Positions 1 through 64,000 of a DNA stretch of 64,000 nucleotides are shown here, one piece after another. The notes under the pieces are model-generated. The model saw only the letters and a list, made by a program, of their open reading frames with translations, was not told the DNA's origin and made no database searches. The number at the start of each line of letters is the position of its first letter. The stretch's first letter is position 1. Source of the DNA: Curtobacterium sp. MCSS17_015 (GTDB lineage: Bacteria; Actinomycetota; Actinomycetes; Actinomycetales; Microbacteriaceae); contig NZ_CP126256.1 of assembly GCF_003234265.2 (NCBI RefSeq), positions 806,001-870,000 of the forward strand. Reading direction: 5' to 3'. Position numbers and translations under genes: made by a program.

Positions 1-412
1 CGGCACGCGGCTGCTGCTCGACGGTGACGTCGCCGGTGGCATCGCCGCCGCACTGCCCGGCTCGAACATCGACATGTGCGTCGGTGTCGGCGGGACCCCC
101 GAGGGCATCATCACGGCGTGCGCGATCAAGGCGCTCGATGGTGTGATCCTGGGCAAGCTGCAGCCCAAGGACGACGAGGAGCGCGAGCGCGCCATCGCGG
201 CCGGTCACGACCTCGACAAGGTGCTCGACCAGGACGACCTCGTCACGGGGGACAACACGTTCTTCGTTGCGACCGGCGTCACCGACGGTGTCCTCGTCGA
301 CGGCGTCCGTCGTTCGCGCGGTGTCATCCACACCGACTCGCTCGTGCTGCGCTCCCGCTCGAACACGATCCGTCGCATCCAGGCGGACCACCGCGCCGAG
401 AAGTGGTTCTGA
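1..412 (+). CDS. glpX: Fructose-1,6-bisphosphatase class II, C-terminal part
   Basis: This is the last ~136 residues of a GlpX-type fructose-1,6-bisphosphatase, the gluconeogenic enzyme that hydrolyses fructose-1,6-bisphosphate to fructose-6-phosphate in the cytoplasm. The frame is open from base 2. The glycine-rich stretch GVGGTPEGIITACAIK, followed by MCVG-type and GVTDGVL motifs, is typical of the family's C-terminal half, which binds sugar phosphate. The protein ends ADHRAEKWF. The N-terminal half, with most metal ligands, lies upstream of the window. The gene is followed by a ~180-base GC-rich gap before the convergent rmuC gene. Confidence 0.93.
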   Translation, partial: GTRLLLDGDVAGGIAAALPGSNIDMCVGVGGTPEGIITACAIKALDGVILGKLQPKDDEERERAIAAGHDLDKVLDQDDLVTGDNTFFVATGVTDGVLVDGVRRSRGVIHTDSLVLRSRSNTIRRIQADHRAEKWF

Positions 413-594
413 TCCGCTGACCCGCCGCGCGGCCCAGCGTCCCCCCCCGGGGATCGCGCCCCCGCCTGGACAACGCGTCCCGACGGGGCGCGTTCCCTGT
501 CGGGGCGCGACCGGCCGCCCGGCGCGACCGCCGCGCGACCGGCCGCCCGGCGCGACCGGCCGCCCCGCGACGCCCAGAGATGCTCCAGCGGCGC

Positions 595-1857
595 TCAGTC
601 GCGCTCGGTGCTCGCGACCAGCTCCGGCGCCGTGAGCAACCGCGGCTCGTCCTCGATCGACGTCGGGTCCGCGATGACCTTCGACTCGTCGAGGAGCGAC
701 AGCCGCCGGGCGCTCGGCAGCACCTGCCGCTCGAGCGACCCGACGAACCGGTTGTAGTCGACGACGGCGCCGCGGATCGACCGGCCGAGCTTGTCCACGT
801 GCCCGGCCATCGTCGACAGCCGCCCGTGGAGCTCACGCGAGACGCGGAAGAGCTCACGGGCCTCCTGCGTGACGACGTCCTGCTGCCACGAGAACGCCAC
901 GGTCTTCAGTACGGACCACAGCGTCACGGGTGAGGCCAGGGCCACCCGCTTGCGGAACGCGTGGTCGAGCAGACCCGGGTCGGCGGCCAGGGCGCTCGCG
1001 ATGAGGGACTCCGACGGGATGAACGCCACGGTGAGCTCGGGGGACGCGTCGTAGCCCGACCAGTACTCCCGGGCCGCGAGGGCGTCGACGTGTGCCCGGA
1101 GCGCCTTGACGTGCTGCGCCATGAGCTGCTCGCGGCGTGCGCCCTCCGCCCCGGTCGCCGACGCCGGGATGTCCATCGCCTGCAGGTACGCGGCGAACGG
1201 CACCTTGGCGTCGACGGCGATGCTCTTGCCTCCGGGCAGGTGCACGATCATGTCCGGGCGGGCCGCCCCCGCCGTGGTGGTCACCGACGACTGCACGTCG
1301 AAGTCGACCCGCTCGAGCAGGCCGGCGGCCTCGACCACGTTCCGCAACTGCGTCTCGCCCCACACCCCGCGCGTGCTGTTCGACGACAGCGCGCTCGCGA
1401 GGGTCTCGGCCGTGGCGCGGAGGCGTTCCTCGGACTCGGCGGCCGACCGGAGTTGCGCTGACAGCGCTCCGTACTGCTCGCTCCGGGAGCGCTCGAGCTC
1501 GGCGATCTTCTCCCGCATGACCTGCAGCGTGTCGGCCACCGGACTGAGCGCGGACAGCACCTTCGACTCGTCCTGCGCGCGGTTCGACTCGGCGCCGTGC
1601 ATGCGCTGCACGAGGTGCTCCAGCTCGGCAGCCCGGCGCTCCAGGGAGTCGACCTGCCGGCGGTACTGCGTGTCCTGCGCGTCGAGCCGCTCCTCGGCGT
1701 CACGCCGGGCTGCGTCGAGCTGGGAGCGGAGGCCGTCCGCCGTCGCGTTCGCGGTGGCGGCGTCCACGCCGGCCCGGGACCGGGCGAGTGACCACGCGAC
1801 CACGGCGCCGACGGCGATGCCGATCACGAGACCGATGACCAGGGCGAGGATCTGCAT
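595..1857 (-). CDS. rmuC: DNA recombination protein RmuC
   Basis: A 420-residue RmuC-family protein, predicted to be membrane-tethered and to limit DNA inversions at short inverted repeats; its biochemistry is poorly defined. Residues 1-25 form one hydrophobic segment, residues ~35-155 look coiled-coil (heptad-like, rich in E, R, Q and A), and the nuclease-like core begins at RGVWGE (163-168) and continues through RPDMIVHLPGG and VDAK (215-218). The ATG at 1857 is chosen because it places the membrane segment at the N-terminus; a longer open frame upstream reads through the exonuclease gene. CAGGGT ends 6 nt before this ATG, matching the leaderless pattern of the window with a C in place of the first T. 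Confidence 0.93.
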   Translation of the reverse strand: MQILALVIGLVIGIAVGAVVAWSLARSRAGVDAATANATADGLRSQLDAARRDAEERLDAQDTQYRRQVDSLERRAAELEHLVQRMHGAESNRAQDESKVLSALSPVADTLQVMREKIAELERSRSEQYGALSAQLRSAAESEERLRATAETLASALSSNSTRGVWGETQLRNVVEAAGLLERVDFDVQSSVTTTAGAARPDMIVHLPGGKSIAVDAKVPFAAYLQAMDIPASATGAEGARREQLMAQHVKALRAHVDALAAREYWSGYDASPELTVAFIPSESLIASALAADPGLLDHAFRKRVALASPVTLWSVLKTVAFSWQQDVVTQEARELFRVSRELHGRLSTMAGHVDKLGRSIRGAVVDYNRFVGSLERQVLPSARRLSLLDESKVIADPTSIEDEPRLLTAPELVASTERD

Positions 1858-1946
1858 GACGCGACCCTGGCAGGTCCCACCGACACCGGGCCTCCCGGCC
1901 GGCGGCGAGCCGTGCGACGCACCGGTCGGGCCCGCCGGACCGGCGG

Positions 1947-2612
1947 TCAGTCCGAGAAGACCATGGGGCGGCGGGACAGCCGGGGCTGCGGCGTGGTGGC
2001 CTTCGGCTTCTCGGCACGGGCCCGGACCGGGTTGATCGTGACCCGGGTCACGGCGCCGAGCGCCTCCACCGTCGGGACGCCGTGGAACCCGGCCGCGTGC
2101 ACGACGATGGCGGCGCAGGCCTCGGCGTCGGCGGCCGCGTCGTGGTGCTGGAAGCCGGAGAAGCCGGCTGCCGTCGCGGCGACCGGCAGGCGGTAGGAGT
2201 CGAGCGTGTAGGTCTTGCGGGCGACCGCCAGCGAGCACATCGAGTGGTGCTCGGCGATGTCGATCCCCGTCGCCGCGCACCCGCCGGCGATCACGCCCAT
2301 GTCGAAGCGGGCGTTGTGGGCGACGAGCACGTCCCCCTCGGCGAACGCGACGAGGTCCGGGTACTGCTGCTCCCACGTCTTGGCGTGGGTCACGTCCGAC
2401 TCGACGATGCCGTGGATCCGCGTGTTCCACTCGAGGAACGCGCCGTGCCCGGCGGGCGGACGGATGAACCAGGAGGCCCGTTCCACGACGCGGCCGCCGC
2501 GCACCTTGACGAGACCCACGGAACACGCGCTGGCGGGCGAGTTGTTCGCGGTCTCGAAGTCGATCGCGGTGAAGTTCAACACGTCATCGATCGTCGCACG
2601 GAGATACGACAT
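1947..2612 (-). CDS. DEDD-family 3'-5' exonuclease (DnaQ-like)
   Basis: A 221-residue stand-alone exonuclease of the DNA polymerase III epsilon fold. Acidic residues of the first motif are seen as AIDFETA (Asp18, Glu20), the second in AHNARFDMG, and the third in HHDAAADAEA, giving the DEDDh arrangement for two catalytic metal ions. It lacks the polymerase-binding tail or BRCT domain of some actinobacterial versions, so it is more likely an accessory or RNA/DNA-trimming nuclease than the replicative proofreader. It sits just upstream of rmuC on the same strand (89-base gap) and is divergent from the hydrolase gene at 2673. The C-terminus is basic and proline-rich. Confidence 0.87.
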   Translation of the reverse strand: MSYLRATIDDVLNFTAIDFETANNSPASACSVGLVKVRGGRVVERASWFIRPPAGHGAFLEWNTRIHGIVESDVTHAKTWEQQYPDLVAFAEGDVLVAHNARFDMGVIAGGCAATGIDIAEHHSMCSLAVARKTYTLDSYRLPVAATAAGFSGFQHHDAAADAEACAAIVVHAAGFHGVPTVEALGAVTRVTINPVRARAEKPKATTPQPRLSRRPMVFSD

Positions 2613-2672
2613 CACCGGAATCGGGCGCGGCGTGGTGCCGGCGGCGGGAGCCCCCGCTCGTACGCTGGGGCG

Positions 2673-3212
2673 ATGGAGACCGGTCCCGCGCACGCCCCGC
2701 TCGTCCTCGTCCTGGCGGGGGCGGGGTACGGGCAGCAGGCGCCGCTCCTCTGGTGGTCGGCGGCAGTGACGCGACAGGCCGACTGCGAGCTCATCGCGCC
2801 CGCGTGGACAGTCGATGACGCGGCCCGTGCTGACCCGGTCGGTTTCGTCACGCAGCACGTCGAGACCGCGCTCGGAGGGCGTCGACCCGACCTCGTCATC
2901 GCCAAGTCCTTCGGGTGCTTCGCGCTCCCGTGGGCGGTGGCGAACGACGTCCCGGGCGTCTGGCTGACGCCGGTGCTCACCGACGACGTGGTGCGGGACG
3001 CGCTCGCCGCGGTCGGTTTCCCGCACGTCGCCGTCGGCGGCTCCGCTGATCCCATGTGGCAGCCGGGGCGCGTCGCACGGACGGAGGCGCGGCTCGTGAC
3101 CGTCGACGGAGCCGACCACGCGCTCGAGGTCCCCGGTGACTGGCGGCGCTCCCAGCGCCTCCAGGCCGACGTGCTCGACATCGTCGACCGCGCGGTCCGC
3201 GCGGCGCTCTGA
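2673..3212 (+). CDS. Small alpha/beta-hydrolase-like protein
   Basis: A 179-residue protein with an alpha/beta-hydrolase pattern: strand LVLVLAGAG near the N-terminus, a nucleophile-elbow-like IAKSFGCFALP (A-K-S-F-G instead of strict GxSxG), a later GSADPMW that could supply the acid, and DGADHALEVPGD that could supply the histidine. It resembles short RBBP9/YdeN-like or KANL3-like hydrolases; the substrate is unknown. TACGCT (2661-2666) ends 6 nt before the ATG and there is no Shine-Dalgarno sequence, so a leaderless transcript is likely. It is divergent from the exonuclease gene and followed at 60 bases by ychF. Confidence 0.75.
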   Translation: METGPAHAPLVLVLAGAGYGQQAPLLWWSAAVTRQADCELIAPAWTVDDAARADPVGFVTQHVETALGGRRPDLVIAKSFGCFALPWAVANDVPGVWLTPVLTDDVVRDALAAVGFPHVAVGGSADPMWQPGRVARTEARLVTVDGADHALEVPGDWRRSQRLQADVLDIVDRAVRAAL

Positions 3213-3271
3213 CCGTCGGCCGGGAGGCCCGGGTCGGCCCCGGCGGGTCGCCGCCGGTAGGCTGTGCTCCC

Positions 3272-4345
3272 GTGGCTCTCACCATCGGAATCGTCGGTCT
3301 CCCGAACGTCGGCAAGTCGACCCTGTTCAACGCCCTGACCAAGAACCAGGTGCTCGCGGCCAACTACCCGTTCGCCACCATCGAGCCGAACGTCGGCGTG
3401 GTGAACCTGCCCGACCCACGCCTCGACCAGCTCGCGGAGCTGTTCGGCTCGGAGAAGACCGTGCCCGCGCCGGTGTCGTTCGTCGACATCGCCGGCATCG
3501 TCAAGGGTGCGAGCGAGGGCGAAGGGCTCGGCAACAAGTTCCTCGCCAACATCCGTGAGGCCGACGCGATCGCACAGGTCGTCCGCGGGTTCACCGACGA
3601 CGACGTCGTGCACGTGGCGAACAAGGTCTCGCCGGCGGACGACCTCGAGGTCATCAACACCGAGCTGATCCTCGCCGACATGGAGACCATCGACAAGGCG
3701 CTCCCGCGGTACGAGAAGATGCTCAAGCTGAAGCAGGCCGAGCCGATCGTGCTCGAGACCGCTCGTCAGGCCCGCGCCGAGCTCGAGAAGGGCGTGCTGC
3801 TCTCCGCCACCTCGATCGACCTCGAGCCGATCAAGGAGCTCGGGCTGCTCAGCGCCAAGCCCTTCATCTTCGTGTTCAACGTCGACGAGGCGATCCTGAC
3901 CGACGAGGCCCGCAAGGCCGAGCTCGCCGCACTCGTCGCCCCGGCCAACGCGGTGTTCCTCGACGCCCAGGTGGAGTCCGAGCTCATCGACCTCGACCCG
4001 GCGGACGCCGCGGAGCTCCTCGAGTCCACCGGTCAGACGGAGTCCGGTCTGGACCAGCTCGCCCGCATCGGGTTCGAGACCCTCGGGCTGCAGACCTACC
4101 TGACGGCCGGCCCGAAGGAGTCCCGCGCGTGGACGATCGGCAAGGGGTGGAAGGCTCCCCAGGCCGCCGGCGTCATCCACACGGACTTCGAGAAGGGCTT
4201 CATCAAGGCGGAGGTCATCTCGTTCGACGACCTCATCGCCACCGGCTCGATCGCGGAGGCCCGCGCGCAGGGCAAGGCCCGCATCGAGGGCAAGGACTAC
4301 GTCATGCAGGACGGCGACGTGGTGGAGTTCCGCTTCAACAACTGA
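3272..4345 (+). CDS. ychF: Redox-regulated P-loop ATPase YchF/OLA1
   Basis: A full-length (357-residue) YchF/OLA1 protein, a ribosome-associated Obg-family NTPase that prefers ATP and is linked to stress and redox responses. The P-loop GLPNVGKST is at residues 8-16, switch-like FVDIAGIVKGAS follows, and the C-terminal TGS-like domain ends EGKDYVMQDGDVVEFRFNN, which is typical. The start is a GTG. TAGGCT at 3258-3263 ends 8 nt before it with no ribosome binding site, pointing to leaderless initiation. No obvious operon partner; a small hypothetical gene follows after 110 bases. Confidence 0.97.
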   Translation: MALTIGIVGLPNVGKSTLFNALTKNQVLAANYPFATIEPNVGVVNLPDPRLDQLAELFGSEKTVPAPVSFVDIAGIVKGASEGEGLGNKFLANIREADAIAQVVRGFTDDDVVHVANKVSPADDLEVINTELILADMETIDKALPRYEKMLKLKQAEPIVLETARQARAELEKGVLLSATSIDLEPIKELGLLSAKPFIFVFNVDEAILTDEARKAELAALVAPANAVFLDAQVESELIDLDPADAAELLESTGQTESGLDQLARIGFETLGLQTYLTAGPKESRAWTIGKGWKAPQAAGVIHTDFEKGFIKAEVISFDDLIATGSIAEARAQGKARIEGKDYVMQDGDVVEFRFNN

Positions 4346-4455
4346 CCACCGTGCCCCGCAGGGGTCGACCGGTTTGGACCGAGCCGGTACCACGACATGG
4401 AGGGGAGCCGATTGTTCGGGTACTCCCAGGGCCCCCAGCTCGGTCGGGACCTGCG

Positions 4456-4776
4456 ATGACATCACCTTCTCCGTCACCCGCATCGGAGACGCGGTACTTC
4501 CGGGTCGTAGGACGACCGGGACGCCGGTTCGTGCTCACGTCCAGCGTCGCCACGTGGGAGGTGTCGAGCGGAGCAGGGGCGTCGGCGGTCGTGGAGACGG
4601 CGGGACTGCGCGACGCGCTCGGCATCGCGCCCGGCGGTGCGCGGAACGATGAACAGCACTGCCGTTCCCGGGCGATCGAGCTGTTCGAGTCGGGCGACCG
4701 AGAGCACTGGGTGCAGTACCCGTTCGGCGGCATCGCCACGACGGACCAGGTCCTGGGCGGGCATGCCCGGCCTTGA
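4456..4776 (+). CDS. Hypothetical protein, probable late frameshift
   Basis: A 106-residue reading frame with high GC3 and a coding-like protein (ETRYFRVVGRPGRRF..., LFESGDREHWVQYPFGG). I do not recognise a family. Near the 3' end the frame stops as VLGGHARP. Deleting one G from the run CTGGGCGGG (about 4753-4761) instead yields DQVLAGMPGLEADFRFDD and a stop at 4799-4801, a far more natural C-terminus (GMPG, acidic end). I therefore suspect a one-base insertion, either a real mutation or a sequencing error. The start is uncertain: ATG 4456 lacks a good ribosome binding site. The opposite strand is also open here, which lowers confidence. Confidence 0.5.
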   Translation: MTSPSPSPASETRYFRVVGRPGRRFVLTSSVATWEVSSGAGASAVVETAGLRDALGIAPGGARNDEQHCRSRAIELFESGDREHWVQYPFGGIATTDQVLGGHARP

Positions 4777-5000
4777 GGCGGACTTCCGCTTCGACGACTG
4801 AGCCCCCGATCGGGAAGCTCCACCAGGGGAGACCGACAGAGGCGACCCAGCCGCGCCGCGATCAGCGCCGGGATCCGCTGCCCGACGGCTGTTCCGGACG
4901 TGCACCGAGCGCTGCGTTGTCCACTGCCCGCGCCTCCGACCCGATCCTGTGCCACCCGGAGCACCCCGGTGCCTACCGTCGGTGTCTGGGAGGTCGGATC

Positions 5001-5333
5001 GTGAAGTACATCCACTACGACGGCACTGACGTCCTGACAGGGGACCTCATCGCGGACGCGGTCGCGGACTACGCGGCGGTCCTCGGGGCGAACACCCGGA
5101 CGGACACCATCGCCGTACCGTCCATCGGGGACGACGGAGCACTGGAACGGACCACGATGCTCGTCGGTCCGGCGAGCGAACTCGTCGTGCGGGAGGCGCC
5201 GGACGACGAGCTCGAGCCGGAGGACCCGTCGTTCATCCGCCGACTCCGGGACGCCGCCGAGCAGTGCGGCGATCAACGCCCGGTGAACGCGGACGGCCGA
5301 CGGCGGTTCGTCGGAGCCGCCGAGGACGACTAG
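5001..5333 (+). CDS. Small acidic hypothetical protein
   Basis: A 110-residue acidic protein starting VKYIHYDGTDVLTGDLIADA. The GTG at 5001 has GGGAGGT just upstream with 7-8 nt spacing, so this start is preferred to an ATG further upstream that would add an arginine-rich, non-protein-like extension. The sequence has a predicted helix (LIADAVADYAAVLG), a short strand region and an acidic C-terminal tail ending AAEDD. No motif or family is recognised; the first dozen residues look like small uncharacterised proteins of Microbacteriaceae. It is probably a single-gene unit, since a hairpin follows directly at 5342. Confidence 0.75.
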   Translation: MKYIHYDGTDVLTGDLIADAVADYAAVLGANTRTDTIAVPSIGDDGALERTTMLVGPASELVVREAPDDELEPEDPSFIRRLRDAAEQCGDQRPVNADGRRRFVGAAEDD

Positions 5334-5341
5334 CCACGACG

Positions 5342-5374
5342 ACGAGACGCCGCCCCGACGGGACGGCGTCTCGT
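5342..5374. terminator. Bidirectional hairpin between convergent genes
   Basis: ACGAGACGCCG (5342-5352) pairs perfectly with CGGCGTCTCGT (5364-5374) around an 11-nt loop. It lies between the + strand gene ending at 5333 and the - strand gene ending at 5406, so it can serve both. There is no clear U-tract, as is usual for hairpins in this window. Confidence 0.7.
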
Positions 5375-5405
5375 GTCCGAGTGTCGGGGCGCCCCGACCT
5401 CGGGG

Positions 5406-5693
5406 TCAGGCGGCCAGCGCCAGTTCCGGCGCGTGCACGGCCCGCGCCTGGAGGATCGTGCGGCTGGCTTCGCCGCGCCAGGAGCGGCCGGGGACGACCC
5501 AGCCCGCTTCGCCCTCGACCGCGACGCGGGCGCCGGGGGTGAGGAAGAGGCCGAGGTCGTCGGCCGGCAGGCGCACGAGGTACTCGCGCTGCGAGCGGTC
5601 GTCACGCACGGGGAACTCGGCGATGCGGTCGGGGGTGACGGTGGGAGCCGCGATGGCGGTCCCGGTGATGATGGTGTGTTCGTTCGTGGTCAT
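5406..5693 (-). CDS. Small OB-fold-like (SSB-like) protein
   Basis: A 95-residue protein beginning MTTNEHTIITGTAIAAPT. Its pattern (an N-terminal strand with TGTAIAAP, then YLVRLPADDLGLFLTPGARVAVEGEAGWVV and a last strand RTILQARAVHAP) resembles a compact single-strand-DNA-binding OB fold, in which 'v.G.l..p....' opens and 'l.i.a..v' closes the barrel. This is an inference from the strand pattern; aromatic DNA-stacking residues are few. The ATG at 5693 is preceded by GAAGAAAG on the coding strand. A longer in-frame reading upstream is rejected because it is low-complexity and crosses a likely promoter region. The function is unknown. Confidence 0.62.
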   Translation of the reverse strand: MTTNEHTIITGTAIAAPTVTPDRIAEFPVRDDRSQREYLVRLPADDLGLFLTPGARVAVEGEAGWVVPGRSWRGEASRTILQARAVHAPELALAA

Positions 5694-6086
5694 GGTGCTG
5701 TCTTTCTTCAGTCGTTCGGCGTCGCGCGGGGCCGGACGGACTCGATGGTCTCGTCGGCCGCAGGAGCACGGACGCGCACGTCGACACTCGACGTGCATGC
5801 TCGCCAGTCGGGGAGCGGTGGTCTCGCTGGAATGCGATCCAGGGGGATCGGTTCGAGACGGTCGGTGTGCGCGAGTCAGATGGGTTCGCTGCAATGCACC
5901 AACTAGGAACTGTACTCCGCCCAAGCCCGTCTGTCCACTCGTGCGGTCAGCTCCCGGCCCTGCCGGTCGCACTCGCAACGCGTAACACGTGGGAAACCGA
6001 CCGGGCCTGAGCGCGAAACACCCCGTCGTTACGGTTCGAGCACTGAGCAAGCGTTCAGCCCGAACCCCGACGAAGGACCCGCACGG
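5694..6086. other. Divergent intergenic region
   Basis: This 393-base gap separates two divergent genes, the OB-like gene (-) and the cohesin-like gene (+). It has lower GC patches (for example around 5895-5925 and 5985-6055) that probably hold promoters, and GAAGGA at 6072-6077 is a plausible ribosome binding site for the ATG at 6087. I see no credible gene, repeat or strong hairpin in it. Confidence 0.55.
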
Positions 6087-6914
6087 ATGCAGCACCGCAC
6101 TCGGCTCCGCTCCCGCACGACCACCCGCCTGACCACCACACTCCGCACGGCCGTCATCACCGCCGGAGGCATCGGACTCGCCGTCCTCGCCGCGTCACCG
6201 GCCGCCGCGGCCCCGGCCGCCACCACGGCCACGATCACCGCACCGGCCGTGGTGACGGTCGGCGACACCATCGACGTCGCCCTGACCCTGCCCGCCACGT
6301 CCGATGTCTTCGCCTACCAGATCGACGTCGCGGCGGACGCCGACGCCGTCGAGGTCGTCGACGGCAGCGCGACCGGCCCGGACGGCGGGTTCGACTCGGT
6401 CGAGCAGGACGGCGATACCGTCACGCTCCTGCACACCCGCCTCGGCACCTCGCCCGCGGTGTCCGGTGACCTGGCCGCCTCGTTCGACCTGACCGCGACG
6501 AGCCCCGCCACGGTCGACCTCGCCGTCACGAGCGTCACCCTGGTCGCCACCGACGGCAGCACCACCACCCTGACCGACCCGACCTCGACGACGATCACGA
6601 TCACAGCGGTCCCGACGCCGAGCCCGACTCCGACCGCCGGGCCCACCAGCGTCCCGACGGCGGCCCCCACCGCCGCACCGGGCGGTGCCGGTGGAACCGG
6701 GAGCGGGAGCGGGAGCGGGACCGGCACGGGAACCGGCGGGTCCGTCGATCCGGTGACCGACACCTCGTCGGCGCCCGCTGGCGGTGCCCTCGCCTGGACC
6801 GGTGCCGACCTCACACCCTGGGTCGCCGCCAGCGTCGTCCTGCTGCTCGCCGGAGCAGGCCTCGTCGTCGCCCGTCGCCGTGCCTCCCGTGCCCGGGCGG
6901 AGGACGCGCGATGA
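6087..6914 (+). CDS. Cell-surface cohesin-like protein with LAXTG sortase signal
   Basis: A 275-residue exported protein. Residues 1-43 are a signal peptide ending ...SPAAAAPA. Residues ~45-175 match the cohesin fold pattern: VTVGDTIDVALTLP, then DVFAYQIDVAADADAVEVV (compare the cohesin 'yayqfdl.ydp.vlevv' strand), then LLHTRLGTSPAVSGDLAASF and a final TLVATDG strand. Residues ~176-230 are a Pro/Thr then Gly/Ser linker. LAWTG (235-239), a hydrophobic segment (~244-262) and RRRASRAR follow: a cell-wall sorting signal of the LAXTG class used by class E sortases in actinobacteria. Its stop overlaps the start of the dockerin-bearing amidase gene (ATGA), so the two are translationally coupled. The cohesin call rests on pattern, not on a search. 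Confidence 0.8.
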   Translation: MQHRTRLRSRTTTRLTTTLRTAVITAGGIGLAVLAASPAAAAPAATTATITAPAVVTVGDTIDVALTLPATSDVFAYQIDVAADADAVEVVDGSATGPDGGFDSVEQDGDTVTLLHTRLGTSPAVSGDLAASFDLTATSPATVDLAVTSVTLVATDGSTTTLTDPTSTTITITAVPTPSPTPTAGPTSVPTAAPTAAPGGAGGTGSGSGSGTGTGTGGSVDPVTDTSSAPAGGALAWTGADLTPWVAASVVLLLAGAGLVVARRRASRARAEDAR

Positions 6915-8815
6915 CCGCCACCGACCGCACCCGCACGACCGACGCCAGCTCGACCCGAACCCCCGGAGGAACCCCCGTGACCCGCCGTCGTCGCACCACC
7001 GTCGCCGGAGCCGCGCTCCTGGCCCTCGTCGGCACCGCCGTCGTCGCGACCCCGTCCCTCGCCGCGAGCGCCGCGCCGGCCGCGGTCGACACGAGCCCCG
7101 CGGCGATGCTCGCGCCGTACTACACAGCGCTCGACCTGACCGGCGACGACCAGGTCACGACCGCCGACCTCGCCGTCCTGTCCGACCACCTCGGTGCGAC
7201 CTCGACGGACCCGGACTGGTCCGCCGTCTCAGCCGCGGACAGCGACACTGACGGCACGATCACGTTGCAGGACGTCGCCACGTCGTCCCAGCGCATGATC
7301 TACGACGACGGACCGTTCACGCTCGTCGAGGCGTCGACGCTCGACATGCAGGCCGCCATGAACGCGGGCGTCACGACCTCAGCCGAGATCACCCAGGACT
7401 ACCTCGACCGCATCGCCGCCTACGACCGGACCACCACGGACACCGGGGCGGGCGGGCGGCCGCTCAACTCGATCGTCACGACCAACGCCGGGGCGATCGC
7501 CGCCGCGAAGGCCGCCGACGCCGAGCGTGCCGCACACGGGATGACGAGCATGCTCCTCGGCGTCCCGATCGCGCTGAAGGACAACTACGACACGAAGGAC
7601 ATGCCGACCACCGGCGGCTGCGGCTGCTGGGACGACAACCAGACCACGACCGACGCGGCCATGATCGCCGGCCTCCGCGAGGCGGGGGCGGTCGTCCTCG
7701 CCAAGGCGAGCCTCGACGAGTTCGCCTTCGGCTTCGTGTCCGAGTTCTCCTCGAACCAGCCGGCGGGCTCGTCCCTCCTCGTCGCGAGCCCGTACGTCAC
7801 GACGCAGACCGCCGGCGGTTCGAGCGGCGGCACGGGCGCGGCGATCGCGGCGAACCTGGCGGGCATCGGGTTCGGCACCGACACCGGTGGCTCGATCCGC
7901 GTCCCGTCGTCGTACAACCAGCTCGTCGGCATCCGCCCGACGGTCGGTCTCGCGAGCCGCGACGGCATCATCCCGCTCGCGCTGTCCCAGGACACCGGTG
8001 GCCCGCTCGCCCGCTCGGTCACCGACGCCGCCGTGGCGCTCGACGCCGTCACCGGTATCGACGCCGCCGACCCGGTCACGCAGGGCCAGGCGGGCAAGGT
8101 CCCGACCTCGTACACGCAGTTCCTCGACCCGACGGCCCTGCACGGCAAGCGGATCGGCTACGTCACGTCGATGGTCGGGTCGAACCGCACCACCGCGCGG
8201 CTCTTCGCCGAGGCCCGGGCCACCCTGGAGGCCCAGGGTGCGACCGTCGTGCCGATCACCGCGACGCCCGAGTTCAACCGGGTGCTCAGCGAGGGCAGCG
8301 GCAGCACGAACGAGTTCAAGCACGACCTCGACCAGTACGTGGCGAAGCACCTCGACCCCGACGTCACGGCGCGCTCGCTGCAGGGCATCCTCGACTCCGG
8401 GAAGTACGTTCCCAGCCGGAAGAGCACGTACCAGCAGCGGAACGCGATCACGGAGGCGCAGTACCAGGCCTGGGCGGGACCGGAGGGCTCGCACACCACG
8501 CAGATCGCGACGGGCAAGCAGGTCGTCACCGGGATGATGGACGCGCAGGACCTCGACGCGCTCGTCTACCCGTCGGGCACCCCGTACGGCACGCAGGGCA
8601 CGAACATGCGCCTCAGCCCGAACACCGGCATGCCGGCCGTGACCGTCCCGATGGGACAGGCCACCGCGGCGGACGCCACGATCACCGGGGCGGGCGTGAA
8701 CCTCGAGTTCCTCGGCCGCTCCTACGACGAGGGCACCGTCATCGGCCTCGGTTACAGCTTCGAGCAGGCGACCCACGCCCGCACCAGTCCGGCGCTGTAC
8801 CCGGCACTCGGGTAG
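6911..8815 (+). CDS. Secreted amidase with N-terminal dockerin-like domain
   Basis: A 634-residue amidase-signature enzyme. After a signal peptide (TRRRRTTVAGAALLAL... to about ASAAPA), residues ~72-125 hold two EF-hand-like loops of dockerin type: DLTGDDQVTTAD (Asp75, Thr77, Asp79, Asp86) and DSDTDGTITLQD (Asp110, Asp112, Asp114, Asp121). The catalytic domain has Lys223 (ALKDNYDT), cis-Ser304 (GGSSGG) and nucleophile Ser328 (GTDTGGSIR); the 24-residue Ser-Ser spacing matches the family. It hydrolyses an unknown amide, possibly peptide amides. Two starts are possible: ATG 6911 (overlapping the upstream stop, GGAGGA 6 nt before) and GTG 6977 (also GGAGGA 6 nt before), the latter giving a more compact signal peptide. 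The dockerin probably docks on the preceding cohesin-like protein. Confidence 0.88.
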   Translation: MTATDRTRTTDASSTRTPGGTPVTRRRRTTVAGAALLALVGTAVVATPSLAASAAPAAVDTSPAAMLAPYYTALDLTGDDQVTTADLAVLSDHLGATSTDPDWSAVSAADSDTDGTITLQDVATSSQRMIYDDGPFTLVEASTLDMQAAMNAGVTTSAEITQDYLDRIAAYDRTTTDTGAGGRPLNSIVTTNAGAIAAAKAADAERAAHGMTSMLLGVPIALKDNYDTKDMPTTGGCGCWDDNQTTTDAAMIAGLREAGAVVLAKASLDEFAFGFVSEFSSNQPAGSSLLVASPYVTTQTAGGSSGGTGAAIAANLAGIGFGTDTGGSIRVPSSYNQLVGIRPTVGLASRDGIIPLALSQDTGGPLARSVTDAAVALDAVTGIDAADPVTQGQAGKVPTSYTQFLDPTALHGKRIGYVTSMVGSNRTTARLFAEARATLEAQGATVVPITATPEFNRVLSEGSGSTNEFKHDLDQYVAKHLDPDVTARSLQGILDSGKYVPSRKSTYQQRNAITEAQYQAWAGPEGSHTTQIATGKQVVTGMMDAQDLDALVYPSGTPYGTQGTNMRLSPNTGMPAVTVPMGQATAADATITGAGVNLEFLGRSYDEGTVIGLGYSFEQATHARTSPALYPALG

Positions 8816-8833
8816 GTCGCTGCCGCGACCGTG

Positions 8834-8883
8834 GACGGACGGGAGGCCCGGGTACCAGCTGGTGCCCGGGCCTTGCGTCCGTC
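8834..8883. terminator. Two-part hairpin after amidase gene
   Basis: Outer stem GACGGAC (8834-8840)/GTCCGTC (8877-8883), a 3x3 internal loop (GGG/TGC), then inner stem AGGCCCGGGTACC (8844-8856)/GGTGCCCGGGCCT (8861-8873) with one G-T pair and loop AGCT. It lies between convergent genes. The same outer stem, internal loop and inner stem base occur, inverted, after gcvP (20624-20675). Confidence 0.8.
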
Positions 8884-8889
8884 GTCGGT

Positions 8890-9666
8890 TCAGTTGAGCG
8901 TCGGGGTGTCCTCCGGCACGACGCCACCGAGGTAGAGGTCCGCGGCGAGGTCGCGGAGCGCCCGCAGGGCGACGCGCTGCGTGAGCGGGCCGTAGGAGAT
9001 GCGGGCGACGCCGAGCGCCTCGTACTCCGACGCGGGCAGCGCGCCCGGCAGGCCGATGACGCTGAGCTTTCCGTGGCCGAGGCCCTCGACGAGCTGTTCG
9101 ACGACCTCGCGCTGGTGCCCGCCCGGCACGAACACGAGCGGTGCGCCCGCGTCGAGGAACGCTTTGCCGCGGGCGATGGCGTCCGCGATGCTCTCCGCGA
9201 TCGGGCGGTCGCCGCCGCGGGCGATGGCGTCGGTGCGGGCGTTCAGCTGGAAGTCGACACCCTCCTGCTCCGCGGCCTTCATGATCGCGGCGACGCGGGC
9301 GACGGACTCGTCGAACGGGCGGAGGCGGTCCTCGACGTTCGCGCCGACGATGCCGAGGCCGATCGCGCGGCGGATCGTCTCGGCCGGGTCCTCGTACCCG
9401 TCGTCGAGGTCGGCGGTCACCGGCAGGTCGACAGCGTCCACGACGGTCTTCGCGCCGGCGAGGGCGAGGTCGAGCGGCATGCCGCCGTCCTGGTACCCGT
9501 ACGACGCGGCGATCGAGTGCCCGGCGGTGGCGATCGCGTGCGTCTCGGGCAGGGCCGCGACCGTCTTCGCGCTGATCGCGTCCCAGACGTTGACGACCCG
9601 CAGGATCTGCGGTGCTTCGTGCAGGGACTTGAGTGTCGTCGCCTTCTCGGCGGTGCTCGTGGTCAT
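8890..9666 (-). CDS. Isocitrate lyase/PEP mutase-family protein
   Basis: A 258-residue TIM-barrel protein of the isocitrate lyase/phosphoenolpyruvate mutase superfamily, acting on C-C or P-C bonds of small carboxylates. Recognisable parts are NVWDAISAKTV, the metal-site strand ADLDDGYEDP, NVEDRLRPFDE, QLNARTDA and VPGG. The Cys of the isocitrate lyase KKCGH motif is absent, so it is not an isocitrate lyase; phosphonomutase-like or oxaloacetate decarboxylase-like activity is possible. On the coding strand TACTGT ends 7 nt before the ATG at 9666, with no ribosome binding site, suggesting leaderless initiation. It stands alone, convergent with the amidase. Confidence 0.85.
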   Translation of the reverse strand: MTTSTAEKATTLKSLHEAPQILRVVNVWDAISAKTVAALPETHAIATAGHSIAASYGYQDGGMPLDLALAGAKTVVDAVDLPVTADLDDGYEDPAETIRRAIGLGIVGANVEDRLRPFDESVARVAAIMKAAEQEGVDFQLNARTDAIARGGDRPIAESIADAIARGKAFLDAGAPLVFVPGGHQREVVEQLVEGLGHGKLSVIGLPGALPASEYEALGVARISYGPLTQRVALRALRDLAADLYLGGVVPEDTPTLN

Positions 9667-9802
9667 GCCGCCGACAGTAGGCGGATGGCTGCCCTCCGGT
9701 GCGCAGGCGCTCAGCCGAGACTCGGCCTGGGACGCGGACGCAGACGACGCAGGATGACGGACCGAGTCGCACCAGGCCTCCCGGCGGGGCATGCTGGAAG
9801 GC

Positions 9803-10990
9803 ATGGCGAGCGACGAACAGGACCCGGTCGGCACGCTCCGTGGGGTCCGCACGAGCATCAAGTGGACGCGGTACGCGCCCGACGTGCTGCCCCTGTTCGT
9901 CGCCGAGATGGACCACGAGGTCGCGCCGGAGATCCGGCAGGCCCTCGTCGAGCGGGTGCAGCAGTCGGACCTCGGGTACCTGGACGGGCCGGGGCCGCTC
10001 GCGCCGGCGTTCGCCGGGTTCGCCCGCGACCGCTGGGGCTGGGACGTCGCCCCGGAGCGCGTGTACCTCGCGACGGACGTCAGCGTCGGGATCGTGGAGA
10101 CGCTCCGGCTCGCGTTGCCGGACGGTGGGCGCGTGGCGATCGCGCCGCCGGTGTACCCGCCGTTCTTCGAACTCGTCGAGGAGGCCCGATGTCAGGTCGA
10201 GGAGGTACCCCTCACTGAGCGGTGGGGCGTCTACCGCCTCGACCTCGACGGGCTCGAGCGGGCGTTCGCCGACGGGGTCCGCGTGTTCCTGCTCTGCAAC
10301 CCGCACAACCCGATCGGGCTCGTGCACGACCGAGCGGACCTCGTGGCGCTCGCCGAACTCGCCGCGCGGTACGACGTGCTCGTGATCAGCGACGAGATCC
10401 ACGCGCCGCTGACGCACCCGGGCGTGCAGTTCACGCCGTTCGCGACGGTCGCCGAGCCCGCCGGTGCGCGCAGCGTCTGCGTGACGAGCGCGAGCAAGGG
10501 CTGGAACCTCGCCGGCGTGAAGTGCTCGGTCATCGTCGCCGGGGACGCCCGCACCGCCGAGCTCCTCGACACGCTGTGGGAAGAGGTGGCCTGTCGGACG
10601 AGCATCCTCGGGCTGCACGCGAACGTCGCGGCCTTCAGCCTGGCCGTCGGGTGGCTCGACGACGTCATCGACCGCATCGTCGCGAACGACCGGCTGCTGG
10701 CGAAGCTCCTCGCCGAGCACCTGCCCGGCGTCGTCTACGCGCGACCCCGAGCCGGGTACCTGGCCTGGCTCGACTTCCGGGGGCTCGGGCTCGGCGACGA
10801 CCCGGCGGTGCAGCTCCGGGAGCACGCGTTCGTGGCGCTCAACTCCGGGCTGCCCTTCGGCGCGCAGGGGAGGGGCTTCGCCCGGATCAACCTGGCGTGC
10901 TCGCCGGAGACGCTGCGCGAGGCGGTGTTCCGCATCGCTGCCGCGTACCCGTCCAGTGCGCAGGAGGGGGTCGTCTGGCACGTCGCCTGA
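9803..10990 (+). CDS. MalY/PatB-type aminotransferase (C-S lyase)
   Basis: A 395-residue fold-type I PLP enzyme of the MalY/PatB group, which usually cleaves cystathionine or other cysteine S-conjugates to a thiol, pyruvate and ammonia. Visible are IKWTRYAPDVLPLFVAEMD (the family's substrate-cap start), CNPHNPIG, SDEIHAPL and the PLP lysine in SASKGWNLAG (Lys232). An in-frame ATG lies 12 bases upstream (9791), but CATGCT ends 7 nt before 9803, fitting the leaderless pattern, so 9803 is preferred. It is divergent from the PEP mutase-like gene. A role in methionine biosynthesis or thiol release is likely from the family but not fixed by the neighbourhood. Confidence 0.88.
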   Translation: MASDEQDPVGTLRGVRTSIKWTRYAPDVLPLFVAEMDHEVAPEIRQALVERVQQSDLGYLDGPGPLAPAFAGFARDRWGWDVAPERVYLATDVSVGIVETLRLALPDGGRVAIAPPVYPPFFELVEEARCQVEEVPLTERWGVYRLDLDGLERAFADGVRVFLLCNPHNPIGLVHDRADLVALAELAARYDVLVISDEIHAPLTHPGVQFTPFATVAEPAGARSVCVTSASKGWNLAGVKCSVIVAGDARTAELLDTLWEEVACRTSILGLHANVAAFSLAVGWLDDVIDRIVANDRLLAKLLAEHLPGVVYARPRAGYLAWLDFRGLGLGDDPAVQLREHAFVALNSGLPFGAQGRGFARINLACSPETLREAVFRIAAAYPSSAQEGVVWHVA

Positions 10991-11058
10991 CGGACCGCTG
11001 CTCGACGTCTCGTACCGGCGAGCGCAGCAGTTGGTGGCCGCCGCGGAGTGACCCGTGC

Positions 11059-11265
11059 TCAGGCGACGGGCGCGAAGTGGTTGCGTCCGATGACGGTCAC
11101 GTGCAGGTCGACCTGGCGCGAGGGCACCTGGTCGGTGAGGGAGATCCACTCGCGGGCCACGAAGGCGACCGACGGCCACCGACGGACCTCGGTCACGGGG
11201 AACCCGTCGATGAACACCTGCCACATGCCCTGCTCGCGGACGGCCTGGACCTCGTGCGTCGCCAT
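11059..11265 (-). CDS. Small HicB-like protein without a toxin partner
   Basis: A 68-residue protein, MATHEVQAVREQGMWQVFID..., whose beta-beta-alpha pattern (VQAVREQGMWQVFIDGFPV, a helix SVAFVAREWISL, and VDLHVTVIG) resembles the partial RNase-H-like fold of HicB antitoxins. It has no DNA-binding tail and no HicA-like gene beside it, so it is unlikely to be a working toxin-antitoxin pair. TACGCT on the coding strand ends 6 nt before the ATG with no ribosome binding site, so it is probably leaderless. The gap to the aminotransferase gene holds nothing I can name. Confidence 0.65.
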   Translation of the reverse strand: MATHEVQAVREQGMWQVFIDGFPVTEVRRWPSVAFVAREWISLTDQVPSRQVDLHVTVIGRNHFAPVA

Positions 11266-11339
11266 GCCCGAAGCGTAGCAACGGCACCACCGGACCGACC
11301 AGGACAGGAGCGCCCCGGTCGGTCAGCGGGTGGGAACGG

Positions 11340-12239
11340 TCACGGCGTGACCATGCCGCCGTTCACGTTGAGCGTCTCGCCGACGACGAAGCTCGACTCG
11401 TGCGAGGCCAGGAACACGTACGCGGGTGCGAGTTCGGCGGGCTGTCCCGGGCGTCCCATCGGGGACTCGCTCGACCCGAAGTCCGGCAGCGTCTCGGGGT
11501 CGACCCCGGCGGACACCTGCAACACCGACCAGGTCGGCCCCGGGGCGACGACGTTGACGCGGATGCCGCGCGGGATGAGCTGCTGCGCGAGCCCCTTCGA
11601 GAAGTTGTTGACGGCTGCCTTCGACGCCGCGTAGTCGAGCCGGTCCGGAGCGGGCTGGTAGGCCTCCATCGACGCGGTGGTGATGATCGTCGAGCCCGGC
11701 TCGAGGTGGGGGAGCGCCGCCTGCACGAGCCGGAAGAGCGAGAGCACGTTGACGGTGAAGGTGTCGACGAGCTGGTCGTCGGGGATGTCGGTGACCTCGG
11801 CGCGCCAGTGCTGCTTGCCGGCGCAGCTGACGATGGCGTCGAGTCCGCCGAGTTCCGTGACGGCCCGTTCCACGAGGGCCGCGGGGTAGTTCGGGGCGGT
11901 GAGGTCACCGGGGATCGTGACGGCCGTGCGACCGGCGGCCTCGACGAGGGCGACGATCCGCTGTGCGTCCTCCTCCTCGTCGGGCAGGTAGGCGAGGGCG
12001 ATGTCGGCGCCTTCTCGGGCGTAGGCGATCGCGACGGCCGCGCCGATGCCGGAGTCGGCGCCGGTGATCAGCGCACGACGCCCGGTGAGACGCCCGGTGC
12101 CGCGGTAGGAGTCCTCGCCGTGGTCCGGCTCCGGGTCCATCCGCGACTCCAGGCCCGGCTCGGGCTGCTGCTGCGGTTCCGGGCTGGTGTTCGGGTACCG
12201 GGTCGTCGGGTCGCTGTACTCGTACTGGTCACGGGGCAT
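11340..12239 (-). CDS. Short-chain dehydrogenase/reductase (GSP39-like)
   Basis: A 299-residue classical SDR with an N-terminal extension rich in Pro, Gln and acidic residues (~1-50), as in the general stress protein 39/YghA group. The NAD(P) motif is TGADSGIG; CAGK replaces the more usual NNAG; catalytic residues are the Ser of TTASM and YAASK. The C-terminus NVNGGMVTP is typical. It reduces or oxidises an unknown carbonyl or alcohol, most likely under stress. TACGGT ends 7 nt before the ATG (coding strand), fitting leaderless initiation. It is convergent with nothing and probably monocistronic. Confidence 0.9.
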   Translation of the reverse strand: MPRDQYEYSDPTTRYPNTSPEPQQQPEPGLESRMDPEPDHGEDSYRGTGRLTGRRALITGADSGIGAAVAIAYAREGADIALAYLPDEEEDAQRIVALVEAAGRTAVTIPGDLTAPNYPAALVERAVTELGGLDAIVSCAGKQHWRAEVTDIPDDQLVDTFTVNVLSLFRLVQAALPHLEPGSTIITTASMEAYQPAPDRLDYAASKAAVNNFSKGLAQQLIPRGIRVNVVAPGPTWSVLQVSAGVDPETLPDFGSSESPMGRPGQPAELAPAYVFLASHESSFVVGETLNVNGGMVTP

Positions 12240-12309
12240 GCCGAGGACCGTACGCGGACCGGCCGGGAGGCCCGTCGACCGGTGCGCGCTCCGGCCTGCG
12301 TCGCCGGCG

Positions 12310-12792
12310 TCAGAGGTCGAGCGCCATCGCCACGTCCGCCCGGACGTACGGGCTCGGCGGGTGCTCGTCGGCTCCGAGGTGGCGGAACCCGGTCGTCTCG
12401 TACAGGTGCACGGCGCTCGCGAGTGCGCTGTTCGTCTCGAGGAGCACCCGGCGGGCGCCGAGCTCCCGAGCGCGGTCCACCGCGGCGCGGATGAGCTGGC
12501 GTCCGGTGCCGTGTCCCTGGTGGTCCGGGTCGACGGCCATCTTCACGAGTTCGAACGCGTCGGCGCCGTGCGGGGCCAGTCCGACGCAGCCGACCACGGC
12601 GGTGCCGAGACGGGCGACGAGGACGACGCCGCCGGGCTCGACGATGTGCTGGACGGGGTCGCCGAGGAGCCGACGGTCCTCGTCCTCGAGCGTGAAGAAC
12701 GTCGTGATCCAGCGCTCGTTGAGGGACCGGAACGCGGCGGCGTCGGCGGCGGAGGAGATGTCGTCGATGACGACCTGGGTGGTGACGGGCAT
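12310..12792 (-). CDS. GNAT-family N-acetyltransferase
   Basis: A 160-residue GNAT acetyltransferase (acetyl-CoA dependent; substrate unknown). The acetyl-CoA motif A is seen as LVKMAVDPDHQGHGTGRQLI, followed by ALASAVHLYETTGFRHLG. The ATG at 12792 is preferred; a TTG 36 bases upstream would extend the protein but would overlap the palindromes upstream of the divergent lysR gene. CAGGAT ends 6 nt before the ATG. The gene is divergent from the LysR regulator at 12861, and in this family that layout often means the regulator controls the neighbour. Confidence 0.87.
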   Translation of the reverse strand: MPVTTQVVIDDISSAADAAAFRSLNERWITTFFTLEDEDRRLLGDPVQHIVEPGGVVLVARLGTAVVGCVGLAPHGADAFELVKMAVDPDHQGHGTGRQLIRAAVDRARELGARRVLLETNSALASAVHLYETTGFRHLGADEHPPSPYVRADVAMALDL

Positions 12793-12835
12793 GCCTCCAT
12801 CCTGGTTCGACGAACCAGACACGTCCAATACTCGT

Positions 12836-12858
12836 TCGATCGGATCGATAGCATCGAT
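12836..12858. promoter_or_regulatory. Palindromic operator candidate upstream of lysR
   Basis: TCGATC-G-GATCGA (12836-12848) runs into ATCGAT-AGC-ATCGAT (12844-12858). The second palindrome contains TAGCAT (12849-12854), which ends 6 nt before the lysR ATG and so is the likely -10 element of a leaderless transcript. A regulator bound here would block its own promoter and could also affect the divergent GNAT gene. Autoregulation is inferred. Confidence 0.55.
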
Positions 12859-12860
12859 GT

Positions 12861-13745
12861 ATGGAACGCGCTCCTGAGGTCGACCTCCGCCAACTCCGGG
12901 CCTTCCTGGCGCTCGCCGACGAACTGCACTTCGGTCGGGCGGCCGTCGACCTGGGGATCGCGCAGCCCGCGCTGTCGCAGCTCATCCGCCGGGTCGAGGT
13001 CGCCCTCGGCGTGGAGCTGTTCGCGCGCACCTCGCGGAGTGTCGCCCTCACGCCCGCCGGCCGGGTGCTGCAGGGGCGGGCGCGGTCCCTCTTGGCGCAG
13101 GCCCGACGGGACCTCGACGAGACCGTGCGGGTCGGGCGAGGCGAGGCCGGCCGCCTGGACGTGGGGTTCGTCGTCTCGGCACTGCCACTCGGTCCGATCG
13201 AACGCGTGCAACGGTTCCGGGAGCGCTTCCCCCTCGTGCGCGTCGAGCTCACCGAGGGCTTCTCCTCCCGTCTCGTGGCTGCCGTCCAACGCGGTGAGCT
13301 CGACCTCGCCGTGGTGCGCGACCCGGACCCGGTCGACGGCGTGCGGTTCACCCGGTTCCGGAGCGAGCCGTTCGTGGCCGCGGTGCCGCGTGACCACCGG
13401 TTCGCCGAACGGAAGACCATCCGGGGACCGGAACTGCTCGACGACCCGTTCGTGTTCTTCCCTGCCGAGGCCGGCGCGCTCGCCACGGAGCGGAACACCG
13501 CCCCCGTCGCGTCCGGTGGTCGACGACCCGTCATCGTGCAGGAAGCCACGACCTGGGCGACCGTGCTGCACCTGGTCGGCGTCGGCCTCGGGGTGACGGT
13601 GCTACCGGAGAGCGCGGCGCTCGCGGCACCGGACACGGTGGTGCTCCTGCCGCTCGAGGGCAGCCCGCACCGCAGTGAACTCGTCTGGGCATCGCGCGCG
13701 GACGACGACCGGGAGGTCCTCCGCAACTTCGCCGCCGCGGACTGA
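12861..13745 (+). CDS. LysR-family transcriptional regulator
   Basis: A 294-residue LysR regulator. The winged helix-turn-helix is at residues ~5-63 (LRQLRAFLALADELHFGRAA... PALSQLIRRVEVALG... FARTSRSV), followed by a linker and a periplasmic-binding-like effector domain beginning around GRLDVGFVVSALP. The ATG at 12861 is the natural start and appears leaderless (TAGCAT 6 nt upstream). Palindromes overlap that promoter. It is divergent from a GNAT gene, which may be its target. The effector is unknown. Confidence 0.92.
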   Translation: MERAPEVDLRQLRAFLALADELHFGRAAVDLGIAQPALSQLIRRVEVALGVELFARTSRSVALTPAGRVLQGRARSLLAQARRDLDETVRVGRGEAGRLDVGFVVSALPLGPIERVQRFRERFPLVRVELTEGFSSRLVAAVQRGELDLAVVRDPDPVDGVRFTRFRSEPFVAAVPRDHRFAERKTIRGPELLDDPFVFFPAEAGALATERNTAPVASGGRRPVIVQEATTWATVLHLVGVGLGVTVLPESAALAAPDTVVLLPLEGSPHRSELVWASRADDDREVLRNFAAAD

Positions 13746-13757
13746 CCCGGAGCGACG

Positions 13758-14018
13758 TCAGCGGAGTGGCAGGACCGGGGCGCGCTGGTCGCCGAGCTCG
13801 TCCTCGCGCCACGGCCGGGCGCCGGTCAGTGCGAGCCCGAGCTGCACGAGCACGAACGCCACGTGGGGTTCGACGTCGGGGTCCCACGGCCCCTCGACGC
13901 CGAGGCCGAACGCACCGAGCTCGTCGTCGGCCTCGTCCCGGATCGTGAGACGCCAGCGGCCGTCGCCGAGCTCCTCGACGACGGCCCACCGTGCGGTGCG
14001 GAAGCGGTCCGCGGTCAC
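13758..14018 (-). CDS. Small hypothetical protein
   Basis: An 86-residue protein (MTADRFRTARWAVVEELGDG...) with a coding-like alternation of strands (WRLTIRDEADDELGAFGLGVEG). No family is recognised. Its ATG overlaps the stop of the upstream FBP-domain gene (ATGA, 14015-14018), so it is the second gene of a two-gene operon and is probably translated by coupling. It is convergent with lysR, with 12 bases between the stops. Confidence 0.65.
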   Translation of the reverse strand: MTADRFRTARWAVVEELGDGRWRLTIRDEADDELGAFGLGVEGPWDPDVEPHVAFVLVQLGLALTGARPWREDELGDQRAPVLPLR

Positions 14019-14497
14019 GCCGTCTTCATGATGTCGGCCGTGAAGTTGTGCAGCCGCGCGAGCAGCGACTCGGACCGCATCGCGATGGTCGCCGGCGGGT
14101 TGAGGTGCGGCGGTGCCGTGCGGATGAGCATCGAGCAGCCGAGGTCCTCGCAGATGTACGAGCCGATCGTGTTGCCGTTCCGCCCGGCCTCACCCGCGCG
14201 GGCCGCGGAGAACAGGCGCACCTGCGTCGCCGGCTGGGGGGAGTGGCAGAACGAGCACATCGCCGCGATGCCCGGACGGAGCGAGCCGCCCGCGGCCCGG
14301 ACGACGATGCCGACGGGCTTGCCGTCCATCCACGACACCATGTAGCCGCGTCGGGCTGCCTGCGGGTCGCGCCAGCCGAGGTACTCGCGCTCGTTCCACA
14401 ACGTCTCGTGCAGCCCCGGGATCGGGAGCTGGGCGAGCTCGTCGGGCGTCGCGTTGACGAAGGACGATCGGATGTCGGATTCGGTGAGCGGCTGCAC
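14015..14497 (-). CDS. FBP-domain treble-clef zinc-finger protein
   Basis: A 160-residue protein matching the actinobacterial proteins that carry the elongation factor G-binding C-terminal treble-clef zinc finger (FBP). The zinc ligands are the Cys pairs in MCSFCHSP and YICEDLGCSML. The family is related to fusidic-acid resistance proteins that bind EF-G on the ribosome; solitary versions have no proven resistance role. The GTG start at 14497 is preceded by GAGGGGAACC, a strong ribosome binding site, and a TAGCCT about 30 nt further upstream may be the -10. It is the first gene of a two-gene operon. Confidence 0.85.
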   Translation of the reverse strand: MQPLTESDIRSSFVNATPDELAQLPIPGLHETLWNEREYLGWRDPQAARRGYMVSWMDGKPVGIVVRAAGGSLRPGIAAMCSFCHSPQPATQVRLFSAARAGEAGRNGNTIGSYICEDLGCSMLIRTAPPHLNPPATIAMRSESLLARLHNFTADIMKTA

Positions 14498-14577
14498 GGT
14501 TCCCCTCGCGGTGGCGGACCGGACCAGGCTAGCCCCGTGCGCCGACAGGCGGACGCAGAGCGGGCCTCCCGGCCGCT

Positions 14578-15315
14578 TCAGGACAGTCTGGAGGCCCGGA
14601 CCGCGCCGAGTGCACCTGTCCCGTCCGCCACCAGGACCGCCCGGCGGAGCGCGTCACGGCCGACGCGACGAGCGGCGGCGTCGTCGGCGGCGAACTCGAC
14701 GAGGACCCGTGTCGAGCGGGCCATCGCGCGCGCGCCCGGCACCCACGGGACCGCCCGCTCGACCGACTCGGCGAACCCGACGACGGACGCGTGGTGCTGC
14801 CGGAGGTGGGCGCGCTCGTGCGCGACCACCGCCTCGAGCTCGTCGGTGCGCAGCCGGTCCGCCAGGCCGCTGCTGACGAGGACACCGCCGGAGCGGCCGG
14901 GCACCGCGCAGGCCAGCGCGGTGTCGGCCTGCAGGACGGCGACGAGCGTGCCGTCGACCTCGCGGTGCCCGGCGGCACCGGTGCGGATCGCCTCGCGCAC
15001 GGCCTCGTGCTCGGGACCGGGCCGGACGCGGACCGCGACGGCGAACGCGATGACCGCGAGGACGGCGACACCGACGTTCAGCCCGTGACTCGGGGAGTCC
15101 CCGATGCCGAAGGGGTCACCGAGCGGGCGACCTGCGAGGACGACCAGCGCGATGCCGACGACGAAACCGACGATCCCGACGACCACCGCGGCCTGCCACG
15201 CCAGGATCGCGGTCCGTGGACGGTCGATCGTCCAGCCGGACCTCGTGAGCACGCGTGGGACGAACGCGACCACGACGAGGGCGAGCACGACCAGGCAGAC
15301 GCCGGTGACGACCAC
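14578..15315 (-). CDS. M56-family membrane metallopeptidase
   Basis: A ~245-residue BlaR1/MecR1-type membrane peptidase without the penicillin-sensor domain. Three hydrophobic segments are clear: VVVTGVCLVVLALVVVAF, AAVVVGIVGFVVGIALVVLA and GLNVGVAVLAVIAFAVAV. The zinc site is HERAH, with a later acidic segment (VEFAADDAAARR) that supplies the third ligand. The GTG at 15315 is chosen because it starts 13 nt after the blaI stop; a longer frame overlaps blaI. It presumably cleaves or inactivates the BlaI-type repressor encoded just upstream. No beta-lactamase gene is nearby. Confidence 0.87.
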   Translation of the reverse strand: MVVTGVCLVVLALVVVAFVPRVLTRSGWTIDRPRTAILAWQAAVVVGIVGFVVGIALVVLAGRPLGDPFGIGDSPSHGLNVGVAVLAVIAFAVAVRVRPGPEHEAVREAIRTGAAGHREVDGTLVAVLQADTALACAVPGRSGGVLVSSGLADRLRTDELEAVVAHERAHLRQHHASVVGFAESVERAVPWVPGARAMARSTRVLVEFAADDAAARRVGRDALRRAVLVADGTGALGAVRASRLS

Positions 15316-15328
15316 GGGGCCGGACCGG

Positions 15329-15715
15329 TCAGGAGCGCGTTCGGGAGTCGATCGCGCGGCGGAGGACCTCGAGGTCCCCGGACGCGAGCGAACCGGTGAA
15401 CTGGAGGAGCGCGGCCTCACGGTCGGAGGCGGCGGCCAGCGCGTTCGACATCAGCGACGCGGTGTGGTCCTCGCGCGAGTGCGCTGCCCGGAACGTCAGC
15501 GGAGCATCGGCGTGTTCCTCGCGGAGGACGGCACCCTTGCGGCCGAGCCGGTCGAGCACGGTGAGGACCGTCGTCAGCGCCGGCCGGGGTTCGGCGAAGG
15601 CATCGAGGACCTGGCGGGCGGTGAGCCCGTCGCCCGCCGAGGCGTCGGCGGACCAGAGCGTGTCGAGCACCGCCTGCTCGAGCTGCCCACGGGGGCGCGA
15701 TCGCTGTCCAGCCAC
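15329..15715 (-). CDS. BlaI/MecI-family repressor
   Basis: A 128-residue winged-helix repressor (GQLEQAVLDTLWSADAS..., LTARQVLDAFAE, LTTVLTVLDRLGRKGAV) of the Penicillinase_R family. These dimerise on promoters and are released by an M56 protease, here the downstream gene. The GTG at 15715 is preceded on the coding strand by TAGAGT ending 6 nt before it, so it is likely leaderless. An inverted repeat CGTCAC/GTGACG covers that -10, consistent with autoregulation of the pair. Confidence 0.9.
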   Translation of the reverse strand: MAGQRSRPRGQLEQAVLDTLWSADASAGDGLTARQVLDAFAEPRPALTTVLTVLDRLGRKGAVLREEHADAPLTFRAAHSREDHTASLMSNALAAASDREAALLQFTGSLASGDLEVLRRAIDSRTRS

Positions 15716-15717
15716 GT

Positions 15718-15734
15718 CGTCACTCTACGTGACG
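15718..15734. promoter_or_regulatory. Operator candidate over the blaI promoter
   Basis: CGTCAC-TCTAC-GTGACG is a perfect 6-bp inverted repeat with a 5-nt centre, starting 3 bases upstream of the blaI GTG. The centre contains most of the predicted -10 (TAGAGT on the coding strand). It lacks the TACA/TGTA core of staphylococcal operators, so the assignment is from position and symmetry. Confidence 0.5.
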
Positions 15735-15883
15735 TCGAAGGGCGGTCGGCGGGGTCTCGCCGGCCTGGCACAGGCGGTCGTCCTCGCCGCCCCTGGGCAG
15801 GCGCCGGACGCTGCGCCACGACACATGCCCGTAACGCGGGCTCGGTATGCTCGCCGGACAACAGAACACGACGGCCGACCACC

Positions 15884-16126
15884 CGCCGCGGGAGAGCCCG
15901 ACCGGACCGACGAGCACCAGCGATGCTCGTCACCGGTCCCGGGCACCGAAGGAGCAAGCTCCCCGCCAATCTCTCAGGTCCAACACCGCAGCGGACAGGC
16001 CACTCTGAAAAGCAGACGCGATCGACGTGGGCGCATCCCGCGGTGGTCCGCCTCGCCCACGGTGAAAGCCGACGGACCTCGCGGGCCGCGGTGAAACTCT
16101 CAGGCCCATGACAGAGGGGGAGTTCC
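15884..16126 (+). promoter_or_regulatory. Tandem glycine riboswitch upstream of gcvT
   Basis: Two aptamer signatures lie in the 460-base leader before gcvT. The first has CGGGAGAGCCC (15889 on), then CACCGAAGGAGCAAGC, AATCTCTCAGGT and GGACAG. The second has ACGGTGAAAGCCGACGG, then GAAACTCTCAGGCCCATGACAG ending near 16117. The order GGGAGAG ... CCGAAG.GGCAA ... CTCTCAGG ... GACAG is the glycine aptamer consensus, and two in a row is the usual cooperative form. Its position directly before the glycine cleavage operon supports a glycine-activated switch. The outer boundaries are approximate. Confidence 0.9.
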
Positions 16127-16174
16127 CACCCGACGAGCGTCGTCGGGCCCTGCCGATGCCAGGAGAACTCCGTC

Positions 16175-17290
16175 ATGTCAGAACCGCTGCGCTCGTCGCC
16201 GCTCGAGGCCGCGCACGAGGCCGCCGGTGCCACGTTCACCGACTTCGCCGGGCACCGCATGCCGGTCCGGTACTCGTCCGACCTCGCCGAACACCACGCC
16301 GTGCGCCAGACCGCGGGTGTCTTCGACCTCTCGCACATGGCCGAGATCGGTGTGCAGGGGCCCGAGGCCGTGGCGTACCTCGACGCTGCGCTCGCCGGGT
16401 CGTTCGGCGCGATGCCGGTCGGTCGCGCGAAGTACTCGTTGCTCCTGACCGCGGACGGCGGGATCCTCGACGACCTCGTCGTCTACCGCACCGGTGACGA
16501 CGTCTTCCTCGTCGTCGCGAACGCCGGCAACCGGGACGTCGCCGTCCGGGCCATGCAGGAGCGCGCCGCCGGCCACGACGTCCTCGTGACGGACGACTCC
16601 GACCGGACGGCCCTCGTCGCGATCCAGGGGCCGGCCGCGGCGGGTACGCTCGACGCCCTCGTCGTCGCCGACCGGCTGCAGCCGGAGACCCCGCTCGACG
16701 AACTCCGCTACTACCGCGTGCTCCACGCACTGTTCGACGGCAGCGAGGTCCTCATCGCCCGCACCGGGTACACCGGCGAGGACGGCTTCGAGCTGTACAG
16801 CGACACCGAGGTCGCCACGGTGATCTGGGACGCCCTGCTCGACGCCGGAGCCGAGCGTGGGGTCGTGCCCGCCGGACTCGCGGCGCGCGACACCCTCCGT
16901 CTCGAAGCAGGCATGCCGCTCTACGGCCACGAGCTCGACACCTCGGTCCGCCCGGCGCAGGCCGGGCTCGGCCGCGTCGTCGCCACCTCGGGCTCCTTCG
17001 TCGGCGACGCCGGCGTGCAGCCCGCCCCCGACGCCCGCGTGCTCGTCGGCATCGTGATGGAAGGACGCCGCGCTGCCCGTGCGGGGTACGACCTCCTGCG
17101 CGACGGAGCGGTCGTCGGCACCGTGACCTCCGGCGCCCTCTCGCCGACGCTCGGTCACCCGGTCGCGATGGCGTTCATCGACCCCGACTGCGCCGACGGG
17201 GGACAGGTCCTCCACATCGACGTCCGCGGTACCGCCATCCCCGGAACCGTCACCGCCCTCCCCTTCTACCGCCGCGCCTCGAAAGGCTGA
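16175..17290 (+). CDS. gcvT: Glycine cleavage system T protein (aminomethyltransferase)
   Basis: A 371-residue T protein, which moves the methylene group from the lipoyl-bound aminomethyl intermediate to tetrahydrofolate and releases ammonia. Typical segments are [50 protein letters not shown] and the C-terminal barrel ending FYRRASKG. The ATG at 16175 has AGGAGAAC 6-8 nt upstream and lies ~50 nt after the riboswitch. First gene of gcvT-gcvH-gcvP. Confidence 0.96.
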
Positions 17291-17294
17291 TCCC

Positions 17295-17672
17295 ATGACC
17301 GACCAGACCGCACTGCAGTACACCAAGGACCACGAGTGGATCCTCGTCGAGGGCGACGTCGTCACCGTCGGCATCACCGACCACGCGGCCGAGCAGCTCG
17401 GTGACGTGGTCTACGTCGAGCTCCCCGCCGTGGGCACCACCACGACCGCCGGCGAGCAGCTCGGCGAGATCGAGTCCACCAAGAGCGTCGGCGAGCTCTT
17501 CGCCCCGATCGAGGGCGAGGTCGTCGAGGTCAACGACGCCGTCGTCGCCACCCCGGACACCGTCAACCAGGACCCGTTCGGCGCCGGCTGGCTCGTCAAG
17601 CTCAAGGTCGACGGGACCTCCTTCCCCGAGGACCTCATGGACCACGACACGTACCGGGCCTCGATCGCATGA
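17295..17672 (+). CDS. gcvH: Glycine cleavage system H protein
   Basis: A 125-residue lipoyl carrier protein. The lipoylation site is Lys63 in [14 protein letters not shown], within the usual ~125-residue length, and the N-terminal [11 protein letters not shown] is characteristic. It shuttles the aminomethyl group between P, T and L proteins. It starts 4 nt after the gcvT stop and its own stop overlaps the gcvP start (ATGA, 17669-17672), so all three genes are co-translated. Confidence 0.97.
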
Positions 17673-20608
17673 CCGCGGACCAGGACCTCACCACGTCGAC
17701 GAACCTGCAGACCACCTTCGCCGACCGTCACATCGGGACGACCTCGGCCGAGCAGCAGGCCATGCTCGACGTCGTCGGGCAGCCGTCCCTCGACGCCCTC
17801 GTCCGCGCCGCCGTGCCCGAGTCGATCCACGCCGCCCCGATCGCGCACTCCTCCGTGCCGGCCGCGGTGGGGGAGACCGAGGCGCTCGCCGAGCTGCGTG
17901 GCGTCGCCGGGCGCAACACCGTCCGCCGCGCCATGATCGGCCTGGGGTACTCCGACACGCACACGCCAGCCGTCATCCAGCGGAACGTCCTCGAGAACCC
18001 GAGCTGGTACACGGCCTACACGCCGTACCAGCCCGAGATCTCGCAGGGACGCCTCGAAGCCCTCATCAACTTCCAGACGATGGTCTCCGACCTCACCGGC
18101 ATGGCCACCGCGGGCGCCTCGATGCTCGACGAGGGCACGGCCGTGGTCGAGGGGATGCTCCTCGCCCGACGTGCCTCCAAGGTGCAGGGCGACGCGTTCC
18201 TCGTGGACGCCGACCTCCTGCCGCAGACCGCGGCGCTCCTCGGGCACCGTGCCGAAGCCGTCGGCATCACCCTGCGCGGCTTCGACGCTGCCGACGGTCC
18301 CACCGACGAGCAGCTCGACGGCGCGTTCGGCGTGGTCCTGCAGTACCCCGGTGCCTCCGGTCGGATCGTCGACCCGAGCCGGACCATCGAGCGCGTCCAC
18401 GCCGGAGGCGGCATCGCCGTCGTCGCGGCCGACCTGCTCGCGATGACGCTGCTCGCGAGCCCCGGCGACCTCGGGGCGGACGTCGCGGTCGGGACCAGCC
18501 AGCGCTTCGGCGTCCCGCTCGGCTTCGGCGGCCCGCACGCCGGGTACCTCGCCGTCCGCGCGGGCCTCGAGCGCCAGCTGCCCGGCCGACTCGTCGGGGT
18601 CTCCTTCGACGCCGACGGCAGCATGGCCTACCGGCTCAGCCTGCAGACCCGCGAGCAGCACATCCGGCGGGAGAAGGCGACGAGCAACATCTGCACCGCG
18701 CAGGTGCTCCTCGCCGTCATGGCCTCGATGTACGCGGTCTACCACGGGCCCGAGGGCTTGCGCTTCATCGCGCAGCGGGTCGCCCGGACGACGACGGTGC
18801 TCGCCGAGGTCGCCCGTGCCGCCGGTGCCGACCTCGCGCACCACGGGTTCTTCGACACCCTGACGCTCCGGTTCGCCGGGCGTGCGGAGTCCGTCGTCGC
18901 CGCCGCGCACGACGCCGGCTACCTGCTCCACCTGGTGGACGCCGACACCCTGCAGCTGTCCGTCGACGAGACCACCACGCCGGAGGACCTCGTCGCCCTC
19001 GCCGCGGTGTTCGGTGCGACGGACGCGACCGTCCCGGCGACCGAGACCGCCGTGCGCGACGCTGTCCCGGGCCTCCCGGCCGGTCTCGAGCGTGCGAGTG
19101 CGTTCCTCACCCACCCGGTGTTCAGCGCCCACCGCAGCGAGACCCGGATGATGCGGTACCTCAAGCACCTGTCCGACAAGGACTACGCGCTCGACCGGGG
19201 CATGATCCCGCTCGGCAGCTGCACGATGAAGCTCAACGCGGCGACCGAGATGGCCGCCGTCACCTGGCCGGAGTTCGCCCGCCTGCACCCGTTCGCCCCG
19301 CGTGAGGACGTGCAGGGCTACCTCGCCATGATCGGTGACCTCGAGACCTGGCTCGCCGAGGTCACCGGGTACGACACCGTCTCGGTCCAGCCGAACGCCG
19401 GCAGCCAGGGCGAGCTCGCCGGACTCCTGGCGATCCGTGGGTACCACCGCTCGCGCGGGGACGAAGCACGCACGGTCTGCCTCATCCCGTCGAGCGCGCA
19501 CGGGACGAACGCTGCGTCGGCGGTCCTCGCGGGCATGCGGGTCGTCGTCGTGGCGTGCGACGAGGACGGCAACGTCGACCTCGACGACCTGCGCGCGAAG
19601 ACGGCCCAGCACGCCGAGCAGCTCGCCGCGCTCATGATCACCTACCCGTCGACGCACGGCGTGTACGAGCACGACATCACCGAGATCTGCGCCGCCGTGC
19701 ACGACGCCGGCGGTCAGGTGTACGTCGACGGTGCGAACCTCAACGCGCTCCTCGGGCACGCCCGCTTCGGGGACTTCGGCGGGGACGTCTCGCACCTCAA
19801 CCTGCACAAGACGTTCTGCATCCCGCACGGCGGTGGTGGTCCGGGCGTCGGGCCGGTCGCAGCCAAGGCGCACCTGGCACCGTTCCTGCCCGGGCACCCG
19901 ATGGCACAGGACGCCGACCGTCGCACCGGCGCGGACGCGAACGCCGACGGCGACCGTCTCGCCCACGCCGGCGGACCGGTCTCGGCCGCGCCCTACGGCA
20001 GCCCGAGCATCCTGCCGATCACCTGGACCTACGTGCGGATGATGGGCGTCGAGGGGCTCACCCGCGCCACCGAGGTCGCCGTGCTCGGCGCGAACTACCT
20101 GGCGGCACGACTGCGCGAGGCGTTCCCGGTCCTCTACACGGGGGAGTCCGGCCTGGTCGCGCACGAGTGCATCCTCGACCTCCGTCCCCTGCGAGAGGCG
20201 ACGGGCATCACGGTGGACGACGTCGCCAAGCGGCTCATCGACCACGGGTTCCACGCTCCGACGATGTCGTTCCCGGTCGCGGGCACGCTCATGGTCGAAC
20301 CCACCGAGAGCGAGGACCTCGCCGAGCTCGACCGGTTCGTCGACGCGATGCTCGCCATCCGCGCGGAGGCCGACGCGGTCGCTCGCGGCGAGTGGCCGGC
20401 CGAGGACAACCCGCTCGTCAACGCGCCACACACCGCCGCGTCGGTGATCACGGGCGAGTGGCAGCACGCCTACACGCGTGAGCAGGCGGTCTACCCGTCG
20501 GCCGGGCAGGCCGGGCGGAAGTACTGGCCGCCGGTGCGCCGGATCGACCAGGCGTACGGCGACCGAAACCTCGTGTGCGCCTGCCCGCCGATCGAGGCGT
20601 TCGCGTAG
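17669..20608 (+). CDS. gcvP: Glycine dehydrogenase (decarboxylating), P protein
   Basis: A full-length 979-residue fused P protein that decarboxylates glycine on PLP and passes the aminomethyl group to GcvH. The N-terminal half has [17 protein letters not shown] and [14 protein letters not shown]; the C-terminal half has the PLP-binding lysine in [18 protein letters not shown] (Lys714). GLGYSDT and QPNAGSQGE motifs are also present. The gene overlaps gcvH by 4 nt and ends 15 nt before a strong two-part hairpin. The dihydrolipoamide dehydrogenase (L protein) is not in the window. Confidence 0.97.
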
Positions 20609-20623
20609 TCGTCAGCGACGGCG

Positions 20624-20675
20624 ACGACGGACGCAAGGCCCGTGGCGACCATGCCACGGGCCTCCCGTCCGTCGT
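20624..20675 (+). terminator. Two-part hairpin after gcvP
   Basis: Outer 9-bp stem ACGACGGAC/GTCCGTCGT, a 3x3 internal loop (GCA/CCC), then an 11-bp inner stem AGGCCCGTGGC (20636-20646)/GCCACGGGCCT (20653-20663) with loop GACCAT. It is perfectly placed to end the gcv transcript. The outer stem, internal loop and base of the inner stem are shared with the hairpin at 8834-8883. Confidence 0.88.
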
Positions 20676-20823
20676 GGTCCGGTACCGTGACGACGGGTGG
20701 AGCGCTCCGAACACGAGCCGTCGCCGATGGCACCTGTGGTTCATCGGAACGTCACCTGGACGATGCACGGACCTCGATGCAAACGCAACAGATCGAGCGC
20801 GGGATGACGAGGGACGCGCGGAT

Positions 20824-20916
20824 GTTGCACTTTGCCGCAACGATCGTGCAACTTGGTTTCGGGCGTGTAACCGATGCGCGCTGGGTTTGGACGGGCCTGT
20901 CAGCACTGCCTACAGT
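20824..20916 (+). promoter_or_regulatory. Promoter and possible operator of the first opp operon
   Basis: TTGGAC (20887-20892) and TACAGT (20911-20916) are separated by 18 nt and give a transcript with a ~60-nt leader before the TTG start at 20982. Upstream, GTTGCAC (20824-20830) and GTGCAAC (20846-20852) form an inverted repeat whose centres lie two helical turns apart, a possible regulator site. Which protein binds is unknown. Confidence 0.5.
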
Positions 20917-20981
20917 TCAGGAGTCAAACGCGGCGGGAGGGACCTCTGTGCCCGGCGCGTCCCATGCACCAGGAGGAACTC

Positions 20982-22616
20982 TTGATCAAGAAGCGCGCTG
21001 GGCTCTCTGCCCTCGCCGTGCTCGGGGCCACAGCACTCGCCCTGACCGGCTGCTCCGGCAACGGTGGCGGAAGTGACTCGGGCTCCGGCTCGGGCTCCAC
21101 GAACGCGAACGGCATCGTCACCACCAACGGCAGCGAGCCGCAGAACCCGCTCATCCCGTCGAACACCACCGAGACCGGTGGCGGCAAGATCATCACGTCG
21201 CTGTTCGATGGTCTGTTCACGTACGACGCCGACGGCAAGCCCGTCAAGGAACTGGCCAAGGACGTCTCGACCGACGACTCCAAGACCTTCGACATCACGA
21301 TCAACACCGGGTGGAAGTTCACCAACGGTGAGGAGATCACCGCCGAGTCCTTCACGAAGGCGTGGAACTGGGCAGCGCAGAAGTCGAACGCGCAGGGCGC
21401 GAGCTACTTCTTCGAGAACATCGAGGGCTACGACGCCGAGAAGGACTCCGAGCTCACCGGCCTGAAGGTCGTCGACGACGACGAGTTCACCGTCACGCTC
21501 AAGTCGGCCCAGTCGGACTTCCCGCTGTCGCTCGGCTACAACGCCTTCGTGCCGCTCCCCTCGGCGTTCTACGACGACCCCAAGGCGTTCGGTGAGAACC
21601 CGATCGGCAACGGCCCGTACAAGCTCGACGGCGAAGGCGCCTGGACGCACAACCAGGACATCAAGCTCGTCGCGAACGAGGACTACCAGGGCAAGCGCAA
21701 GCCGAAGAACGGTGGTCTCACGATCACGTTCTACAGCTCGCAGGACACCGCGTACTCCGACGCACAGGGCGGCAACCTCGACGTCCTCGACGCCGTGCCG
21801 GACGCCGCGTTCTCGACCTACAAGTCGGACTTCCCCGACTCGAACGTCAACCAGGCCGCCGCGATCTTCCAGGCGATCTACCTGCCCTACTACCTCGACC
21901 ACTGGAAGGGTGAAGAGGGCAAGCTCCGCCGCGAGGCGATCTCGATGTCGATCAACCGCAAGCAGATCACCGACAAGATCTTCCAGGGCACCCGCACCCC
22001 GGCCAAGGACTTCACCTCGCCGGTCATCGACGGTTGGTCGGACGACCTCGAGGGCTCTGACGTCCTGAAGTACGACAAGGCCGAGGCCAAGAAGCTCTGG
22101 GCCCAGGCCGACGAGATCTCGAAGTACGACGACACCCTCACCATCTCGTACAACGCCGACGGCGGGCACGAGGCGTGGGTGACCGCGGTCACCAACTCGA
22201 TCTCGAACACGCTGGGCATCAAGGCCGAGGGCAACGCGCTCCCGACCTTCGCCGAGGCGCTCGCGCTCCAGACGGACGACAAGCTCACGGGCGGAAGCCG
22301 CACCGGTTGGCAGGCCGACTACCCGTCGCTGTACAACTTCCTCGGCCCGACCATGGGTGAGGGCTCGTCGAACAACTACTCGCGCTACGACTCGGCCGAG
22401 TTCAACGAGCTGCTCGACAAGGGCCGCTCGGCCTCGACCGTCGAAGAGGGCAACAAGTACTTCGACCAGGCGCAGGAGCTGCTGTTCGAGGACCTCCCCG
22501 AGATCCCGCTCTGGTACTCCAACGTGACCGGCGTGTGGGCTGCTGACAACGTCAAGAACGTCAAGTTCGGCTGGGACTCGGTGCCGCTGTACTACGACAT
22601 CGAAGTCACCAAGTAA
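20982..22616 (+). CDS. Oligopeptide ABC transporter substrate-binding lipoprotein
   Basis: A ~544-residue family 5 solute-binding protein (OppA/DppA type). The likely start is TTG 20982, 5-8 nt after a perfect AGGAGGA; an ATG 18 bases upstream is less well placed. The N-terminus is a lipoprotein signal (IKKRAGLSALAVLGATALALTGC) with acylated Cys24, followed by a Gly/Ser linker. The mature part has the usual NPLIPSNTTETGGGKIITSLFDGLFTYD opening. It captures peptides (ligand not predictable) outside the membrane for the permeases encoded downstream. Strong hairpins separate it from those genes, suggesting the binding protein is made in excess. Confidence 0.93.
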   Translation: MIKKRAGLSALAVLGATALALTGCSGNGGGSDSGSGSGSTNANGIVTTNGSEPQNPLIPSNTTETGGGKIITSLFDGLFTYDADGKPVKELAKDVSTDDSKTFDITINTGWKFTNGEEITAESFTKAWNWAAQKSNAQGASYFFENIEGYDAEKDSELTGLKVVDDDEFTVTLKSAQSDFPLSLGYNAFVPLPSAFYDDPKAFGENPIGNGPYKLDGEGAWTHNQDIKLVANEDYQGKRKPKNGGLTITFYSSQDTAYSDAQGGNLDVLDAVPDAAFSTYKSDFPDSNVNQAAAIFQAIYLPYYLDHWKGEEGKLRREAISMSINRKQITDKIFQGTRTPAKDFTSPVIDGWSDDLEGSDVLKYDKAEAKKLWAQADEISKYDDTLTISYNADGGHEAWVTAVTNSISNTLGIKAEGNALPTFAEALALQTDDKLTGGSRTGWQADYPSLYNFLGPTMGEGSSNNYSRYDSAEFNELLDKGRSASTVEEGNKYFDQAQELLFEDLPEIPLWYSNVTGVWAADNVKNVKFGWDSVPLYYDIEVTK

Positions 22617-22620
22617 CACC

Positions 22621-22710
22621 GGTCCTCTCAGAGGACCCATCGCGAGCAGGTATCCTGCTCCGCGGCCAACCGGACGGGGGTTCGGGGACCACACTGTCCC
22701 CGAACCCCCG
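22621..22710 (+). terminator. Hairpin cluster inside the opp operon
   Basis: Three hairpins follow the binding-protein gene. GGTCCTCT-C-AGAGGACC (22621-22637), GAGCAGG-TAT-CCTGCTC (22644-22660), and a perfect 15-bp stem CGGGGGTTCGGGGAC (22675-22689)/GTCCCCGAACCCCCG (22696-22710) with a 6-nt loop. There is no U-tract. Sited between binding protein and permease genes, they most likely stabilise the upstream mRNA end or cause partial termination. Confidence 0.75.
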
Positions 22711-22847
22711 TACCACGGCGGCTACACCTTCCCCCACGAACGCGGGCGCCGCCGCCCGCACCGGACACCCGTGCCGACCCTCGGACCGTCCACCCCACAC
22801 GACATGAACCTGAACGACATGCGCGCAGCGAACCAGGCAGGGATCTG

Positions 22848-23777
22848 ATGCTCTGGTACCTCGGCAAGCGCCTCCTGCAACTCATCCCCGTGTTCTTCGG
22901 GGCCACGTTCCTCATCTACTTCATGGTCTTCTCGCTGCCCGGCGACCCGATCGCCGCGCTGTTCGGCGACCGACAGCCGTCGCCGCAGGTGATCGAGCAG
23001 CTCCGGGCGCAGTACAACCTGGACAAGCCGTTCCTCGTCCAGTACCTCCTGTGGGTCGGCGGTCTCTTCCGCGGTGACCTCGGGCTGACGTACTCGGGCC
23101 TCCCGGTCAGCCAGCAGCTCGCGACCGCGTTCCCGATCACGGCTCGACTCGCGCTCCTCGCCCTCGTCTTCGAGGCCGTCGCCGGCATCGTCGTCGGCGT
23201 CATCGCGGGTCTCCGCAAGGGCAAGTGGTTCGACGCCACCGCGCTCGTCGTGTCGCTCCTGCTCATCTCGGTCCCGACCTTCGTCGTCGGCTTCGTGCTG
23301 CAGTACGTCTTCGGCATCAACCTCGGGCTCTTCCGGGTGACGGTGTCCGGTCAGGCGCCGTGGTCCGAACTCGTGCTGCCGGCGATCGTGCTCGCGACCG
23401 TGTCGTTCGCGTACATCGTGCGTCTGACGCGTGCGAGCGTCAGCGAGAACACCAGCGCCGACTTCGTCCGGACCGCGACCGCGAAGGGCCTGTCCCGTCG
23501 CCGTGTGGTCAGCGTCCACATCTTCCGGAACTCGCTCATCCCGGTCGTCACGTACCTCGGTGTCGACATCGGCAGCCTGATGGTCGGCGCGATCGTGACC
23601 GAGGGCATCTTCAACATCAACGGCGTCGGTGGGACGGTCTACAAGGCCGTCACCCTCGGCGAAGGCCCGACGGTCGTGTCGTTCGTCGCCGTGATGGTCA
23701 TCATCTTCATGCTCGCCAACCTCCTGGTCGACCTGCTCTACGCCGTCCTGGACCCGAGGATCCGCTATGCCAAGTAA
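22848..23777 (+). CDS. Oligopeptide ABC transporter permease (OppB-like)
   Basis: A 309-residue inner-membrane permease. The N-terminus MLWYLGKRLLQLIPVFFGATFLIYFMV is the classic OppB/DppB first helix; five further hydrophobic segments follow, with the EAA loop seen near TASAKGLSRRRVV-like ATAKGLSRRRVVSVH, which docks on the ATPase. It ends LYAVLDPRIRYAK. The downstream permease gene starts 11 nt before its stop. It forms the channel with OppC. Confidence 0.95.
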   Translation: MLWYLGKRLLQLIPVFFGATFLIYFMVFSLPGDPIAALFGDRQPSPQVIEQLRAQYNLDKPFLVQYLLWVGGLFRGDLGLTYSGLPVSQQLATAFPITARLALLALVFEAVAGIVVGVIAGLRKGKWFDATALVVSLLLISVPTFVVGFVLQYVFGINLGLFRVTVSGQAPWSELVLPAIVLATVSFAYIVRLTRASVSENTSADFVRTATAKGLSRRRVVSVHIFRNSLIPVVTYLGVDIGSLMVGAIVTEGIFNINGVGGTVYKAVTLGEGPTVVSFVAVMVIIFMLANLLVDLLYAVLDPRIRYAK

Positions 23778-24717
23778 CACCGAACCCCGTTCGGCGACGC
23801 ACTACGTCGCACCGATCGAGGAGACCCCGCTGCAGGCGGTCGACCAGGTCAACGAGGACGAGAAGACCCGTTCCCTCTGGACCGACGCCTGGGAGTCGAT
23901 GCGTCGTCGTCCGACGTTCTGGATCTCCGCCGTCCTCATCCTGCTCATCGTCGTCGTCGCCGTCGTGCCGGGGCTGTTCACGCACATCGACCCGCGTGCC
24001 GCGAACCTCGACTACAGCGACGAGGGCCCTCGCGCCGGTCACCCGCTCGGGTACACCCGCCAGGGTTCCGACGTGTACGCCCGCGTCATCTGGGGTGCGC
24101 AGAACTCCCTGATCGTCGGCCTGCTCGCGACCGTCCTCGTGACGATCGTCGGCATCGTCGTCGGTTCCATCGCCGGGTTCTACGGCGGATGGCTCGACGC
24201 GGTCGTGTCCCGCATCGCGGACATCTTCTTCTCGATCCCGACCGTCCTCGGCGCGATCGTCATCATGTCCGTGATCCCGCAGCGCAACGCGGTGACCGTG
24301 TCCCTCGTGCTCGCGGTGTTCGCCTGGCCGCAGATCGCCCGCATCATGCGTGGCGCCGTGCTCAGCGCCAGGCAGGCCGACTACGTGACCGCCTCCGCGG
24401 CCCTCGGCGTCGGGCGCTTCCAGACCCTGGTCAAGCACGTCATCCCGAACTCGCTCGCACCGGTCATCGTCGTCGCCACCGTCTCGCTCGGCACGTTCAT
24501 CGTGGCCGAGGCGACGCTGTCGTTCCTCGGTATCGGTCTGCCGCCGTCGGCGCTCAGCTGGGGCCTCGACATCGGCACGGCGCGCACGTCGATCCGCACG
24601 AACCCGTCGACGATCTTCTGGCCGTCCGCCGCCCTGTCCATCACCGTGCTCGCGTTCCTCCTCCTCGGTGACGTGGTCCGCGACGCGCTCGACCCGAAGG
24701 CGAGGGCCCGCCGATGA
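23767..24717 (+). CDS. Oligopeptide ABC transporter permease (OppC-like)
   Basis: A 316-residue permease partner of OppB. A ~45-residue cytoplasmic N-terminus precedes the first helix (FWISAVLILLIVVVAVVPGLF). The periplasmic HPLGYTRQGSDVYARVIWG, the helices around LLATVLVTIVGIVVGSIAGFYGG and the EAA loop (ASAALGVGRFQTLVKHVIPN) are typical. It overlaps the upstream gene by 11 nt and the downstream ATPase gene by 4 nt (ATGA), so the three are one translational unit. Confidence 0.95.
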   Translation: MPSNTEPRSATHYVAPIEETPLQAVDQVNEDEKTRSLWTDAWESMRRRPTFWISAVLILLIVVVAVVPGLFTHIDPRAANLDYSDEGPRAGHPLGYTRQGSDVYARVIWGAQNSLIVGLLATVLVTIVGIVVGSIAGFYGGWLDAVVSRIADIFFSIPTVLGAIVIMSVIPQRNAVTVSLVLAVFAWPQIARIMRGAVLSARQADYVTASAALGVGRFQTLVKHVIPNSLAPVIVVATVSLGTFIVAEATLSFLGIGLPPSALSWGLDIGTARTSIRTNPSTIFWPSAALSITVLAFLLLGDVVRDALDPKARARR

Positions 24718-26459
24718 GCGAGACACTCACCCAGCCGAACGCCCGCACGTCCGGCACCCCCGGCGCGCCGCTGCTCGAGATCACCGACCTGCACGTGGGG
24801 TTCCAGACGCAGAGCGGCCTCGTCCAGGCAGTCCGTGGCGTGAACATGACCCTCGAGCAGGGCGAGCGCCTCGCGATCGTGGGCGAGTCCGGCTCGGGCA
24901 AGTCCACCAGCGCCCAGGCGATCATCAAGTTGCTCCCGGGCACCGGCACGATCACCGGCGGCTCGATCAAGCTGAACGGGCGCGAGCTCGTCGGCCTCAG
25001 CGAGAAGCAGCTCGCCGAGATCCGCGGCACCGAGATCGGGTACGTCCCGCAGGACCCGATGTCGAACCTCAACCCGCTCTGGAAGATCGGGTTCCAGGTC
25101 GAGGAGGCCATCAAGGCGAACGGCATGGCGACCGGCAAGTCCGCCATCCGCGCCCGGGCGATCGAGGTCCTGCAGGAGGCCGGGCTCGGTGACGCCGAGA
25201 GCCGCCTCAAGCAGTACCCGCACGAGTTCTCCGGCGGCATGCGCCAGCGTGTGCTCATCGGAATCGGTCTGTCGAGCCGTCCGAAGCTGCTCATCGCCGA
25301 CGAGCCGACCTCCGCGCTCGACGTCACCGTGCAGCGGGTCATCCTCGACCACCTCGAGAGCCTGACGCGCGACTTCGGCACCTCGGTGCTGTTCATCACC
25401 CACGACCTCGGTCTCGCCGCCGAGCGCGCCGAGAAGCTCGTGGTGATGTACAAGGGGCAGGTCGTCGAGGCCGGTCCGTCGAAGGAGATCCTGGCGAACC
25501 CGCAGCACCCGTACACACAGCGCCTCGTCGCTGCTGCGCCGTCGCTCGCGAGCCGCCGCATCCAGTCGAAGGTCCAGCACCAGTCGGTCGACATCGCTTT
25601 CGGTACCGGCAGCGAGGACGACGAACTCCTCGCCCGTGCCCACGAGCGTGAGAGCAAGCCGACCGAGGACCTCATCGTCGTCAAGGACCTGCAGAAGGTC
25701 TACAAGCTGCGCGGGCAGGGCGTCGCCACGCGTGAGCTGAAGGCCGTCGACGGTGTCTCGTTCTCGATCCCGAAGGGCACCACCACGGCGCTCGTCGGCG
25801 AGTCCGGCTCCGGCAAGTCGACGGTGGCGAAGCTCGTGCTGCAGCTGGAGTCGATCACGTCGGGCTCGGTGCAGTTCGACGGCATCGACATCGGCGCGCT
25901 CAAGGGCAAGGACCTGTTCGACTTCCGTCGTCGCGTCCAGCCGGTGTTCCAGGACCCGTACGGCTCGCTGGACCCGATGTACAACGTCGGGAACACGATC
26001 GCGGAGCCGCTCACCACGCACAAGGTCGGCGACAAGGCCTCCCGTCGTGCGCGGGTGCTCGAGCTGCTCGACCAGGTCGCGCTGCCGAAGTCGATGGTGA
26101 ACCGCTACCCGAGCGAGCTGTCCGGTGGACAGCGCCAGCGCATCGCCGTCGCGCGTGCGCTCGCGCTCAAGCCCGAGGTCATCGTGCTCGACGAGGCGGT
26201 CTCGGCTCTCGACGTGCTCGTGCAGGGGCAGATCCTCGACCTGCTGACCGAGCTGCAGTCCGAGCTCGGCTTGACCTACCTGTTCATCACGCACGACCTC
26301 GCGGTGGTCCGCCTCGTCGCGGACAACGTCTGCGTCATGCGCAAGGGCCAGATCGTCGAGAAGGCGACGACTGACGAGGTCTTCGCCAACCCGCGTGAGC
26401 AGTACACGAAGGACCTGCTGGCCGCCATCCCCGGCGCGGGCTTCGAGTTCGGCCGCTGA
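24714..26459 (+). CDS. Fused double ATPase of oligopeptide ABC transporter (OppDF)
   Basis: A 581-residue protein with two complete ABC ATPase domains, equal to OppD fused to OppF. Domain 1 (~15-275) has Walker A GESGSGKST, signature FSGGMRQR, Walker B LLIADEPTSALD and the C-terminal peptide-transporter extension. Domain 2 (~318-575) has Walker A GESGSGKST, signature LSGGQRQR and Walker B VIVLDEAVSALD. The EAVSALD in domain 2 in place of EPVSALD is a small variant. It powers uptake of substrate delivered by the binding protein at 20982. A terminator follows within 25 nt. Confidence 0.95.
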   Translation: MSETLTQPNARTSGTPGAPLLEITDLHVGFQTQSGLVQAVRGVNMTLEQGERLAIVGESGSGKSTSAQAIIKLLPGTGTITGGSIKLNGRELVGLSEKQLAEIRGTEIGYVPQDPMSNLNPLWKIGFQVEEAIKANGMATGKSAIRARAIEVLQEAGLGDAESRLKQYPHEFSGGMRQRVLIGIGLSSRPKLLIADEPTSALDVTVQRVILDHLESLTRDFGTSVLFITHDLGLAAERAEKLVVMYKGQVVEAGPSKEILANPQHPYTQRLVAAAPSLASRRIQSKVQHQSVDIAFGTGSEDDELLARAHERESKPTEDLIVVKDLQKVYKLRGQGVATRELKAVDGVSFSIPKGTTTALVGESGSGKSTVAKLVLQLESITSGSVQFDGIDIGALKGKDLFDFRRRVQPVFQDPYGSLDPMYNVGNTIAEPLTTHKVGDKASRRARVLELLDQVALPKSMVNRYPSELSGGQRQRIAVARALALKPEVIVLDEAVSALDVLVQGQILDLLTELQSELGLTYLFITHDLAVVRLVADNVCVMRKGQIVEKATTDEVFANPREQYTKDLLAAIPGAGFEFGR

Positions 26460-26482
26460 CCCGGACCGCTCCGCCGCCACCA

Positions 26483-26520
26483 CGGAACGCGCCGCCCCGG
26501 TACCGGGGCGGCGCGTTCCG
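26483..26520 (+). terminator. Terminator hairpin of the first opp operon
   Basis: A perfect 18-bp stem CGGAACGCGCCGCCCCGG (26483-26500)/CCGGGGCGGCGCGTTCCG (26503-26520) closed by TA, 23 nt after the OppDF stop. It is followed by ...TCGTCTGC rather than a U-run. Confidence 0.88.
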
Positions 26521-26738
26521 TCGTCTGCGGAGCGGACGGGAGGCACGTCCTGCCGCCGCCACACATCGTCCGGTCGTCGGACGGGTTCCGCCGTCCGACT
26601 GATGTGACGAGGACCCGTCGCTCCTAGCCTGGAAGCCGCGCACCGGCGCGACGGACGGTGGGCCCGTCGTGTTCGGCGCTCCCACCGACCTGCCCACCGA
26701 CGCCGACCTCACCCGGGTCGGAGATGACGAGTCACACG

Positions 26739-27146
26739 ATGAGTAGTGTCGCCGAGAAGCTCCAGCAGAAGACGAGACGTCCCAGTGGGACGCGTCAGGT
26801 CCGACTCCGCCTGGTGTACGTCGACTTCTGGTCGATGGTGAAGCTGTCGTTCCTCATCGCCCTGGCCGTGTCGATCGTGCTCGTCGTCGCCACGGCGCTC
26901 GTGTGGGGCGTCCTCGACCAGACCGGGGTGTTCGACAAGGCCGACGGGCTGTTGCAGGACGTCACCGGGCAGAGCAGCTACTCGCTCATGGACCAGTTCT
27001 CGCTGGGCCAGGTCGTCGGGTTCTCGATCGTGGTCGGCGTCCTCGACGTCGTCGTCGGGACCGTGCTGGGCGCCGTGGTCAGCGTCCTGTACAACCTCAG
27101 CGTGCGGATCACGGGCGGCGTCCTCGTGGGCCTCGCCAACGACTGA
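26739..27146 (+). CDS. DUF3566 membrane protein
   Basis: A ~135-residue actinobacterial DUF3566 protein. It starts MSSVAEKLQQKTRRPSGTRQ, has VRLRLVYVDFWSMVKLSFLIALAVSIVLVVATALVWGVL (first membrane segment with the conserved D-x-W-S motif) and a second hydrophobic stretch near VVVGTVLGAVVSVLYNL. The function is unknown; the family is usually found next to gyrA and may affect envelope or cell shape. Here it sits away from gyrA. ATG 26739 has a weak GACGAG 7 nt upstream; ATG 26724 is the alternative. TAGCCT at 26625-26630 may be the promoter -10, giving a ~100-nt leader. Confidence 0.85.
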   Translation: MSSVAEKLQQKTRRPSGTRQVRLRLVYVDFWSMVKLSFLIALAVSIVLVVATALVWGVLDQTGVFDKADGLLQDVTGQSSYSLMDQFSLGQVVGFSIVVGVLDVVVGTVLGAVVSVLYNLSVRITGGVLVGLAND

Positions 27147-27166
27147 GACGTGTCGGGACCGCCGGC

Positions 27167-27715
27167 TCAGAGACGAGCGCCGGCCAGGCTCCCGGCGATG
27201 CCGAGCACCACCAGGGCCACGATCGCCCAGCCGTGCGCCTCGTGCACGATCGGCGCGGCCGTCACCGTGGCGGGGGGATCACCGTCGTACACGAGCGGCG
27301 GCGGGACGACGGCACGGATCTCGTCGGCCGCTGCGTCGACGTCCACCGGCACCGAGCCTCCCGGTCGGACGAGCGTGAGCCGGGCGTTCGGCCGGGGCGC
27401 GATCCAGACGCGGTGTTCACCCTGGTCGGTGACGACCTCGAGCCCGTACTTCGTCCGCACCGCCCGCACGCGCCGCCAGGCGAACCGGGTGGTGCGACGG
27501 ACGTCCACGACGACCAGGGCGTCCGCCGTGAGTTCGATCCGCGGTCGCCACAGCACGACCCAGGCGAACCATGCGGTGAACAGTGACGGGACGGGGACGA
27601 GCAGCGCGGCACTCGGCCCGTTGGTGACGAGGCCGATGACGACGAGGGCTGCGGCGACGACCCAGAGGGCGACGGCGAAGCGGCGCATGTTCGTCGCGAC
27701 GATCCGGGCGGGCAT
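27167..27715 (-). CDS. PH-domain membrane protein
   Basis: A 182-residue protein with two hydrophobic segments near the N-terminus (RFAVALWVVAAALVVIGLV and AALLVPVPSLFTAWFAWVVLW), a bacterial PH-like beta domain (~58-150: IELTADALVVVDVRRTTRFAWRRVRAVRTKYG...), and a C-terminal membrane helix (GWAIVALVVLGIAGSLAGARL). Such proteins are common single-copy envelope proteins of actinobacteria with no known role. TAGGCT on the coding strand ends 6 nt before the ATG, fitting leaderless initiation. It is convergent with the DUF3566 gene (20 nt between stops). Confidence 0.85.
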   Translation of the reverse strand: MPARIVATNMRRFAVALWVVAAALVVIGLVTNGPSAALLVPVPSLFTAWFAWVVLWRPRIELTADALVVVDVRRTTRFAWRRVRAVRTKYGLEVVTDQGEHRVWIAPRPNARLTLVRPGGSVPVDVDAAADEIRAVVPPPLVYDGDPPATVTAAPIVHEAHGWAIVALVVLGIAGSLAGARL

Positions 27716-27924
27716 GGGGCAAGCCTATGAGACGACCTGCGCGAGGGCGACGAGAGCGCCTCCTCGGGACCACCAACCGAGCGGACCAGACAGGCCGTGC
27801 GCGTACCGGCGGAAGACCCGATGTCCCGAGGAGGCGAACCCGGAGGTCTTCGTCAGACCATGGTCACCCCGACGGGTCCGGCTGTCAACGGGTCGGACTG
27901 TCAACGGGTCGGACTGTCGGCGGA

Positions 27925-28404
27925 TCAGGCGACGAGCAGCTCGATCTGCTCGCGGATGACCTCGGCGCGCGGGAACCGCAGTCCCACGAGCCCGACGTGT
28001 CGCCAGCGGACCACACCGTCGGGACCGATGACAAACACGGAACGACGGAGTCCGAGGCCCGGGACGTGGACGCCGTAGGCACGGATGACGTCCCCACCGA
28101 CGTCCGAGAGCAGGGGGAAGGTGAGCGACGACCCGCGGGCGAAGCCCTCGTGCGAGTCGAGTCCCTGCGGACTGATGCCCCACACGACCGCGCCGAGGTC
28201 GCGGAAGTCGTCGAGTTCCTCCTGGTAGGAGCAGAGCTGCGCCGTGCAGACCGGGGTCGCGTCGCCGGGGTAGAAGGCGAGCACGACGGGGCGACCGATC
28301 TCGGACGCGAGCGAGTACTCGGCGTCGGTGCGGACGCCCTGGCGGACGAGCATGCCGGGGAGTGTGAAGCCCGGCGCCGCGGACCCGGTCTCGGGGATGG
28401 CCAT
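27925..28404 (-). CDS. Peroxiredoxin, BCP/PrxQ type
   Basis: A 159-residue thiol peroxidase that reduces hydrogen peroxide and organic hydroperoxides. The active site is FYPGDATPVCTAQLC: peroxidatic Cys53 and resolving Cys58, the five-residue spacing of the PrxQ/BCP intramolecular-disulfide type. Then SYQEELDDFRDLGAVVWGISPQ and the family's RSVFVIGPDGVVRWRHVG follow. The ATG at 28404 is preceded by TACTGT ending 6 nt upstream on the coding strand (leaderless pattern). The gap to the PH-domain gene downstream (~200 nt) carries a short direct repeat, TCAACGGGTCGGACTGTC, at 27885-27919. Confidence 0.92.
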   Translation of the reverse strand: MAIPETGSAAPGFTLPGMLVRQGVRTDAEYSLASEIGRPVVLAFYPGDATPVCTAQLCSYQEELDDFRDLGAVVWGISPQGLDSHEGFARGSSLTFPLLSDVGGDVIRAYGVHVPGLGLRRSVFVIGPDGVVRWRHVGLVGLRFPRAEVIREQIELLVA

Positions 28405-28483
28405 GGCCCAACAGTACGGTCGGTCGGTGCACTGACCCGGGGACGGCACCGCGAATCGGCTGCGAGAGCGCACACCGGATCCG

Positions 28484-28518
28484 ACGAGGGGCCGGACGCG
28501 ATGCGTCCGGCCCCTCGT
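28484..28518 (-). terminator. Terminator of the second binding-protein gene
   Basis: ACGAGGGGCCGGACGC (28484-28499) pairs perfectly with GCGTCCGGCCCCTCGT (28503-28518) around GAT, 20 nt downstream of the stop at 28539 on the minus strand. Confidence 0.87.
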
Positions 28519-28538
28519 GGTTCGATCAGCGGCGTCCG

Positions 28539-30221
28539 CTAGCCGGTGAACCCGACCTTGGTCCAGTCGATGTTCTGCGCGCCCGCGAAGGCGCCGTAGT
28601 TGGCGAGCTTCGGGTTCTGCGCGACCAGCGCCGGCTTCGCGGTGATCGGCATCGAGTGCCCGATCGCCCACACCTGCTCGTCGATCTGGTTCCAGATGGC
28701 GTTCGCCTTGTCGGTGTCCGGCTCGGACAGGGCCTTCTCGGTCAGCTTGTCGATCGCGTTCGAGCTGACGCGGCCGTAGTTCTGACCGGTGTCGCCCGAG
28801 GTGTAGATCGTCGCGCTGCTCGAGTGGAAGCCGGTCCCACCCCAGACGAAGATCGTCATGTCGTAGTTGCCCGGTGTGACGTACTGCTCGAAGAAGTCGT
28901 CGGTGGCGACGGACTTCAGCTTCAGCTCGACGCCGACCTCCTTCAGCTGCTGCTGCATGACCTGCGCCAGCTGCTGGGACGTCGGAGCGCCGGACGGAAT
29001 GGTGATCGCGATGGACAGCTTCTTCCCACCCTTCGACCGGTACTCACCGTCGGTCTTCCAACCGTCGTCGTCGAGCAGTTGCTTCGCCTTCTCGACGTCG
29101 AACGTGGCGTTCGGCTTGGTGTTCGACGTGTAGCCCTTGTCCGTGGACAGGAACAGGTGGTTGTCGAGCGTGCCGAGCTTGTAGGGAAGGGTGCCGCCGA
29201 TGACCTGCGCGAGCGCGTCGCGGTTCACCGCGTGCTGGATCGCCAGCCGGAGCTGCTTGTCCTTGAGCAGGCCGTTGGACGAGAAGTCCACGTGCGTGTA
29301 CTGGGCCGAGGTCGACGCGAGGATCTTCGTGTTCTTCGCGTCCTTCACCCGGTCGAACCGCTCCGACGTCGTGGTCAGGACGGAGTCGATCTCCTTGTTG
29401 AGGTACGCGTCCACGTCGGCGTTGCCGTCCAGCGAGCGGAAGATGACCTGGTCGAGCTTCGGCTCGTCGCCCCACCAGTTGTCGTCCGGCTTCATCGTGA
29501 CGGTGCCGGCCGTCTCGTCGAGGTCCGTGATCTCGTAGGGACCCGAGGAGACCGGGACCTTGCCCTTGTAGCCGTTGTTGAACTGCTCGGGCGTACTCGT
29601 CTGGCTCGCGGGGTAGAGCGGGCTGAACAGCGACTTCCAGTCCGAGAACGGCGTCGCGAACCGCACGACGACGTCACGGTCGGTCGCGCCCTTCGTGACG
29701 GACTCGATGTCCTCGTAGCCGGTCGCGCCGGCGATCAGGTACGCCTCGTCCTCGCCGTTCGTGGTCTTCCACTCGTTCTCGAAGTCACGCCAGGTGATCG
29801 GCGTGCCGTCGTTCCACTGCGCCTGGTCGTTGATCGTGTACTCGATCGTGAGCGGGTCGTCGCTCGTGACCTCGGCCTTGGTCACGTAGTCCCTGTTGAG
29901 CGTCGGAGCGCCCTTCGCGTCGATCGTGTAGATGAACGGCATCGTCGCCTGTTCGATCGTCGACGCGTCGACGAGTGGGCCGTCGACCTGGTTGTAGTTC
30001 CACTGCGAGACCCACTGCGAGATCGGCAGACGGAGCGTGCCACCGTCCTGCAGGTCGGACACCGGCGTGGCGTTGATCTGAGCCGAGGTCGGCAGCGTCT
30101 TCTTGCCCGAGTCGTTCCCGCTGGTTCCGCCGGAGTCGCCGGAGCCGCCTGCGCAGCCGGTCACGGCGAGGGCGATGCCGGCGAGGGCCGCCGTCACCGC
30201 GAGGACTTTCCTGTGCTTCAT
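28539..30221 (-). CDS. ABC transporter family 5 substrate-binding lipoprotein
   Basis: A 560-residue peptide or opine/dipeptide-type binding protein. It starts MKHRKVLAVTAALAGIALAVTGC, a lipoprotein signal with Cys23, and a Gly/Ser/Asp linker follows. The mature part has the family 5 layout (LPISQWVSQWNYNQVDG, IEYTINDQAQWNDGTPITW, AIQHAVNRDALAQVIGG). AGAGGGG about 6 nt before the ATG is a good ribosome binding site. It is divergent from the permease/ATPase genes beginning at 30366, with which it presumably works; the split lets its expression differ from the channel genes. The ligand is unknown. Confidence 0.92.
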   Translation of the reverse strand: MKHRKVLAVTAALAGIALAVTGCAGGSGDSGGTSGNDSGKKTLPTSAQINATPVSDLQDGGTLRLPISQWVSQWNYNQVDGPLVDASTIEQATMPFIYTIDAKGAPTLNRDYVTKAEVTSDDPLTIEYTINDQAQWNDGTPITWRDFENEWKTTNGEDEAYLIAGATGYEDIESVTKGATDRDVVVRFATPFSDWKSLFSPLYPASQTSTPEQFNNGYKGKVPVSSGPYEITDLDETAGTVTMKPDDNWWGDEPKLDQVIFRSLDGNADVDAYLNKEIDSVLTTTSERFDRVKDAKNTKILASTSAQYTHVDFSSNGLLKDKQLRLAIQHAVNRDALAQVIGGTLPYKLGTLDNHLFLSTDKGYTSNTKPNATFDVEKAKQLLDDDGWKTDGEYRSKGGKKLSIAITIPSGAPTSQQLAQVMQQQLKEVGVELKLKSVATDDFFEQYVTPGNYDMTIFVWGGTGFHSSSATIYTSGDTGQNYGRVSSNAIDKLTEKALSEPDTDKANAIWNQIDEQVWAIGHSMPITAKPALVAQNPKLANYGAFAGAQNIDWTKVGFTG

Positions 30222-30365
30222 GTGGTTCCCCTCTGGAAGTTGTCGTCGAGCCTAGGGCCCTCCGACGGGGGTAGAGCGCTTTTTCTGCACACGACGTCCG
30301 TTCGTTACGCAGCGGGTCGTCCGGCGACATGTACCGGAAACAAACCAGGCCCTATGGTGGCCTCC

Positions 30366-31349
30366 ATGATCCGCTTCCTGGCGCGTCGACTCGTGTACTA
30401 CGTCGTGCTCGTGTTCCTCGCGACCTCGCTGACGTACTTCCTGGCCTCGGCGACGTTCAGCCCTCGATCCGTCTACGCGGAGCGCAACCCCGCACCCTCG
30501 GCCCAGGTCATCGACGCGAAGCTCGACGACATCGGCGTCAACGACAAGACGCCGGTCGTGGTGCGGTACACGCACTGGCTCGGTGACGTCGTGCATGGCG
30601 ACCTCGGGCAGACGATCCAGGACCGTTCGGTGAACGAGCAGTTCTTCCCGCGGCTCGGGGTGAGTCTCCGGCTGTTGCTCGTCGGGTCGGTCGCGGGCAT
30701 CGTGCTCGGAGTGCTCGTGGGCGTGTGGAACGCGATCCGCCAGTACCGGATCTCGGACCGCGTGAGCGCGGCGATCTCGATCGTGCTGTTCTCCACGCCC
30801 GTCTTCCTCACCGCGGTGTTCCTCAAGATCGGAGCGACGAAGCTCAACCAGGACGCCGGCCGGCAGCTCGTCAACTTCACCGGAGAGGCGACCCCGGGGC
30901 TCGACGGGACACCGTGGACACTGCTCGTCGACCGCGGGGTGCACCTGCTCCTGCCGACGATCTCGATCGCCGTCGGCCTCATCGCGATCTACAGCCGGTA
31001 CCAGCGGGCGACGATGCTCGACGTGCTCGGCTCCGACTTCCTCCGGACCGCCAGGGCGAAGGGACTCACGCGCGGACGGGCGACGTTCAAGCACGGCCTC
31101 CGCACCGCGCTCATCCCGATGACCACGCTCTTCGCCTACGGGTTCCTCGGCATCCTGACCGGTGCGACCCTCACCGAGAAGATCTTCGCCTGGAACGGGC
31201 TCGGGTCGTGGTTCATCGACGCGGTGAACAACAACGACGTCAACGTGGTCACGGCGTACACGCTGTTCGCGGCCGTGGTGGTGCTCGTCGCCGGGTTCCT
31301 CGCGGACCTCGCGACCGCAGCGCTCGACCCGCGCGTCAGGAGGGCATGA
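30366..31349 (+). CDS. ABC transporter permease (DppB-like)
   Basis: A ~327-residue permease starting MIRFLARRLVYYVVLVFLATSLTYFLASATF, the usual first helix. Later come the periplasmic loop with ERNPAPSAQVIDAKLDDIGV, further helices, and the EAA loop FLRTARAKGLTRGRATFKHGLRT. An ATG at 30354 is in frame, but TATGGT (30353-30358) ends 7 nt before 30366, matching the leaderless pattern. It ends two bases before the DppC-like gene. It pairs with the permease and double ATPase that follow and with the divergent binding protein. Confidence 0.92.
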   Translation: MIRFLARRLVYYVVLVFLATSLTYFLASATFSPRSVYAERNPAPSAQVIDAKLDDIGVNDKTPVVVRYTHWLGDVVHGDLGQTIQDRSVNEQFFPRLGVSLRLLLVGSVAGIVLGVLVGVWNAIRQYRISDRVSAAISIVLFSTPVFLTAVFLKIGATKLNQDAGRQLVNFTGEATPGLDGTPWTLLVDRGVHLLLPTISIAVGLIAIYSRYQRATMLDVLGSDFLRTARAKGLTRGRATFKHGLRTALIPMTTLFAYGFLGILTGATLTEKIFAWNGLGSWFIDAVNNNDVNVVTAYTLFAAVVVLVAGFLADLATAALDPRVRRA

Positions 31350-31350
31350 C

Positions 31351-32361
31351 ATGACCGACACCCGGATCGAACCCGTCGACCCGACGCTCGTCGCGCGCAG
31401 CGACGTGCCGGCCCGACCGACGGGGCAGGGCAACCGGCTCCTCCAGACGGTGCGCCGGCTCTTCATGAACCGCGGTGCCGGGATCGGCGTCGTCGTCGTC
31501 CTGCTGCTGTTCGCCTTCGCCTTCATCGGGCCGCTCGTCAGCCCGTGGCAGTACTCCGAGATCGACTACACGTCGTTCACCCGGCCCCCGAGCGGCGCGC
31601 ACTGGTTCGGGACGAACGGCATCGGGCAGGACGTCTTCGCCCAGACCGCGCGGGGCATGCAGAAGAGCCTGCTCATCGGGCTGCTCGTCGCGGTGTTCTC
31701 GACCGCGATCGCGGCGATCACCGGGGCAGCGGCGGGCTACTTCGGCGGCTGGGTCGACCGCATCGTGATGTTCTTCGTCGACATGCTGCTCGTGCTGCCG
31801 TCGTTCCTCATCATCGCCATCATCAGCCCGCGCATCCAGAACGCCGGGTGGATCGTGCTCGTGGTCCTCATCACCGTCTTCGGCTGGATGATCACGGCAC
31901 GGGTCGTGCGGGCCATGACGCTGTCGGTGAAGGAACGCGAGTTCGTGCGGGCCGCCCGGTACATGGGCATCGGGCCGTTCCGGATCATCTTCCGCCACAT
32001 CCTTCCGAACGTGGCGTCGTTCCTCATCATCGACGGCACCATCCAGGTCGCGACCGCGGTGCTCGGCGAGACGACGCTGAGCTACTTCGGCTTCGGTGTC
32101 CAGGCGCCGGACGTCTCACTCGGGACGCTCATCGCCCAGAACCAGGACAACGCCCTGACGAGTCCGTGGCTGTTCTACTTCGCCGCCGGGGCGCTCGTGG
32201 TCTTCGCGATCGCGGCGAACCTCATCGGGGACGGGCTCCGCGACGCGCTGGACCCGACCTCGACGACCGGCAAGCGGCAGAAGCGCAACCGCCGTCGGGA
32301 CCAGAACCAGGCGGCCGTCGACGTGGCCGCGCTGAACACACAGGCCGGATCGGGCGCATGA
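31351..32361 (+). CDS. ABC transporter permease (DppC-like)
   Basis: A 336-residue permease partner. The N-terminus is ~40 cytoplasmic residues, then GAGIGVVVVLLLFAFAFIGPLV, the periplasmic HWFGTNGIGQDVFAQTARG, four more helices and the EAA loop YMGIGPFRIIFRHILPNVAS. The last ~40 residues (TGKRQKRNRRRDQNQAAVDV...) are a basic cytoplasmic tail longer than usual. AGGAGGG is 7 nt before the ATG. The stop overlaps the ATPase start (ATGA). Confidence 0.94.
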   Translation: MTDTRIEPVDPTLVARSDVPARPTGQGNRLLQTVRRLFMNRGAGIGVVVVLLLFAFAFIGPLVSPWQYSEIDYTSFTRPPSGAHWFGTNGIGQDVFAQTARGMQKSLLIGLLVAVFSTAIAAITGAAAGYFGGWVDRIVMFFVDMLLVLPSFLIIAIISPRIQNAGWIVLVVLITVFGWMITARVVRAMTLSVKEREFVRAARYMGIGPFRIIFRHILPNVASFLIIDGTIQVATAVLGETTLSYFGFGVQAPDVSLGTLIAQNQDNALTSPWLFYFAAGALVVFAIAANLIGDGLRDALDPTSTTGKRQKRNRRRDQNQAAVDVAALNTQAGSGA

Positions 32362-34571
32362 GCGTCGCGGACGACCGGGGAAGCAGCATGAGCACCATCA
32401 CGAACGGCTCGACCACGGGCGCGACCACCACGGAGCCGATCGTGCGGGTCCGGGACCTGCACGTCCGGTTCCCGACCCCGCGGGGGACCGTGCACGCGGT
32501 CCGGGGCGTGGACCTCGAACTCCGCCGGGGCGAGGTGCTCGGCATCGTCGGCGAGTCCGGGTCGGGCAAGTCGGTGACGAGCATGGCGGTCCTCGGACTC
32601 CTGCCCGACACCACGAAGGTCAGCGGGTCGGTCGAGCTCGACGGTGAGGAGCTGCTCGGCCGGTCGGACAAGCAGCTGAGCCGGCTCCGCGGGGACAAGG
32701 TCGCGATGGTCTTCCAGGACCCGCTGTCCGCGTTCACGCCGGTGTACACGATCGGCGACCAGATCGCCGAGACGGTCCGACTGCACCGCGGAGCCTCGAA
32801 GGCGGAGGCGCGAGCACGGGCCATCGAACTCCTCGAACTCGTCGGCATCCCGGAACCGAGCCGCCGCGTGGACGCCTTCCCGCACGAGTTCTCCGGCGGC
32901 ATGCGCCAGCGTGCCATGATCGCGATGGCCATGGCGAACGACCCGGACGTGATCCTGGCGGACGAGCCGACCACCGCGCTGGACGTGACGATCCAGGCAC
33001 AGATCATCGAGGTGCTCCGGACCGCGCAACGCGAGACCGGTGCCGCGCTGGTGTTCGTCAGCCACGACCTCGGCGTCATCGCGGGGATCGCCGACCGGAT
33101 CGCGGTCATGTACGCCGGTCGGATCGTCGAGACGGCCACGGCCGAGGAGCTCTTCGCCCGCCCGCGGATGCCGTACACGATCGGGCTCATCGGCGCGCTG
33201 CCGAGGCTCGACGCCACCGACCGGTCACCGCTCGTGCCGATCCCAGGCGCACCGCCGTCGCTCATCGGCCTGCCGGACGCCTGCCCCTTCGCGGATCGGT
33301 GCCCGTTGGTCAGCGAGGTCTGCCGGTCCACCGAGCCGGTGCTCGCGCCGCCCGTCGGCGTCGGTGACGGCGCGGACACGATCGCCGCGGCCGCCCGGAC
33401 GGCGTCGGCCGGACACACCGCCGCCTGCCACCGCACGGCGGAGGTCGCCGCCGAGCAAGCCGATGCCGGCCGGATCTTCTCGCTCCCCGTCATCCCGCAG
33501 GACGCCGATGCCGTCGCGTTCGAGGCGGCGCGGACCGCCCGCGAGCCCGTCGTGCACGTCGAGGGCCTGACGAAGACGTTCCCGCTCGTCAAGGGGTCCG
33601 TCTTCCGCCGCAAGGTCGGTGACGTCTACGCCGTCGACGGGGTCGACCTCGACATCCGCCGCGGTGAGACCCTCGGCCTCGTCGGGGAGTCCGGCTCCGG
33701 CAAGTCGACGACCCTGCACCAGCTCATGGACCTCGACCGGCCCGAGGCCGGCACGGTCGAGCTGTTCGGGGAGTCACTCGCCGAAGCGACCGCCCGGGGT
33801 GCTGCCGGCACCCGTGCCCTGCGGCAGCGCATCTCGATGGTGTTCCAGGACCCCTCCGCCAGCCTGGATCCGCGCATGTCGGTGTACGACGTCGTCGCCG
33901 AACCGCTCCGCGCGGTCGGTGCGCCGGCGTCGCGCATCAGCGAGCGCGTGCCGGAGCTGCTCGAGCTCGTCGGTCTGCGGGCAGCCGAGGCCGACCGGTA
34001 CCCGCACGAGTTCTCCGGCGGCCAGCGGCAGCGCATCTCGATCGCGCGCGCCCTCGCCGTCGAGCCGGACCTCGTGGTGCTGGACGAGCCGGTCTCCGCG
34101 CTCGACGTCTCCATCCAGGCCGGCGTGCTCAACCTGCTCGCCGAGCTCAAGGCACGGCTCGGACTGTCCTACCTGTTCGTGTCGCACGACCTGTCGGTCA
34201 TCCGACACGTCGCCGACCGCGTCAGCGTGATGTACCTCGGTCGCACCGTCGAGGAAGGCGCCGTCGACGACGTCTTCGAGCGCCCGATGCACCCGTACAC
34301 CGCGGCACTCATGTCGGCGGTGCCGGTACCGGACCCGGTCGTCGAGCGCGCACGGAAGACGATCCTGCTGCCGGGGGACCCGCCCAGCCCGACCGAGCGC
34401 CCGACCGGGTGCCGGTTCCGGTCGCGCTGCCCGCTCTACGCGCTCCTTCCGGAGGACGAGCGGCGCCGGTGCGAGCAGGAGGAGCCGGAGAAGGCGCCGC
34501 GTCGCGGCGAGGACGTCGACCACCGGGCGGCGTGCCACTACCCGGAGAAGGTGCCCTCGATCGCGGCGTAA
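32358..34571 (+). CDS. Fused double ATPase of dipeptide/oligopeptide ABC transporter
   Basis: A ~737-residue DppD-DppF fusion. Domain 1 has Walker A GESGSGKSV, signature FSGGMRQR, Walker B VILADEPTTALD, and the Cys-rich C-terminal extension (CPFADRCPLVSEVC) that binds an iron-sulfur cluster in some homologues. Domain 2 starts near VHVEGLTKTFPLV, with Walker A GESGSGKST, signature FSGGQRQR, Walker B LVVLDEPVSALD and a second CRFRSRCPLYALL...C extension. A second in-frame ATG at 32388 (MSTITNG), with GGGGAAG before it, is an alternative start. It is larger than the other fusion in the window because both Cys-rich tails are kept. Confidence 0.94.
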   Translation: MSVADDRGSSMSTITNGSTTGATTTEPIVRVRDLHVRFPTPRGTVHAVRGVDLELRRGEVLGIVGESGSGKSVTSMAVLGLLPDTTKVSGSVELDGEELLGRSDKQLSRLRGDKVAMVFQDPLSAFTPVYTIGDQIAETVRLHRGASKAEARARAIELLELVGIPEPSRRVDAFPHEFSGGMRQRAMIAMAMANDPDVILADEPTTALDVTIQAQIIEVLRTAQRETGAALVFVSHDLGVIAGIADRIAVMYAGRIVETATAEELFARPRMPYTIGLIGALPRLDATDRSPLVPIPGAPPSLIGLPDACPFADRCPLVSEVCRSTEPVLAPPVGVGDGADTIAAAARTASAGHTAACHRTAEVAAEQADAGRIFSLPVIPQDADAVAFEAARTAREPVVHVEGLTKTFPLVKGSVFRRKVGDVYAVDGVDLDIRRGETLGLVGESGSGKSTTLHQLMDLDRPEAGTVELFGESLAEATARGAAGTRALRQRISMVFQDPSASLDPRMSVYDVVAEPLRAVGAPASRISERVPELLELVGLRAAEADRYPHEFSGGQRQRISIARALAVEPDLVVLDEPVSALDVSIQAGVLNLLAELKARLGLSYLFVSHDLSVIRHVADRVSVMYLGRTVEEGAVDDVFERPMHPYTAALMSAVPVPDPVVERARKTILLPGDPPSPTERPTGCRFRSRCPLYALLPEDERRRCEQEEPEKAPRRGEDVDHRAACHYPEKVPSIAA

Positions 34572-34580
34572 CCGGATGCC

Positions 34581-34623
34581 GGACGGGAGGCGGTGCGCAC
34601 GGACTGCACGCCGCCTCCCGTCC
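34581..34623 (+). terminator. Terminator of the second transporter operon
   Basis: GGACGGGAGGCGG (34581-34593) pairs perfectly with CCGCCTCCCGTCC (34611-34623) around a 17-nt loop, 9 nt after the ATPase stop. Its GGACGGGAGGC arm matches the dispersed motif found after other genes here. Confidence 0.82.
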
Positions 34624-34646
34624 GTCTCCGTGCACCGACCGCCTGC

Positions 34647-35318
34647 TCAGATCTTCGGGTGGTTGACGACCGGATCGTCCCACGTCGGCGGCGTCGGGTA
34701 CTCACCCGGTCGGGACTCGGTCGGCCAGTTCAGCGTTGCTCGACCGTAGACGGCTGCGGACAGCGCATCGGAGTCGTTGGTCCAGAACGGTTCGCTGTAG
34801 ACGTCGAGGGAGTACCGGCCGTCGACGTCGAGGGAGTACTGGATCTGCCACCCGTCCCCGGTTCACGCCCAGACCTCGTGACTGCCCGAGATCGCTCGCA
34901 CTCGGAACGTCCATCCCTTCGTCCTGAAGTACTCGAGCATCGGATCGAGGTCACGCTTCGCGCCCGATGCGCCGGGCGGTGCCCACGTACGTGGCGCGTG
35001 GAGGTAGTAGCTGTTGACGAAGGTCGCGCCGAGGAGCGGTGCGACACCGTTCGATCCATCCAATGGAAGGTCGTCGCCCCTGTCCCACTCCCATTCTCCG
35101 TGGTGTACCTGGTTCTGCGTCTCCGCGAGGAGGTGCTGCATGTGTCGGTAGCGATCCCGGTACCGGTCGAATTCCTCGTGCAGCGTGAGTTCCGCGACGT
35201 CGTCCTGCGTGAGTCCGGCTGCGTCCTCCGTCGTGTGCGCTGCTCCCGCTGCGCAGCCGGCCAGGAGTACGACCACGACGAGGGTGACGAGGGTGAGCGT
35301 CCGTCTTCGTGACTGCAT
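34647..35318 (-). pseudogene. Lipoprotein paralogue broken by an in-frame TGA
   Basis: The open part (34863-35318, 151 residues) encodes a lipoprotein: MQSRRRTLTLVTLVVVVLLAGC with acylated Cys22, then AAGLTQDDVAELTLHEEFDRYR. It stops at TGA 34863-34865 (...SHEVWA*). Reading on in the same frame gives 72 more codons, TGDGWQIQYSLDVDGRYSLD... SEPFWTNDSDALSAAVYGRA... to a stop at 34647-34649, matching the paralogue encoded upstream residue for residue. So one nonsense codon cuts a ~223-residue protein. It may be a recent pseudogene, a truncated but exported form, or a sequencing error. Its ATG overlaps the upstream stop by one base (TGATG). Confidence 0.85.
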
Positions 35319-35995
35319 CAGATCGTGGGGCGATTGATGATCGGCGTGTCCCACTCGGGCGGCTTCGGGTACTCGCCGGGAGAAGAGCGATCCGGCCATC
35401 GCAGCGGTGCTCGTCCGAACACCGCCCGGGAGAGTGCGTCGGCGTTGTTGGTCCAGAAGAGGTCGCTCGAAACGGTGAGGGAGTAGCGGCCGCTCGGTTG
35501 GATGAAGTACTCGACGTGCCAGCCGTCGTGGGCGGTGCCGTCGAGGTAGTAGGTGTCCGCGACCCGCTCGACGTGGGTGTCCCAGCCCCGTTGTGCGAAG
35601 TAGTCGATCATCGGGTCGAGGTCTGTTCTGGATCCCGTGGCTCCTTCCGGAGTCCACGCTCGGCTCGACTCGAGGAAGTAGCTGTTGTCGACGTCTGCAC
35701 CGGGAAGGGGAGTGCGACCGTCTCCACCGATCCCCGGGTTGTCGTCACCACCGTTCCAGTCCCACTCGCCCTGGTGGACCGCACGCTGTGCCGCGGCCAG
35801 CACCCGCTGCATCTCCTCGTAGTGCTCCCGGTACCGGTCGAACTCCTGGTGCAAGCTGAGCTCGGCGACGTCAGCACGTGTCAGTCCAGCCGCGTCCTTC
35901 GGCATGGGGGTTCCTCCTGCTGCGCAGCTGACCGTCAGCCCGAGTGTCAGGGCAGCGACGACGATCGCGCGCAGTTCCGTCTTCATGGCCTTCAT
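35318..35995 (-). CDS. Lipoprotein, intact paralogue
   Basis: A 225-residue exported lipoprotein: MKAMKTELRAIVVAALTLGLTVSC (Cys24), then a helical segment (DVAELSLHQEFDRYREHYEEMQRVLAAAQ) and a beta-rich domain ending RWPDRSSPGEYPKPPEWDTPIINRPTI. I recognise no domain with certainty; the helical part recalls LppA-type actinobacterial lipoproteins. GGAGAG lies 5 nt before ATG 35995, which overlaps the stop of the upstream hydrolase gene (ATGA). The gene downstream is a diverged copy, so the locus arose by tandem duplication. Coupling to a large DUF1023 hydrolase suggests a partner or protective role outside the membrane, which is inference. Confidence 0.8.
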   Translation of the reverse strand: MKAMKTELRAIVVAALTLGLTVSCAAGGTPMPKDAAGLTRADVAELSLHQEFDRYREHYEEMQRVLAAAQRAVHQGEWDWNGGDDNPGIGGDGRTPLPGADVDNSYFLESSRAWTPEGATGSRTDLDPMIDYFAQRGWDTHVERVADTYYLDGTAHDGWHVEYFIQPSGRYSLTVSSDLFWTNNADALSRAVFGRAPLRWPDRSSPGEYPKPPEWDTPIINRPTI

Positions 35996-37827
35996 GCTGG
36001 CTCTCCGTCCGCGATGATCTCGGCGATGTGCCGTTGCGCCGTCGACCCGGACGAGAGGTACCCGACTCCGTGCCGTGGACACATCTCGTGGCCCGTGACG
36101 GCCTTCGTGCCGGGGCCGACTTCCGAGGAGAAGACCTCGACCCCACGGAGATCCCGTGGGTCTGTACGGTTCGACCGACCGAGGGCCGCGACGTGGTCGT
36201 CCCGACCCTCGGTCGCGAACACGCGGTGGGCGTTGAGGTGGTCCGGCTTCGTGGTCTCGGTGAAGCCGACCGAGCCGTACGTGACGAAGGAGTCGATCCT
36301 GTGCCGTGCCTGCGCGAGTGCTTCCGCAGCGGTCGTCGATCCGTAGGAATGACCGAGGACGGTCGTCGACCGCGGAGGGCGATCTGCGCGAGCGTCGACG
36401 ACGCCGTCGAGGAACGAAGCCAGGTTCGCTCCACCAGTGCTGGCCCGGCCTCGGCCCGGCACCTCGGGGAAGGACGGTGCGCGGTAGCCGAACCAGGAGA
36501 CGACAGCGAACGACGACTTCTGGTCCAGACGCGCTGCCGTCGAGAGGAGCCCGTGTGCAGCGCGTACCTTCTCCGACGCACTCCCGACCGTCGTCGTCGC
36601 GCCCGGCACGTTCACCGTCACGTTCGACGCCGTGTCGAGGTCCCCGAGCGAGATCGCGGCCACCAGGGCGCCGTTCGAGGCTCCGAACCCGACCAGCTGA
36701 GCGACCTTCGCCGACGGCGGGGCGAGTCTGGCAGCCGACTGGTCAGCGCGCTCGAGCCCGTCCCGCAACGCCACGACCTGCCGCGTGAACTCCTCGAGGT
36801 CGACCGCGCCGTACGTGTACGGCAGCCCGAGCATCCGGTACACCCGCCCCGGGTCCGCGACCGCTGCACGGAGCACCGCGCGCGAGGCGATGTCCCGCAC
36901 CGCTGCCGGGAGCCCGTCGATCCCGGCGAGCTGCAGCTTCGTCGTCAGCGGCAGCGCATCGACGTCCTGGTCGGACAGGCCGAGCGCGTGCCAGGCCGCC
37001 GCGACCTCGACGGTGGTCGACGACGGGTCGAGGACGCGCTGGAGCTCCCCGGGCAGTCGGGACGCCCCGGCCACGTCGAGCACGCCGTCGGACAGGGACC
37101 CGCCTCCGGCAGCGGCGAAGGCGTCCGCGATCCGGTCGAGCCACGCAGCGTCCGCAGCGTTCTCGGCGAGGTGGTCCTCGAACCCCGGCACGAGGGTCGC
37201 GTCGTCCACCGGCACCCATGCGCACGTCCGGGTGAAGGTCACCCAGGCGTTCCGTACCCGGGTGAGTTCCTGGGCGGTGGCCGCGTCCTGTGCGCGGGCG
37301 CGTGCAGCGGACCGGCGCAGGCGTTCCGGGTCCGCGCCACTGCGGCCGCCGGACCCGCCGCTGCTCGTCCGGACCCGGGCCCGCGCGCGGAACCACGCCG
37401 TGAGCGGCGTCGGGCGGACCGGCATCTCGGACGGCTTCGGGTCGATCACCGCGTCGCTCCAGTCCAGCGCGGATCGCACCGGCGCCCCGATGCCGACGAG
37501 CACCTGGTCGCGCTGCCGTTCACGCTCGCGCCATGCCGCCAGGTCGTGCTGCCGACGCTGCTCGTCGTGCGCCTGACGCCGGAGGACGTGGAGCTGCCCG
37601 GCGAGGTCGTCGAGCGCCCGGACCAGGCGGACGCGGTCCTCCGACTCGATCGTGCGCGCCTGCTCGAACAGTCGTGCGTAGGCGCCGTGGAAGTCGTGCA
37701 GGGCGTGCTCGGCGGCAGCGCGTCGAGCGGCGCCACTCGCTCGGAGTGACAGCGCGACCTCGGTCGCGCACGAGAGCAGCCGCACGGCCGCGGCGTCGTC
37801 GAACTCGATCCCCATCGTCCCCCACAT
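35992..37827 (-). CDS. DUF1023-type alpha/beta hydrolase with helical N-terminus
   Basis: A 611-residue protein. Residues ~1-110 are helical and WXG100-like in length and character, ~180-330 form an Ala-rich middle region, and the C-terminal ~230 residues form an alpha/beta hydrolase with nucleophile Ser494 in LGHSYGST, a possible acid in TEGRDDHV and a histidine in PRHGVGYL. This matches actinobacterial DUF1023 (Abhydrolase_8) proteins. There is no classical signal peptide; the helical N-terminus may serve in protein-protein contact or type VII-like export, but no export genes are here. ATG 37815 is an alternative start. It heads a three-gene operon with two lipoprotein genes (overlaps of 4 and 1 nt). 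Confidence 0.82.
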   Translation of the reverse strand: MWGTMGIEFDDAAAVRLLSCATEVALSLRASGAARRAAAEHALHDFHGAYARLFEQARTIESEDRVRLVRALDDLAGQLHVLRRQAHDEQRRQHDLAAWRERERQRDQVLVGIGAPVRSALDWSDAVIDPKPSEMPVRPTPLTAWFRARARVRTSSGGSGGRSGADPERLRRSAARARAQDAATAQELTRVRNAWVTFTRTCAWVPVDDATLVPGFEDHLAENAADAAWLDRIADAFAAAGGGSLSDGVLDVAGASRLPGELQRVLDPSSTTVEVAAAWHALGLSDQDVDALPLTTKLQLAGIDGLPAAVRDIASRAVLRAAVADPGRVYRMLGLPYTYGAVDLEEFTRQVVALRDGLERADQSAARLAPPSAKVAQLVGFGASNGALVAAISLGDLDTASNVTVNVPGATTTVGSASEKVRAAHGLLSTAARLDQKSSFAVVSWFGYRAPSFPEVPGRGRASTGGANLASFLDGVVDARADRPPRSTTVLGHSYGSTTAAEALAQARHRIDSFVTYGSVGFTETTKPDHLNAHRVFATEGRDDHVAALGRSNRTDPRDLRGVEVFSSEVGPGTKAVTGHEMCPRHGVGYLSSGSTAQRHIAEIIADGEPA

Positions 37828-38009
37828 CGCTCTTGCTGACGTGTAGAACGTAGCATTTCACGAGCGAGGCGACCGTCGCGGTGTGGAGAACCGAGCGCAC
37901 GCCGGACCGGAGGTCCGGCGCCGGACCGGGAACTCAGCTCCGGACCCGCACCGGGCCTCCCGGCCGGACGGGCGGGGTGGACGTGGGGCCACCGCACCGC
38001 CAGGACGGG

Positions 38010-38759
38010 CTAGGAGAACAGTCCGGGGAACGCCCGCGCGACGAACGGGTAGCCGACGAAGACCGTCGCGTCGAGCAGCACGTGCGTGATGACGAGGGGG
38101 AGCAGCCGCCCCCACTTCGTGTAGATCCATCCGAAGACGACGCCCATCACGGCGTTCCCGATGAACGCGCCGAACCCCTGGTACAGGTGGTAACTCCCAC
38201 GCAGGACGGCGGTGGACAGGACCACCTGCCAGCGGCCCCACCCCAGGTCGCCGAGGCGGGCGTACAGGTAGCCGACGACGATGACCTCCTCCTGCAGCCC
38301 GGACCGGACGGCGGAGAGCAGCAGCACCGGGATCGTCCACCAGTACGAGTCGAGTGCAGCCGGGTCCACCGCGACGGTGATGCCGAGCGCACGTCCGGTG
38401 AAGTAGAGCGCCAGCCCGGGGACGCCGATGCCCAGGGCGATGAGCGCCGCGCCGCCGAGGTCCGGCCGAGCCCGGAACCGGTCGATGCCGAGCCGGCCGA
38501 GGTGCGGGCGGGAGGAGCTCCAGAGCAGCATGCACACGAGCGCGACGGGGGCGAGGTCGACCGCGATGCCGAGCAGCTGTCGCGCCAGGTCGACGTACTG
38601 CACCGTCGTCGTCGAGCTGTTGAGCGCCGTGGACTGGTCACCCAGGGGTGTCGTCTGCGACAGGTCGTCGACGATCTGCAGGATCGAGTACAGCGCGCTG
38701 GCACCGAGCGAGAGCATCAGCACGACGGTGATCTCGGTCCACGTTCGCCGTCGGCTCAT
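38010..38759 (-). CDS. CPBP-family intramembrane metalloprotease
   Basis: A 249-residue polytopic protein of the CAAX protease/bacteriocin-processing (Abi) family. Motif 1 is LQEEVIVVGYLYARL: the two catalytic Glu are there, but the Arg of the usual EExxxRG is Val. Later motifs are YHLYQGFGAFIGNAVMG (His) and HVLLDATVF (His). At least six hydrophobic segments are visible. AGGAGGA is 8 nt before ATG 38759 on the coding strand. It is divergent from typA. The substrate is unknown. Confidence 0.85.
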   Translation of the reverse strand: MSRRRTWTEITVVLMLSLGASALYSILQIVDDLSQTTPLGDQSTALNSSTTTVQYVDLARQLLGIAVDLAPVALVCMLLWSSSRPHLGRLGIDRFRARPDLGGAALIALGIGVPGLALYFTGRALGITVAVDPAALDSYWWTIPVLLLSAVRSGLQEEVIVVGYLYARLGDLGWGRWQVVLSTAVLRGSYHLYQGFGAFIGNAVMGVVFGWIYTKWGRLLPLVITHVLLDATVFVGYPFVARAFPGLFS

Positions 38760-38792
38760 GCGGTGTACTCCTCCTGGTTGCGCAACTACCGG

Positions 38793-38891
38793 TAGACTGG
38801 CGAGTCGGGCATGGTCCCGAACTCCGTCGGGCACGTCCCGCACTCCTCGGGCTGGTCCCGAACACCTTCGGGCCGGTCCCGAAACCGGGCG
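38793..38891 (+). promoter_or_regulatory. typA promoter and repeated-hairpin leader
   Basis: TAGACT (38793-38798) is a likely -10, giving a ~125-nt leader. The leader holds four consecutive 17-21-nt units: 38813-38833 (GGTCCCGAACTCCGTCGGGC...), 38834-38853, 38854-38874 and 38875-38891. Each contains CCCG(A)...(T)CGGG and can fold as a small hairpin, while the CGGG of one unit can instead pair with the CCCG of the next. AAAGGA lies 9 nt before the ATG. This looks like a structured regulatory leader; its trigger is unknown. Confidence 0.6.
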
Positions 38892-38930
38892 CTCGCCCGA
38901 TCATCTTCCGAACACAAAAGGATGTCCTGT

Positions 38931-40853
38931 ATGGCGCTCGCCACTCGGTCCGACCTGCGCAACGTCGCCATCGTGGCACACGTCGACCACGGCAAGACCA
39001 CCCTCGTCGACGCGATGCTCACGCAGACCAACTCGTTCGACGCCCACTTCGAGGGCGAAGACCGGATGATGGACTCGAACGACCTCGAGCGCGAGAAGGG
39101 CATCACCATCCTCGCGAAGAACACGTCGGTGCTCTACAACGGCAAGCACGCCGCTGAGTACGGCGCGGGTGGTCCCATCACCATCAACGTGATCGACACC
39201 CCCGGCCACGCCGACTTCGGCGGTGAGGTCGAGCGCGGCCTCTCCATGGTCGACGGTGTCGTGCTGCTCGTCGACGCGTCAGAGGGCCCCCTGCCGCAGA
39301 CCCGCTTCGTGCTCCGCAAGGCGCTCGCCGCCAAGCTCCCGGTGATCCTGCTCGTCAACAAGACGGACCGGCCCGACTCCCGCATCGACGAGGTCGTCTC
39401 CGAGTCCCAGGACCTGCTCCTCGGCCTCGCGTCCGACATGGCGGACGAGGTCGACGACCTCGACCTCGACGCGATCCTCGACGTCCCGGTGGTGTACGCC
39501 TCCGGCCGTGCCGGTGCCGCCAGCCGCAACAAGCCGAACGACGGCGAGCTGCCCGACAACGCCGACCTCGAGCCGCTCTTCGAAGCGATCCTCCAGCACG
39601 TGCCGGCCCCGACGTACGACGACGAGCACCCGCTGCAGGCGCACGTCACGAACCTCGACGCCTCGCCGTTCCTCGGCCGCCTCGCCCTGCTCCGCATCTT
39701 CCACGGCACGATGAAGAAGGGCCAGACGGTCGCGTGGGTCAAGCACGACGGCACCGTCCAGAACGCCCGCATCACCGAGCTCCTCATCACCAAGGCGCTC
39801 AACCGGTTCCCGGCCGAGTCCGCGGGCCCCGGTGACATCGTCGCCGTCGCCGGCTTCGACACGATCACCATCGGTGAGACCCTGAGCGACCCGGAGGACG
39901 TCCGTCCGCTGCCGACCATCACGGTCGACGACCCGGCGATCTCGATGACGATCGGCACCAACACCTCGCCGCTCGTCGGCAAGGTCAAGGGCCACAAGCT
40001 CACCGCGCGTCTCGTCAAGGACCGTCTGGACCGCGAGCTCGTCGGCAACGTCTCGCTCAAGGTCGTCGACATCGGCCGGCCGGACGCCTGGGAGGTCCAG
40101 GGTCGTGGTGAGCTCGCGCTCGCCATCCTGGTGGAGCAGATGCGTCGCGAGGGCTTCGAGCTCACGGTCGGCAAGCCGCAGGTCGTCACCAAGCGTGACG
40201 AGAACGGCAAGCTGCAGGAGCCGTACGAGCACATGACGATCGACACGCCGGAGGAGCACCTCGGCGCCATCACCCAGCTCATGGCCGCCCGCAAGGGCCG
40301 CATGGAGAACATGGTGAACCACGGCACCGGGTGGATCCGGATGGAGTTCATCGTCCCGTCGCGCGGCCTGATCGGCTTCCGGACGTCGTTCCTCACCGAG
40401 ACCCGTGGCACCGGCATCGCGAACGCGATCTTCCACGGTTACGACGACTGGGCCGGCTCGATCCAGACCCGAATCAACGGCTCGATCGTCTCGGACCGTT
40501 CCGGTGTGGTCACGCCGTTCGCCATCACGAACCTCCAGGAGCGGATGACGTTCTTCGTCAACCCCACCGAGGAGGTCTACGAGGGCATGGTCATCGGCGA
40601 GAACTCGCGCGCCGACGACATGGACGTGAACATCACCAAGGAGAAGAAGCTCACCAACATGCGGTCGGCCAACGCCGACACGTTCGAGTCGATGACGCCG
40701 TCCCGGCAGCTGTCGCTCGAGGAGTGCCTGGAGTTCGCCCGCGAGGACGAGTGCGTCGAGGTCACGCCGGACGCCGTCCGCATCCGCAAGGTCGAGCTCG
40801 ACGCGCAGGCACGCCAGCGCGCCTACGCCCGCCTGAAGCGCCAGGACGCCTGA
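38931..40853 (+). CDS. typA: Translational GTPase TypA/BipA
   Basis: A 640-residue ribosome-binding GTPase of the EF-G/LepA superfamily, needed for ribosome assembly at low temperature and stress adaptation. G1 AHVDHGKTT, switch [17 protein letters not shown]4 NKTD and the C-terminal BipA-specific domain ([29 protein letters not shown]) are all present at the expected positions. ATG 38931 is preferred over ATG 38922 because AAAGGA is 9 nt upstream; reading upstream gives only the translated repeats of the leader. Monocistronic; a hairpin follows at 40891. Confidence 0.97.
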
Positions 40854-40890
40854 GCACCAGCACCGCCCAGGAGGCCCGTCCTCCGTCCGT

Positions 40891-40922
40891 CGGCCCGGTC
40901 ACCTCTCCAGGTGGCCGGGCCG
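40891..40922 (+). terminator. Terminator of typA
   Basis: CGGCCCGGTCACCT (40891-40904) pairs with AGGTGGCCGGGCCG (40909-40922), with one G-T pair and loop CTCC, about 40 nt after the typA stop. Confidence 0.8.
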
Positions 40923-40969
40923 TCGGCGTCCGTGCAGGACGCGTCCGAGCCGGGGGATACGGTGGTCGG

Positions 40970-42163
40970 GTGACTCTCGACCTGCTCTCGATCTACCAGG
41001 ACCTGCACGCCCACCCGGAGCTCGGGTTCCAGGAGCACCGGACCGCCGGTGTCATCGCCGACCGGCTGGCGGAGATCGGTGGCGTCACGGTGACGCCCGG
41101 GGTCGGTGGCACCGGGGTCGTCGGGGTGCTCGAGAACGGCGACGGCCCGGTCCTCTGGCTCCGCGCCGACATGGACGGTCTGCCCGTGCAGGAACGCACC
41201 GGACTGCCGTATGCCAGCACGTACCGCGGCACCGACGAGGACGGCAACGAGGGCCCGACGATGCACGCCTGCGGACACGACATGCACGTGACCTGGCTGC
41301 TCGGGGCCCTGGAGCGCCTCGTCGCCACCACCGGGGACTGGCGTGGCACGGTGGTGGCGGTGTTCCAGCCGGCGGAAGAGGTCATCTCCGGTGCACGGGC
41401 CATGATCGAGGACGGCCTCGTCGAGCGCTTCCCGGAGCCGACCGTCGTGCTCGGACAGCACTCCGCTCCGGCGCCGGTCGGGGTGGTCGCGGTCGGTGCC
41501 GGTGCCGTGATGGCGTCGAGCGACCGCTTCACGGTGACGTTCAACGGCCGTGGGGCGCACGGCTCGGCCCCCCAGGCGTCCCTCGACCCGATCGTCACCG
41601 CTGCGTCCGCCGTCGTCCGGCTGCAGACGATCGTGTCGCGCGAGGTCTCCCCGAGCGACGCCGGTGTCGTCACGGTCGGCTCGTTCCACGCCGGCACACG
41701 GCCGAACATCATCCCGGACACCGCCGTGATCGAGATCTCGACCCGAGCCCGCAACGAGGAGACCCGGGCGCGGATCATCGCGTCGATCGAGCGGATCGTC
41801 CGGGCCGAGAGCGAGGCCGGGGGACTGGCCGAGCCGACGATCGAGCGTGCGCCGGGAGCGGACGTCCTCGTCAACGACCCCGAGCAGGCCGCCGTCGTCC
41901 TGGCCGCCGTGCGCGCCGTCGTGCCGCACGCCGTCGACATGGAGTCGGGGCTGGCGATGGCGTCGGAGGACGTCGGACAGCTCGCCACCGCAGCCGGCGC
42001 CCCGATCGTGTACTGGTTCACCGGCATCACCGACCCCGAGCTGTTCCGCCGCGGTGCGGAGATCCCGAGCAACCACTCGCCGTTCTACGCACCGCAGGCG
42101 GAGACGTCGATCCCGGTCGGGGTCGACGCCCTCGTCGCGGCGGCCCGGGCCTACCTCTCCTGA
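40970..42163 (+). CDS. M20-family amidohydrolase
   Basis: A 397-residue zinc-dependent aminoacylase/carboxypeptidase-like amidohydrolase (peptidase M20D type, as in indole-3-acetyl-amino acid hydrolases and N-acyl-amino acid deacylases). It shows HAHPELGFQEHRTA, WLRADMDGLPVQE, the Cys-containing metal site MHACGHDMHVTWLLGA, FQPAEE, and NHSPFYAP near the C-terminus. The GTG start at 40970 is preceded by TACGGT ending 6 nt upstream with no ribosome binding site (leaderless pattern). Substrate unknown. It appears to be a single gene. Confidence 0.92.
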   Translation: MTLDLLSIYQDLHAHPELGFQEHRTAGVIADRLAEIGGVTVTPGVGGTGVVGVLENGDGPVLWLRADMDGLPVQERTGLPYASTYRGTDEDGNEGPTMHACGHDMHVTWLLGALERLVATTGDWRGTVVAVFQPAEEVISGARAMIEDGLVERFPEPTVVLGQHSAPAPVGVVAVGAGAVMASSDRFTVTFNGRGAHGSAPQASLDPIVTAASAVVRLQTIVSREVSPSDAGVVTVGSFHAGTRPNIIPDTAVIEISTRARNEETRARIIASIERIVRAESEAGGLAEPTIERAPGADVLVNDPEQAAVVLAAVRAVVPHAVDMESGLAMASEDVGQLATAAGAPIVYWFTGITDPELFRRGAEIPSNHSPFYAPQAETSIPVGVDALVAAARAYLS

Positions 42164-42230
42164 CGCCCGCCGAGGCGACTTCCCAGCGAACGCACCACGA
42201 GTGCGCCGTCCGGCCGGTTACGGTACCGGC

Positions 42231-42776
42231 ATGCGTCGCCCGATCCGCACCTCACTGACCGCCGCCGTCGCCGCCGGCATCGCACTCGCCGGTCTCAGCG
42301 GCTGCTCGTCGGACGCCGTGCGCCAGGCGACCGACCTCGGCTCCTCGGTCGCGTCGAGCGTGAGCGAGGGGGTCGACGGCATCGACGGAGCCGCGATCGA
42401 GCGGGGCATGGCGGACGTCGCGGGCGGGATCGACGGCGCGCTCGACACCGCCCTGCGCGGTGCGGACGTGACGAGCGACGGCCAGGTCCCCGACGGGTTC
42501 CCGTCGTCGGCCGTCCCGCTCGTCGACGGGAGCGTGCTCGGTGGTGGATCCGGCCCGGGAGGCTCTGGCTGGGTCGTGCAGGTCCGCACGGCCTCGGTCG
42601 ACGACTTCGCAGCCGCGGCCCAGCAGCTCGCGGACGCCGGGTTCACGGCGTCGGCGGAGCGGACCGACCGGTCGAGCGCGTTCGGGATGTTCCGGAGCGA
42701 GGACCACCGCGTCGTCCTGACGTTCTCGCAGGCGGACGGCGGCGCCACCGCGACGTACATCGTCACCTCGCGCTGA
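42231..42776 (+). CDS. Hypothetical lipoprotein
   Basis: A 181-residue exported lipoprotein: MRRPIRTSLTAAVAAGIALAGLSGC with acylated Cys25. A helical Ala/Gly/Asp-rich segment (~27-80) precedes a compact beta-rich domain (SGWVVQVRTASVDDFAAAAQQLADAGFTAS... RSEDHRVVLTFSQADGGATATYIVTSR). No family is recognised. TACGGT ends 6 nt before the ATG, so a leaderless transcript is likely. It lies between the M20 gene and the MshB-like gene but has its own promoter. Confidence 0.83.
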   Translation: MRRPIRTSLTAAVAAGIALAGLSGCSSDAVRQATDLGSSVASSVSEGVDGIDGAAIERGMADVAGGIDGALDTALRGADVTSDGQVPDGFPSSAVPLVDGSVLGGGSGPGGSGWVVQVRTASVDDFAAAAQQLADAGFTASAERTDRSSAFGMFRSEDHRVVLTFSQADGGATATYIVTSR

Positions 42777-42835
42777 CGCCGGGTCTGGGCGGCCGACACC
42801 GGGCTCCCGGACCGCTTCCCGTACGCTTGCAGGCG

Positions 42836-44062
42836 ATGTCCACGGCACCGACCACGCGCCCCGAACGCGTCCTCTTCGTCCACGCGCACCCCGACGACGA
42901 GACGCTGTCGTCCGGCGGCACGATCGCGACCCTGCTCGAGCTCGGCGCCCACGTCACGGTCCTCACCGCCACCCGGGGGGAGCGCGGCGAGATGCTCACC
43001 GCGGAACTCGCACCGCTCGCCGGGGACGGCCGGCGCGTCGCGGCCCACCGTGAGACCGAGATCGCGGCGGCGCTCGCGGCCCTCGGCGGCCCGGCGCACC
43101 TGTGGCTCGGCGGCCCGGGTGCCCGGCCGACGGACCTGCCCGAGCGTCGCTACACCGACTCGGGCATGCAGTGGGGCCCGGACGGCCGCGCCACGGCCGC
43201 GGGTGACGCCCCCGCGGACTCCCTGACCCGGGCGGACCTCGGCGAGGTCGTCGACGACATCCGTGCGGCGATCCGGTCGACGGGTGCCGACGCGGTGGTG
43301 AGCTACGCGGACGACGGCGGCTACGGACACCCGGACCACCTCCGCGTGCACGCTGCCGCCCGGTACGCGGCCCGGGCGGAGGAGGTCGCGTTCTCGATGA
43401 TCGTCGACGCGGACTCCGGGCTCGCGGACGCCACGGTCGACGTCCTCCCGGTCCGCGGCAAGGTCCGAGCCGCGCTCGAGCAGTACCGGAGCCAGATCAC
43501 GGTCGACCCCGCCGACCCGTCCGAGCCCGGCAGGTTGTCCTACGTGATGCCACACGGCGTGCGCCAGGCCGTACCGGCGCAGGAGGGCTTCCGCCACGAC
43601 CAGGCCCCCGTCCCGACGGCACCGCAGACCTTCGTCGAGATGTCCGGCCCCGGTCGGGCTGCCGCCGTCGTCGTCACCGCGGCGGTCGGGCTGCTCGTCG
43701 GCGGCCTCGGCACGATCACGCACCAGCAGACCGTCGCGCTCGGGTCGTGGAGCGCCGCACCGATCGGCATGGTCCTCACCGCGCTCATCGTCATCGGGGT
43801 CGTGGTGGGCGTCCGCTTGTTGTACCGGTCGCGTCTGCTCGTCGCGGCCGTGGGCATCGGGATCATCCTCGCCACCCAGGTGCTCGTGGCCGTCGCCGGA
43901 TCGAGCTCGCCGCTCGTGCTCGCGAACACCGCCGGGTACGTCTGGACCTTCGGGCCGGCGGTCGTCGCGATGCTCGTGCTGGCCTGGCCGGACCTCTCCG
44001 GGCTCCGGGTCCGTCCCGCGCCGGAGGCCGCCCGGTCCGAGGTCGCAGCCCCGCACGGGTAG
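42836..44062 (+). CDS. MshB-like PIG-L deacetylase fused to a membrane domain
   Basis: A 408-residue protein with an N-terminal LmbE/PIG-L deacetylase domain: AHPDDETLSSGG (His18, Asp20/Asp21) and GGYGHPDHLRVH (His165, Asp167, His168), the zinc ligands and MshB-like signature. MshB removes acetyl from GlcNAc-inositol in mycothiol biosynthesis. From residue ~280 the protein continues into about four hydrophobic segments (AAAVVVTAAVGLLVGGL, IGMVLTALIVIGVVVGV, LLVAAVGIGIILATQVLVAVA, PAVVAMLVLAW), which classical MshB lacks. TACGCT ends 8 nt before ATG 42836. Mycothiol is plausible but not certain as the pathway. Confidence 0.83.
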   Translation: MSTAPTTRPERVLFVHAHPDDETLSSGGTIATLLELGAHVTVLTATRGERGEMLTAELAPLAGDGRRVAAHRETEIAAALAALGGPAHLWLGGPGARPTDLPERRYTDSGMQWGPDGRATAAGDAPADSLTRADLGEVVDDIRAAIRSTGADAVVSYADDGGYGHPDHLRVHAAARYAARAEEVAFSMIVDADSGLADATVDVLPVRGKVRAALEQYRSQITVDPADPSEPGRLSYVMPHGVRQAVPAQEGFRHDQAPVPTAPQTFVEMSGPGRAAAVVVTAAVGLLVGGLGTITHQQTVALGSWSAAPIGMVLTALIVIGVVVGVRLLYRSRLLVAAVGIGIILATQVLVAVAGSSSPLVLANTAGYVWTFGPAVVAMLVLAWPDLSGLRVRPAPEAARSEVAAPHG

Positions 44063-44100
44063 ACTCGCAGTCGCTCAACCCCGGAAGGGAGCACCCGCTC

Positions 44101-44415
44101 GTGACCTACGTGATCGCTCAGCCCTGTGTCGACGTGAAGGACCGTGCGTGCATCGACGAATGCCCCGTGGACTGCATCTACGAGGGTGACCGGTCGCTCT
44201 ACATCCACCCCGACGAATGCGTCGACTGCGGTGCGTGTGAGCCGGTCTGCCCGGTCGAGGCCATTTACTACGAGGACGACCTCCCCGAGGAGTGGGCCGA
44301 CTACTACAAGGCGAACGTCGAGTTCTTCTCCGAGATCGGGTCGCCCGGCGGTGCCGCCAAGGTCGGCGTGATCCACGCGGACCACCCGGTCGTCATGGCC
44401 CAGCCCCGGGCCTGA
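44101..44415 (+). CDS. fdxA: 7Fe ferredoxin (FdxA type)
   Basis: A 104-residue ferredoxin of the mycobacterial FdxC/Streptomyces 7Fe type, carrying one [3Fe-4S] and one [4Fe-4S] cluster. Cys residues are in QPCVDVKDRACIDECPVDC and DECVDCGACEPVCPVEA. The GTG at 44101 has GGAAGGGAG ~11 nt upstream; a -10 TAGACT overlaps the stop of the preceding gene (44060-44065). It ends 5 nt before dapC, an order conserved in actinobacteria. It carries electrons for an unknown redox partner. Confidence 0.95.
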   Translation: MTYVIAQPCVDVKDRACIDECPVDCIYEGDRSLYIHPDECVDCGACEPVCPVEAIYYEDDLPEEWADYYKANVEFFSEIGSPGGAAKVGVIHADHPVVMAQPRA

Positions 44416-44420
44416 CGCCC

Positions 44421-45539
44421 GTGGCGCTCGACCTGCCCGACTTCCCCTGGGACCAGCTCGCTCCGTACAAGCAGCGGGCGACGGCGTACGAGGGCGGGAT
44501 CGTCGACCTCAGTGTCGGTTCGCCGGTCGACCCGACGCCCGACGTCGTCCGTCGCGCGCTGGCCGAGGCGACCGACGCCCACGCCTACCCGCAGGTCGCC
44601 GGCACCCCGGCCCTGCGCGAGGCCATCGCCGCCTGGTACGGCCGACGTCAGGGCGTGCAGCTCACCGCCGACCACGTCCTGCCGACCATCGGCTCGAAGG
44701 AGTTCATCGCCGGCCTCGCGCTCTGGCTGGGGCTCGGCCCGGGGGACACCGTCGTCTTCCCCGAGGCCGCGTACCCGACCTACGAGCTGGGCGCCGCACT
44801 CGTGCGCGCCGAGGCCCTCGCGGCCGACGACCCGGCGTCGTGGCCGACGAGCACGAAGCTCGTCTGGCTGAACTCCCCGGGCAACCCCGACGGGCGCGTC
44901 CTCTCGGTCGAGCAGCTCCGTGCCGCCGTCGAGCGCGCGCGGGAGCTCGGTGCCGTCATCGTCGGCGACGAGTGCTACGCCGAGCTCGGCTGGGACGCCC
45001 CCCACCACACCACGCCCACCCCGACGATCCTCGACGCCCGCGTGGTGGGCGACTCGTTCGACGGTGTCCTCAGCGTGTACTCGCTCTCGAAGCAGTCGAA
45101 CCTCGCCGGGTACCGGGCGGCCTTCGTCGCCGGTGACCCCCGACTCCTCGCAGACGTGCTCGCGATCCGCAAGCACACCGGCATGATGCCGCCACTGCCC
45201 GTGCAGCAGGCGATGGTCGTCGCGCTCGAGGACCAGACCCACGTGCAGCAGCAGAAGGCCCGGTACCGCAACCGGCGCACCGTGCTCAGGACGGCACTGG
45301 AGCGAGCGGGGTTCCGCATCGACGCCAGCGGCGCCGGCCTGTACCTGTGGGCGACCCGCGACGAGCCCGCCCTCGACACCGTCGCGTGGCTCGCCGACCG
45401 CGGCATCCTCGTCGCTCCGGGGACGTTCTACGGTGCCGCCGGAGCGCGGCACGTCCGCGTCGCCCTGACGGCGACGGACGACCGGATCGCGGCGGCCGCC
45501 CAGCGACTCGCCAGCGCAGGGCGCGTGACGGGCGGCTGA
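44421..45539 (+). CDS. dapC: Succinyldiaminopimelate transaminase
   Basis: A 372-residue class I aminotransferase, PLP-dependent, with Lys224 in YSLSKQSNLAGYR, WLNSPGNPDGRVL and DECYAELGW. Position directly after fdxA and near dapD and dapE identifies it as the actinobacterial DapC, which aminates N-succinyl-2-amino-6-oxopimelate in the succinylase branch of diaminopimelate/lysine synthesis. The GTG start follows the ferredoxin stop by 5 nt, so the two are one operon. Confidence 0.93.
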   Translation: MALDLPDFPWDQLAPYKQRATAYEGGIVDLSVGSPVDPTPDVVRRALAEATDAHAYPQVAGTPALREAIAAWYGRRQGVQLTADHVLPTIGSKEFIAGLALWLGLGPGDTVVFPEAAYPTYELGAALVRAEALAADDPASWPTSTKLVWLNSPGNPDGRVLSVEQLRAAVERARELGAVIVGDECYAELGWDAPHHTTPTPTILDARVVGDSFDGVLSVYSLSKQSNLAGYRAAFVAGDPRLLADVLAIRKHTGMMPPLPVQQAMVVALEDQTHVQQQKARYRNRRTVLRTALERAGFRIDASGAGLYLWATRDEPALDTVAWLADRGILVAPGTFYGAAGARHVRVALTATDDRIAAAAQRLASAGRVTGG

Positions 45540-45656
45540 CGGGCCTCCAGACCGACTCCACCCACCGACCCGGCGTCCGCGCAACCGTGGTTCCACACCA
45601 ACCGACGGTCTCCGGGCTGTACCGGATCGACAGTCGCCGCCGTTAGGCTGTCCAGC

Positions 45657-47015
45657 GTGACTGACACTGCCAACGACGCTCAGAAGACGGCCACACCGCC
45701 CACGACGCCCGTCCCCGTGAGCCCCGGCGCCGGACAGGCGACCGAGACGGCCACGCTGACGTACCCGGGCGGGCAGGCGGAGTTCCCGATCCTGCCGAGC
45801 GTCGACGGCGCCTCGACCGTGGACATCTCCACGTTCAAGAAGCAGACCGGGATGAACACGCTCGACTACGGCTTCGTGAACACCGGCTCGACGAAGAGCG
45901 CCATCACGTACATCGATGGCGACCAGGGCATCCTGCGGTACCGCGGCTACCCGATCGACCAGGTCGCCTCGAACTGCACCTTCCTCGAGGTCGCCTGGCT
46001 TCTGATCTACGGCGAACTGCCGACGCCCACCGAACTCGAGGCGTTCGACAGCAGGATCCGGCGGCACACGCTGCTGCACGAGGACCTCCGCCGGCTGTTC
46101 GACGCGCTCCCGCACTCGGCGCACCCGATGTCCGTCCTGTCCAGCGCGGTCAGCGCCCTGTCGACGTACTACGAGGACGACATGGACGTCGACGACCCCG
46201 AGAAGGTCGAGCTGCAGACCGTCCGGCTCCTCGCCAAGCTGCCGGTCATCGCCGCGTACGCCCACAAGAAGGCCATCGGGCAGGCGTTCCTGTACCCGGA
46301 CAACTCGCTGTCCTTCGTCGACAACTTCCTCCGGCTCAACTTCGGCACCATGGCCGAGCCGTACGAGCCGAACCCGGTGCTCTCGAAGGCGCTCGACCGG
46401 CTGCTCATCCTGCACGAGGACCACGAGCAGAACGCCTCGACCGCCACGGTGCGCCTGGTGGGGTCGACGAAGGCGAACATGTTCGCGTCGATCTCCGCGG
46501 GCATCAACGCGCTCTACGGGCCGCTGCACGGCGGTGCGAACGAGGCCGTGCTCGAGATGCTCCAGCAGATCAAGGACTCCGGCGAGCCCGTCACCCGCTT
46601 CGTCGAGCGCGTGAAGAACAAGGAGCGCGGGGTCAAGCTCATGGGCTTCGGACACCGCGTGTACAAGAACTACGACCCGCGCGCGAAGCTCGTCAAGGAG
46701 TCCGCCGACGAGGTGCTCGAGGCGCTCGGGGTGCAGGACGACCTGCTCGACATCGCGAAGGAGCTCGAGCAGATCGCGCTCGAGGACGAGTACTTCGTCA
46801 GCCGCAAGCTCTACCCGAACGTCGACTTCTACACCGGCATCATCTACAAGGCGATGGGGTTCCCGCCGCGCATGTTCACGGTGCTGTTCGCCATCGGCCG
46901 CCTGCCGGGTTGGATCGCCCAGTGGCGCGAGCTCAACAACGACCCGCTCAACAAGATCGGGCGCCCGCAGCAGCTGTACGTGGGGCACCCGAAGCGGGAC
47001 CTGCCGCACCGCTGA
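45657..47015 (+). CDS. gltA: Citrate synthase
   Basis: A 452-residue type II (hexameric-type) citrate synthase that condenses acetyl-CoA and oxaloacetate at the entry of the TCA cycle. Catalytic His291 (GPLHGGANE), His333 (GFGHRVY) and Asp390 (YPNVDFYTG) are present. The N-terminal ~45 residues are Thr/Pro/Ala-rich and longer than usual. The start is a GTG 7 nt after TAGGCT (45644-45649) with no ribosome binding site: a leaderless gene. A further in-frame open stretch follows the stop. Confidence 0.96.
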   Translation: MTDTANDAQKTATPPTTPVPVSPGAGQATETATLTYPGGQAEFPILPSVDGASTVDISTFKKQTGMNTLDYGFVNTGSTKSAITYIDGDQGILRYRGYPIDQVASNCTFLEVAWLLIYGELPTPTELEAFDSRIRRHTLLHEDLRRLFDALPHSAHPMSVLSSAVSALSTYYEDDMDVDDPEKVELQTVRLLAKLPVIAAYAHKKAIGQAFLYPDNSLSFVDNFLRLNFGTMAEPYEPNPVLSKALDRLLILHEDHEQNASTATVRLVGSTKANMFASISAGINALYGPLHGGANEAVLEMLQQIKDSGEPVTRFVERVKNKERGVKLMGFGHRVYKNYDPRAKLVKESADEVLEALGVQDDLLDIAKELEQIALEDEYFVSRKLYPNVDFYTGIIYKAMGFPPRMFTVLFAIGRLPGWIAQWRELNNDPLNKIGRPQQLYVGHPKRDLPHR

Positions 47016-47174
47016 CACCCTGACGGGCTGACGCACGTCCTGCAGGAGGTCTCGCTCTCGCTCGCCGACTGGGTCAGCGCCCACCAGCACGAGATCGTGG
47101 ACCACCGTGAGCGGTTCGACGCCGTGCGCGAACAGGGAGCGAGCGGCGCCACGGACGCGTCGAGCACGCCCTAG
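47016..47174 (+). other. Coding-like 52-codon stretch after gltA, no standard start
   Basis: Directly after the gltA TGA and in the same frame, 52 codons are open to a TAG at 47172-47174: HPDGLTHVLQEVSLSLADWV... HEIVDHRERFDAVREQGASG... Forty-eight of 52 codons end in G or C, as in the real genes, and the peptide is plausible (helical, charged). There is no ATG, GTG or TTG until a GTG at 47097, which would leave 25 codons. It may be a small gene with a CTG start (47031), a readthrough extension of citrate synthase, or the end of a decayed gene. Its stop shares CTAG with the dapD stop. Confidence 0.45.
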
Positions 47175-48145
47175 GCGTGCAGCGCCGTGTTGAGCTGGAT
47201 CCCCTCGCCCTTCCGCTGCAGCGCCTCCACCGCACCCGTCAGGGAGTTGCGGCGGAACAGGACGTTCGGCGCGTCCGACAGCTCGGCGGCCTTGACGGTG
47301 CGTGGCGTGCCGTCCGGGTTCGGGGCGGCTCCGACCAGGACGACCTTCGTCCCCGCGGTGACGTACAGCCCCGCCTCGACCACCGAGTCGTCCCCGAGCG
47401 AGATGCCGAGGCCGGCGTTCGCCCCGAGGAGCGCGCGGGCGCCGAGTCGGACACGGTGCGTGCCGCCGCCGGACAGGGTGCCCATGATCGACGCGCCGCC
47501 GCCGATGTCGGTGCCGTCGCCGACGACGACGCCCTGCGAGACCCGGCCCTCGATCATCGCCTCACCGAGGGTGCCGGCGTTGAAGTTGACGAAGCCCTCG
47601 TGCATGACGGTGGTACCCGGGGCGAGGTGCGCTCCGAGCCGCACCCGGTTCGCGTCACCGATCCGGACCCGGTCCGGCACGACGTAGTCCACCAGCCGGG
47701 GGAACTTGTCGATCGCGTGCACGGCGATGCCGGCGCGCTGCAGGGCCGGGCGGAGGCGGGTGAGCGCTCCGGGGTGCACCGGGCCGGCGTTGGTCCAGGC
47801 GACGATCGGCAGGTGGCCGAACACGCCGTCGAGGGAGATCTCGTTCGGCCGCACGTGCAGGTGGCTGAGCAGGTGGAGGCGGAGGTAGGCGTCGGGCGTG
47901 CTCGTCGGAGCGTCGTCGATCACGATGTCGACGGTGACGACCTCGAGCCGGACCTCGCGGACGGGGTCCTCCCCGGCCGCGGCCTGCAGGCCGGCGGGCA
48001 CCGCTGCGTCCGCTGGGCGCTCGCCGAGGGACGTCGACGGGAACCAGGTGTCGAGGACCGTGCCGTCGGCGGCGATCGTCGCGAGGCCGTGGCCCCAAGC
48101 GGAGGTCGGGCGGGGGTCGGCGGTCGTGTCGGTCGAGTCGGTCAC
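47171..48145 (-). CDS. dapD: Tetrahydrodipicolinate N-succinyltransferase
   Basis: A 324-residue actinobacterial-type DapD. The C-terminal two thirds is a left-handed beta-helix acyltransferase (hexapeptide-like [61 protein letters not shown]), ending in the glycine-rich [14 protein letters not shown]. It transfers succinyl from succinyl-CoA in the DAP pathway. The GTG at 48145 is preceded on the coding strand by TACCCT ending 6 nt upstream (leaderless pattern). It is divergent from dapE. Confidence 0.95.
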
Positions 48146-48277
48146 GGCACCAGGGTACCGAGGTGCCGGACCGGACCTCCGGACCGGCCGGACGGACGCT
48201 GCGGGGCCGGACCGGGCCTCCCGAGCGGAGCGCCGCCGCGCCAGCGGGACGCCAGGGCTGCCGGATAAGGTGACCGC
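48146..48277. promoter_or_regulatory. Divergent dapD/dapE promoter region
   Basis: The 132-base gap has a -10-like hexamer at each edge: TACCCT for dapD (minus strand) and TAAGGT (48266-48271) for dapE, each ending 6 nt before the start codon. One copy of the dispersed motif CGGGCCTCCCG is in the middle (48213-48223). Both transcripts would be leaderless. Confidence 0.6.
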
Positions 48278-49360
48278 ATGCCGCAGCCGCTCGACCTCAG
48301 TGCCTCGTCCATCGACATCACCCGCGCGATCTGCGACATCGAATCGGTGTCCGGCAACGAGGGCGCGCTCGCCGACGGGATCGAAGCCGCCCTGGCCCCG
48401 CTCGACCACCTCGACGTGGTCCGCGACGGCGACGCGATCGTCGCCAGGACGCAGCTCGGTCGGGAGCGCCGGGTCGTGATCGCCGGGCACATCGACACCG
48501 TGCCGCTCAACGACAACCTGCCGACCGAGTTGCGCACCACCGAGGACGGCACCGAGATCCTCTGGGGTCGCGGGACGGTCGACATGAAGGCCGGCTGCGC
48601 GGTGCAGCTCAAGCTCGCGGTGGACCTCGTCGCCCCGAACGTCGACGTGACCTGGGTCTTCTACGACCACGAGGAGGTCAGCGACGCCCTGAACGGTCTC
48701 GGCCGCCTGGCGAGGACGCGTCCTGAACTCCTGGCCGGCGACTTCGCGATCCTCGGCGAGCCCTCGGGCGCACAGATCGAGGGCGGCTGCAACGGCAACC
48801 TCCGGGCCGAGATCCGCACCTCCGGCAAGCGTTCGCACAGTGCCCGGAGCTGGATCGGCGACAACGCCATCCACAAGACGGCCCCGATCCTGGCCACCCT
48901 CGCCGCCTACGAGCCCCGCACGGTCACGGTCGACGGACTCGAGTACCGCGAGGGCCTCAACGCCGTCGGGATCTCGGGCGGCATCGCCGGCAACGTCATC
49001 CCGGACGAGGCGATGGTGCACGTCAACTACCGGTTCGCCCCCTCCCGTTCCGCGGACGAGGCGGTCGAGCACATCCGCGAGCTCTTCGACGGCTACGACG
49101 TCACGATCGTCGACCTCGCCGCCGGTGCCCGCCCGGGCCTCGACGCACCGCTGGCGCAGCAGTTCGTCGCAGCCGTGGGCGGTCCCGCGCCGCGCCCGAA
49201 GTACGGCTGGACCGACGTCGCGCGGTTCTCGGCGCTCGGCGTCCCGGCCGTGAACTACGGCCCCGGCGAGCCCGTCTTCGCGCACCACGACGACGAGCAG
49301 GTCCCCGTCGCCCAGATCACGGCCGTCGAGGACGGGCTGCGGCGGTGGCTGACGGCGTGA
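48278..49360 (+). CDS. dapE: Succinyl-diaminopimelate desuccinylase
   Basis: A 360-residue M20A-type zinc hydrolase that removes succinate from N-succinyl-LL-diaminopimelate. Metal-site motifs are [24 protein letters not shown] and [27 protein letters not shown] is the dimer/substrate segment. Together with dapC and dapD nearby it gives three consecutive steps of the succinylase DAP pathway for lysine and peptidoglycan. TAAGGT ends 6 nt before the ATG. The stop overlaps the next start (GTGA). Confidence 0.95.
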
Positions 49361-50604
49361 CCACCGCCTCATCGGCCGTGCCGCGTGCACGGTCGTCGCG
49401 AGCGGCGCCGACGTGGGTGGTCGTCCGGTGGCGGCTCGTGCCGTGGTGGTTGCGCATCACGGCGGTCTACGCGCTCTCGCGGGTCCTGACGACGGCGCTC
49501 ATGTCCGGCTTCGCGAGGATCCAGCCCGCCAACTCGTTCACGGTGCAGCACCCGACGTACCTGTCGTTCGCGTCAATCTGGGACGGCGCCTGGTACCGGG
49601 TCATCGCGGCGAGCGGGTACCCGTCGACGCTGCCGGTGGACGCCGCCGGACACGTGACGGAGAACGCATGGGCGTTCATGCCCGTGTACCCGTTCACGGT
49701 CCGCGCGTTGATGACCCTGACGGGCGCCTCGTTCGAGTTCGTCGCCGTGTGGGTCTCGTTGCTCGCCGGGTGGGGTGCCGCCCTGGTGTTCCGGCGGCTG
49801 ATGGGACGGTTCCTCGACCCGACGCGCGCGACCTTCGCCACGGTGCTGTTCTGTGTCGCGCCGGTCTCCGTGGTGTTCCAGGTCGCGTACGCCGAGGCGC
49901 TCGGCCTCCTGCTGCTCCTCGTCGCGCTGCTCCTGCTCGTGCAGCGGCGCTTCTGGGCGATGCTGCCCGTGGTGCTGCTGCTCGGCATGACCCGACCGAC
50001 CGGCCTGGCCTTCGCGCTCCTCATGGGCCTGTTCGTGCTCGTCGGGGTGCTCCGGCCGGCCTGGCTGCGGATGTCCGAGCGGCTGACCCTCCGCACCGCT
50101 CTCGCCCCGGCCGTGGTCGCGGTGGTGTCCGGACTCGTCGGCCTCGCCTGGCCCGCGATCGCGTGGGCGGCGACCGGGGTCCCGAAGGCGTACACCGACA
50201 CCGAGCTCGCCTGGCGGTCGTCTTACATCGGCTGGGGAGAACTCGTCCCGTTCACGCCGTGGGTGCAGGGCTTCGAGTGGTGGTTCCGGCAGCCGGCGGG
50301 CACGATCCTGCTCGTCGTGGTGCTCGTCGGGTTCGCGGCCGTGGTGTTCCAGCCGGCCGCCCGTCGCATCGGCCTCGAACTGCGGCTCTGGGGCGTGGCG
50401 TACCTGGTGTACCTGCTCGCGGTGTTCTTCCCGCAGTCGAGCACGTGGCGGATCCTGCTCCCGATCGCACCCCTGCTGGGCGTCGTGGCGTTGCCGCGAT
50501 CGCGGGTCTACCGTGTCGTCCTCGTGGTCCTCGCGGTCGTGTCGCAGTGGACCTGGCTGTACTTCTGTTGGTGGGTCGACGGGTACGACTGGACGCCACC
50601 GTGA
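49357..50604 (+). CDS. PIG-V-like membrane mannosyltransferase
   Basis: A ~415-residue polytopic protein with ~9 hydrophobic segments and the motifs of the GT-C/PIG-V family: a first loop [15 protein letters not shown], then [13 protein letters not shown], and PTGLAFALL. The family includes GPI mannosyltransferase II and bacterial polyprenyl-phosphate-mannose-using enzymes that elongate lipomannan or decorate proteins. GTG 49357 overlaps the dapE stop; a GTG at 49345 is also possible. The link to dapE is probably only transcriptional. Confidence 0.8.
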
Positions 50605-50710
50605 CCGTTCCGGGTGCCCGCCGCGGACACCCCCGAGCCGGGCGGTTTCGCAGTCGCGCCTGTCTACGGGATAATGGCCCCTGTTCGTACTGCACGAAAG
50701 GGGACATCTG

Positions 50711-50881
50711 ATGGCAGCGATGAAGCCGAGGACCGGCGACGGGCCGATGGAGGCTGTCAAGGAGGGTCGACTCATCATCGTGCGGGTTCCGCTCGAGGGT
50801 GGAGGCCGCCTGGTGGTCTCGGTCAACGACGCCGAGGCCAAGGAACTCCACGACGCACTGGCAGAGGTCGTCTCGGCCTAG
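50711..50881 (+). CDS. DUF3117 small protein
   Basis: A 56-residue protein, MAAMKPRTGDGPMEAVKEGR..., ending LHDALAEVVSA. This is the highly conserved actinobacterial DUF3117 family (Rv1211-like), single-copy and of unknown role. AAAGGGG is ~8 nt before the ATG, and GATAAT at 50671-50676 (within GGGATAATGG) is a probable -10, giving a short leader. A strong terminator follows within 20 nt, so it is expressed alone. Confidence 0.9.
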   Translation: MAAMKPRTGDGPMEAVKEGRLIIVRVPLEGGGRLVVSVNDAEAKELHDALAEVVSA

Positions 50882-50897
50882 TACGTCGACGCACCAC

Positions 50898-50937
50898 CAC
50901 GGAAGGCCCGGGACGCGTACGTCCCGGGCCTTCCGTG
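50898..50937. terminator. Terminator of the DUF3117 gene
   Basis: A perfect 18-bp stem CACGGAAGGCCCGGGACG (50898-50915)/CGTCCCGGGCCTTCCGTG (50920-50937), loop CGTA, 17 nt after the stop. Confidence 0.9.
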
Positions 50938-50986
50938 CGTCCGGCCCTGGCCTGGAGCTGTCGGTCGCGCCCGCCATGATGGTCAC

Positions 50987-51721
50987 GTGCCCCGGGACCG
51001 CATCCGCAACCTGCCGATCCGCCGTGTCGAGGAGTACCTCGACCCGAGTCCCATGCCCCGCGACGAGTGGCCGGCGACGCTACCACCGGTCCGGCAGCTC
51101 CTCGACGACGGCCTCGAACTCGGCCCCGTGACGGTCCTGGTCGGCGAGAACGGTGTCGGCAAGTCCACCCTGGTCGAGGCGATGGCCCTCGCGTTCGGCA
51201 TGTCGCCGGAGGGCGGATCGACGGGATCGGGGCACTCGACCCGTCCCTCGGAGTCGTCCCTGTCGGAGCACATCCGCGTGGTCCGCGACTTCGGTGCCGC
51301 GCGGAGTGGGTTCTTCCTCCGGGCCGAGACCATGCACGGGCTCTTCACCTCCCTCGAGCAGCACCCGGGCGCCCGACCCGAGACGCGGTACCACGAGCGC
51401 AGTCACGGGGAGTCGTTCCTGGAGTTCGTCATCGACCGCGCACGGTGGCCCGGTCTGTGGCTCCTCGACGAGCCGGAGTCGGCGCTGTCGTTCTCGGGCT
51501 GCCTGACGCTCATCGCGCTCCTGCGGTCCATCGTCGAGGACGGGGTCGGGCAGGTGGTTCTGTCGACCCACTCGCCGGTGCTCGCGGCGTTCCCGGACGC
51601 GACGGTCCTCGAGGTCGGGGAGTGGGGCATCCGGCGGTCCGACTGGGCGGACCTGGACCTCGTCCGGAACCAGCGCGCGTTCCTGCAGGACCCGGGACGG
51701 TACCTGCGGCACCTGGAGTGA
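50987..51721 (+). CDS. AAA/ABC-type ATPase, single domain
   Basis: A 244-residue P-loop ATPase of the AAA_15/RecF-like ABC group. Walker A is VLVGENGVGKST, the middle has a compact insertion, Walker B is LWLLDEPESALS, and the H-switch is LSTHSPVL. There is no transmembrane partner or nuclease fused to it, so a role in DNA metabolism or as a regulatory ATPase is only suggested by the family. The GTG start has CATGAT ending 6 nt upstream (leaderless pattern). It stands alone, convergent with the methyltransferase gene. Confidence 0.85.
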   Translation: MPRDRIRNLPIRRVEEYLDPSPMPRDEWPATLPPVRQLLDDGLELGPVTVLVGENGVGKSTLVEAMALAFGMSPEGGSTGSGHSTRPSESSLSEHIRVVRDFGAARSGFFLRAETMHGLFTSLEQHPGARPETRYHERSHGESFLEFVIDRARWPGLWLLDEPESALSFSGCLTLIALLRSIVEDGVGQVVLSTHSPVLAAFPDATVLEVGEWGIRRSDWADLDLVRNQRAFLQDPGRYLRHLE

Positions 51722-51772
51722 CCCGGGTCTCCCGGCGGACGCACCGACCCGACGCACCCGGTGCCGACCGCG

Positions 51773-52405
51773 TCAGGCCGTGAGCTTCGTCATCTGCAGC
51801 AGCCCGTCGCCCGCGGGGGACAGGGCGCTGCGGACCGCGCCGGAGGTGGAGACCTCGGTGAGGAGCAGGCGGAAGTCCGTGGTCGCACGGTCCCGCTTGA
51901 CGGGGTCGGCGACCTTGCCGCGCCACAGCGCGTGCGGGACGAGCACGGTGCCGCCGGTCTTCGCCAGGCGCAGGCCGTGCTCGACGTACTCGATGACGTG
52001 CTCCGGATCGGCGTCGATGAGGACGACGTCGTAGCTGGCGTCGTTCATCCGCGGCAGCACCTGGGCCGCACGACCCGGGATGAGGCGGACCCGACCGGGA
52101 GCGGTACCGGCGGCGATGAAGGCGTCCCGCGCGTACTGCTGGTGGTCGATCTCGACGTCGATCGTCGTCAGCGTGGCGTCGGGCGCACCCGCGAGCAGGT
52201 ACAGCCCGGACACGCCGAGGCCGGTCCCGATCTCGATGATGCTCGTCGCACGCGATGCGGCGGCGATGACGCTCATCTGCGCCCCGATGGCCGGGGAGAC
52301 CGGTTCGACCCCGAGCTCGAGGGAGTGCTCACGCGCACGGGCGACACCGTCGGGTTCGGAGACGATGTCCTCCGCGAACTTCCAGTTCGAGTCTTTCTCT
52401 GACAC
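51773..52405 (-). CDS. O-methyltransferase family 3 (Rv1220c-like)
   Basis: A 210-residue SAM-dependent O-methyltransferase of the catechol/caffeoyl-CoA type. The SAM motif is IIEIGTGLGVSGLYLL, then TIDVEIDHQQYARDAF and the metal-linked VVLIDADPEHVIEYVEHGLRL. The GTG at 52405 follows GAGGAG by ~6 nt. In Mycobacterium the orthologue lies beside sigE-rseA-htrA-tatB; here tatB follows directly on the other strand and sigE, rseA and htrA are missing. Natural substrate unknown. Confidence 0.88.
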   Translation of the reverse strand: MSEKDSNWKFAEDIVSEPDGVARAREHSLELGVEPVSPAIGAQMSVIAAASRATSIIEIGTGLGVSGLYLLAGAPDATLTTIDVEIDHQQYARDAFIAAGTAPGRVRLIPGRAAQVLPRMNDASYDVVLIDADPEHVIEYVEHGLRLAKTGGTVLVPHALWRGKVADPVKRDRATTDFRLLLTEVSTSGAVRSALSPAGDGLLQMTKLTA

Positions 52406-52468
52406 GCACACTCCTCGTCGGTCAACTCTACGGGTGACTCGCCGACTCCACGCGTTAGGCTCGCTCCC

Positions 52469-52840
52469 GTGAACATCCAGCTCGACAAGATCCTGATCAT
52501 CGGGATCATCGCCGTGCTGTTGCTCGGGCCGCAGCGGCTGCCCCTCTACGCCCAGAAACTCGCCGACTTCGTCAAGGCCGTCCGCCGGTTCGCGGACAAC
52601 GCCAAGGACCGGATGCGCGAGGAGATGGGCCCCGACTTCGACGACGTGGACTGGCAGAAGCTCGACCCGCGTCAGTACGACCCGCGCCGGATCATCCGGG
52701 ACGCCCTGCTCGACTCGCCCTCGTCGGGGGCGGAAGCAGCGACGGCGGCGACCGTGACCGCCGCCAAGGTGCGGGCGCCCGCGCCGGTCGTGCCACTCAC
52801 TGCGGGTGAACCCGCGCCGTTCGACGCCGAAGCGACCTGA
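52469..52840 (+). CDS. tatB: Sec-independent translocase protein TatB
   Basis: A 123-residue TatA/B-family protein: a very short N-terminus, one membrane helix (DKILIIGIIAVLLLGP), an amphipathic helix (QRLPLYAQKLADFVKAVRRFADNAKDRMREEMG), and a Pro/Ala-rich C-terminal tail. The GP motif and glutamate/aspartate-rich region after the amphipathic helix, plus location beside mrp, favour TatB, which with TatC binds twin-arginine signal peptides. The GTG start is 7 nt after TAGGCT (52456-52461) with no ribosome binding site, a clear leaderless example. Confidence 0.88.
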   Translation: MNIQLDKILIIGIIAVLLLGPQRLPLYAQKLADFVKAVRRFADNAKDRMREEMGPDFDDVDWQKLDPRQYDPRRIIRDALLDSPSSGAEAATAATVTAAKVRAPAPVVPLTAGEPAPFDAEAT

Positions 52841-52865
52841 CGTCGGCACACACGGGCACCGGGGG

Positions 52866-54026
52866 TCAGGACAGCGTCAAGCCGAGCTTCCGGCCGGCGA
52901 GTCCCCGACCCATCGCGGTGAGCCGGTCTGCCACGGCGTCGAGCGCGACCGCCGCGGGGTCCGCCGGGTCCCCGAGGACGACCGGGAGGCCCGCATCACC
53001 CCCGGCGCGCAGCGGCACCGAGAGCGGGACCCGGCCGAGCACCGGCACGGGGGCGTCCTGCCCGCGGGACAGGCGCCGAGCGGTCTCGTCCCCGCCGCCC
53101 TCGCCGAACAGGTGCAACACGCTGCCGTCGGGCTGCACGAGCCCCGCCATGTTCTCGACGACGCCGATGACCTTCTGACCGGTCTGCCGCGCGACGATCC
53201 CGCTGCGCTCGGCCACGTCCGCCGCTGCCGCCTGGGGGGTGGTCACGACGAGCACCTCGGCGTGCGGGAGCAGTTGGCCGACCGAGATCGCCACGTCCCC
53301 GGTGCCCGGCGGCATGTCGAGCAGGAGCACGTCGAGGTCGCCGAACCACACGTCGGACAGGAACTGGTTCACGGTCCGGTGCAGCATCGGGCCACGCCAG
53401 GACACCGCGGTCGAGACGTCGTCGACGAACATGCCGATCGAGACGACCTTCACCTCGTGGGCGACCGGCGGCAGGATCATGCTGTCGACGCGGGTCGGCC
53501 GCGGGGCGACGCCGTGCTCGTCGGTGAGGCCCATCAGGCCCGGGATGCTGAAACCGTGCACGTCGACGTCGACGATGCCGACGCGCTGCCCTCGACGGGC
53601 GAGCGCCACGGCGAGGTTCGCCGTGACCGTGGACTTGCCGACGCCGCCCTTGCCGCTCGTCACCGCGATCACCCGGGTCAGCGAATCCGGGGTGAACTGC
53701 ACGCCCTGGGGACGACCCTCGCGCAGCCGCTCCGTGAGGGCCCGACGCACGGCCGGGTCCATCACGGACACGTCCACGTCGACCGTCGCGACGCCCGCCA
53801 CGGAAGCGGCGGCGGACCGCACGTCCCGCTCGATGGTGTCCGCAGCCGGGCACCCCACGATCGTGAGCTGCAGGTCGACGCGCACCGAGCCTCCCGGCTG
53901 GACGTCCACGCCGCGGATCATGTCGAGCTCGGTGACGGGCCGGCGGATCTCGGGGTCGAGGACGCGGCCGAGCGCGGTGAGGACCGCGGCGGCGAGCTGG
54001 TCCTCGGTGGTGGTGCCGTCAGCCAC
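52866..54026 (-). CDS. mrp: Mrp/NBP35-family iron-sulfur carrier ATPase
   Basis: A 386-residue protein: an N-terminal MIP18/DUF59 domain (~10-90, VLDPEIRRPVTELDMI and VGCPAAD) and a deviant Walker A P-loop (VTSGKGGVGKST) ATPase domain with DVDVHGFSIPGLMG and LLLDMPPGTGD. It transfers Fe-S clusters to apoproteins in the family model. The usual CxxC between the switch and the C-terminus is missing (GVVENMAGLVQPDGS), so cluster binding may rely on other residues. Its gene overlaps the DUF1003 gene upstream by 8 nt. Confidence 0.92.
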   Translation of the reverse strand: MADGTTTEDQLAAAVLTALGRVLDPEIRRPVTELDMIRGVDVQPGGSVRVDLQLTIVGCPAADTIERDVRSAAASVAGVATVDVDVSVMDPAVRRALTERLREGRPQGVQFTPDSLTRVIAVTSGKGGVGKSTVTANLAVALARRGQRVGIVDVDVHGFSIPGLMGLTDEHGVAPRPTRVDSMILPPVAHEVKVVSIGMFVDDVSTAVSWRGPMLHRTVNQFLSDVWFGDLDVLLLDMPPGTGDVAISVGQLLPHAEVLVVTTPQAAAADVAERSGIVARQTGQKVIGVVENMAGLVQPDGSVLHLFGEGGGDETARRLSRGQDAPVPVLGRVPLSVPLRAGGDAGLPVVLGDPADPAAVALDAVADRLTAMGRGLAGRKLGLTLS

Positions 54027-54600
54027 GCGTCACCGAACGCTCGTGGCCGTGCCCGCGGTCGTCCAGGTCGTCGAGGTCCTCGGGGTCGCCGTCGCGACGG
54101 TCGAGTTCCTCGAGCAGGGAGCGGAGCTCGGCGCGGATGAAGTCCTTCGAGGCCATGTCGCGCATCGCCAGGCGGAGGGCGACGACCTCGCGGGCCAGGT
54201 ACTCGGTGTCGGCCAGGTTCCGCTCGGCCCGCTGCCGGTCCTGCTCGAACTGCACGCGGTCGCGGTCGTCCTGCCGGTTCTGCGCGAGCAGGATCAGCGG
54301 TGCCGCGTACGAAGCCTGCAGCGAGAGCACCAGGGTCAGCGCGGTGAAGCCGATCGCCGCGGAGTCGAACTGCCACGACTTCGGTGACAGCGTGTTCCAG
54401 CCCATCCAGAGCACGCAGAACAGGGTCAGGCCGATCAGGAACCAGGGCGTGCCCATCGCACGAGCGATGCCCTCGGTCGCGCGACCGAACGCGTCACCGC
54501 GTCCACGTCGACGGGTCGGCAGGACGCGGGTGCGCATGCCCTTCGGGGAGTCGAGGCGTTCCTCCGGCCGCTCCCGGCGGTTCTCATCTGGGCGTGCCAC
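54019..54600 (-). CDS. DUF1003 membrane protein
   Basis: A 193-residue DUF1003 protein. A basic N-terminus (~1-45) precedes two membrane helices (PWFLIGLTLFCVLWMGWN and FTALTLVLSLQASYAAPLILLAQNRQ), where LQASYAAPLILLAQNRQDDRDR is the family signature, then a coiled coil (~110-170) and a charged tail. Function unknown. The GTG at 54600 has AAGGAGG 7 nt upstream, although the gene also overlaps the upstream MgtE-like gene by 17 nt. Second of three genes (MgtE/CBS, DUF1003, mrp). Confidence 0.9.
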   Translation of the reverse strand: MARPDENRRERPEERLDSPKGMRTRVLPTRRRGRGDAFGRATEGIARAMGTPWFLIGLTLFCVLWMGWNTLSPKSWQFDSAAIGFTALTLVLSLQASYAAPLILLAQNRQDDRDRVQFEQDRQRAERNLADTEYLAREVVALRLAMRDMASKDFIRAELRSLLEELDRRDGDPEDLDDLDDRGHGHERSVTRG

Positions 54601-55915
54601 GATTCGTCCTCCTTCCCGAGGGGACCGCCGTGCGGCGGGTGCGGGTCCGCGGTCGCGACGCGGCGCCGGGGTTGGCGTCGGCCGCGTCCTGACTCCGCCA
54701 GTCGTCCGGGAGGACGTGGTCGAGGACGTCGTCGATGGTCACCACCCCGACGAGTCGGTGGGCGTCGTCGACCACGGGGACGGACAGGAGGTTGTAGGTC
54801 GCCATCACGCGCGTGACCTCGGCGGCGCTCGCGTCGACCTTGACCGGCTCGGTCTGCTGGTCGATGAGGGTGCCGAGACGCTCGTTCGGCGGGTACCGGA
54901 GCATGCGCTGGAAGTGCACGAGGCCGAGGAACCGGCCGGTCGGCGGCTCGTACGGCGGCAGCGTGACGCACACCGCGGCGCCGAGCACCGGGGCGAGTTC
55001 GTGGCGACGCACCAGGGCCAGGCCCTCGGCGACGGTCGAGTCGGCGGACAGGATCACCGGCTCGGTCGTCATGAGACCACCCGCGGTGTCCGGCTCGTAC
55101 TCGAGCAGCATGCGGACGTCCTGCGCCTCCTCCGGCTCCATCAGCTCGAGGAGGGCCTCACTGCGCTCGTCGGGCAGCTGCGCCAGCAGGTCGGCTGCGT
55201 CGTCCGGCTGCATCTGGTCGAGGACGTCGGCGGCGCGGGCGTCCCGCAGCGCGGACAGGATCTCGATCCGCTCCTGGTCCGGCATCTCCTCGAGCACGTC
55301 GGCGAGCCGGTTGTCCGGCAGCTCCTCGGCCACTTCGAAGCGGCGCTCGGACGGCAGGTCGAGCAGGGTCGACGCCAGGTCGGCGGGCACCAGGTCGGAG
55401 TAGGCGGCGATGACGTGCTCGGCGGACTGGGACTCACCGGGGAGCTCGTCCTCGGTGACCTCGTTCCACGTGGCGAAGGTGGTCGGCCCCTTGCCGAACG
55501 GCGAGGGCGTGGTCTTCGGCTTGCGCAGGAACAGCTGCGCGATCGACCAGTCGCCCTGCCCGTGGTCCTCGATCGCGACGTCCTCGATGGTCGCCCGGAT
55601 CTGCTCCTTCTTGATGAGCACCTTGCGGCCGAGGATCTCCGCGATCACCCGGACCTCACCGCCGCGCTGCTCGAAGCGGCGCATGTTGACCAGTCCGGTC
55701 GTGATGACCTGCCCGGCACCGATCGAGGTGATCCGGCCGATGCTGACGAAGATACGGCGCTTGCCGGGGACCTCGACGATCAGGCCGACGACCTGCGGGG
55801 CGTCGACGCGGCGGTACACGACGAGGACGTCACGCACCCGGCCGACACGGTCGCCCGCGGGGTCGAAGACGGAGCACCCGGCGAGGCGGGCGACGAAGAC
55901 CTTCGAGGCGCTCAC
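54584..55915 (-). CDS. MgtE N-domain/CBS protein lacking the membrane channel
   Basis: A 443-residue cytoplasmic protein. Residues ~1-130 have two PRC-barrel-like segments (VFDPAGDRVGRVRDVLVV; ITSIGAGQVITTG), ~170-280 match the MgtE intracellular N-domain (DLVPADLASTLLDLP... LEEMPDQERIEILSAL... MQPDDAADLLAQLPDE), and ~285-410 hold a CBS pair (YEPDTAGGLMTTEPVILSAD... VDASAAEVTRVMATYNLLSVPVVD). The five MgtE membrane helices are absent. This matches mycobacterial Rv1232c-like proteins, perhaps a magnesium or nucleotide sensor. GTG 55915 is leaderless (TACGCT 6 nt upstream on the coding strand). Confidence 0.88.
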   Translation of the reverse strand: MSASKVFVARLAGCSVFDPAGDRVGRVRDVLVVYRRVDAPQVVGLIVEVPGKRRIFVSIGRITSIGAGQVITTGLVNMRRFEQRGGEVRVIAEILGRKVLIKKEQIRATIEDVAIEDHGQGDWSIAQLFLRKPKTTPSPFGKGPTTFATWNEVTEDELPGESQSAEHVIAAYSDLVPADLASTLLDLPSERRFEVAEELPDNRLADVLEEMPDQERIEILSALRDARAADVLDQMQPDDAADLLAQLPDERSEALLELMEPEEAQDVRMLLEYEPDTAGGLMTTEPVILSADSTVAEGLALVRRHELAPVLGAAVCVTLPPYEPPTGRFLGLVHFQRMLRYPPNERLGTLIDQQTEPVKVDASAAEVTRVMATYNLLSVPVVDDAHRLVGVVTIDDVLDHVLPDDWRSQDAADANPGAASRPRTRTRRTAVPSGRRTNRGTPR

Positions 55916-56007
55916 CCGTCCAGCGTAGTCGCTCGCCCGCCCCTGCTCGCCGCCCCTTCCCTGGTGGTTCTCGTGTGATCGCAAGGACTCCGGTGGATGA
56001 TGACTGG

Positions 56008-57177
56008 GTGAGCACTCAAAGCCCCTTCGGCGGCCGCACGGCACAGGCGTTCCCCACGCTGCCCCGCGGTGACGTCCTCGGCACCTTCGACAGCTACCCC
56101 GAAGCACAGCGCGTGGTCGCGAAGCTCGCCGAGGCGGACTTCCCGGTCGCCAAACTGTCCATCGTCGGCAACGACCTCAAGACCGTCGAGCGGGTCACCG
56201 GCAAGATGACCTACGGGCGGGCCGCCCTGGCGGGTGCGCTCTCCGGGCTCTGGCTCGGGTTCTTCTTCGGCATCGTCCTGACGCTCTTCTCGCCGCAGGC
56301 CGGCGGGCTCTTCTTCGCCGCGGCCGTCATCGGTGCGGGCTTCGGCATGCTGTACGGGATCGTCTCGTTCGCGATCACGAAGCGGCAGCGGGACTTCACG
56401 AGCATCCACCAGGTCCTCGCCACCACCTACCAGATCGTCGTCGATCCGCAGCTGTCGGGTCAGGCGCAGCGCATCCTCGGTCAGGGCGGCGCGATCGAGC
56501 ACACGTCGTGGGACCAGCCCGGCGGGCCCGGGTACCGCGGGCAGCAGCAGCAGCAGCAGCAGCAGCAGGGCCAGGGGCAGCTCGGCGGGCCCGGCCAGCA
56601 GCAGTGGGGTCCCGGTCCCGGCGTCCCGCCGCAGAGTGCGCCGCCGCAGTACGGCCAGCCTGGTCAGCAGTGGCGTCCGGGCGCTGCGCCGCAGGGGTCG
56701 CCGTACGGCGGTCACGCGACGCCGCACCAGCCGGGAGGCCCGGGGCGGCCCGCCGGACCGGACCAGCAGCAGGGTGGGGACGGAGCAGCGCCGAGCGCTC
56801 CGGGCGGACAGGGGCCGGCGACGCCCCGGTACGGCACGAACGACGGGCCCCGCTACGGCACGAACGACGGAGCGGTCCGTCCGGCTCCGACCGGTGACGG
56901 TCCCGCGCACCGCCCCGCCGCGCCGCGGTACGGGACGAACGAGGGGGCCGCCCGGACACCCGGATCCGACGGCGGTGCCGGTGCCGACCAGGCGCAGCGT
57001 CCGTCCGGGTCGACCCGGAGCTACGGCACGAACGACGGGCCCCGCTACGGCGAGCAGGCTCCGACGTCGGCGGGCGGCACCGGTCCCGCCGCTGAGGGGG
57101 ACCCGGCGACCCCGGACGCCGGGCATCGTCAGGACGACGGCACGGACCGGCGAGCGGGTGACGACCGGCGGGCATGA
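56008..57177 (+). CDS. General-stress-type membrane protein with poly-Gln and YGTN repeats
   Basis: A 389-residue protein. Residues ~20-165 look like the DUF1269/general stress protein 17M-type domain common in actinobacteria: VLGTFDSYPEAQRVVAKLAEADFP, VGNDLKTVERVTGKMTYGRAA, and two membrane segments (ALAGALSGLWLGFFFGIVLTLF, GLFFAAAVIGAGFGMLYGIVSF). After ~170 the protein becomes disordered: nine consecutive Gln, Gly/Pro/Gln-rich stretches, and five repeats of YGTND/EG(P/A). The GTG 56008 follows GATGAT by 6 nt. It is divergent from the MgtE/CBS gene, sharing its promoter region. Function unknown; the tail may mediate phase-like interactions or surface contacts (inference). Confidence 0.83.
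   Translation: MSTQSPFGGRTAQAFPTLPRGDVLGTFDSYPEAQRVVAKLAEADFPVAKLSIVGNDLKTVERVTGKMTYGRAALAGALSGLWLGFFFGIVLTLFSPQAGGLFFAAAVIGAGFGMLYGIVSFAITKRQRDFTSIHQVLATTYQIVVDPQLSGQAQRILGQGGAIEHTSWDQPGGPGYRGQQQQQQQQQGQGQLGGPGQQQWGPGPGVPPQSAPPQYGQPGQQWRPGAAPQGSPYGGHATPHQPGGPGRPAGPDQQQGGDGAAPSAPGGQGPATPRYGTNDGPRYGTNDGAVRPAPTGDGPAHRPAAPRYGTNEGAARTPGSDGGAGADQAQRPSGSTRSYGTNDGPRYGEQAPTSAGGTGPAAEGDPATPDAGHRQDDGTDRRAGDDRRA
56542..56568 (+). repeat. CAG trinucleotide repeat (9 copies)
   Basis: Nine perfect CAG codons encode nine consecutive glutamines in the tail of the stress-type protein. Perfect codon identity in a GC-rich genome that could also use no other G-ending Gln codon reflects composition, but the uninterrupted run makes it prone to slippage and length variation. 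Confidence 0.9.
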
Positions 57178-57267
57178 CGTCCCGTCGCTGCTGCAGGCCG
57201 ACTGCGCGCGTCGACCGCGTCGCCGGCACGTGTCGGATGCGCCGCCGTTCCGGCGGACACCACAGAT

Positions 57268-57313
57268 GACGACGGGCTCCCGGTCGACGCCGATCGACCG
57301 GGAGCCCGTCGTC
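57268..57313. terminator. Bidirectional terminator, 20-bp stem
   Basis: GACGACGGGCTCCCGGTCGA (57268-57287) pairs perfectly with TCGACCGGGAGCCCGTCGTC (57294-57313) around CGCCGA. It lies between the convergent stress-protein gene (ends 57177) and GNAT gene (ends 57350). Confidence 0.92.
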
Positions 57314-57349
57314 GTTCCCGGAGCACTCCGGGTCCGACTCGGTGGGTCG

Positions 57350-57823
57350 TCAGAGGATCTTCGAGAAGCAGACCGACTGTGCAGCGCCCACGTACGGCCC
57401 GAAGTTCGCGATGCGGCGGAAGCCCTCGCGCTCGTAGAACCGGATCGCGCCCTTCTGCTCCGTCCCCGTCTCGAGGACGAGCGCCGGGGATCCGAGGTCG
57501 AGCGCCGCCTCCTCCAGCCGACGCAGGATCAGCGCCGCGACGCCGGACCCGCGGGACTCGGTCCGCACGTACATCCGCTTCACCTCGGCGATCCCGTCGT
57601 CCACCATCCGCAGCCCACCGCACCCGACCGGCGTCCCCGCTTCGTCGCGCGCGACGAAGAACACGGCGATCGAGTCGGCGGTCGGCTTCGGGCCCGGCTC
57701 GGTGTCCGCTCCGTACGTGCTCTCGATCTCGATGCGCTGTGCTGCTCGCAGCCGCTGTGCGTCGGGCGAGTCGAAGTGCTCGACGTCGATCAGGAAGGTA
57801 CTCGAGGGGGCTTCAGCGCTCAC
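57350..57823 (-). CDS. GNAT-family N-acetyltransferase
   Basis: A 157-residue acetyltransferase. The acetyl-CoA region is VKRMYVRTESRGSGVAALILRRLE, and LVLETGTEQKGAIRFYEREGFRRI is the C-terminal half typical of amino-acid or small-molecule acetylating GNATs; the substrate is unknown. The GTG at 57823 is preceded on the coding strand by TAGCCT ending 7 nt upstream (leaderless pattern). It begins 10 nt from the stop of the M24 peptidase gene on the same strand, but its own promoter is inside that gap. Confidence 0.88.
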   Translation of the reverse strand: MSAEAPSSTFLIDVEHFDSPDAQRLRAAQRIEIESTYGADTEPGPKPTADSIAVFFVARDEAGTPVGCGGLRMVDDGIAEVKRMYVRTESRGSGVAALILRRLEEAALDLGSPALVLETGTEQKGAIRFYEREGFRRIANFGPYVGAAQSVCFSKIL

Positions 57824-57833
57824 GAGGCTCAGG

Positions 57834-59318
57834 CTAGCGCGCAGAACGGGCGATCCACCCCTCCACTTCCGAGGGGGTCCGGGGGATGCCGACGGACAGG
57901 TTCTCGGCGCCGTCCTCGGTCACCAGGATGTCGTCCTCGATCCGGACGCCGATCCCGCGGAACTCCTCGGGCACGGTGAGGTCGTCCTGCTGGAAGTACA
58001 GGCCGGGCTCGATCGTGAAGACCATCCCGGGCTGCACGATGCCGTCGAGGTACATCTCCCGCCGGGCCTTCGCGCAGTCGTGGACGTCGAGGCCGAGGTG
58101 GTGGCTCGTGCCGTGCACCATGTAGCGACGGTGGAACTGGTTGTCCGGCTGCAGCGACTCCTCGGCGGAGACCGGCAGGAAGCCCCACTCGGCGGTCTTC
58201 CGCGCGATGACCTCCATCGCGGTGGCGTGCACCTGCCGGAACGTGATGCCCGGCTCGACGATCGCGAACGCGGCGTCGGCGGCCTCGAGCACGGCCTCGT
58301 AGACCATCCGCTGCACGGGGGAGAACGTGCCGCTCACGGGTAGCGTGCGGGTGATGTCGGCCGTGTAGAACGAGTCGACCTCGACCCCGGCATCGATGAG
58401 GATGAGGTCGCCCGGCTGGACGGCGCCGTCGTTGCGGGTCCAGTGCAGGATGCAGGCGTGGTGGCCGGCGGCGGCGATGGTGTCGTAGCCGACCGTGTTG
58501 CCGTCCGCGCGGGCGCGACGGTTGAACGTGCCCTCGACGATGCGCTCGCCGCGGGGGTGCGCGAGCACCGCGTCGAAGTCCGCGATGACGTCGTCGAAGC
58601 CGTACTGGGTCGCGTCGACGGCCTTGCGCAGCTCGTGCACCTCGTAGGGGTCCTTCACGAGGCGGAGTTCGGACAGGTCGCGCGACAGGACGTCGTCGGT
58701 CGCGGGGGTACCGTCCTGCTCCGCCGCTCCGCCGACCGTCGTGCCGAGACGCTCGTCGAGTGCGCGCGTGAAGTCGGGGTCGGCGTCACGGACCACGAGC
58801 ACGGAGGCGTCGAGCCCGGCGAGCGCGTCGTCGAGCTCACCGAGGTCGGCGGTCGCGACGCCGAGGTCGGCCGCGACCTCGGCCAGGGAGGGGCGCGGCC
58901 CGACCCAGAACTCGCCGATCTCCGGGTTGGCGTAGAACTCCTCCGAGTCGCGGCCCGCCGTCGCACGGAAGTACAGGGTGGCGTCGTGTCCGCTGCCGTT
59001 CGGCGCGAGGACGAGCACGGAGCCGACCACGGTGTCCGTGCCCCACCCGGTCAGGTGGGCGAAGGCGGAGTGCGGGCGGAACGGGTAGTCGCAGTCGTTC
59101 GAGCGGACCTTCGCCTGTCCCGCCGGCACGACGATCGTGCGGCCGGTGTGCAGCTCGGACAGACGGGCACGACGTGCGGCGGCGAAGGCCGACTGCTCGC
59201 GTGGCGCCGGCAGCGGACGCTCCCGTTCGGCCCAGTTCGAAGCGATGTGGTCCTTGAACACGGACGAGCCGGGAGTGGTGGAGCGGTTGCTCGTCGCGCG
59301 GGGAGTGGTGTCGGCCAT
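57834..59318 (-). CDS. pepP: Xaa-Pro aminopeptidase (M24B)
   Basis: A 494-residue M24 metallopeptidase that releases N-terminal residues before proline. The N-terminal AMP_N domain starts near FAAARRARLSEL and includes NDCDYPFRPHSAFAHLTGW. The metal ligands are seen as LILIDAGVEVDSFYTADITR (two Asp), VHGTSHHLGLDVHD (His), FTIEPGLYF (Glu) and VRIEDDILVT (Glu). ATG 59318 is chosen (GATGAT 7 nt upstream); ATGs at 59327 and 59330 are alternatives. Orphan gene followed by the GNAT. Confidence 0.93.
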   Translation of the reverse strand: MADTTPRATSNRSTTPGSSVFKDHIASNWAERERPLPAPREQSAFAAARRARLSELHTGRTIVVPAGQAKVRSNDCDYPFRPHSAFAHLTGWGTDTVVGSVLVLAPNGSGHDATLYFRATAGRDSEEFYANPEIGEFWVGPRPSLAEVAADLGVATADLGELDDALAGLDASVLVVRDADPDFTRALDERLGTTVGGAAEQDGTPATDDVLSRDLSELRLVKDPYEVHELRKAVDATQYGFDDVIADFDAVLAHPRGERIVEGTFNRRARADGNTVGYDTIAAAGHHACILHWTRNDGAVQPGDLILIDAGVEVDSFYTADITRTLPVSGTFSPVQRMVYEAVLEAADAAFAIVEPGITFRQVHATAMEVIARKTAEWGFLPVSAEESLQPDNQFHRRYMVHGTSHHLGLDVHDCAKARREMYLDGIVQPGMVFTIEPGLYFQQDDLTVPEEFRGIGVRIEDDILVTEDGAENLSVGIPRTPSEVEGWIARSAR

Positions 59319-59441
59319 GTCCCCCATCATCGCACCGCGCTTCCGGGTCTTCGCGTGGCGGGCGTCCGATCGGATCGACCCGGCCGGTTCCGCGACGCAG
59401 GGGGAGCGTTCCGCGGCCACCTGTGGCGGCATCGGAACACG

Positions 59442-59479
59442 GAGGGCGGGCCGTTCCGGGATCGGAACGGCCCGCCCTC
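59442..59479 (-). terminator. Terminator downstream of small membrane protein gene
   Basis: A perfect 17-bp stem GAGGGCGGGCCGTTCCG (59442-59458)/CGGAACGGCCCGCCCTC (59463-59479), loop GGAT, about 90 nt past the stop at 59567 on the minus strand. Confidence 0.85.
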
Positions 59480-59566
59480 GCGTCGCCGGTCAGACGACCT
59501 GCGACACCGGTGCCTGCCCGCCGGGTCCGTCGGGGGACCACCGGCTGGACGAGTGGTGCTCGATGG

Positions 59567-59878
59567 TCAGTTCGAGCGTCCGTTGACGTCGCGTCGGTCG
59601 TCGTCGTTCCAGTCGGGCTTGCGCACGCCGGACTTGGCGACACCGCGACTGAGGATGTAGGCGGCCGTCACGATCGCGACGTACAGCCAGGCCTGGTCGG
59701 CGCCGAAGCCGCTGTGGCCTTCGTCCGCGTTGTCGACGACCGCCGACGCGATGAGGATCGCGATCGACACGACCAGCCACGCGTAGAACTCGGTCGTCTT
59801 GAGCGCGGACTTGGTCTCGTTCCAGGTGGCACGGACGACTGAGTCGTGTCGTGCGGGATTCCCTGCCGTGTTCGACAT
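59567..59878 (-). CDS. Small two-helix membrane protein
   Basis: A 103-residue protein with two hydrophobic segments (FYAWLVVSIAILIASAVV and WLYVAIVTAAYILSRGVA) joined by a short acidic loop (DNADEGHSGFGADQ), and a basic/acidic C-terminal tail (RKPDWNDDDRRDVNGRSN). AAGGAG 6 nt before ATG 59878 fixes the start. The family is unassigned but similar small proteins are common in Microbacteriaceae. It is divergent from the MarR gene, which may regulate it. Confidence 0.82.
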   Translation of the reverse strand: MSNTAGNPARHDSVVRATWNETKSALKTTEFYAWLVVSIAILIASAVVDNADEGHSGFGADQAWLYVAIVTAAYILSRGVAKSGVRKPDWNDDDRRDVNGRSN

Positions 59879-60025
59879 GGTCACTCCTTCTGATCTCCGC
59901 CACCGCACTTCGATGGCGTCATGCACGCGACATTTGTCTCGCTCGGTTGATTACTCACTCAGCTTCGGTTCACAGCGACGCCGAGGAGGATGGCGATCAT
60001 CCAGGACACGAGGGGACGATCGACG

Positions 60026-60592
60026 ATGAAGTCCGAAGGCGACGCGCACAAGACACCCGGCCTGTTCACCAGCGAGCCCCGGACCAGCGGGGGTGCCGCC
60101 GCCATCGCGAGCCTGCAGGAACTCAGCGACAGCGTCCACGACGCGGACGAGCGGGCGCTGCGCGCATTGGGGATGTTGCCCATCGATGCTCTCGCCCTGC
60201 GGTACCTCGTGCTCGCCCGGCACGAGGCGCGAACGGTGAAGCCGACGCAGCTCGCACAGGCATTGCGGCTCTCGACCGCTGGGATCACGAAGCTCGTCGA
60301 TCGACTCGTCCGCGACGGCCGGGCGGCTCGCGGACCGAACCCGCGTGACCGTCGCAGTGTCGTCGTCACCGCAGCTGGAACAGCGGAGCAGGACCTCGCA
60401 GCTGCCTACGGACACATCCATGCTCCACTGATCGCGACCATCGACGCGCTCAGCGACGACGAAGCGGCCGCCGTGGAACGCTTCGCGTCCCGGCTCGCGG
60501 CCGCCCTCCGCGACGGATCCAGCACGCCGAGGACTCCGCCCGTGGTCGAGATGCACCCCGGCAACGGCGGCAGCGGCGGCAGCGGTGGGTGA
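60026..60592 (+). CDS. MarR-family transcriptional regulator
   Basis: A 188-residue winged-helix MarR regulator. The DNA-binding core is MLPIDALALRYLVLARHEARTVKPTQLAQALRLSTAGITKLVDRLVRDG, followed by the wing ARGPNPRDRRSVVVTAAG. An N-terminal ~35-residue extension and a Gly/Ser tail are unusual. GAGGGGA about 9 nt before ATG 60026 supports this start; an ATG at 59990 is in frame. The divergent small membrane protein may be its target. Confidence 0.88.
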   Translation: MKSEGDAHKTPGLFTSEPRTSGGAAAIASLQELSDSVHDADERALRALGMLPIDALALRYLVLARHEARTVKPTQLAQALRLSTAGITKLVDRLVRDGRAARGPNPRDRRSVVVTAAGTAEQDLAAAYGHIHAPLIATIDALSDDEAAAVERFASRLAAALRDGSSTPRTPPVVEMHPGNGGSGGSGG

Positions 60593-60652
60593 TCGGCCAC
60601 GCGTCCGTGAACGGCGTGCGACCGGCCGGTGACCTGTGGATAGCATTGCCGC

Positions 60653-61525
60653 GTGCCTGAAGCGTTCATCGACCTGCACGCTCACTCGAGCGTCTCCGAC
60701 GGCACCGAGCGCCCTGCTGACCTCGTCCGTGCGGCGGCGGTGAGCGGGCTCGACTGCGTCGCCCTCACGGACCACGACACCACCGCCGGATGGGCAGAGG
60801 CGTCCGACGCCGCTCGAGAGCTCCCGCTCACCCTGGTGCCCGGGCTCGAGTTGAGCACCCGGACGGGCTGGCGGAGCGTGCATGTGCTCGGGTACCTCGT
60901 CGACCCGACGGATCCCGCACTCGTCGCCGAGACCGACGCCATCCGTGACGGTCGGCTCACGCGTGCCCGCAGCATGGTCGATGCCATCGGCCGTGACCAC
61001 CCCATCACCTGGGACGACGTCCTGGCCGAGGCGAGCGTCGGAGCGACCATCGGGCGCCCGCACATCGCCGATGCGCTCGTCCGGCTGGGGCTCGAGACGG
61101 ACCGGAGTGCTGCGTTCGGCGGGATCCTGCACCCGTCGTCCGGGTACTACGAACCCCACGACGCCCCGACGCCCCTGCGCGGCGTGGAACTCGTCCGCGC
61201 GGCCGGTGGCGTCCCGGTGATCGCGCACCCGGCGGCCTCGTCGCGTGGCATCGTGATCGACGAACCGATGCTCCGGGAACTCGTCGACGCCGGCCTCGGC
61301 GGGCTCGAGGTCGACCACCGGGAGAACGTCGCCGAGGGCAAGCGGACGCTGCTGGAGTGGGCTGAGCGCTACGGCCTGTTCGTCACCGGTTCGAGCGACT
61401 ACCACGGCACCGGCAAGCCGAACCGCCTCGGGGAGCACCGGACGGCGCGCCGTTCCTTCGACACGATCGTCGGCCAGGCGACCGGTAGCGTGCCCGTCGT
61501 CGGCCCTGGTTCGCGCCTGTCCTGA
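60653..61525 (+). CDS. PHP-domain nucleoside bisphosphate phosphatase/5'-3' exonuclease
   Basis: A 290-residue PHP protein (YciV/RNase AM type). Metal-binding motifs are IDLHAHSSVSDG near the N-terminus, ALTDHDTTAGWAEA, PHIADALVRLG, HPAASSRG and a late GSSDYHGTGK. The family hydrolyses 3',5'-nucleoside bisphosphates and short RNA 5' ends. GTG 60653 follows TAGCAT by 6 nt with no ribosome binding site. Orphan gene. Confidence 0.92.
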   Translation: MPEAFIDLHAHSSVSDGTERPADLVRAAAVSGLDCVALTDHDTTAGWAEASDAARELPLTLVPGLELSTRTGWRSVHVLGYLVDPTDPALVAETDAIRDGRLTRARSMVDAIGRDHPITWDDVLAEASVGATIGRPHIADALVRLGLETDRSAAFGGILHPSSGYYEPHDAPTPLRGVELVRAAGGVPVIAHPAASSRGIVIDEPMLRELVDAGLGGLEVDHRENVAEGKRTLLEWAERYGLFVTGSSDYHGTGKPNRLGEHRTARRSFDTIVGQATGSVPVVGPGSRLS

Positions 61526-61662
61526 CCCGGTCGGCCGGTCCGTCGGCCGGGTCACGGGCCTCCCGTCCGAGGGTGCGTCGAGCCGCCGCAGGGGCCGGAA
61601 CCGCGGTTTCCACAGGCGAGCCGGCCGTGTCGGTCGCAGCCGCGCCACGGGCCCCGGGACGA

Positions 61663-61696
61663 CGAAGGCCCCGTCACGCTCGTGACGGGGCCTTCG
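61663..61696. terminator. Terminator between PHP gene and DEAD helicase
   Basis: CGAAGGCCCCGTCAC (61663-61677)/GTGACGGGGCCTTCG (61682-61696), loop GCTC: a perfect 15-bp stem just downstream of the helicase stop (minus strand). Confidence 0.9.
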
Positions 61697-61707
61697 GCCT
61701 GGAGGCG

Positions 61708-63252
61708 CTACTCGCCGTCCGTGGATCCCTGCGGTGCCGACGCGGCCGCCTCCGACGAGCCACCGCCGCCGCGACGGCGGCGACGCCGACGGCGCTTCTG
61801 CACGCCGTCGGCGGCGTCGTCACCGGCGGGGGAGGTGGGTGCCGACGCAGTGGCCGGGGCAGCGGCGTCCGCTGCCGGGGCGGAGCGCTCCGGAGCCGGG
61901 CGGTCACCCGAGGTGCGGCGGGAGCCGGTCTGCTCGGAGCCCGACGACCGGGTGCGGCTGCGCGACCGCGACCCGCTGGCGCTGCCGGAGCCCGAACCGG
62001 ACCCGGAGCGTCCACCGGAAGCCGGCTTCTCGGCGCCGGCGGTGGCGGCGTGCGACGACGCGCCGGGCAGGCGGCCCTTGGTGCCGGCCGGGATGTCCAG
62101 GTCGGTGAAGAGGTGCGGCGACGACGAGTACGTCTCGACGGGCTCGGGGATGCCAAACTCGAGCGCCTTGTCGATGAGCGTCCACTTGTGCAGGTCGTCC
62201 CAGTCGACGAAGGTGACGGCGATGCCGGTCTTGCCGGCACGACCGGTGCGGCCCGCGCGGTGCAGGTACGTGTCGGGGTCGTCCGGGATCGTGTGGTTGA
62301 TGACGTGCGTGACGTCGTCCACGTCGATGCCCCGCGCGGCCACGTCGGTCGCGATGAGGACGTCGCGCTTGCCGGCCTTGAAGGCGGCCATCGCGCGCTC
62401 GCGCTGCTCCTGGTTGAGGTCGCCGTGGACGGCCGCGGCGTTGAAGCCACGGTCCTTCAGCTCCTCGACGATGCGTGCGGCGGCACGCTTGGTGCGCGTG
62501 AAGATGACGGTCTTGCCGCGGCCCTCCGCCTGGAGGATGCGGGCGATGACCTCGTCCTTGTCCAGGGAGTGCGCGCGGTAGATGACGTGCTTGATGTTCG
62601 CCTGCATCAGACCCTCGTCGGGGTCCGTCGCGCGGATGTGCACCGGGCGGGACATGAAGCGACGCGCGAGTGCGACGATCGGCGCGGGCATCGTCGCCGA
62701 GAAGAGCATGGTGTGGCGGACCGCCGGGACCGACTGGAAGATGCGCTCGATGTCGGAGAGGAACCCGAGGTCGAGCATGCGGTCGGCCTCGTCGAGGACG
62801 ATCTCCTGTACCTGCGAGAGGTCGAGGAGGCGCTGCCGCTGCAGGTCGATGAGACGGCCGGGCGTCCCGACGACGATCTGGGCGCCGGCCTTGAGCTGCT
62901 CGACCTGGCCTTCGTAGGCCTTGCCGCCGTAGATCGAGACGAGCTTCGTCGACCGGTTGACCATCGCGGACTCGAGGTCCTCGGACACCTGCACCGCGAG
63001 TTCCCGCGTGGGCACGACGACGAGCGCCTTCACCCCCGGCCCGGGGTCTGCGCCGAGGCGCTGGATCAGCGGCAGGCCGAACCCGAAGGTCTTGCCGGTG
63101 CCGGTCTTGGCCTGACCGATGATGTCCTGGCCGGTCAGGGCGAGCGGGATCGTCTGCTGCTGGATCGGGAAGGGCTCGATGATGCCCTTGCTCGCGAGCG
63201 CATCGACGATGTCCTGCTCGATCTGGAGTTCTGAGAAAGTCAAGAAGTTCAC
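61708..63252 (-). CDS. DEAD-box RNA helicase
   Basis: A 514-residue helicase of the RhlE/CsdA type. Motifs: Q motif (FPIQQQTIPLALTGQD), I AKTGTGKT, Ia PTRELA, Ib TPGRL, II DEAD, III SAT, IV VIFTRT, V RGIDV and VI HRAGRTGR. The last ~110 residues are Gly/Ser/Arg-rich, with nine consecutive-type basic residues (KRRRRRRRRGGGG), a non-specific RNA-binding tail that may localise it. It unwinds RNA in ribosome biogenesis or cold adaptation. The GTG at 63252 is best; a longer frame upstream is improbable. It is divergent from the ferritin-like gene. Confidence 0.94.
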   Translation of the reverse strand: MNFLTFSELQIEQDIVDALASKGIIEPFPIQQQTIPLALTGQDIIGQAKTGTGKTFGFGLPLIQRLGADPGPGVKALVVVPTRELAVQVSEDLESAMVNRSTKLVSIYGGKAYEGQVEQLKAGAQIVVGTPGRLIDLQRQRLLDLSQVQEIVLDEADRMLDLGFLSDIERIFQSVPAVRHTMLFSATMPAPIVALARRFMSRPVHIRATDPDEGLMQANIKHVIYRAHSLDKDEVIARILQAEGRGKTVIFTRTKRAAARIVEELKDRGFNAAAVHGDLNQEQRERAMAAFKAGKRDVLIATDVAARGIDVDDVTHVINHTIPDDPDTYLHRAGRTGRAGKTGIAVTFVDWDDLHKWTLIDKALEFGIPEPVETYSSSPHLFTDLDIPAGTKGRLPGASSHAATAGAEKPASGGRSGSGSGSGSASGSRSRSRTRSSGSEQTGSRRTSGDRPAPERSAPAADAAAPATASAPTSPAGDDAADGVQKRRRRRRRRGGGGSSEAAASAPQGSTDGE

Positions 63253-63327
63253 CCTGTTCGTGGGGAGGAGTCCCGCCCAGTCTACCGACGTGCCGGACGG
63301 GGATGAGCCGACCCGTATGCTGGTCGT

Positions 63328-64000
63328 GTGGTGTCGTGGTGGAACCGGAAGCGCGCTGCGCAGCTCGCCGCGGCCTGGCTCGCGTCGCGGAACCCGCGCG
63401 GCGGTGCCGTCGAGCGTCTGCGACTCGACGACGTCAGTCCCGAGCTCGACGTCTACCTCGGTCAGGCCGCCTACCTCCAGCTGTCGCTGTACGAGACGAT
63501 GGGGCGTGCCGGAGCCGGTGCGCCGACGCTCTCGGGCCGTCTGGTGACCGGGGTGCTCGCGACGACCGCCCTCGAGCGGCACCGGACCATCGTCGCCGAG
63601 ATCGAGCGCGGCGGTGAGGAACCCGCCGAGCTGATGGCGCCGCACCGGGACGCGATCGACACGTTCCTCGAGCGGACGAGTGGTGCGGACTGGTACGAGT
63701 CGATGCTGACCGGCTACGTGACCGCGGGCATCCTCAACGACCTGTTCGCCAACCTGCTCCGGTCACTCCCGATCGACGTCCGGCAGCGCCTGCGCACGGT
63801 GTTCGACGCGCGGGAGGAACCCGCCGTGGTCGAGGAGCTCACCGCCCGCATCGACGAGGACCCGGTCGTGGCGTCCCGTCTGGCGATGTGGGGACGACGG
63901 CTGGTCGGGGACACGCTGCTCGTGGCCCGGTCCGCGTTGGCGTCACACGCCCGGGAGGACCAGGAGCGCCTCGAGCCGGTCTGGACCGAGCTCATCGCGG
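63328..64000 (+). CDS. Ferritin-like-fold protein (MiaE-like), partial
   Basis: The first ~224 residues of a protein that continues past the window. It starts VVSWWNRKRAAQLAAAWLAS and has a helical, Ala/Leu/Arg-rich middle with the pattern of actinobacterial ferritin-like-fold (MiaE_2) proteins, which are usually encoded beside a DEAD-box helicase. The carboxylate/histidine ligands of a di-iron site are hard to place (candidates: YETMGRAG, LERHRTIVAEIE), so metal binding is unproven. GTG 63328 follows TATGCT by 6 nt (leaderless pattern); the next codon is also GTG. Confidence 0.75.
   Translation, partial: MVSWWNRKRAAQLAAAWLASRNPRGGAVERLRLDDVSPELDVYLGQAAYLQLSLYETMGRAGAGAPTLSGRLVTGVLATTALERHRTIVAEIERGGEEPAELMAPHRDAIDTFLERTSGADWYESMLTGYVTAGILNDLFANLLRSLPIDVRQRLRTVFDAREEPAVVEELTARIDEDPVVASRLAMWGRRLVGDTLLVARSALASHAREDQERLEPVWTELIA

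Follow-up and report, generated by a model that had tools for sequence, protein, structure and literature searches.

A conserved gene pair for a putatively wall-anchored cohesin protein and a dockerin-bearing amidase in Curtobacterium and other Actinobacteria

The soil and plant bacterium Curtobacterium sp. MCSS17_015 carries two overlapping genes which probably encode a minimal one-to-one cohesin-dockerin display system putting an amidase at the cell surface. The case is built on the domains, the sorting signal, the sortase, the conserved pairing, the co-inheritance and the natural fusions, as identified by analysis of sequences and predicted structures. The genes are located in a stretch of 64,000 nucleotides (the window; C1:806001-870000) of the host genome, which consists of a single contig of 3.32 Mb. 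Both open reading frames proposed in the initial annotation were found on the plus strand where it had placed them (Table 1).

Table 1. Features of the two-gene unit and its surroundings (window positions).
Feature	Position	Strand	Basis or remark
Two-gene unit with upstream region	5939..8833	+	Limits are those of the pair-less locus L255 (BLASTN)
Wall-anchor (cohesin) gene, 275 aa	6087..6914	+	ORF, Pfam, sorting-signal profile
Cohesin domain, residues 41-182 as modelled	6207..6632	+	Predicted structure
TRLGTSP motif, residues 117-123, strand end and following loop	6435..6455	+	Highest conservation in the cohesin; candidate site of dockerin contact
LAWTG class E-type sorting signal, residues 235-239	6789..6803	+	NCBIfam profile; class E sortase in genome
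ATGA stop/start overlap	6911..6914	+	Sequence; 4-nt overlap also in relatives
Secreted dockerin-amidase gene, 634 aa	6911..8815	+	ORF, Pfam; alternative start GTG 6977
Dockerin domain, residues 67-135	7109..7315	+	Pfam Dockerin_1 26.4 bits; alignment
Calcium-type loop 1, Asp75-Asp86 (D-L-T-G-D...D; Thr at position 3)	7133..7168	+	Alignment
Calcium-type loop 2, Asp110-Asp121 (D-S-D-T-D-G...D)	7238..7273	+	Ligand pattern in relatives
Amidase domain	7385..8734	+	Pfam Amidase PF01425 256 bits, cut-off 27
GC-rich inverted repeat between the amidase gene and the convergent PEP-mutase gene	8834..8887	.	Terminator-like by eye

The 275-aa protein comprises a signal peptide, the cohesin domain, a low-complexity linker rich in proline, threonine and glycine, the LAWTG motif, a hydrophobic helix and an arginine-rich, positively charged tail, in this order. 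Cohesin is the sole domain that Pfam recognises in it. The domain had been described as cohesin-like from the sequence, and it does exceed the cut-off of the Pfam family Cohesin (PF00963; 24.1 bits), marginally with the window protein (24.4 bits for the whole protein, 26.8 bits for the domain alone) but more clearly in relatives (up to 46.1 bits); 63 of the 71 aligned cohesins match at E <= 0.01. In a structure comparison its predicted structure, a beta-sandwich of the cohesin fold, matched solved cohesins. The motif [TS][RK]LGxSP is kept in all 72 cohesins of the main set, the conservation of the RLGxSP loop being 0.91 compared with at most 0.62 for every other cohesin element.

The assignment as a sortase-anchored protein, which the initial annotation derived from LAWTG, is in agreement with the NCBIfam profile of the LAVTG-type sorting signal (27.8 bits, cut-off 27). 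Two sortase matches were detected in the host genome, one of them clearly class E (NF033747, 229 bits, cut-off 160). Class E sortases of Actinobacteria display LAXTG proteins according to the accessible part of the relevant study (PMC5148588). Judging from its LAWTG motif, helix and positive tail and from the presence of the enzyme in the genome, the 275-aa protein has the features of a class E sortase substrate. The 72 related cohesin loci encode sorting signals of the types LAxTG (56), LPxTG (6) and other LxxTG (8), and two have none.

The 634-aa protein consists of a signal peptide, a dockerin and an amidase domain. The dockerin at its N-terminus scores just below the cut-off of Dockerin_1 (PF00404; 22.9 bits) when the whole protein is searched (22.6 bits) and above it when the region is searched alone. 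It was nevertheless correctly recognised from the sequence: 26 of the 27 aligned dockerins match PF00404 (E <= 0.01), whereas any single EF-hand model is matched by seven at most. The aspartates listed in the initial annotation (Asp75/79/86 and Asp110/112/114/121) are all in place by residue count, forming the two duplicated loops with Asp ligands of a type I dockerin.

The loops were compared across relatives with identical regions entered once, leaving out P0006, P0051, P0096, L084 and L135, which do not have the YDDG anchor, and P0238, which is cut. The ligands of loop 2 (D1, D/N3, D/N/S5, D12) are intact in all 193 distinct unfused rows and in 14 of 18 fused ones. D1, D5 and D12 of loop 1 occur in 188 of the 193 unfused rows, while four rows were unparsed and one has Glu at position 1. 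Position 3 of loop 1 is Thr rather than Asp or Asn in 27 of 27 aligned rows; since the search pattern demanded Thr here, the 189 fits among 193 rows are not a free count.

The motifs KDN, GGSSGG and DTGGS are present in the amidase domain and place residues 223, 304 and 328; we take Lys223, Ser304 and Ser328 to be the Ser-cisSer-Lys triad of the enzyme. The closest solved relative, compared with query residues 133-634, is the peptide amidase 5ac3/1m21 (E 1e-70), presumably from Stenotrophomonas maltophilia. Both enzymes belong to the same family across the whole catalytic part, but the solved chains of 503-514 residues have little room for a dockerin. Because the closest solved relatives are named peptide amidases, our best guess is that the enzyme serves the surface scavenging of amide nitrogen. 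A short contig (3566 bp) labelled Stenotrophomonas maltophilia (L134) also bears a dockerin-amidase of the actinobacterial type and is probably an assembly contaminant.

The overlapping layout of the two genes had been interpreted as translational coupling. The ATGA overlap is indeed present, and an (A/G)TGA overlap of 4 nt at the same offset is possible in 67 of the 72 related loci, with a 1-nt overlap in two more. However, GTG 6977 is a rival start: it is preceded by a good Shine-Dalgarno sequence (GGAGGA) and opens directly onto the signal peptide of the amidase, which leaves the overlapping ATG unproven as the start in use. The promoter scan reported no plus-strand promoter, and the terminator scan did not call the inverted repeat downstream of the amidase gene, possibly for want of a T run. 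This repeat aligns inversely with itself in the pair-less locus L255 and likewise in both orientations in L262 (BLASTN). The neighbouring genes encode a PEP-mutase family protein (8890-9861, minus strand) and an aminotransferase (9791-10990, plus strand). As they flank the empty site in most pair-less members of the genus, they appear to be untied to the pair, and by eye the genes flanking the pair vary from genus to genus.

The cohesin and the dockerin are inherited together. Among 398 Microbacteriaceae genomes, a Pfam search reported 21 with a cohesin and 26 with a dockerin, 28 genomes altogether, a count which would miss genomes where both domains score below Pfam. Family-specific profiles revealed both halves in 27 of these 28 genomes, as neighbours on a shared contig in 26 and at two contig ends in one (G155), and all 27 genomes with an amidase-type dockerin also carry the cohesin. 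Seven genomes had appeared to be dockerin-only: six of them possess an adjoining cohesin left unreported by the Pfam search, and the seventh (G264) encodes a dockerin of a different kind where a contig ends (L076:5015-5272, minus strand) without a match to the dockerin-junction profile.

Within the genus, cohesin and dockerin were found in the same 22 of 66 genomes and neither in the other 44 (E <= 1e-5). The named loci retrieved with the dockerin-junction profile (best 80 of 100) contain the cohesin in 72 cases; the remaining eight start less than 460 nt upstream, which is presumably why no cohesin was seen, so that it is present in 72 of 72 loci reaching far enough upstream. The genome and locus sets behind these counts overlap in species. 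As a control, 297 genomes of the order yielded 39 amidase matches, 17 with a dockerin and all of these 17 with a cohesin, whereas no cohesin was found within the fetched locus for any of the 22 amidases without dockerin; only four first-look candidates per genome were scored in the order search and ten in that of the class.

The downstream neighbour was sought in ten of the 44 pair-less members of the genus and was present in nine. In six of these nine loci the flanks, which end at window positions 5915-5938 and 8834-8876, lie 26-126 nt apart; they are about 650 nt apart in two, and a single flank was aligned in one (BLASTN). The two-gene unit is gained or lost as a whole within the genus.

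The pairing is not special to the host genome and is found across many actinobacterial genera: the complete pair was detected in Curtobacterium, Leifsonia, Herbiconiux, Mycetocola, Microbacterium, Cellulomonas, Cellulosimicrobium, Isoptericola, Georgenia and Oerskovia. It also occurs in Demequina, where the cohesin gene is frameshifted; in Demequina sediminis (L111:5043-5848) this gene is split over two frames, by a frameshift or a sequencing error. The gene order is reversed in a few cases (G149, L117, G613, G653). Of six genomes from a further family of the class (f45), five carry an amidase gene and, after it, a cohesin gene whose product lacks an anchor and has, by eye, an Ig-like tail. 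The remaining genome, G958, encodes an orphan cohesin (L246:3874-5025, minus strand) with an Ig-like tail (by eye), without a Pfam match and with the RLGxSP motif lost, while no dockerin-junction match was obtained genome-wide. This orphan offers a natural test of the role of the motif.

Furthermore, cohesin, dockerin and amidase are joined in one chain in four architectures, one of which ends in a sortase signal. The protein searches scored about 8000 best candidates, and the fusion figures cover the matches listed. At least 15 natural cohesin-dockerin-amidase chains (P0186-P0200, with P0190 from Microbacterium hominis) were retrieved with the L146 fusion region, and none of these, nor the L146 fusion itself, has a terminal or interdomain sorting signal. 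Two dockerin-amidase-cohesin chains with an extra tail (P0235 and the cut P0238) were among the matches listed, the tail resembling Big_3_5 below the cut-off (32.2 bits, cut-off 35.5). A single frame in G340 encodes cohesin, LSATG, a helix, a second signal peptide, dockerin and amidase; the combined action of sortase and signal peptidase would cut this chain into two products. In G578, an incomplete genome (69%), a single frame encodes dockerin, amidase, cohesin, LAVTG and a helix, so that the enzyme itself would be wall-linked. The apparent long fusions in L029, L030, L035 and L042 proved to be read-through of alternative frames.

The between-loop stretch of the dockerin is shortened in four fused proteins (P0186, P0194, P0199, P0235). 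Together with the contrast in loop 2 between fused and unfused rows this is suggestive of a dockerin that relaxes after fusion, the rows being related by descent and the contrast therefore not expressible as a probability. The interpretation of the two domains as a matched pair, made in the initial annotation, is supported by the conservation and co-inheritance of the pairing and by its recurrent fusions; binding, its calcium dependence and reversibility, and the location at the wall remain predictions from sequence.

According to the proposed display model, the cohesin protein and the amidase would both be exported. The class E sortase would cleave the former at LAWTG and couple it to the wall, so that one cohesin is presented there on a flexible linker. 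The amidase would be secreted as a soluble enzyme, and the dockerin at its N-terminus, whose fold would be built around two calcium ions, would plug into the wall cohesin, possibly contacting the invariant RLGxSP loop. The equivalent region contacts dockerins in cellulosomal complexes. Held at the surface, the peptide-amidase-like enzyme may hydrolyse small-peptide amides or similar compounds and free ammonia and acids near the cell. Within this model we infer the physical binding, its dependence on calcium, the wall location and the substrate class.

Two computational tests addressed the contact. An AlphaFold2 model of the cohesin-dockerin segment of the natural L146 fusion, whose list of structure matches covers the cohesin part, gave good domains and a pTM of 0.62, thus no confident docking or interface. 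Covariation was analysed as mutual information between cohesin and dockerin-amidase in 85 non-redundant of 109 pairs (effective number 42.5). The dockerin share of the top 100 covarying pairs was 27%, compared with 14% of the variable columns, before entropy correction, and the signal was null after correction for column entropy (p 0.13 for variable columns, 0.52 for all). We counted the pTM and the null covariation against the display model, as well as the Thr in loop 1, the anchorless fusions and f45, and the orphan cohesin of G958. The display of the amidase on the wall, as suggested in the initial annotation, is consistent with LAWTG and the class E sortase of the host, but display is not found throughout: a wall anchor is missing from most fusions and from family f45, so that the association may be more basic than display.

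The cohesin might accordingly be an obligate structural or regulatory subunit required for stability, folding or activity of the amidase, with wall display as a secondary, lineage-specific addition. Such a role would agree with the fusions that keep all three domains without a sorting signal (P0186-P0200, L146), with the Ig-like tail in place of an anchor on the partner cohesin of f45 and, in general, with the wider retention of the association than of the anchor. However, an LxxTG signal is encoded in 70 of the 72 main-set loci, one fusion ends in LAVTG and a helix, and many amidases lack both domains and can be presumed to be active; we therefore consider the subunit role unlikely. Alternatively, the dockerin could do no more than cap the amidase as an EF-hand stabilised by calcium, the cohesin being an independent surface protein that shares the operon by chance. 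The last dockerin helix passes directly into the conserved YDDGPF of the amidase, the best 60 of the 251 solved chains matching the dockerin profile are calmodulins or calmodulin chimeras with no dockerin among them, and neither docking nor covariation gave a signal. This is set against the preference of the family for PF00404 (26 of 27 members, at most seven for any EF-hand model) and against the strict co-inheritance and the fusions in both orders, which point to a functional link between cohesin and dockerin and are hard to explain otherwise, so that a chance association seems very improbable.

The pair could also belong to a larger cellulosome-like system with more dockerin enzymes, as second dockerins occur mid-chain in secreted proteins of about 1250 aa in G360 and G321 (L079:2969-6691, minus strand, and L080:4333-8109, plus strand; about 1240-1260 aa). 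Pfam shows no family besides Dockerin_1 in these proteins, and the L080 protein also ends in LAATG and a helix; each is possibly a second client of the cohesin or has its dockerin as a calcium spacer. Second dockerins were found in only two of 27 paired genomes, however, and the host genome encodes one cohesin and one dockerin, the latter on the amidase, in accordance with the one scaffold domain and one enzyme initially described. The region had also been described as free of cellulase genes; this holds genome-wide for GH5 (PF00150, no match at E <= 0.001), the family that was checked. A larger system is hence scarcely to be expected, and the one-to-one display system remains the preferred reading.

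In cellulosomes, a multi-cohesin scaffoldin and several dockerin-bearing glycoside hydrolases would be expected, whereas a single PF00963 match and a single PF00404 match, the latter on the amidase, were obtained here. The accessible text on Ruminococcus (PMC11557425) describes attachment of the cellulosome to the surface via sortase-anchored scaffoldins. The principle that a wall-linked cohesin captures a dockerin protein would be the same, but the Ruminococcus system employs many cohesins, scaffoldins and glycoside hydrolases, and the actinobacterial pair has a single cohesin and a single amidase. By profile and fold, the closest relatives of the window cohesin are the single cohesins of Clostridium perfringens (X82; PDB 2jh2, 2vo8, 2w1n). 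These are likewise single and non-cellulosomal according to the accessible part of PMC12997984, but the proteins bearing them also have a glycoside hydrolase domain, while the window protein has no other Pfam domain and shares its operon with one amidase. With the class E sortase substrates covered by the accessible part of PMC5148588 it has the LAXTG signal in common, the anchored domain being a cohesin here.

Some source records of relatives already bear the names "cohesin domain-containing protein" and "amidase family protein". A survey of free-standing, non-cellulosomal cohesins and dockerins was reportedly made by Peer et al. in 2009. In a limited literature search, which did not cover that survey, no description of the cohesin and dockerin-amidase pair was found; as far as could be found, the parts were thus annotated and the pair was not described. 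Cohesins and dockerins were reported as absent from three Cellulomonas genomes (PMC3544764) and from Cellulosimicrobium cellulans F16 (PMC4562250), as far as the accessible parts of these publications state, whereas other species or strains of both genera carry the unit in the searched collection.

The co-presence of cohesins and dockerins has been taken as a sign of a cellulosome-like complex (PMC12997984, accessible part), and such pairs are treated as a hallmark of polysaccharide-degrading complexes; here the enzyme is an amidase. With somewhat less assurance than for the display system itself, we lean towards the view that a "one socket, one enzyme" cohesin-dockerin display for a non-carbohydrate enzyme is widespread in Actinobacteria and has been reshuffled as modules. 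In evolution it would switch between non-covalent docking of two gene products, covalent fusion with a wall anchor and secreted fusion, and a covalent link would allow the dockerin to decay. If the binding is true, the two proteins would represent a natural one-to-one tethering pair with possible use as a surface-display tool, and would offer an uncomplicated setting in which to follow the origin, decay and fusion of cohesin-dockerin systems.
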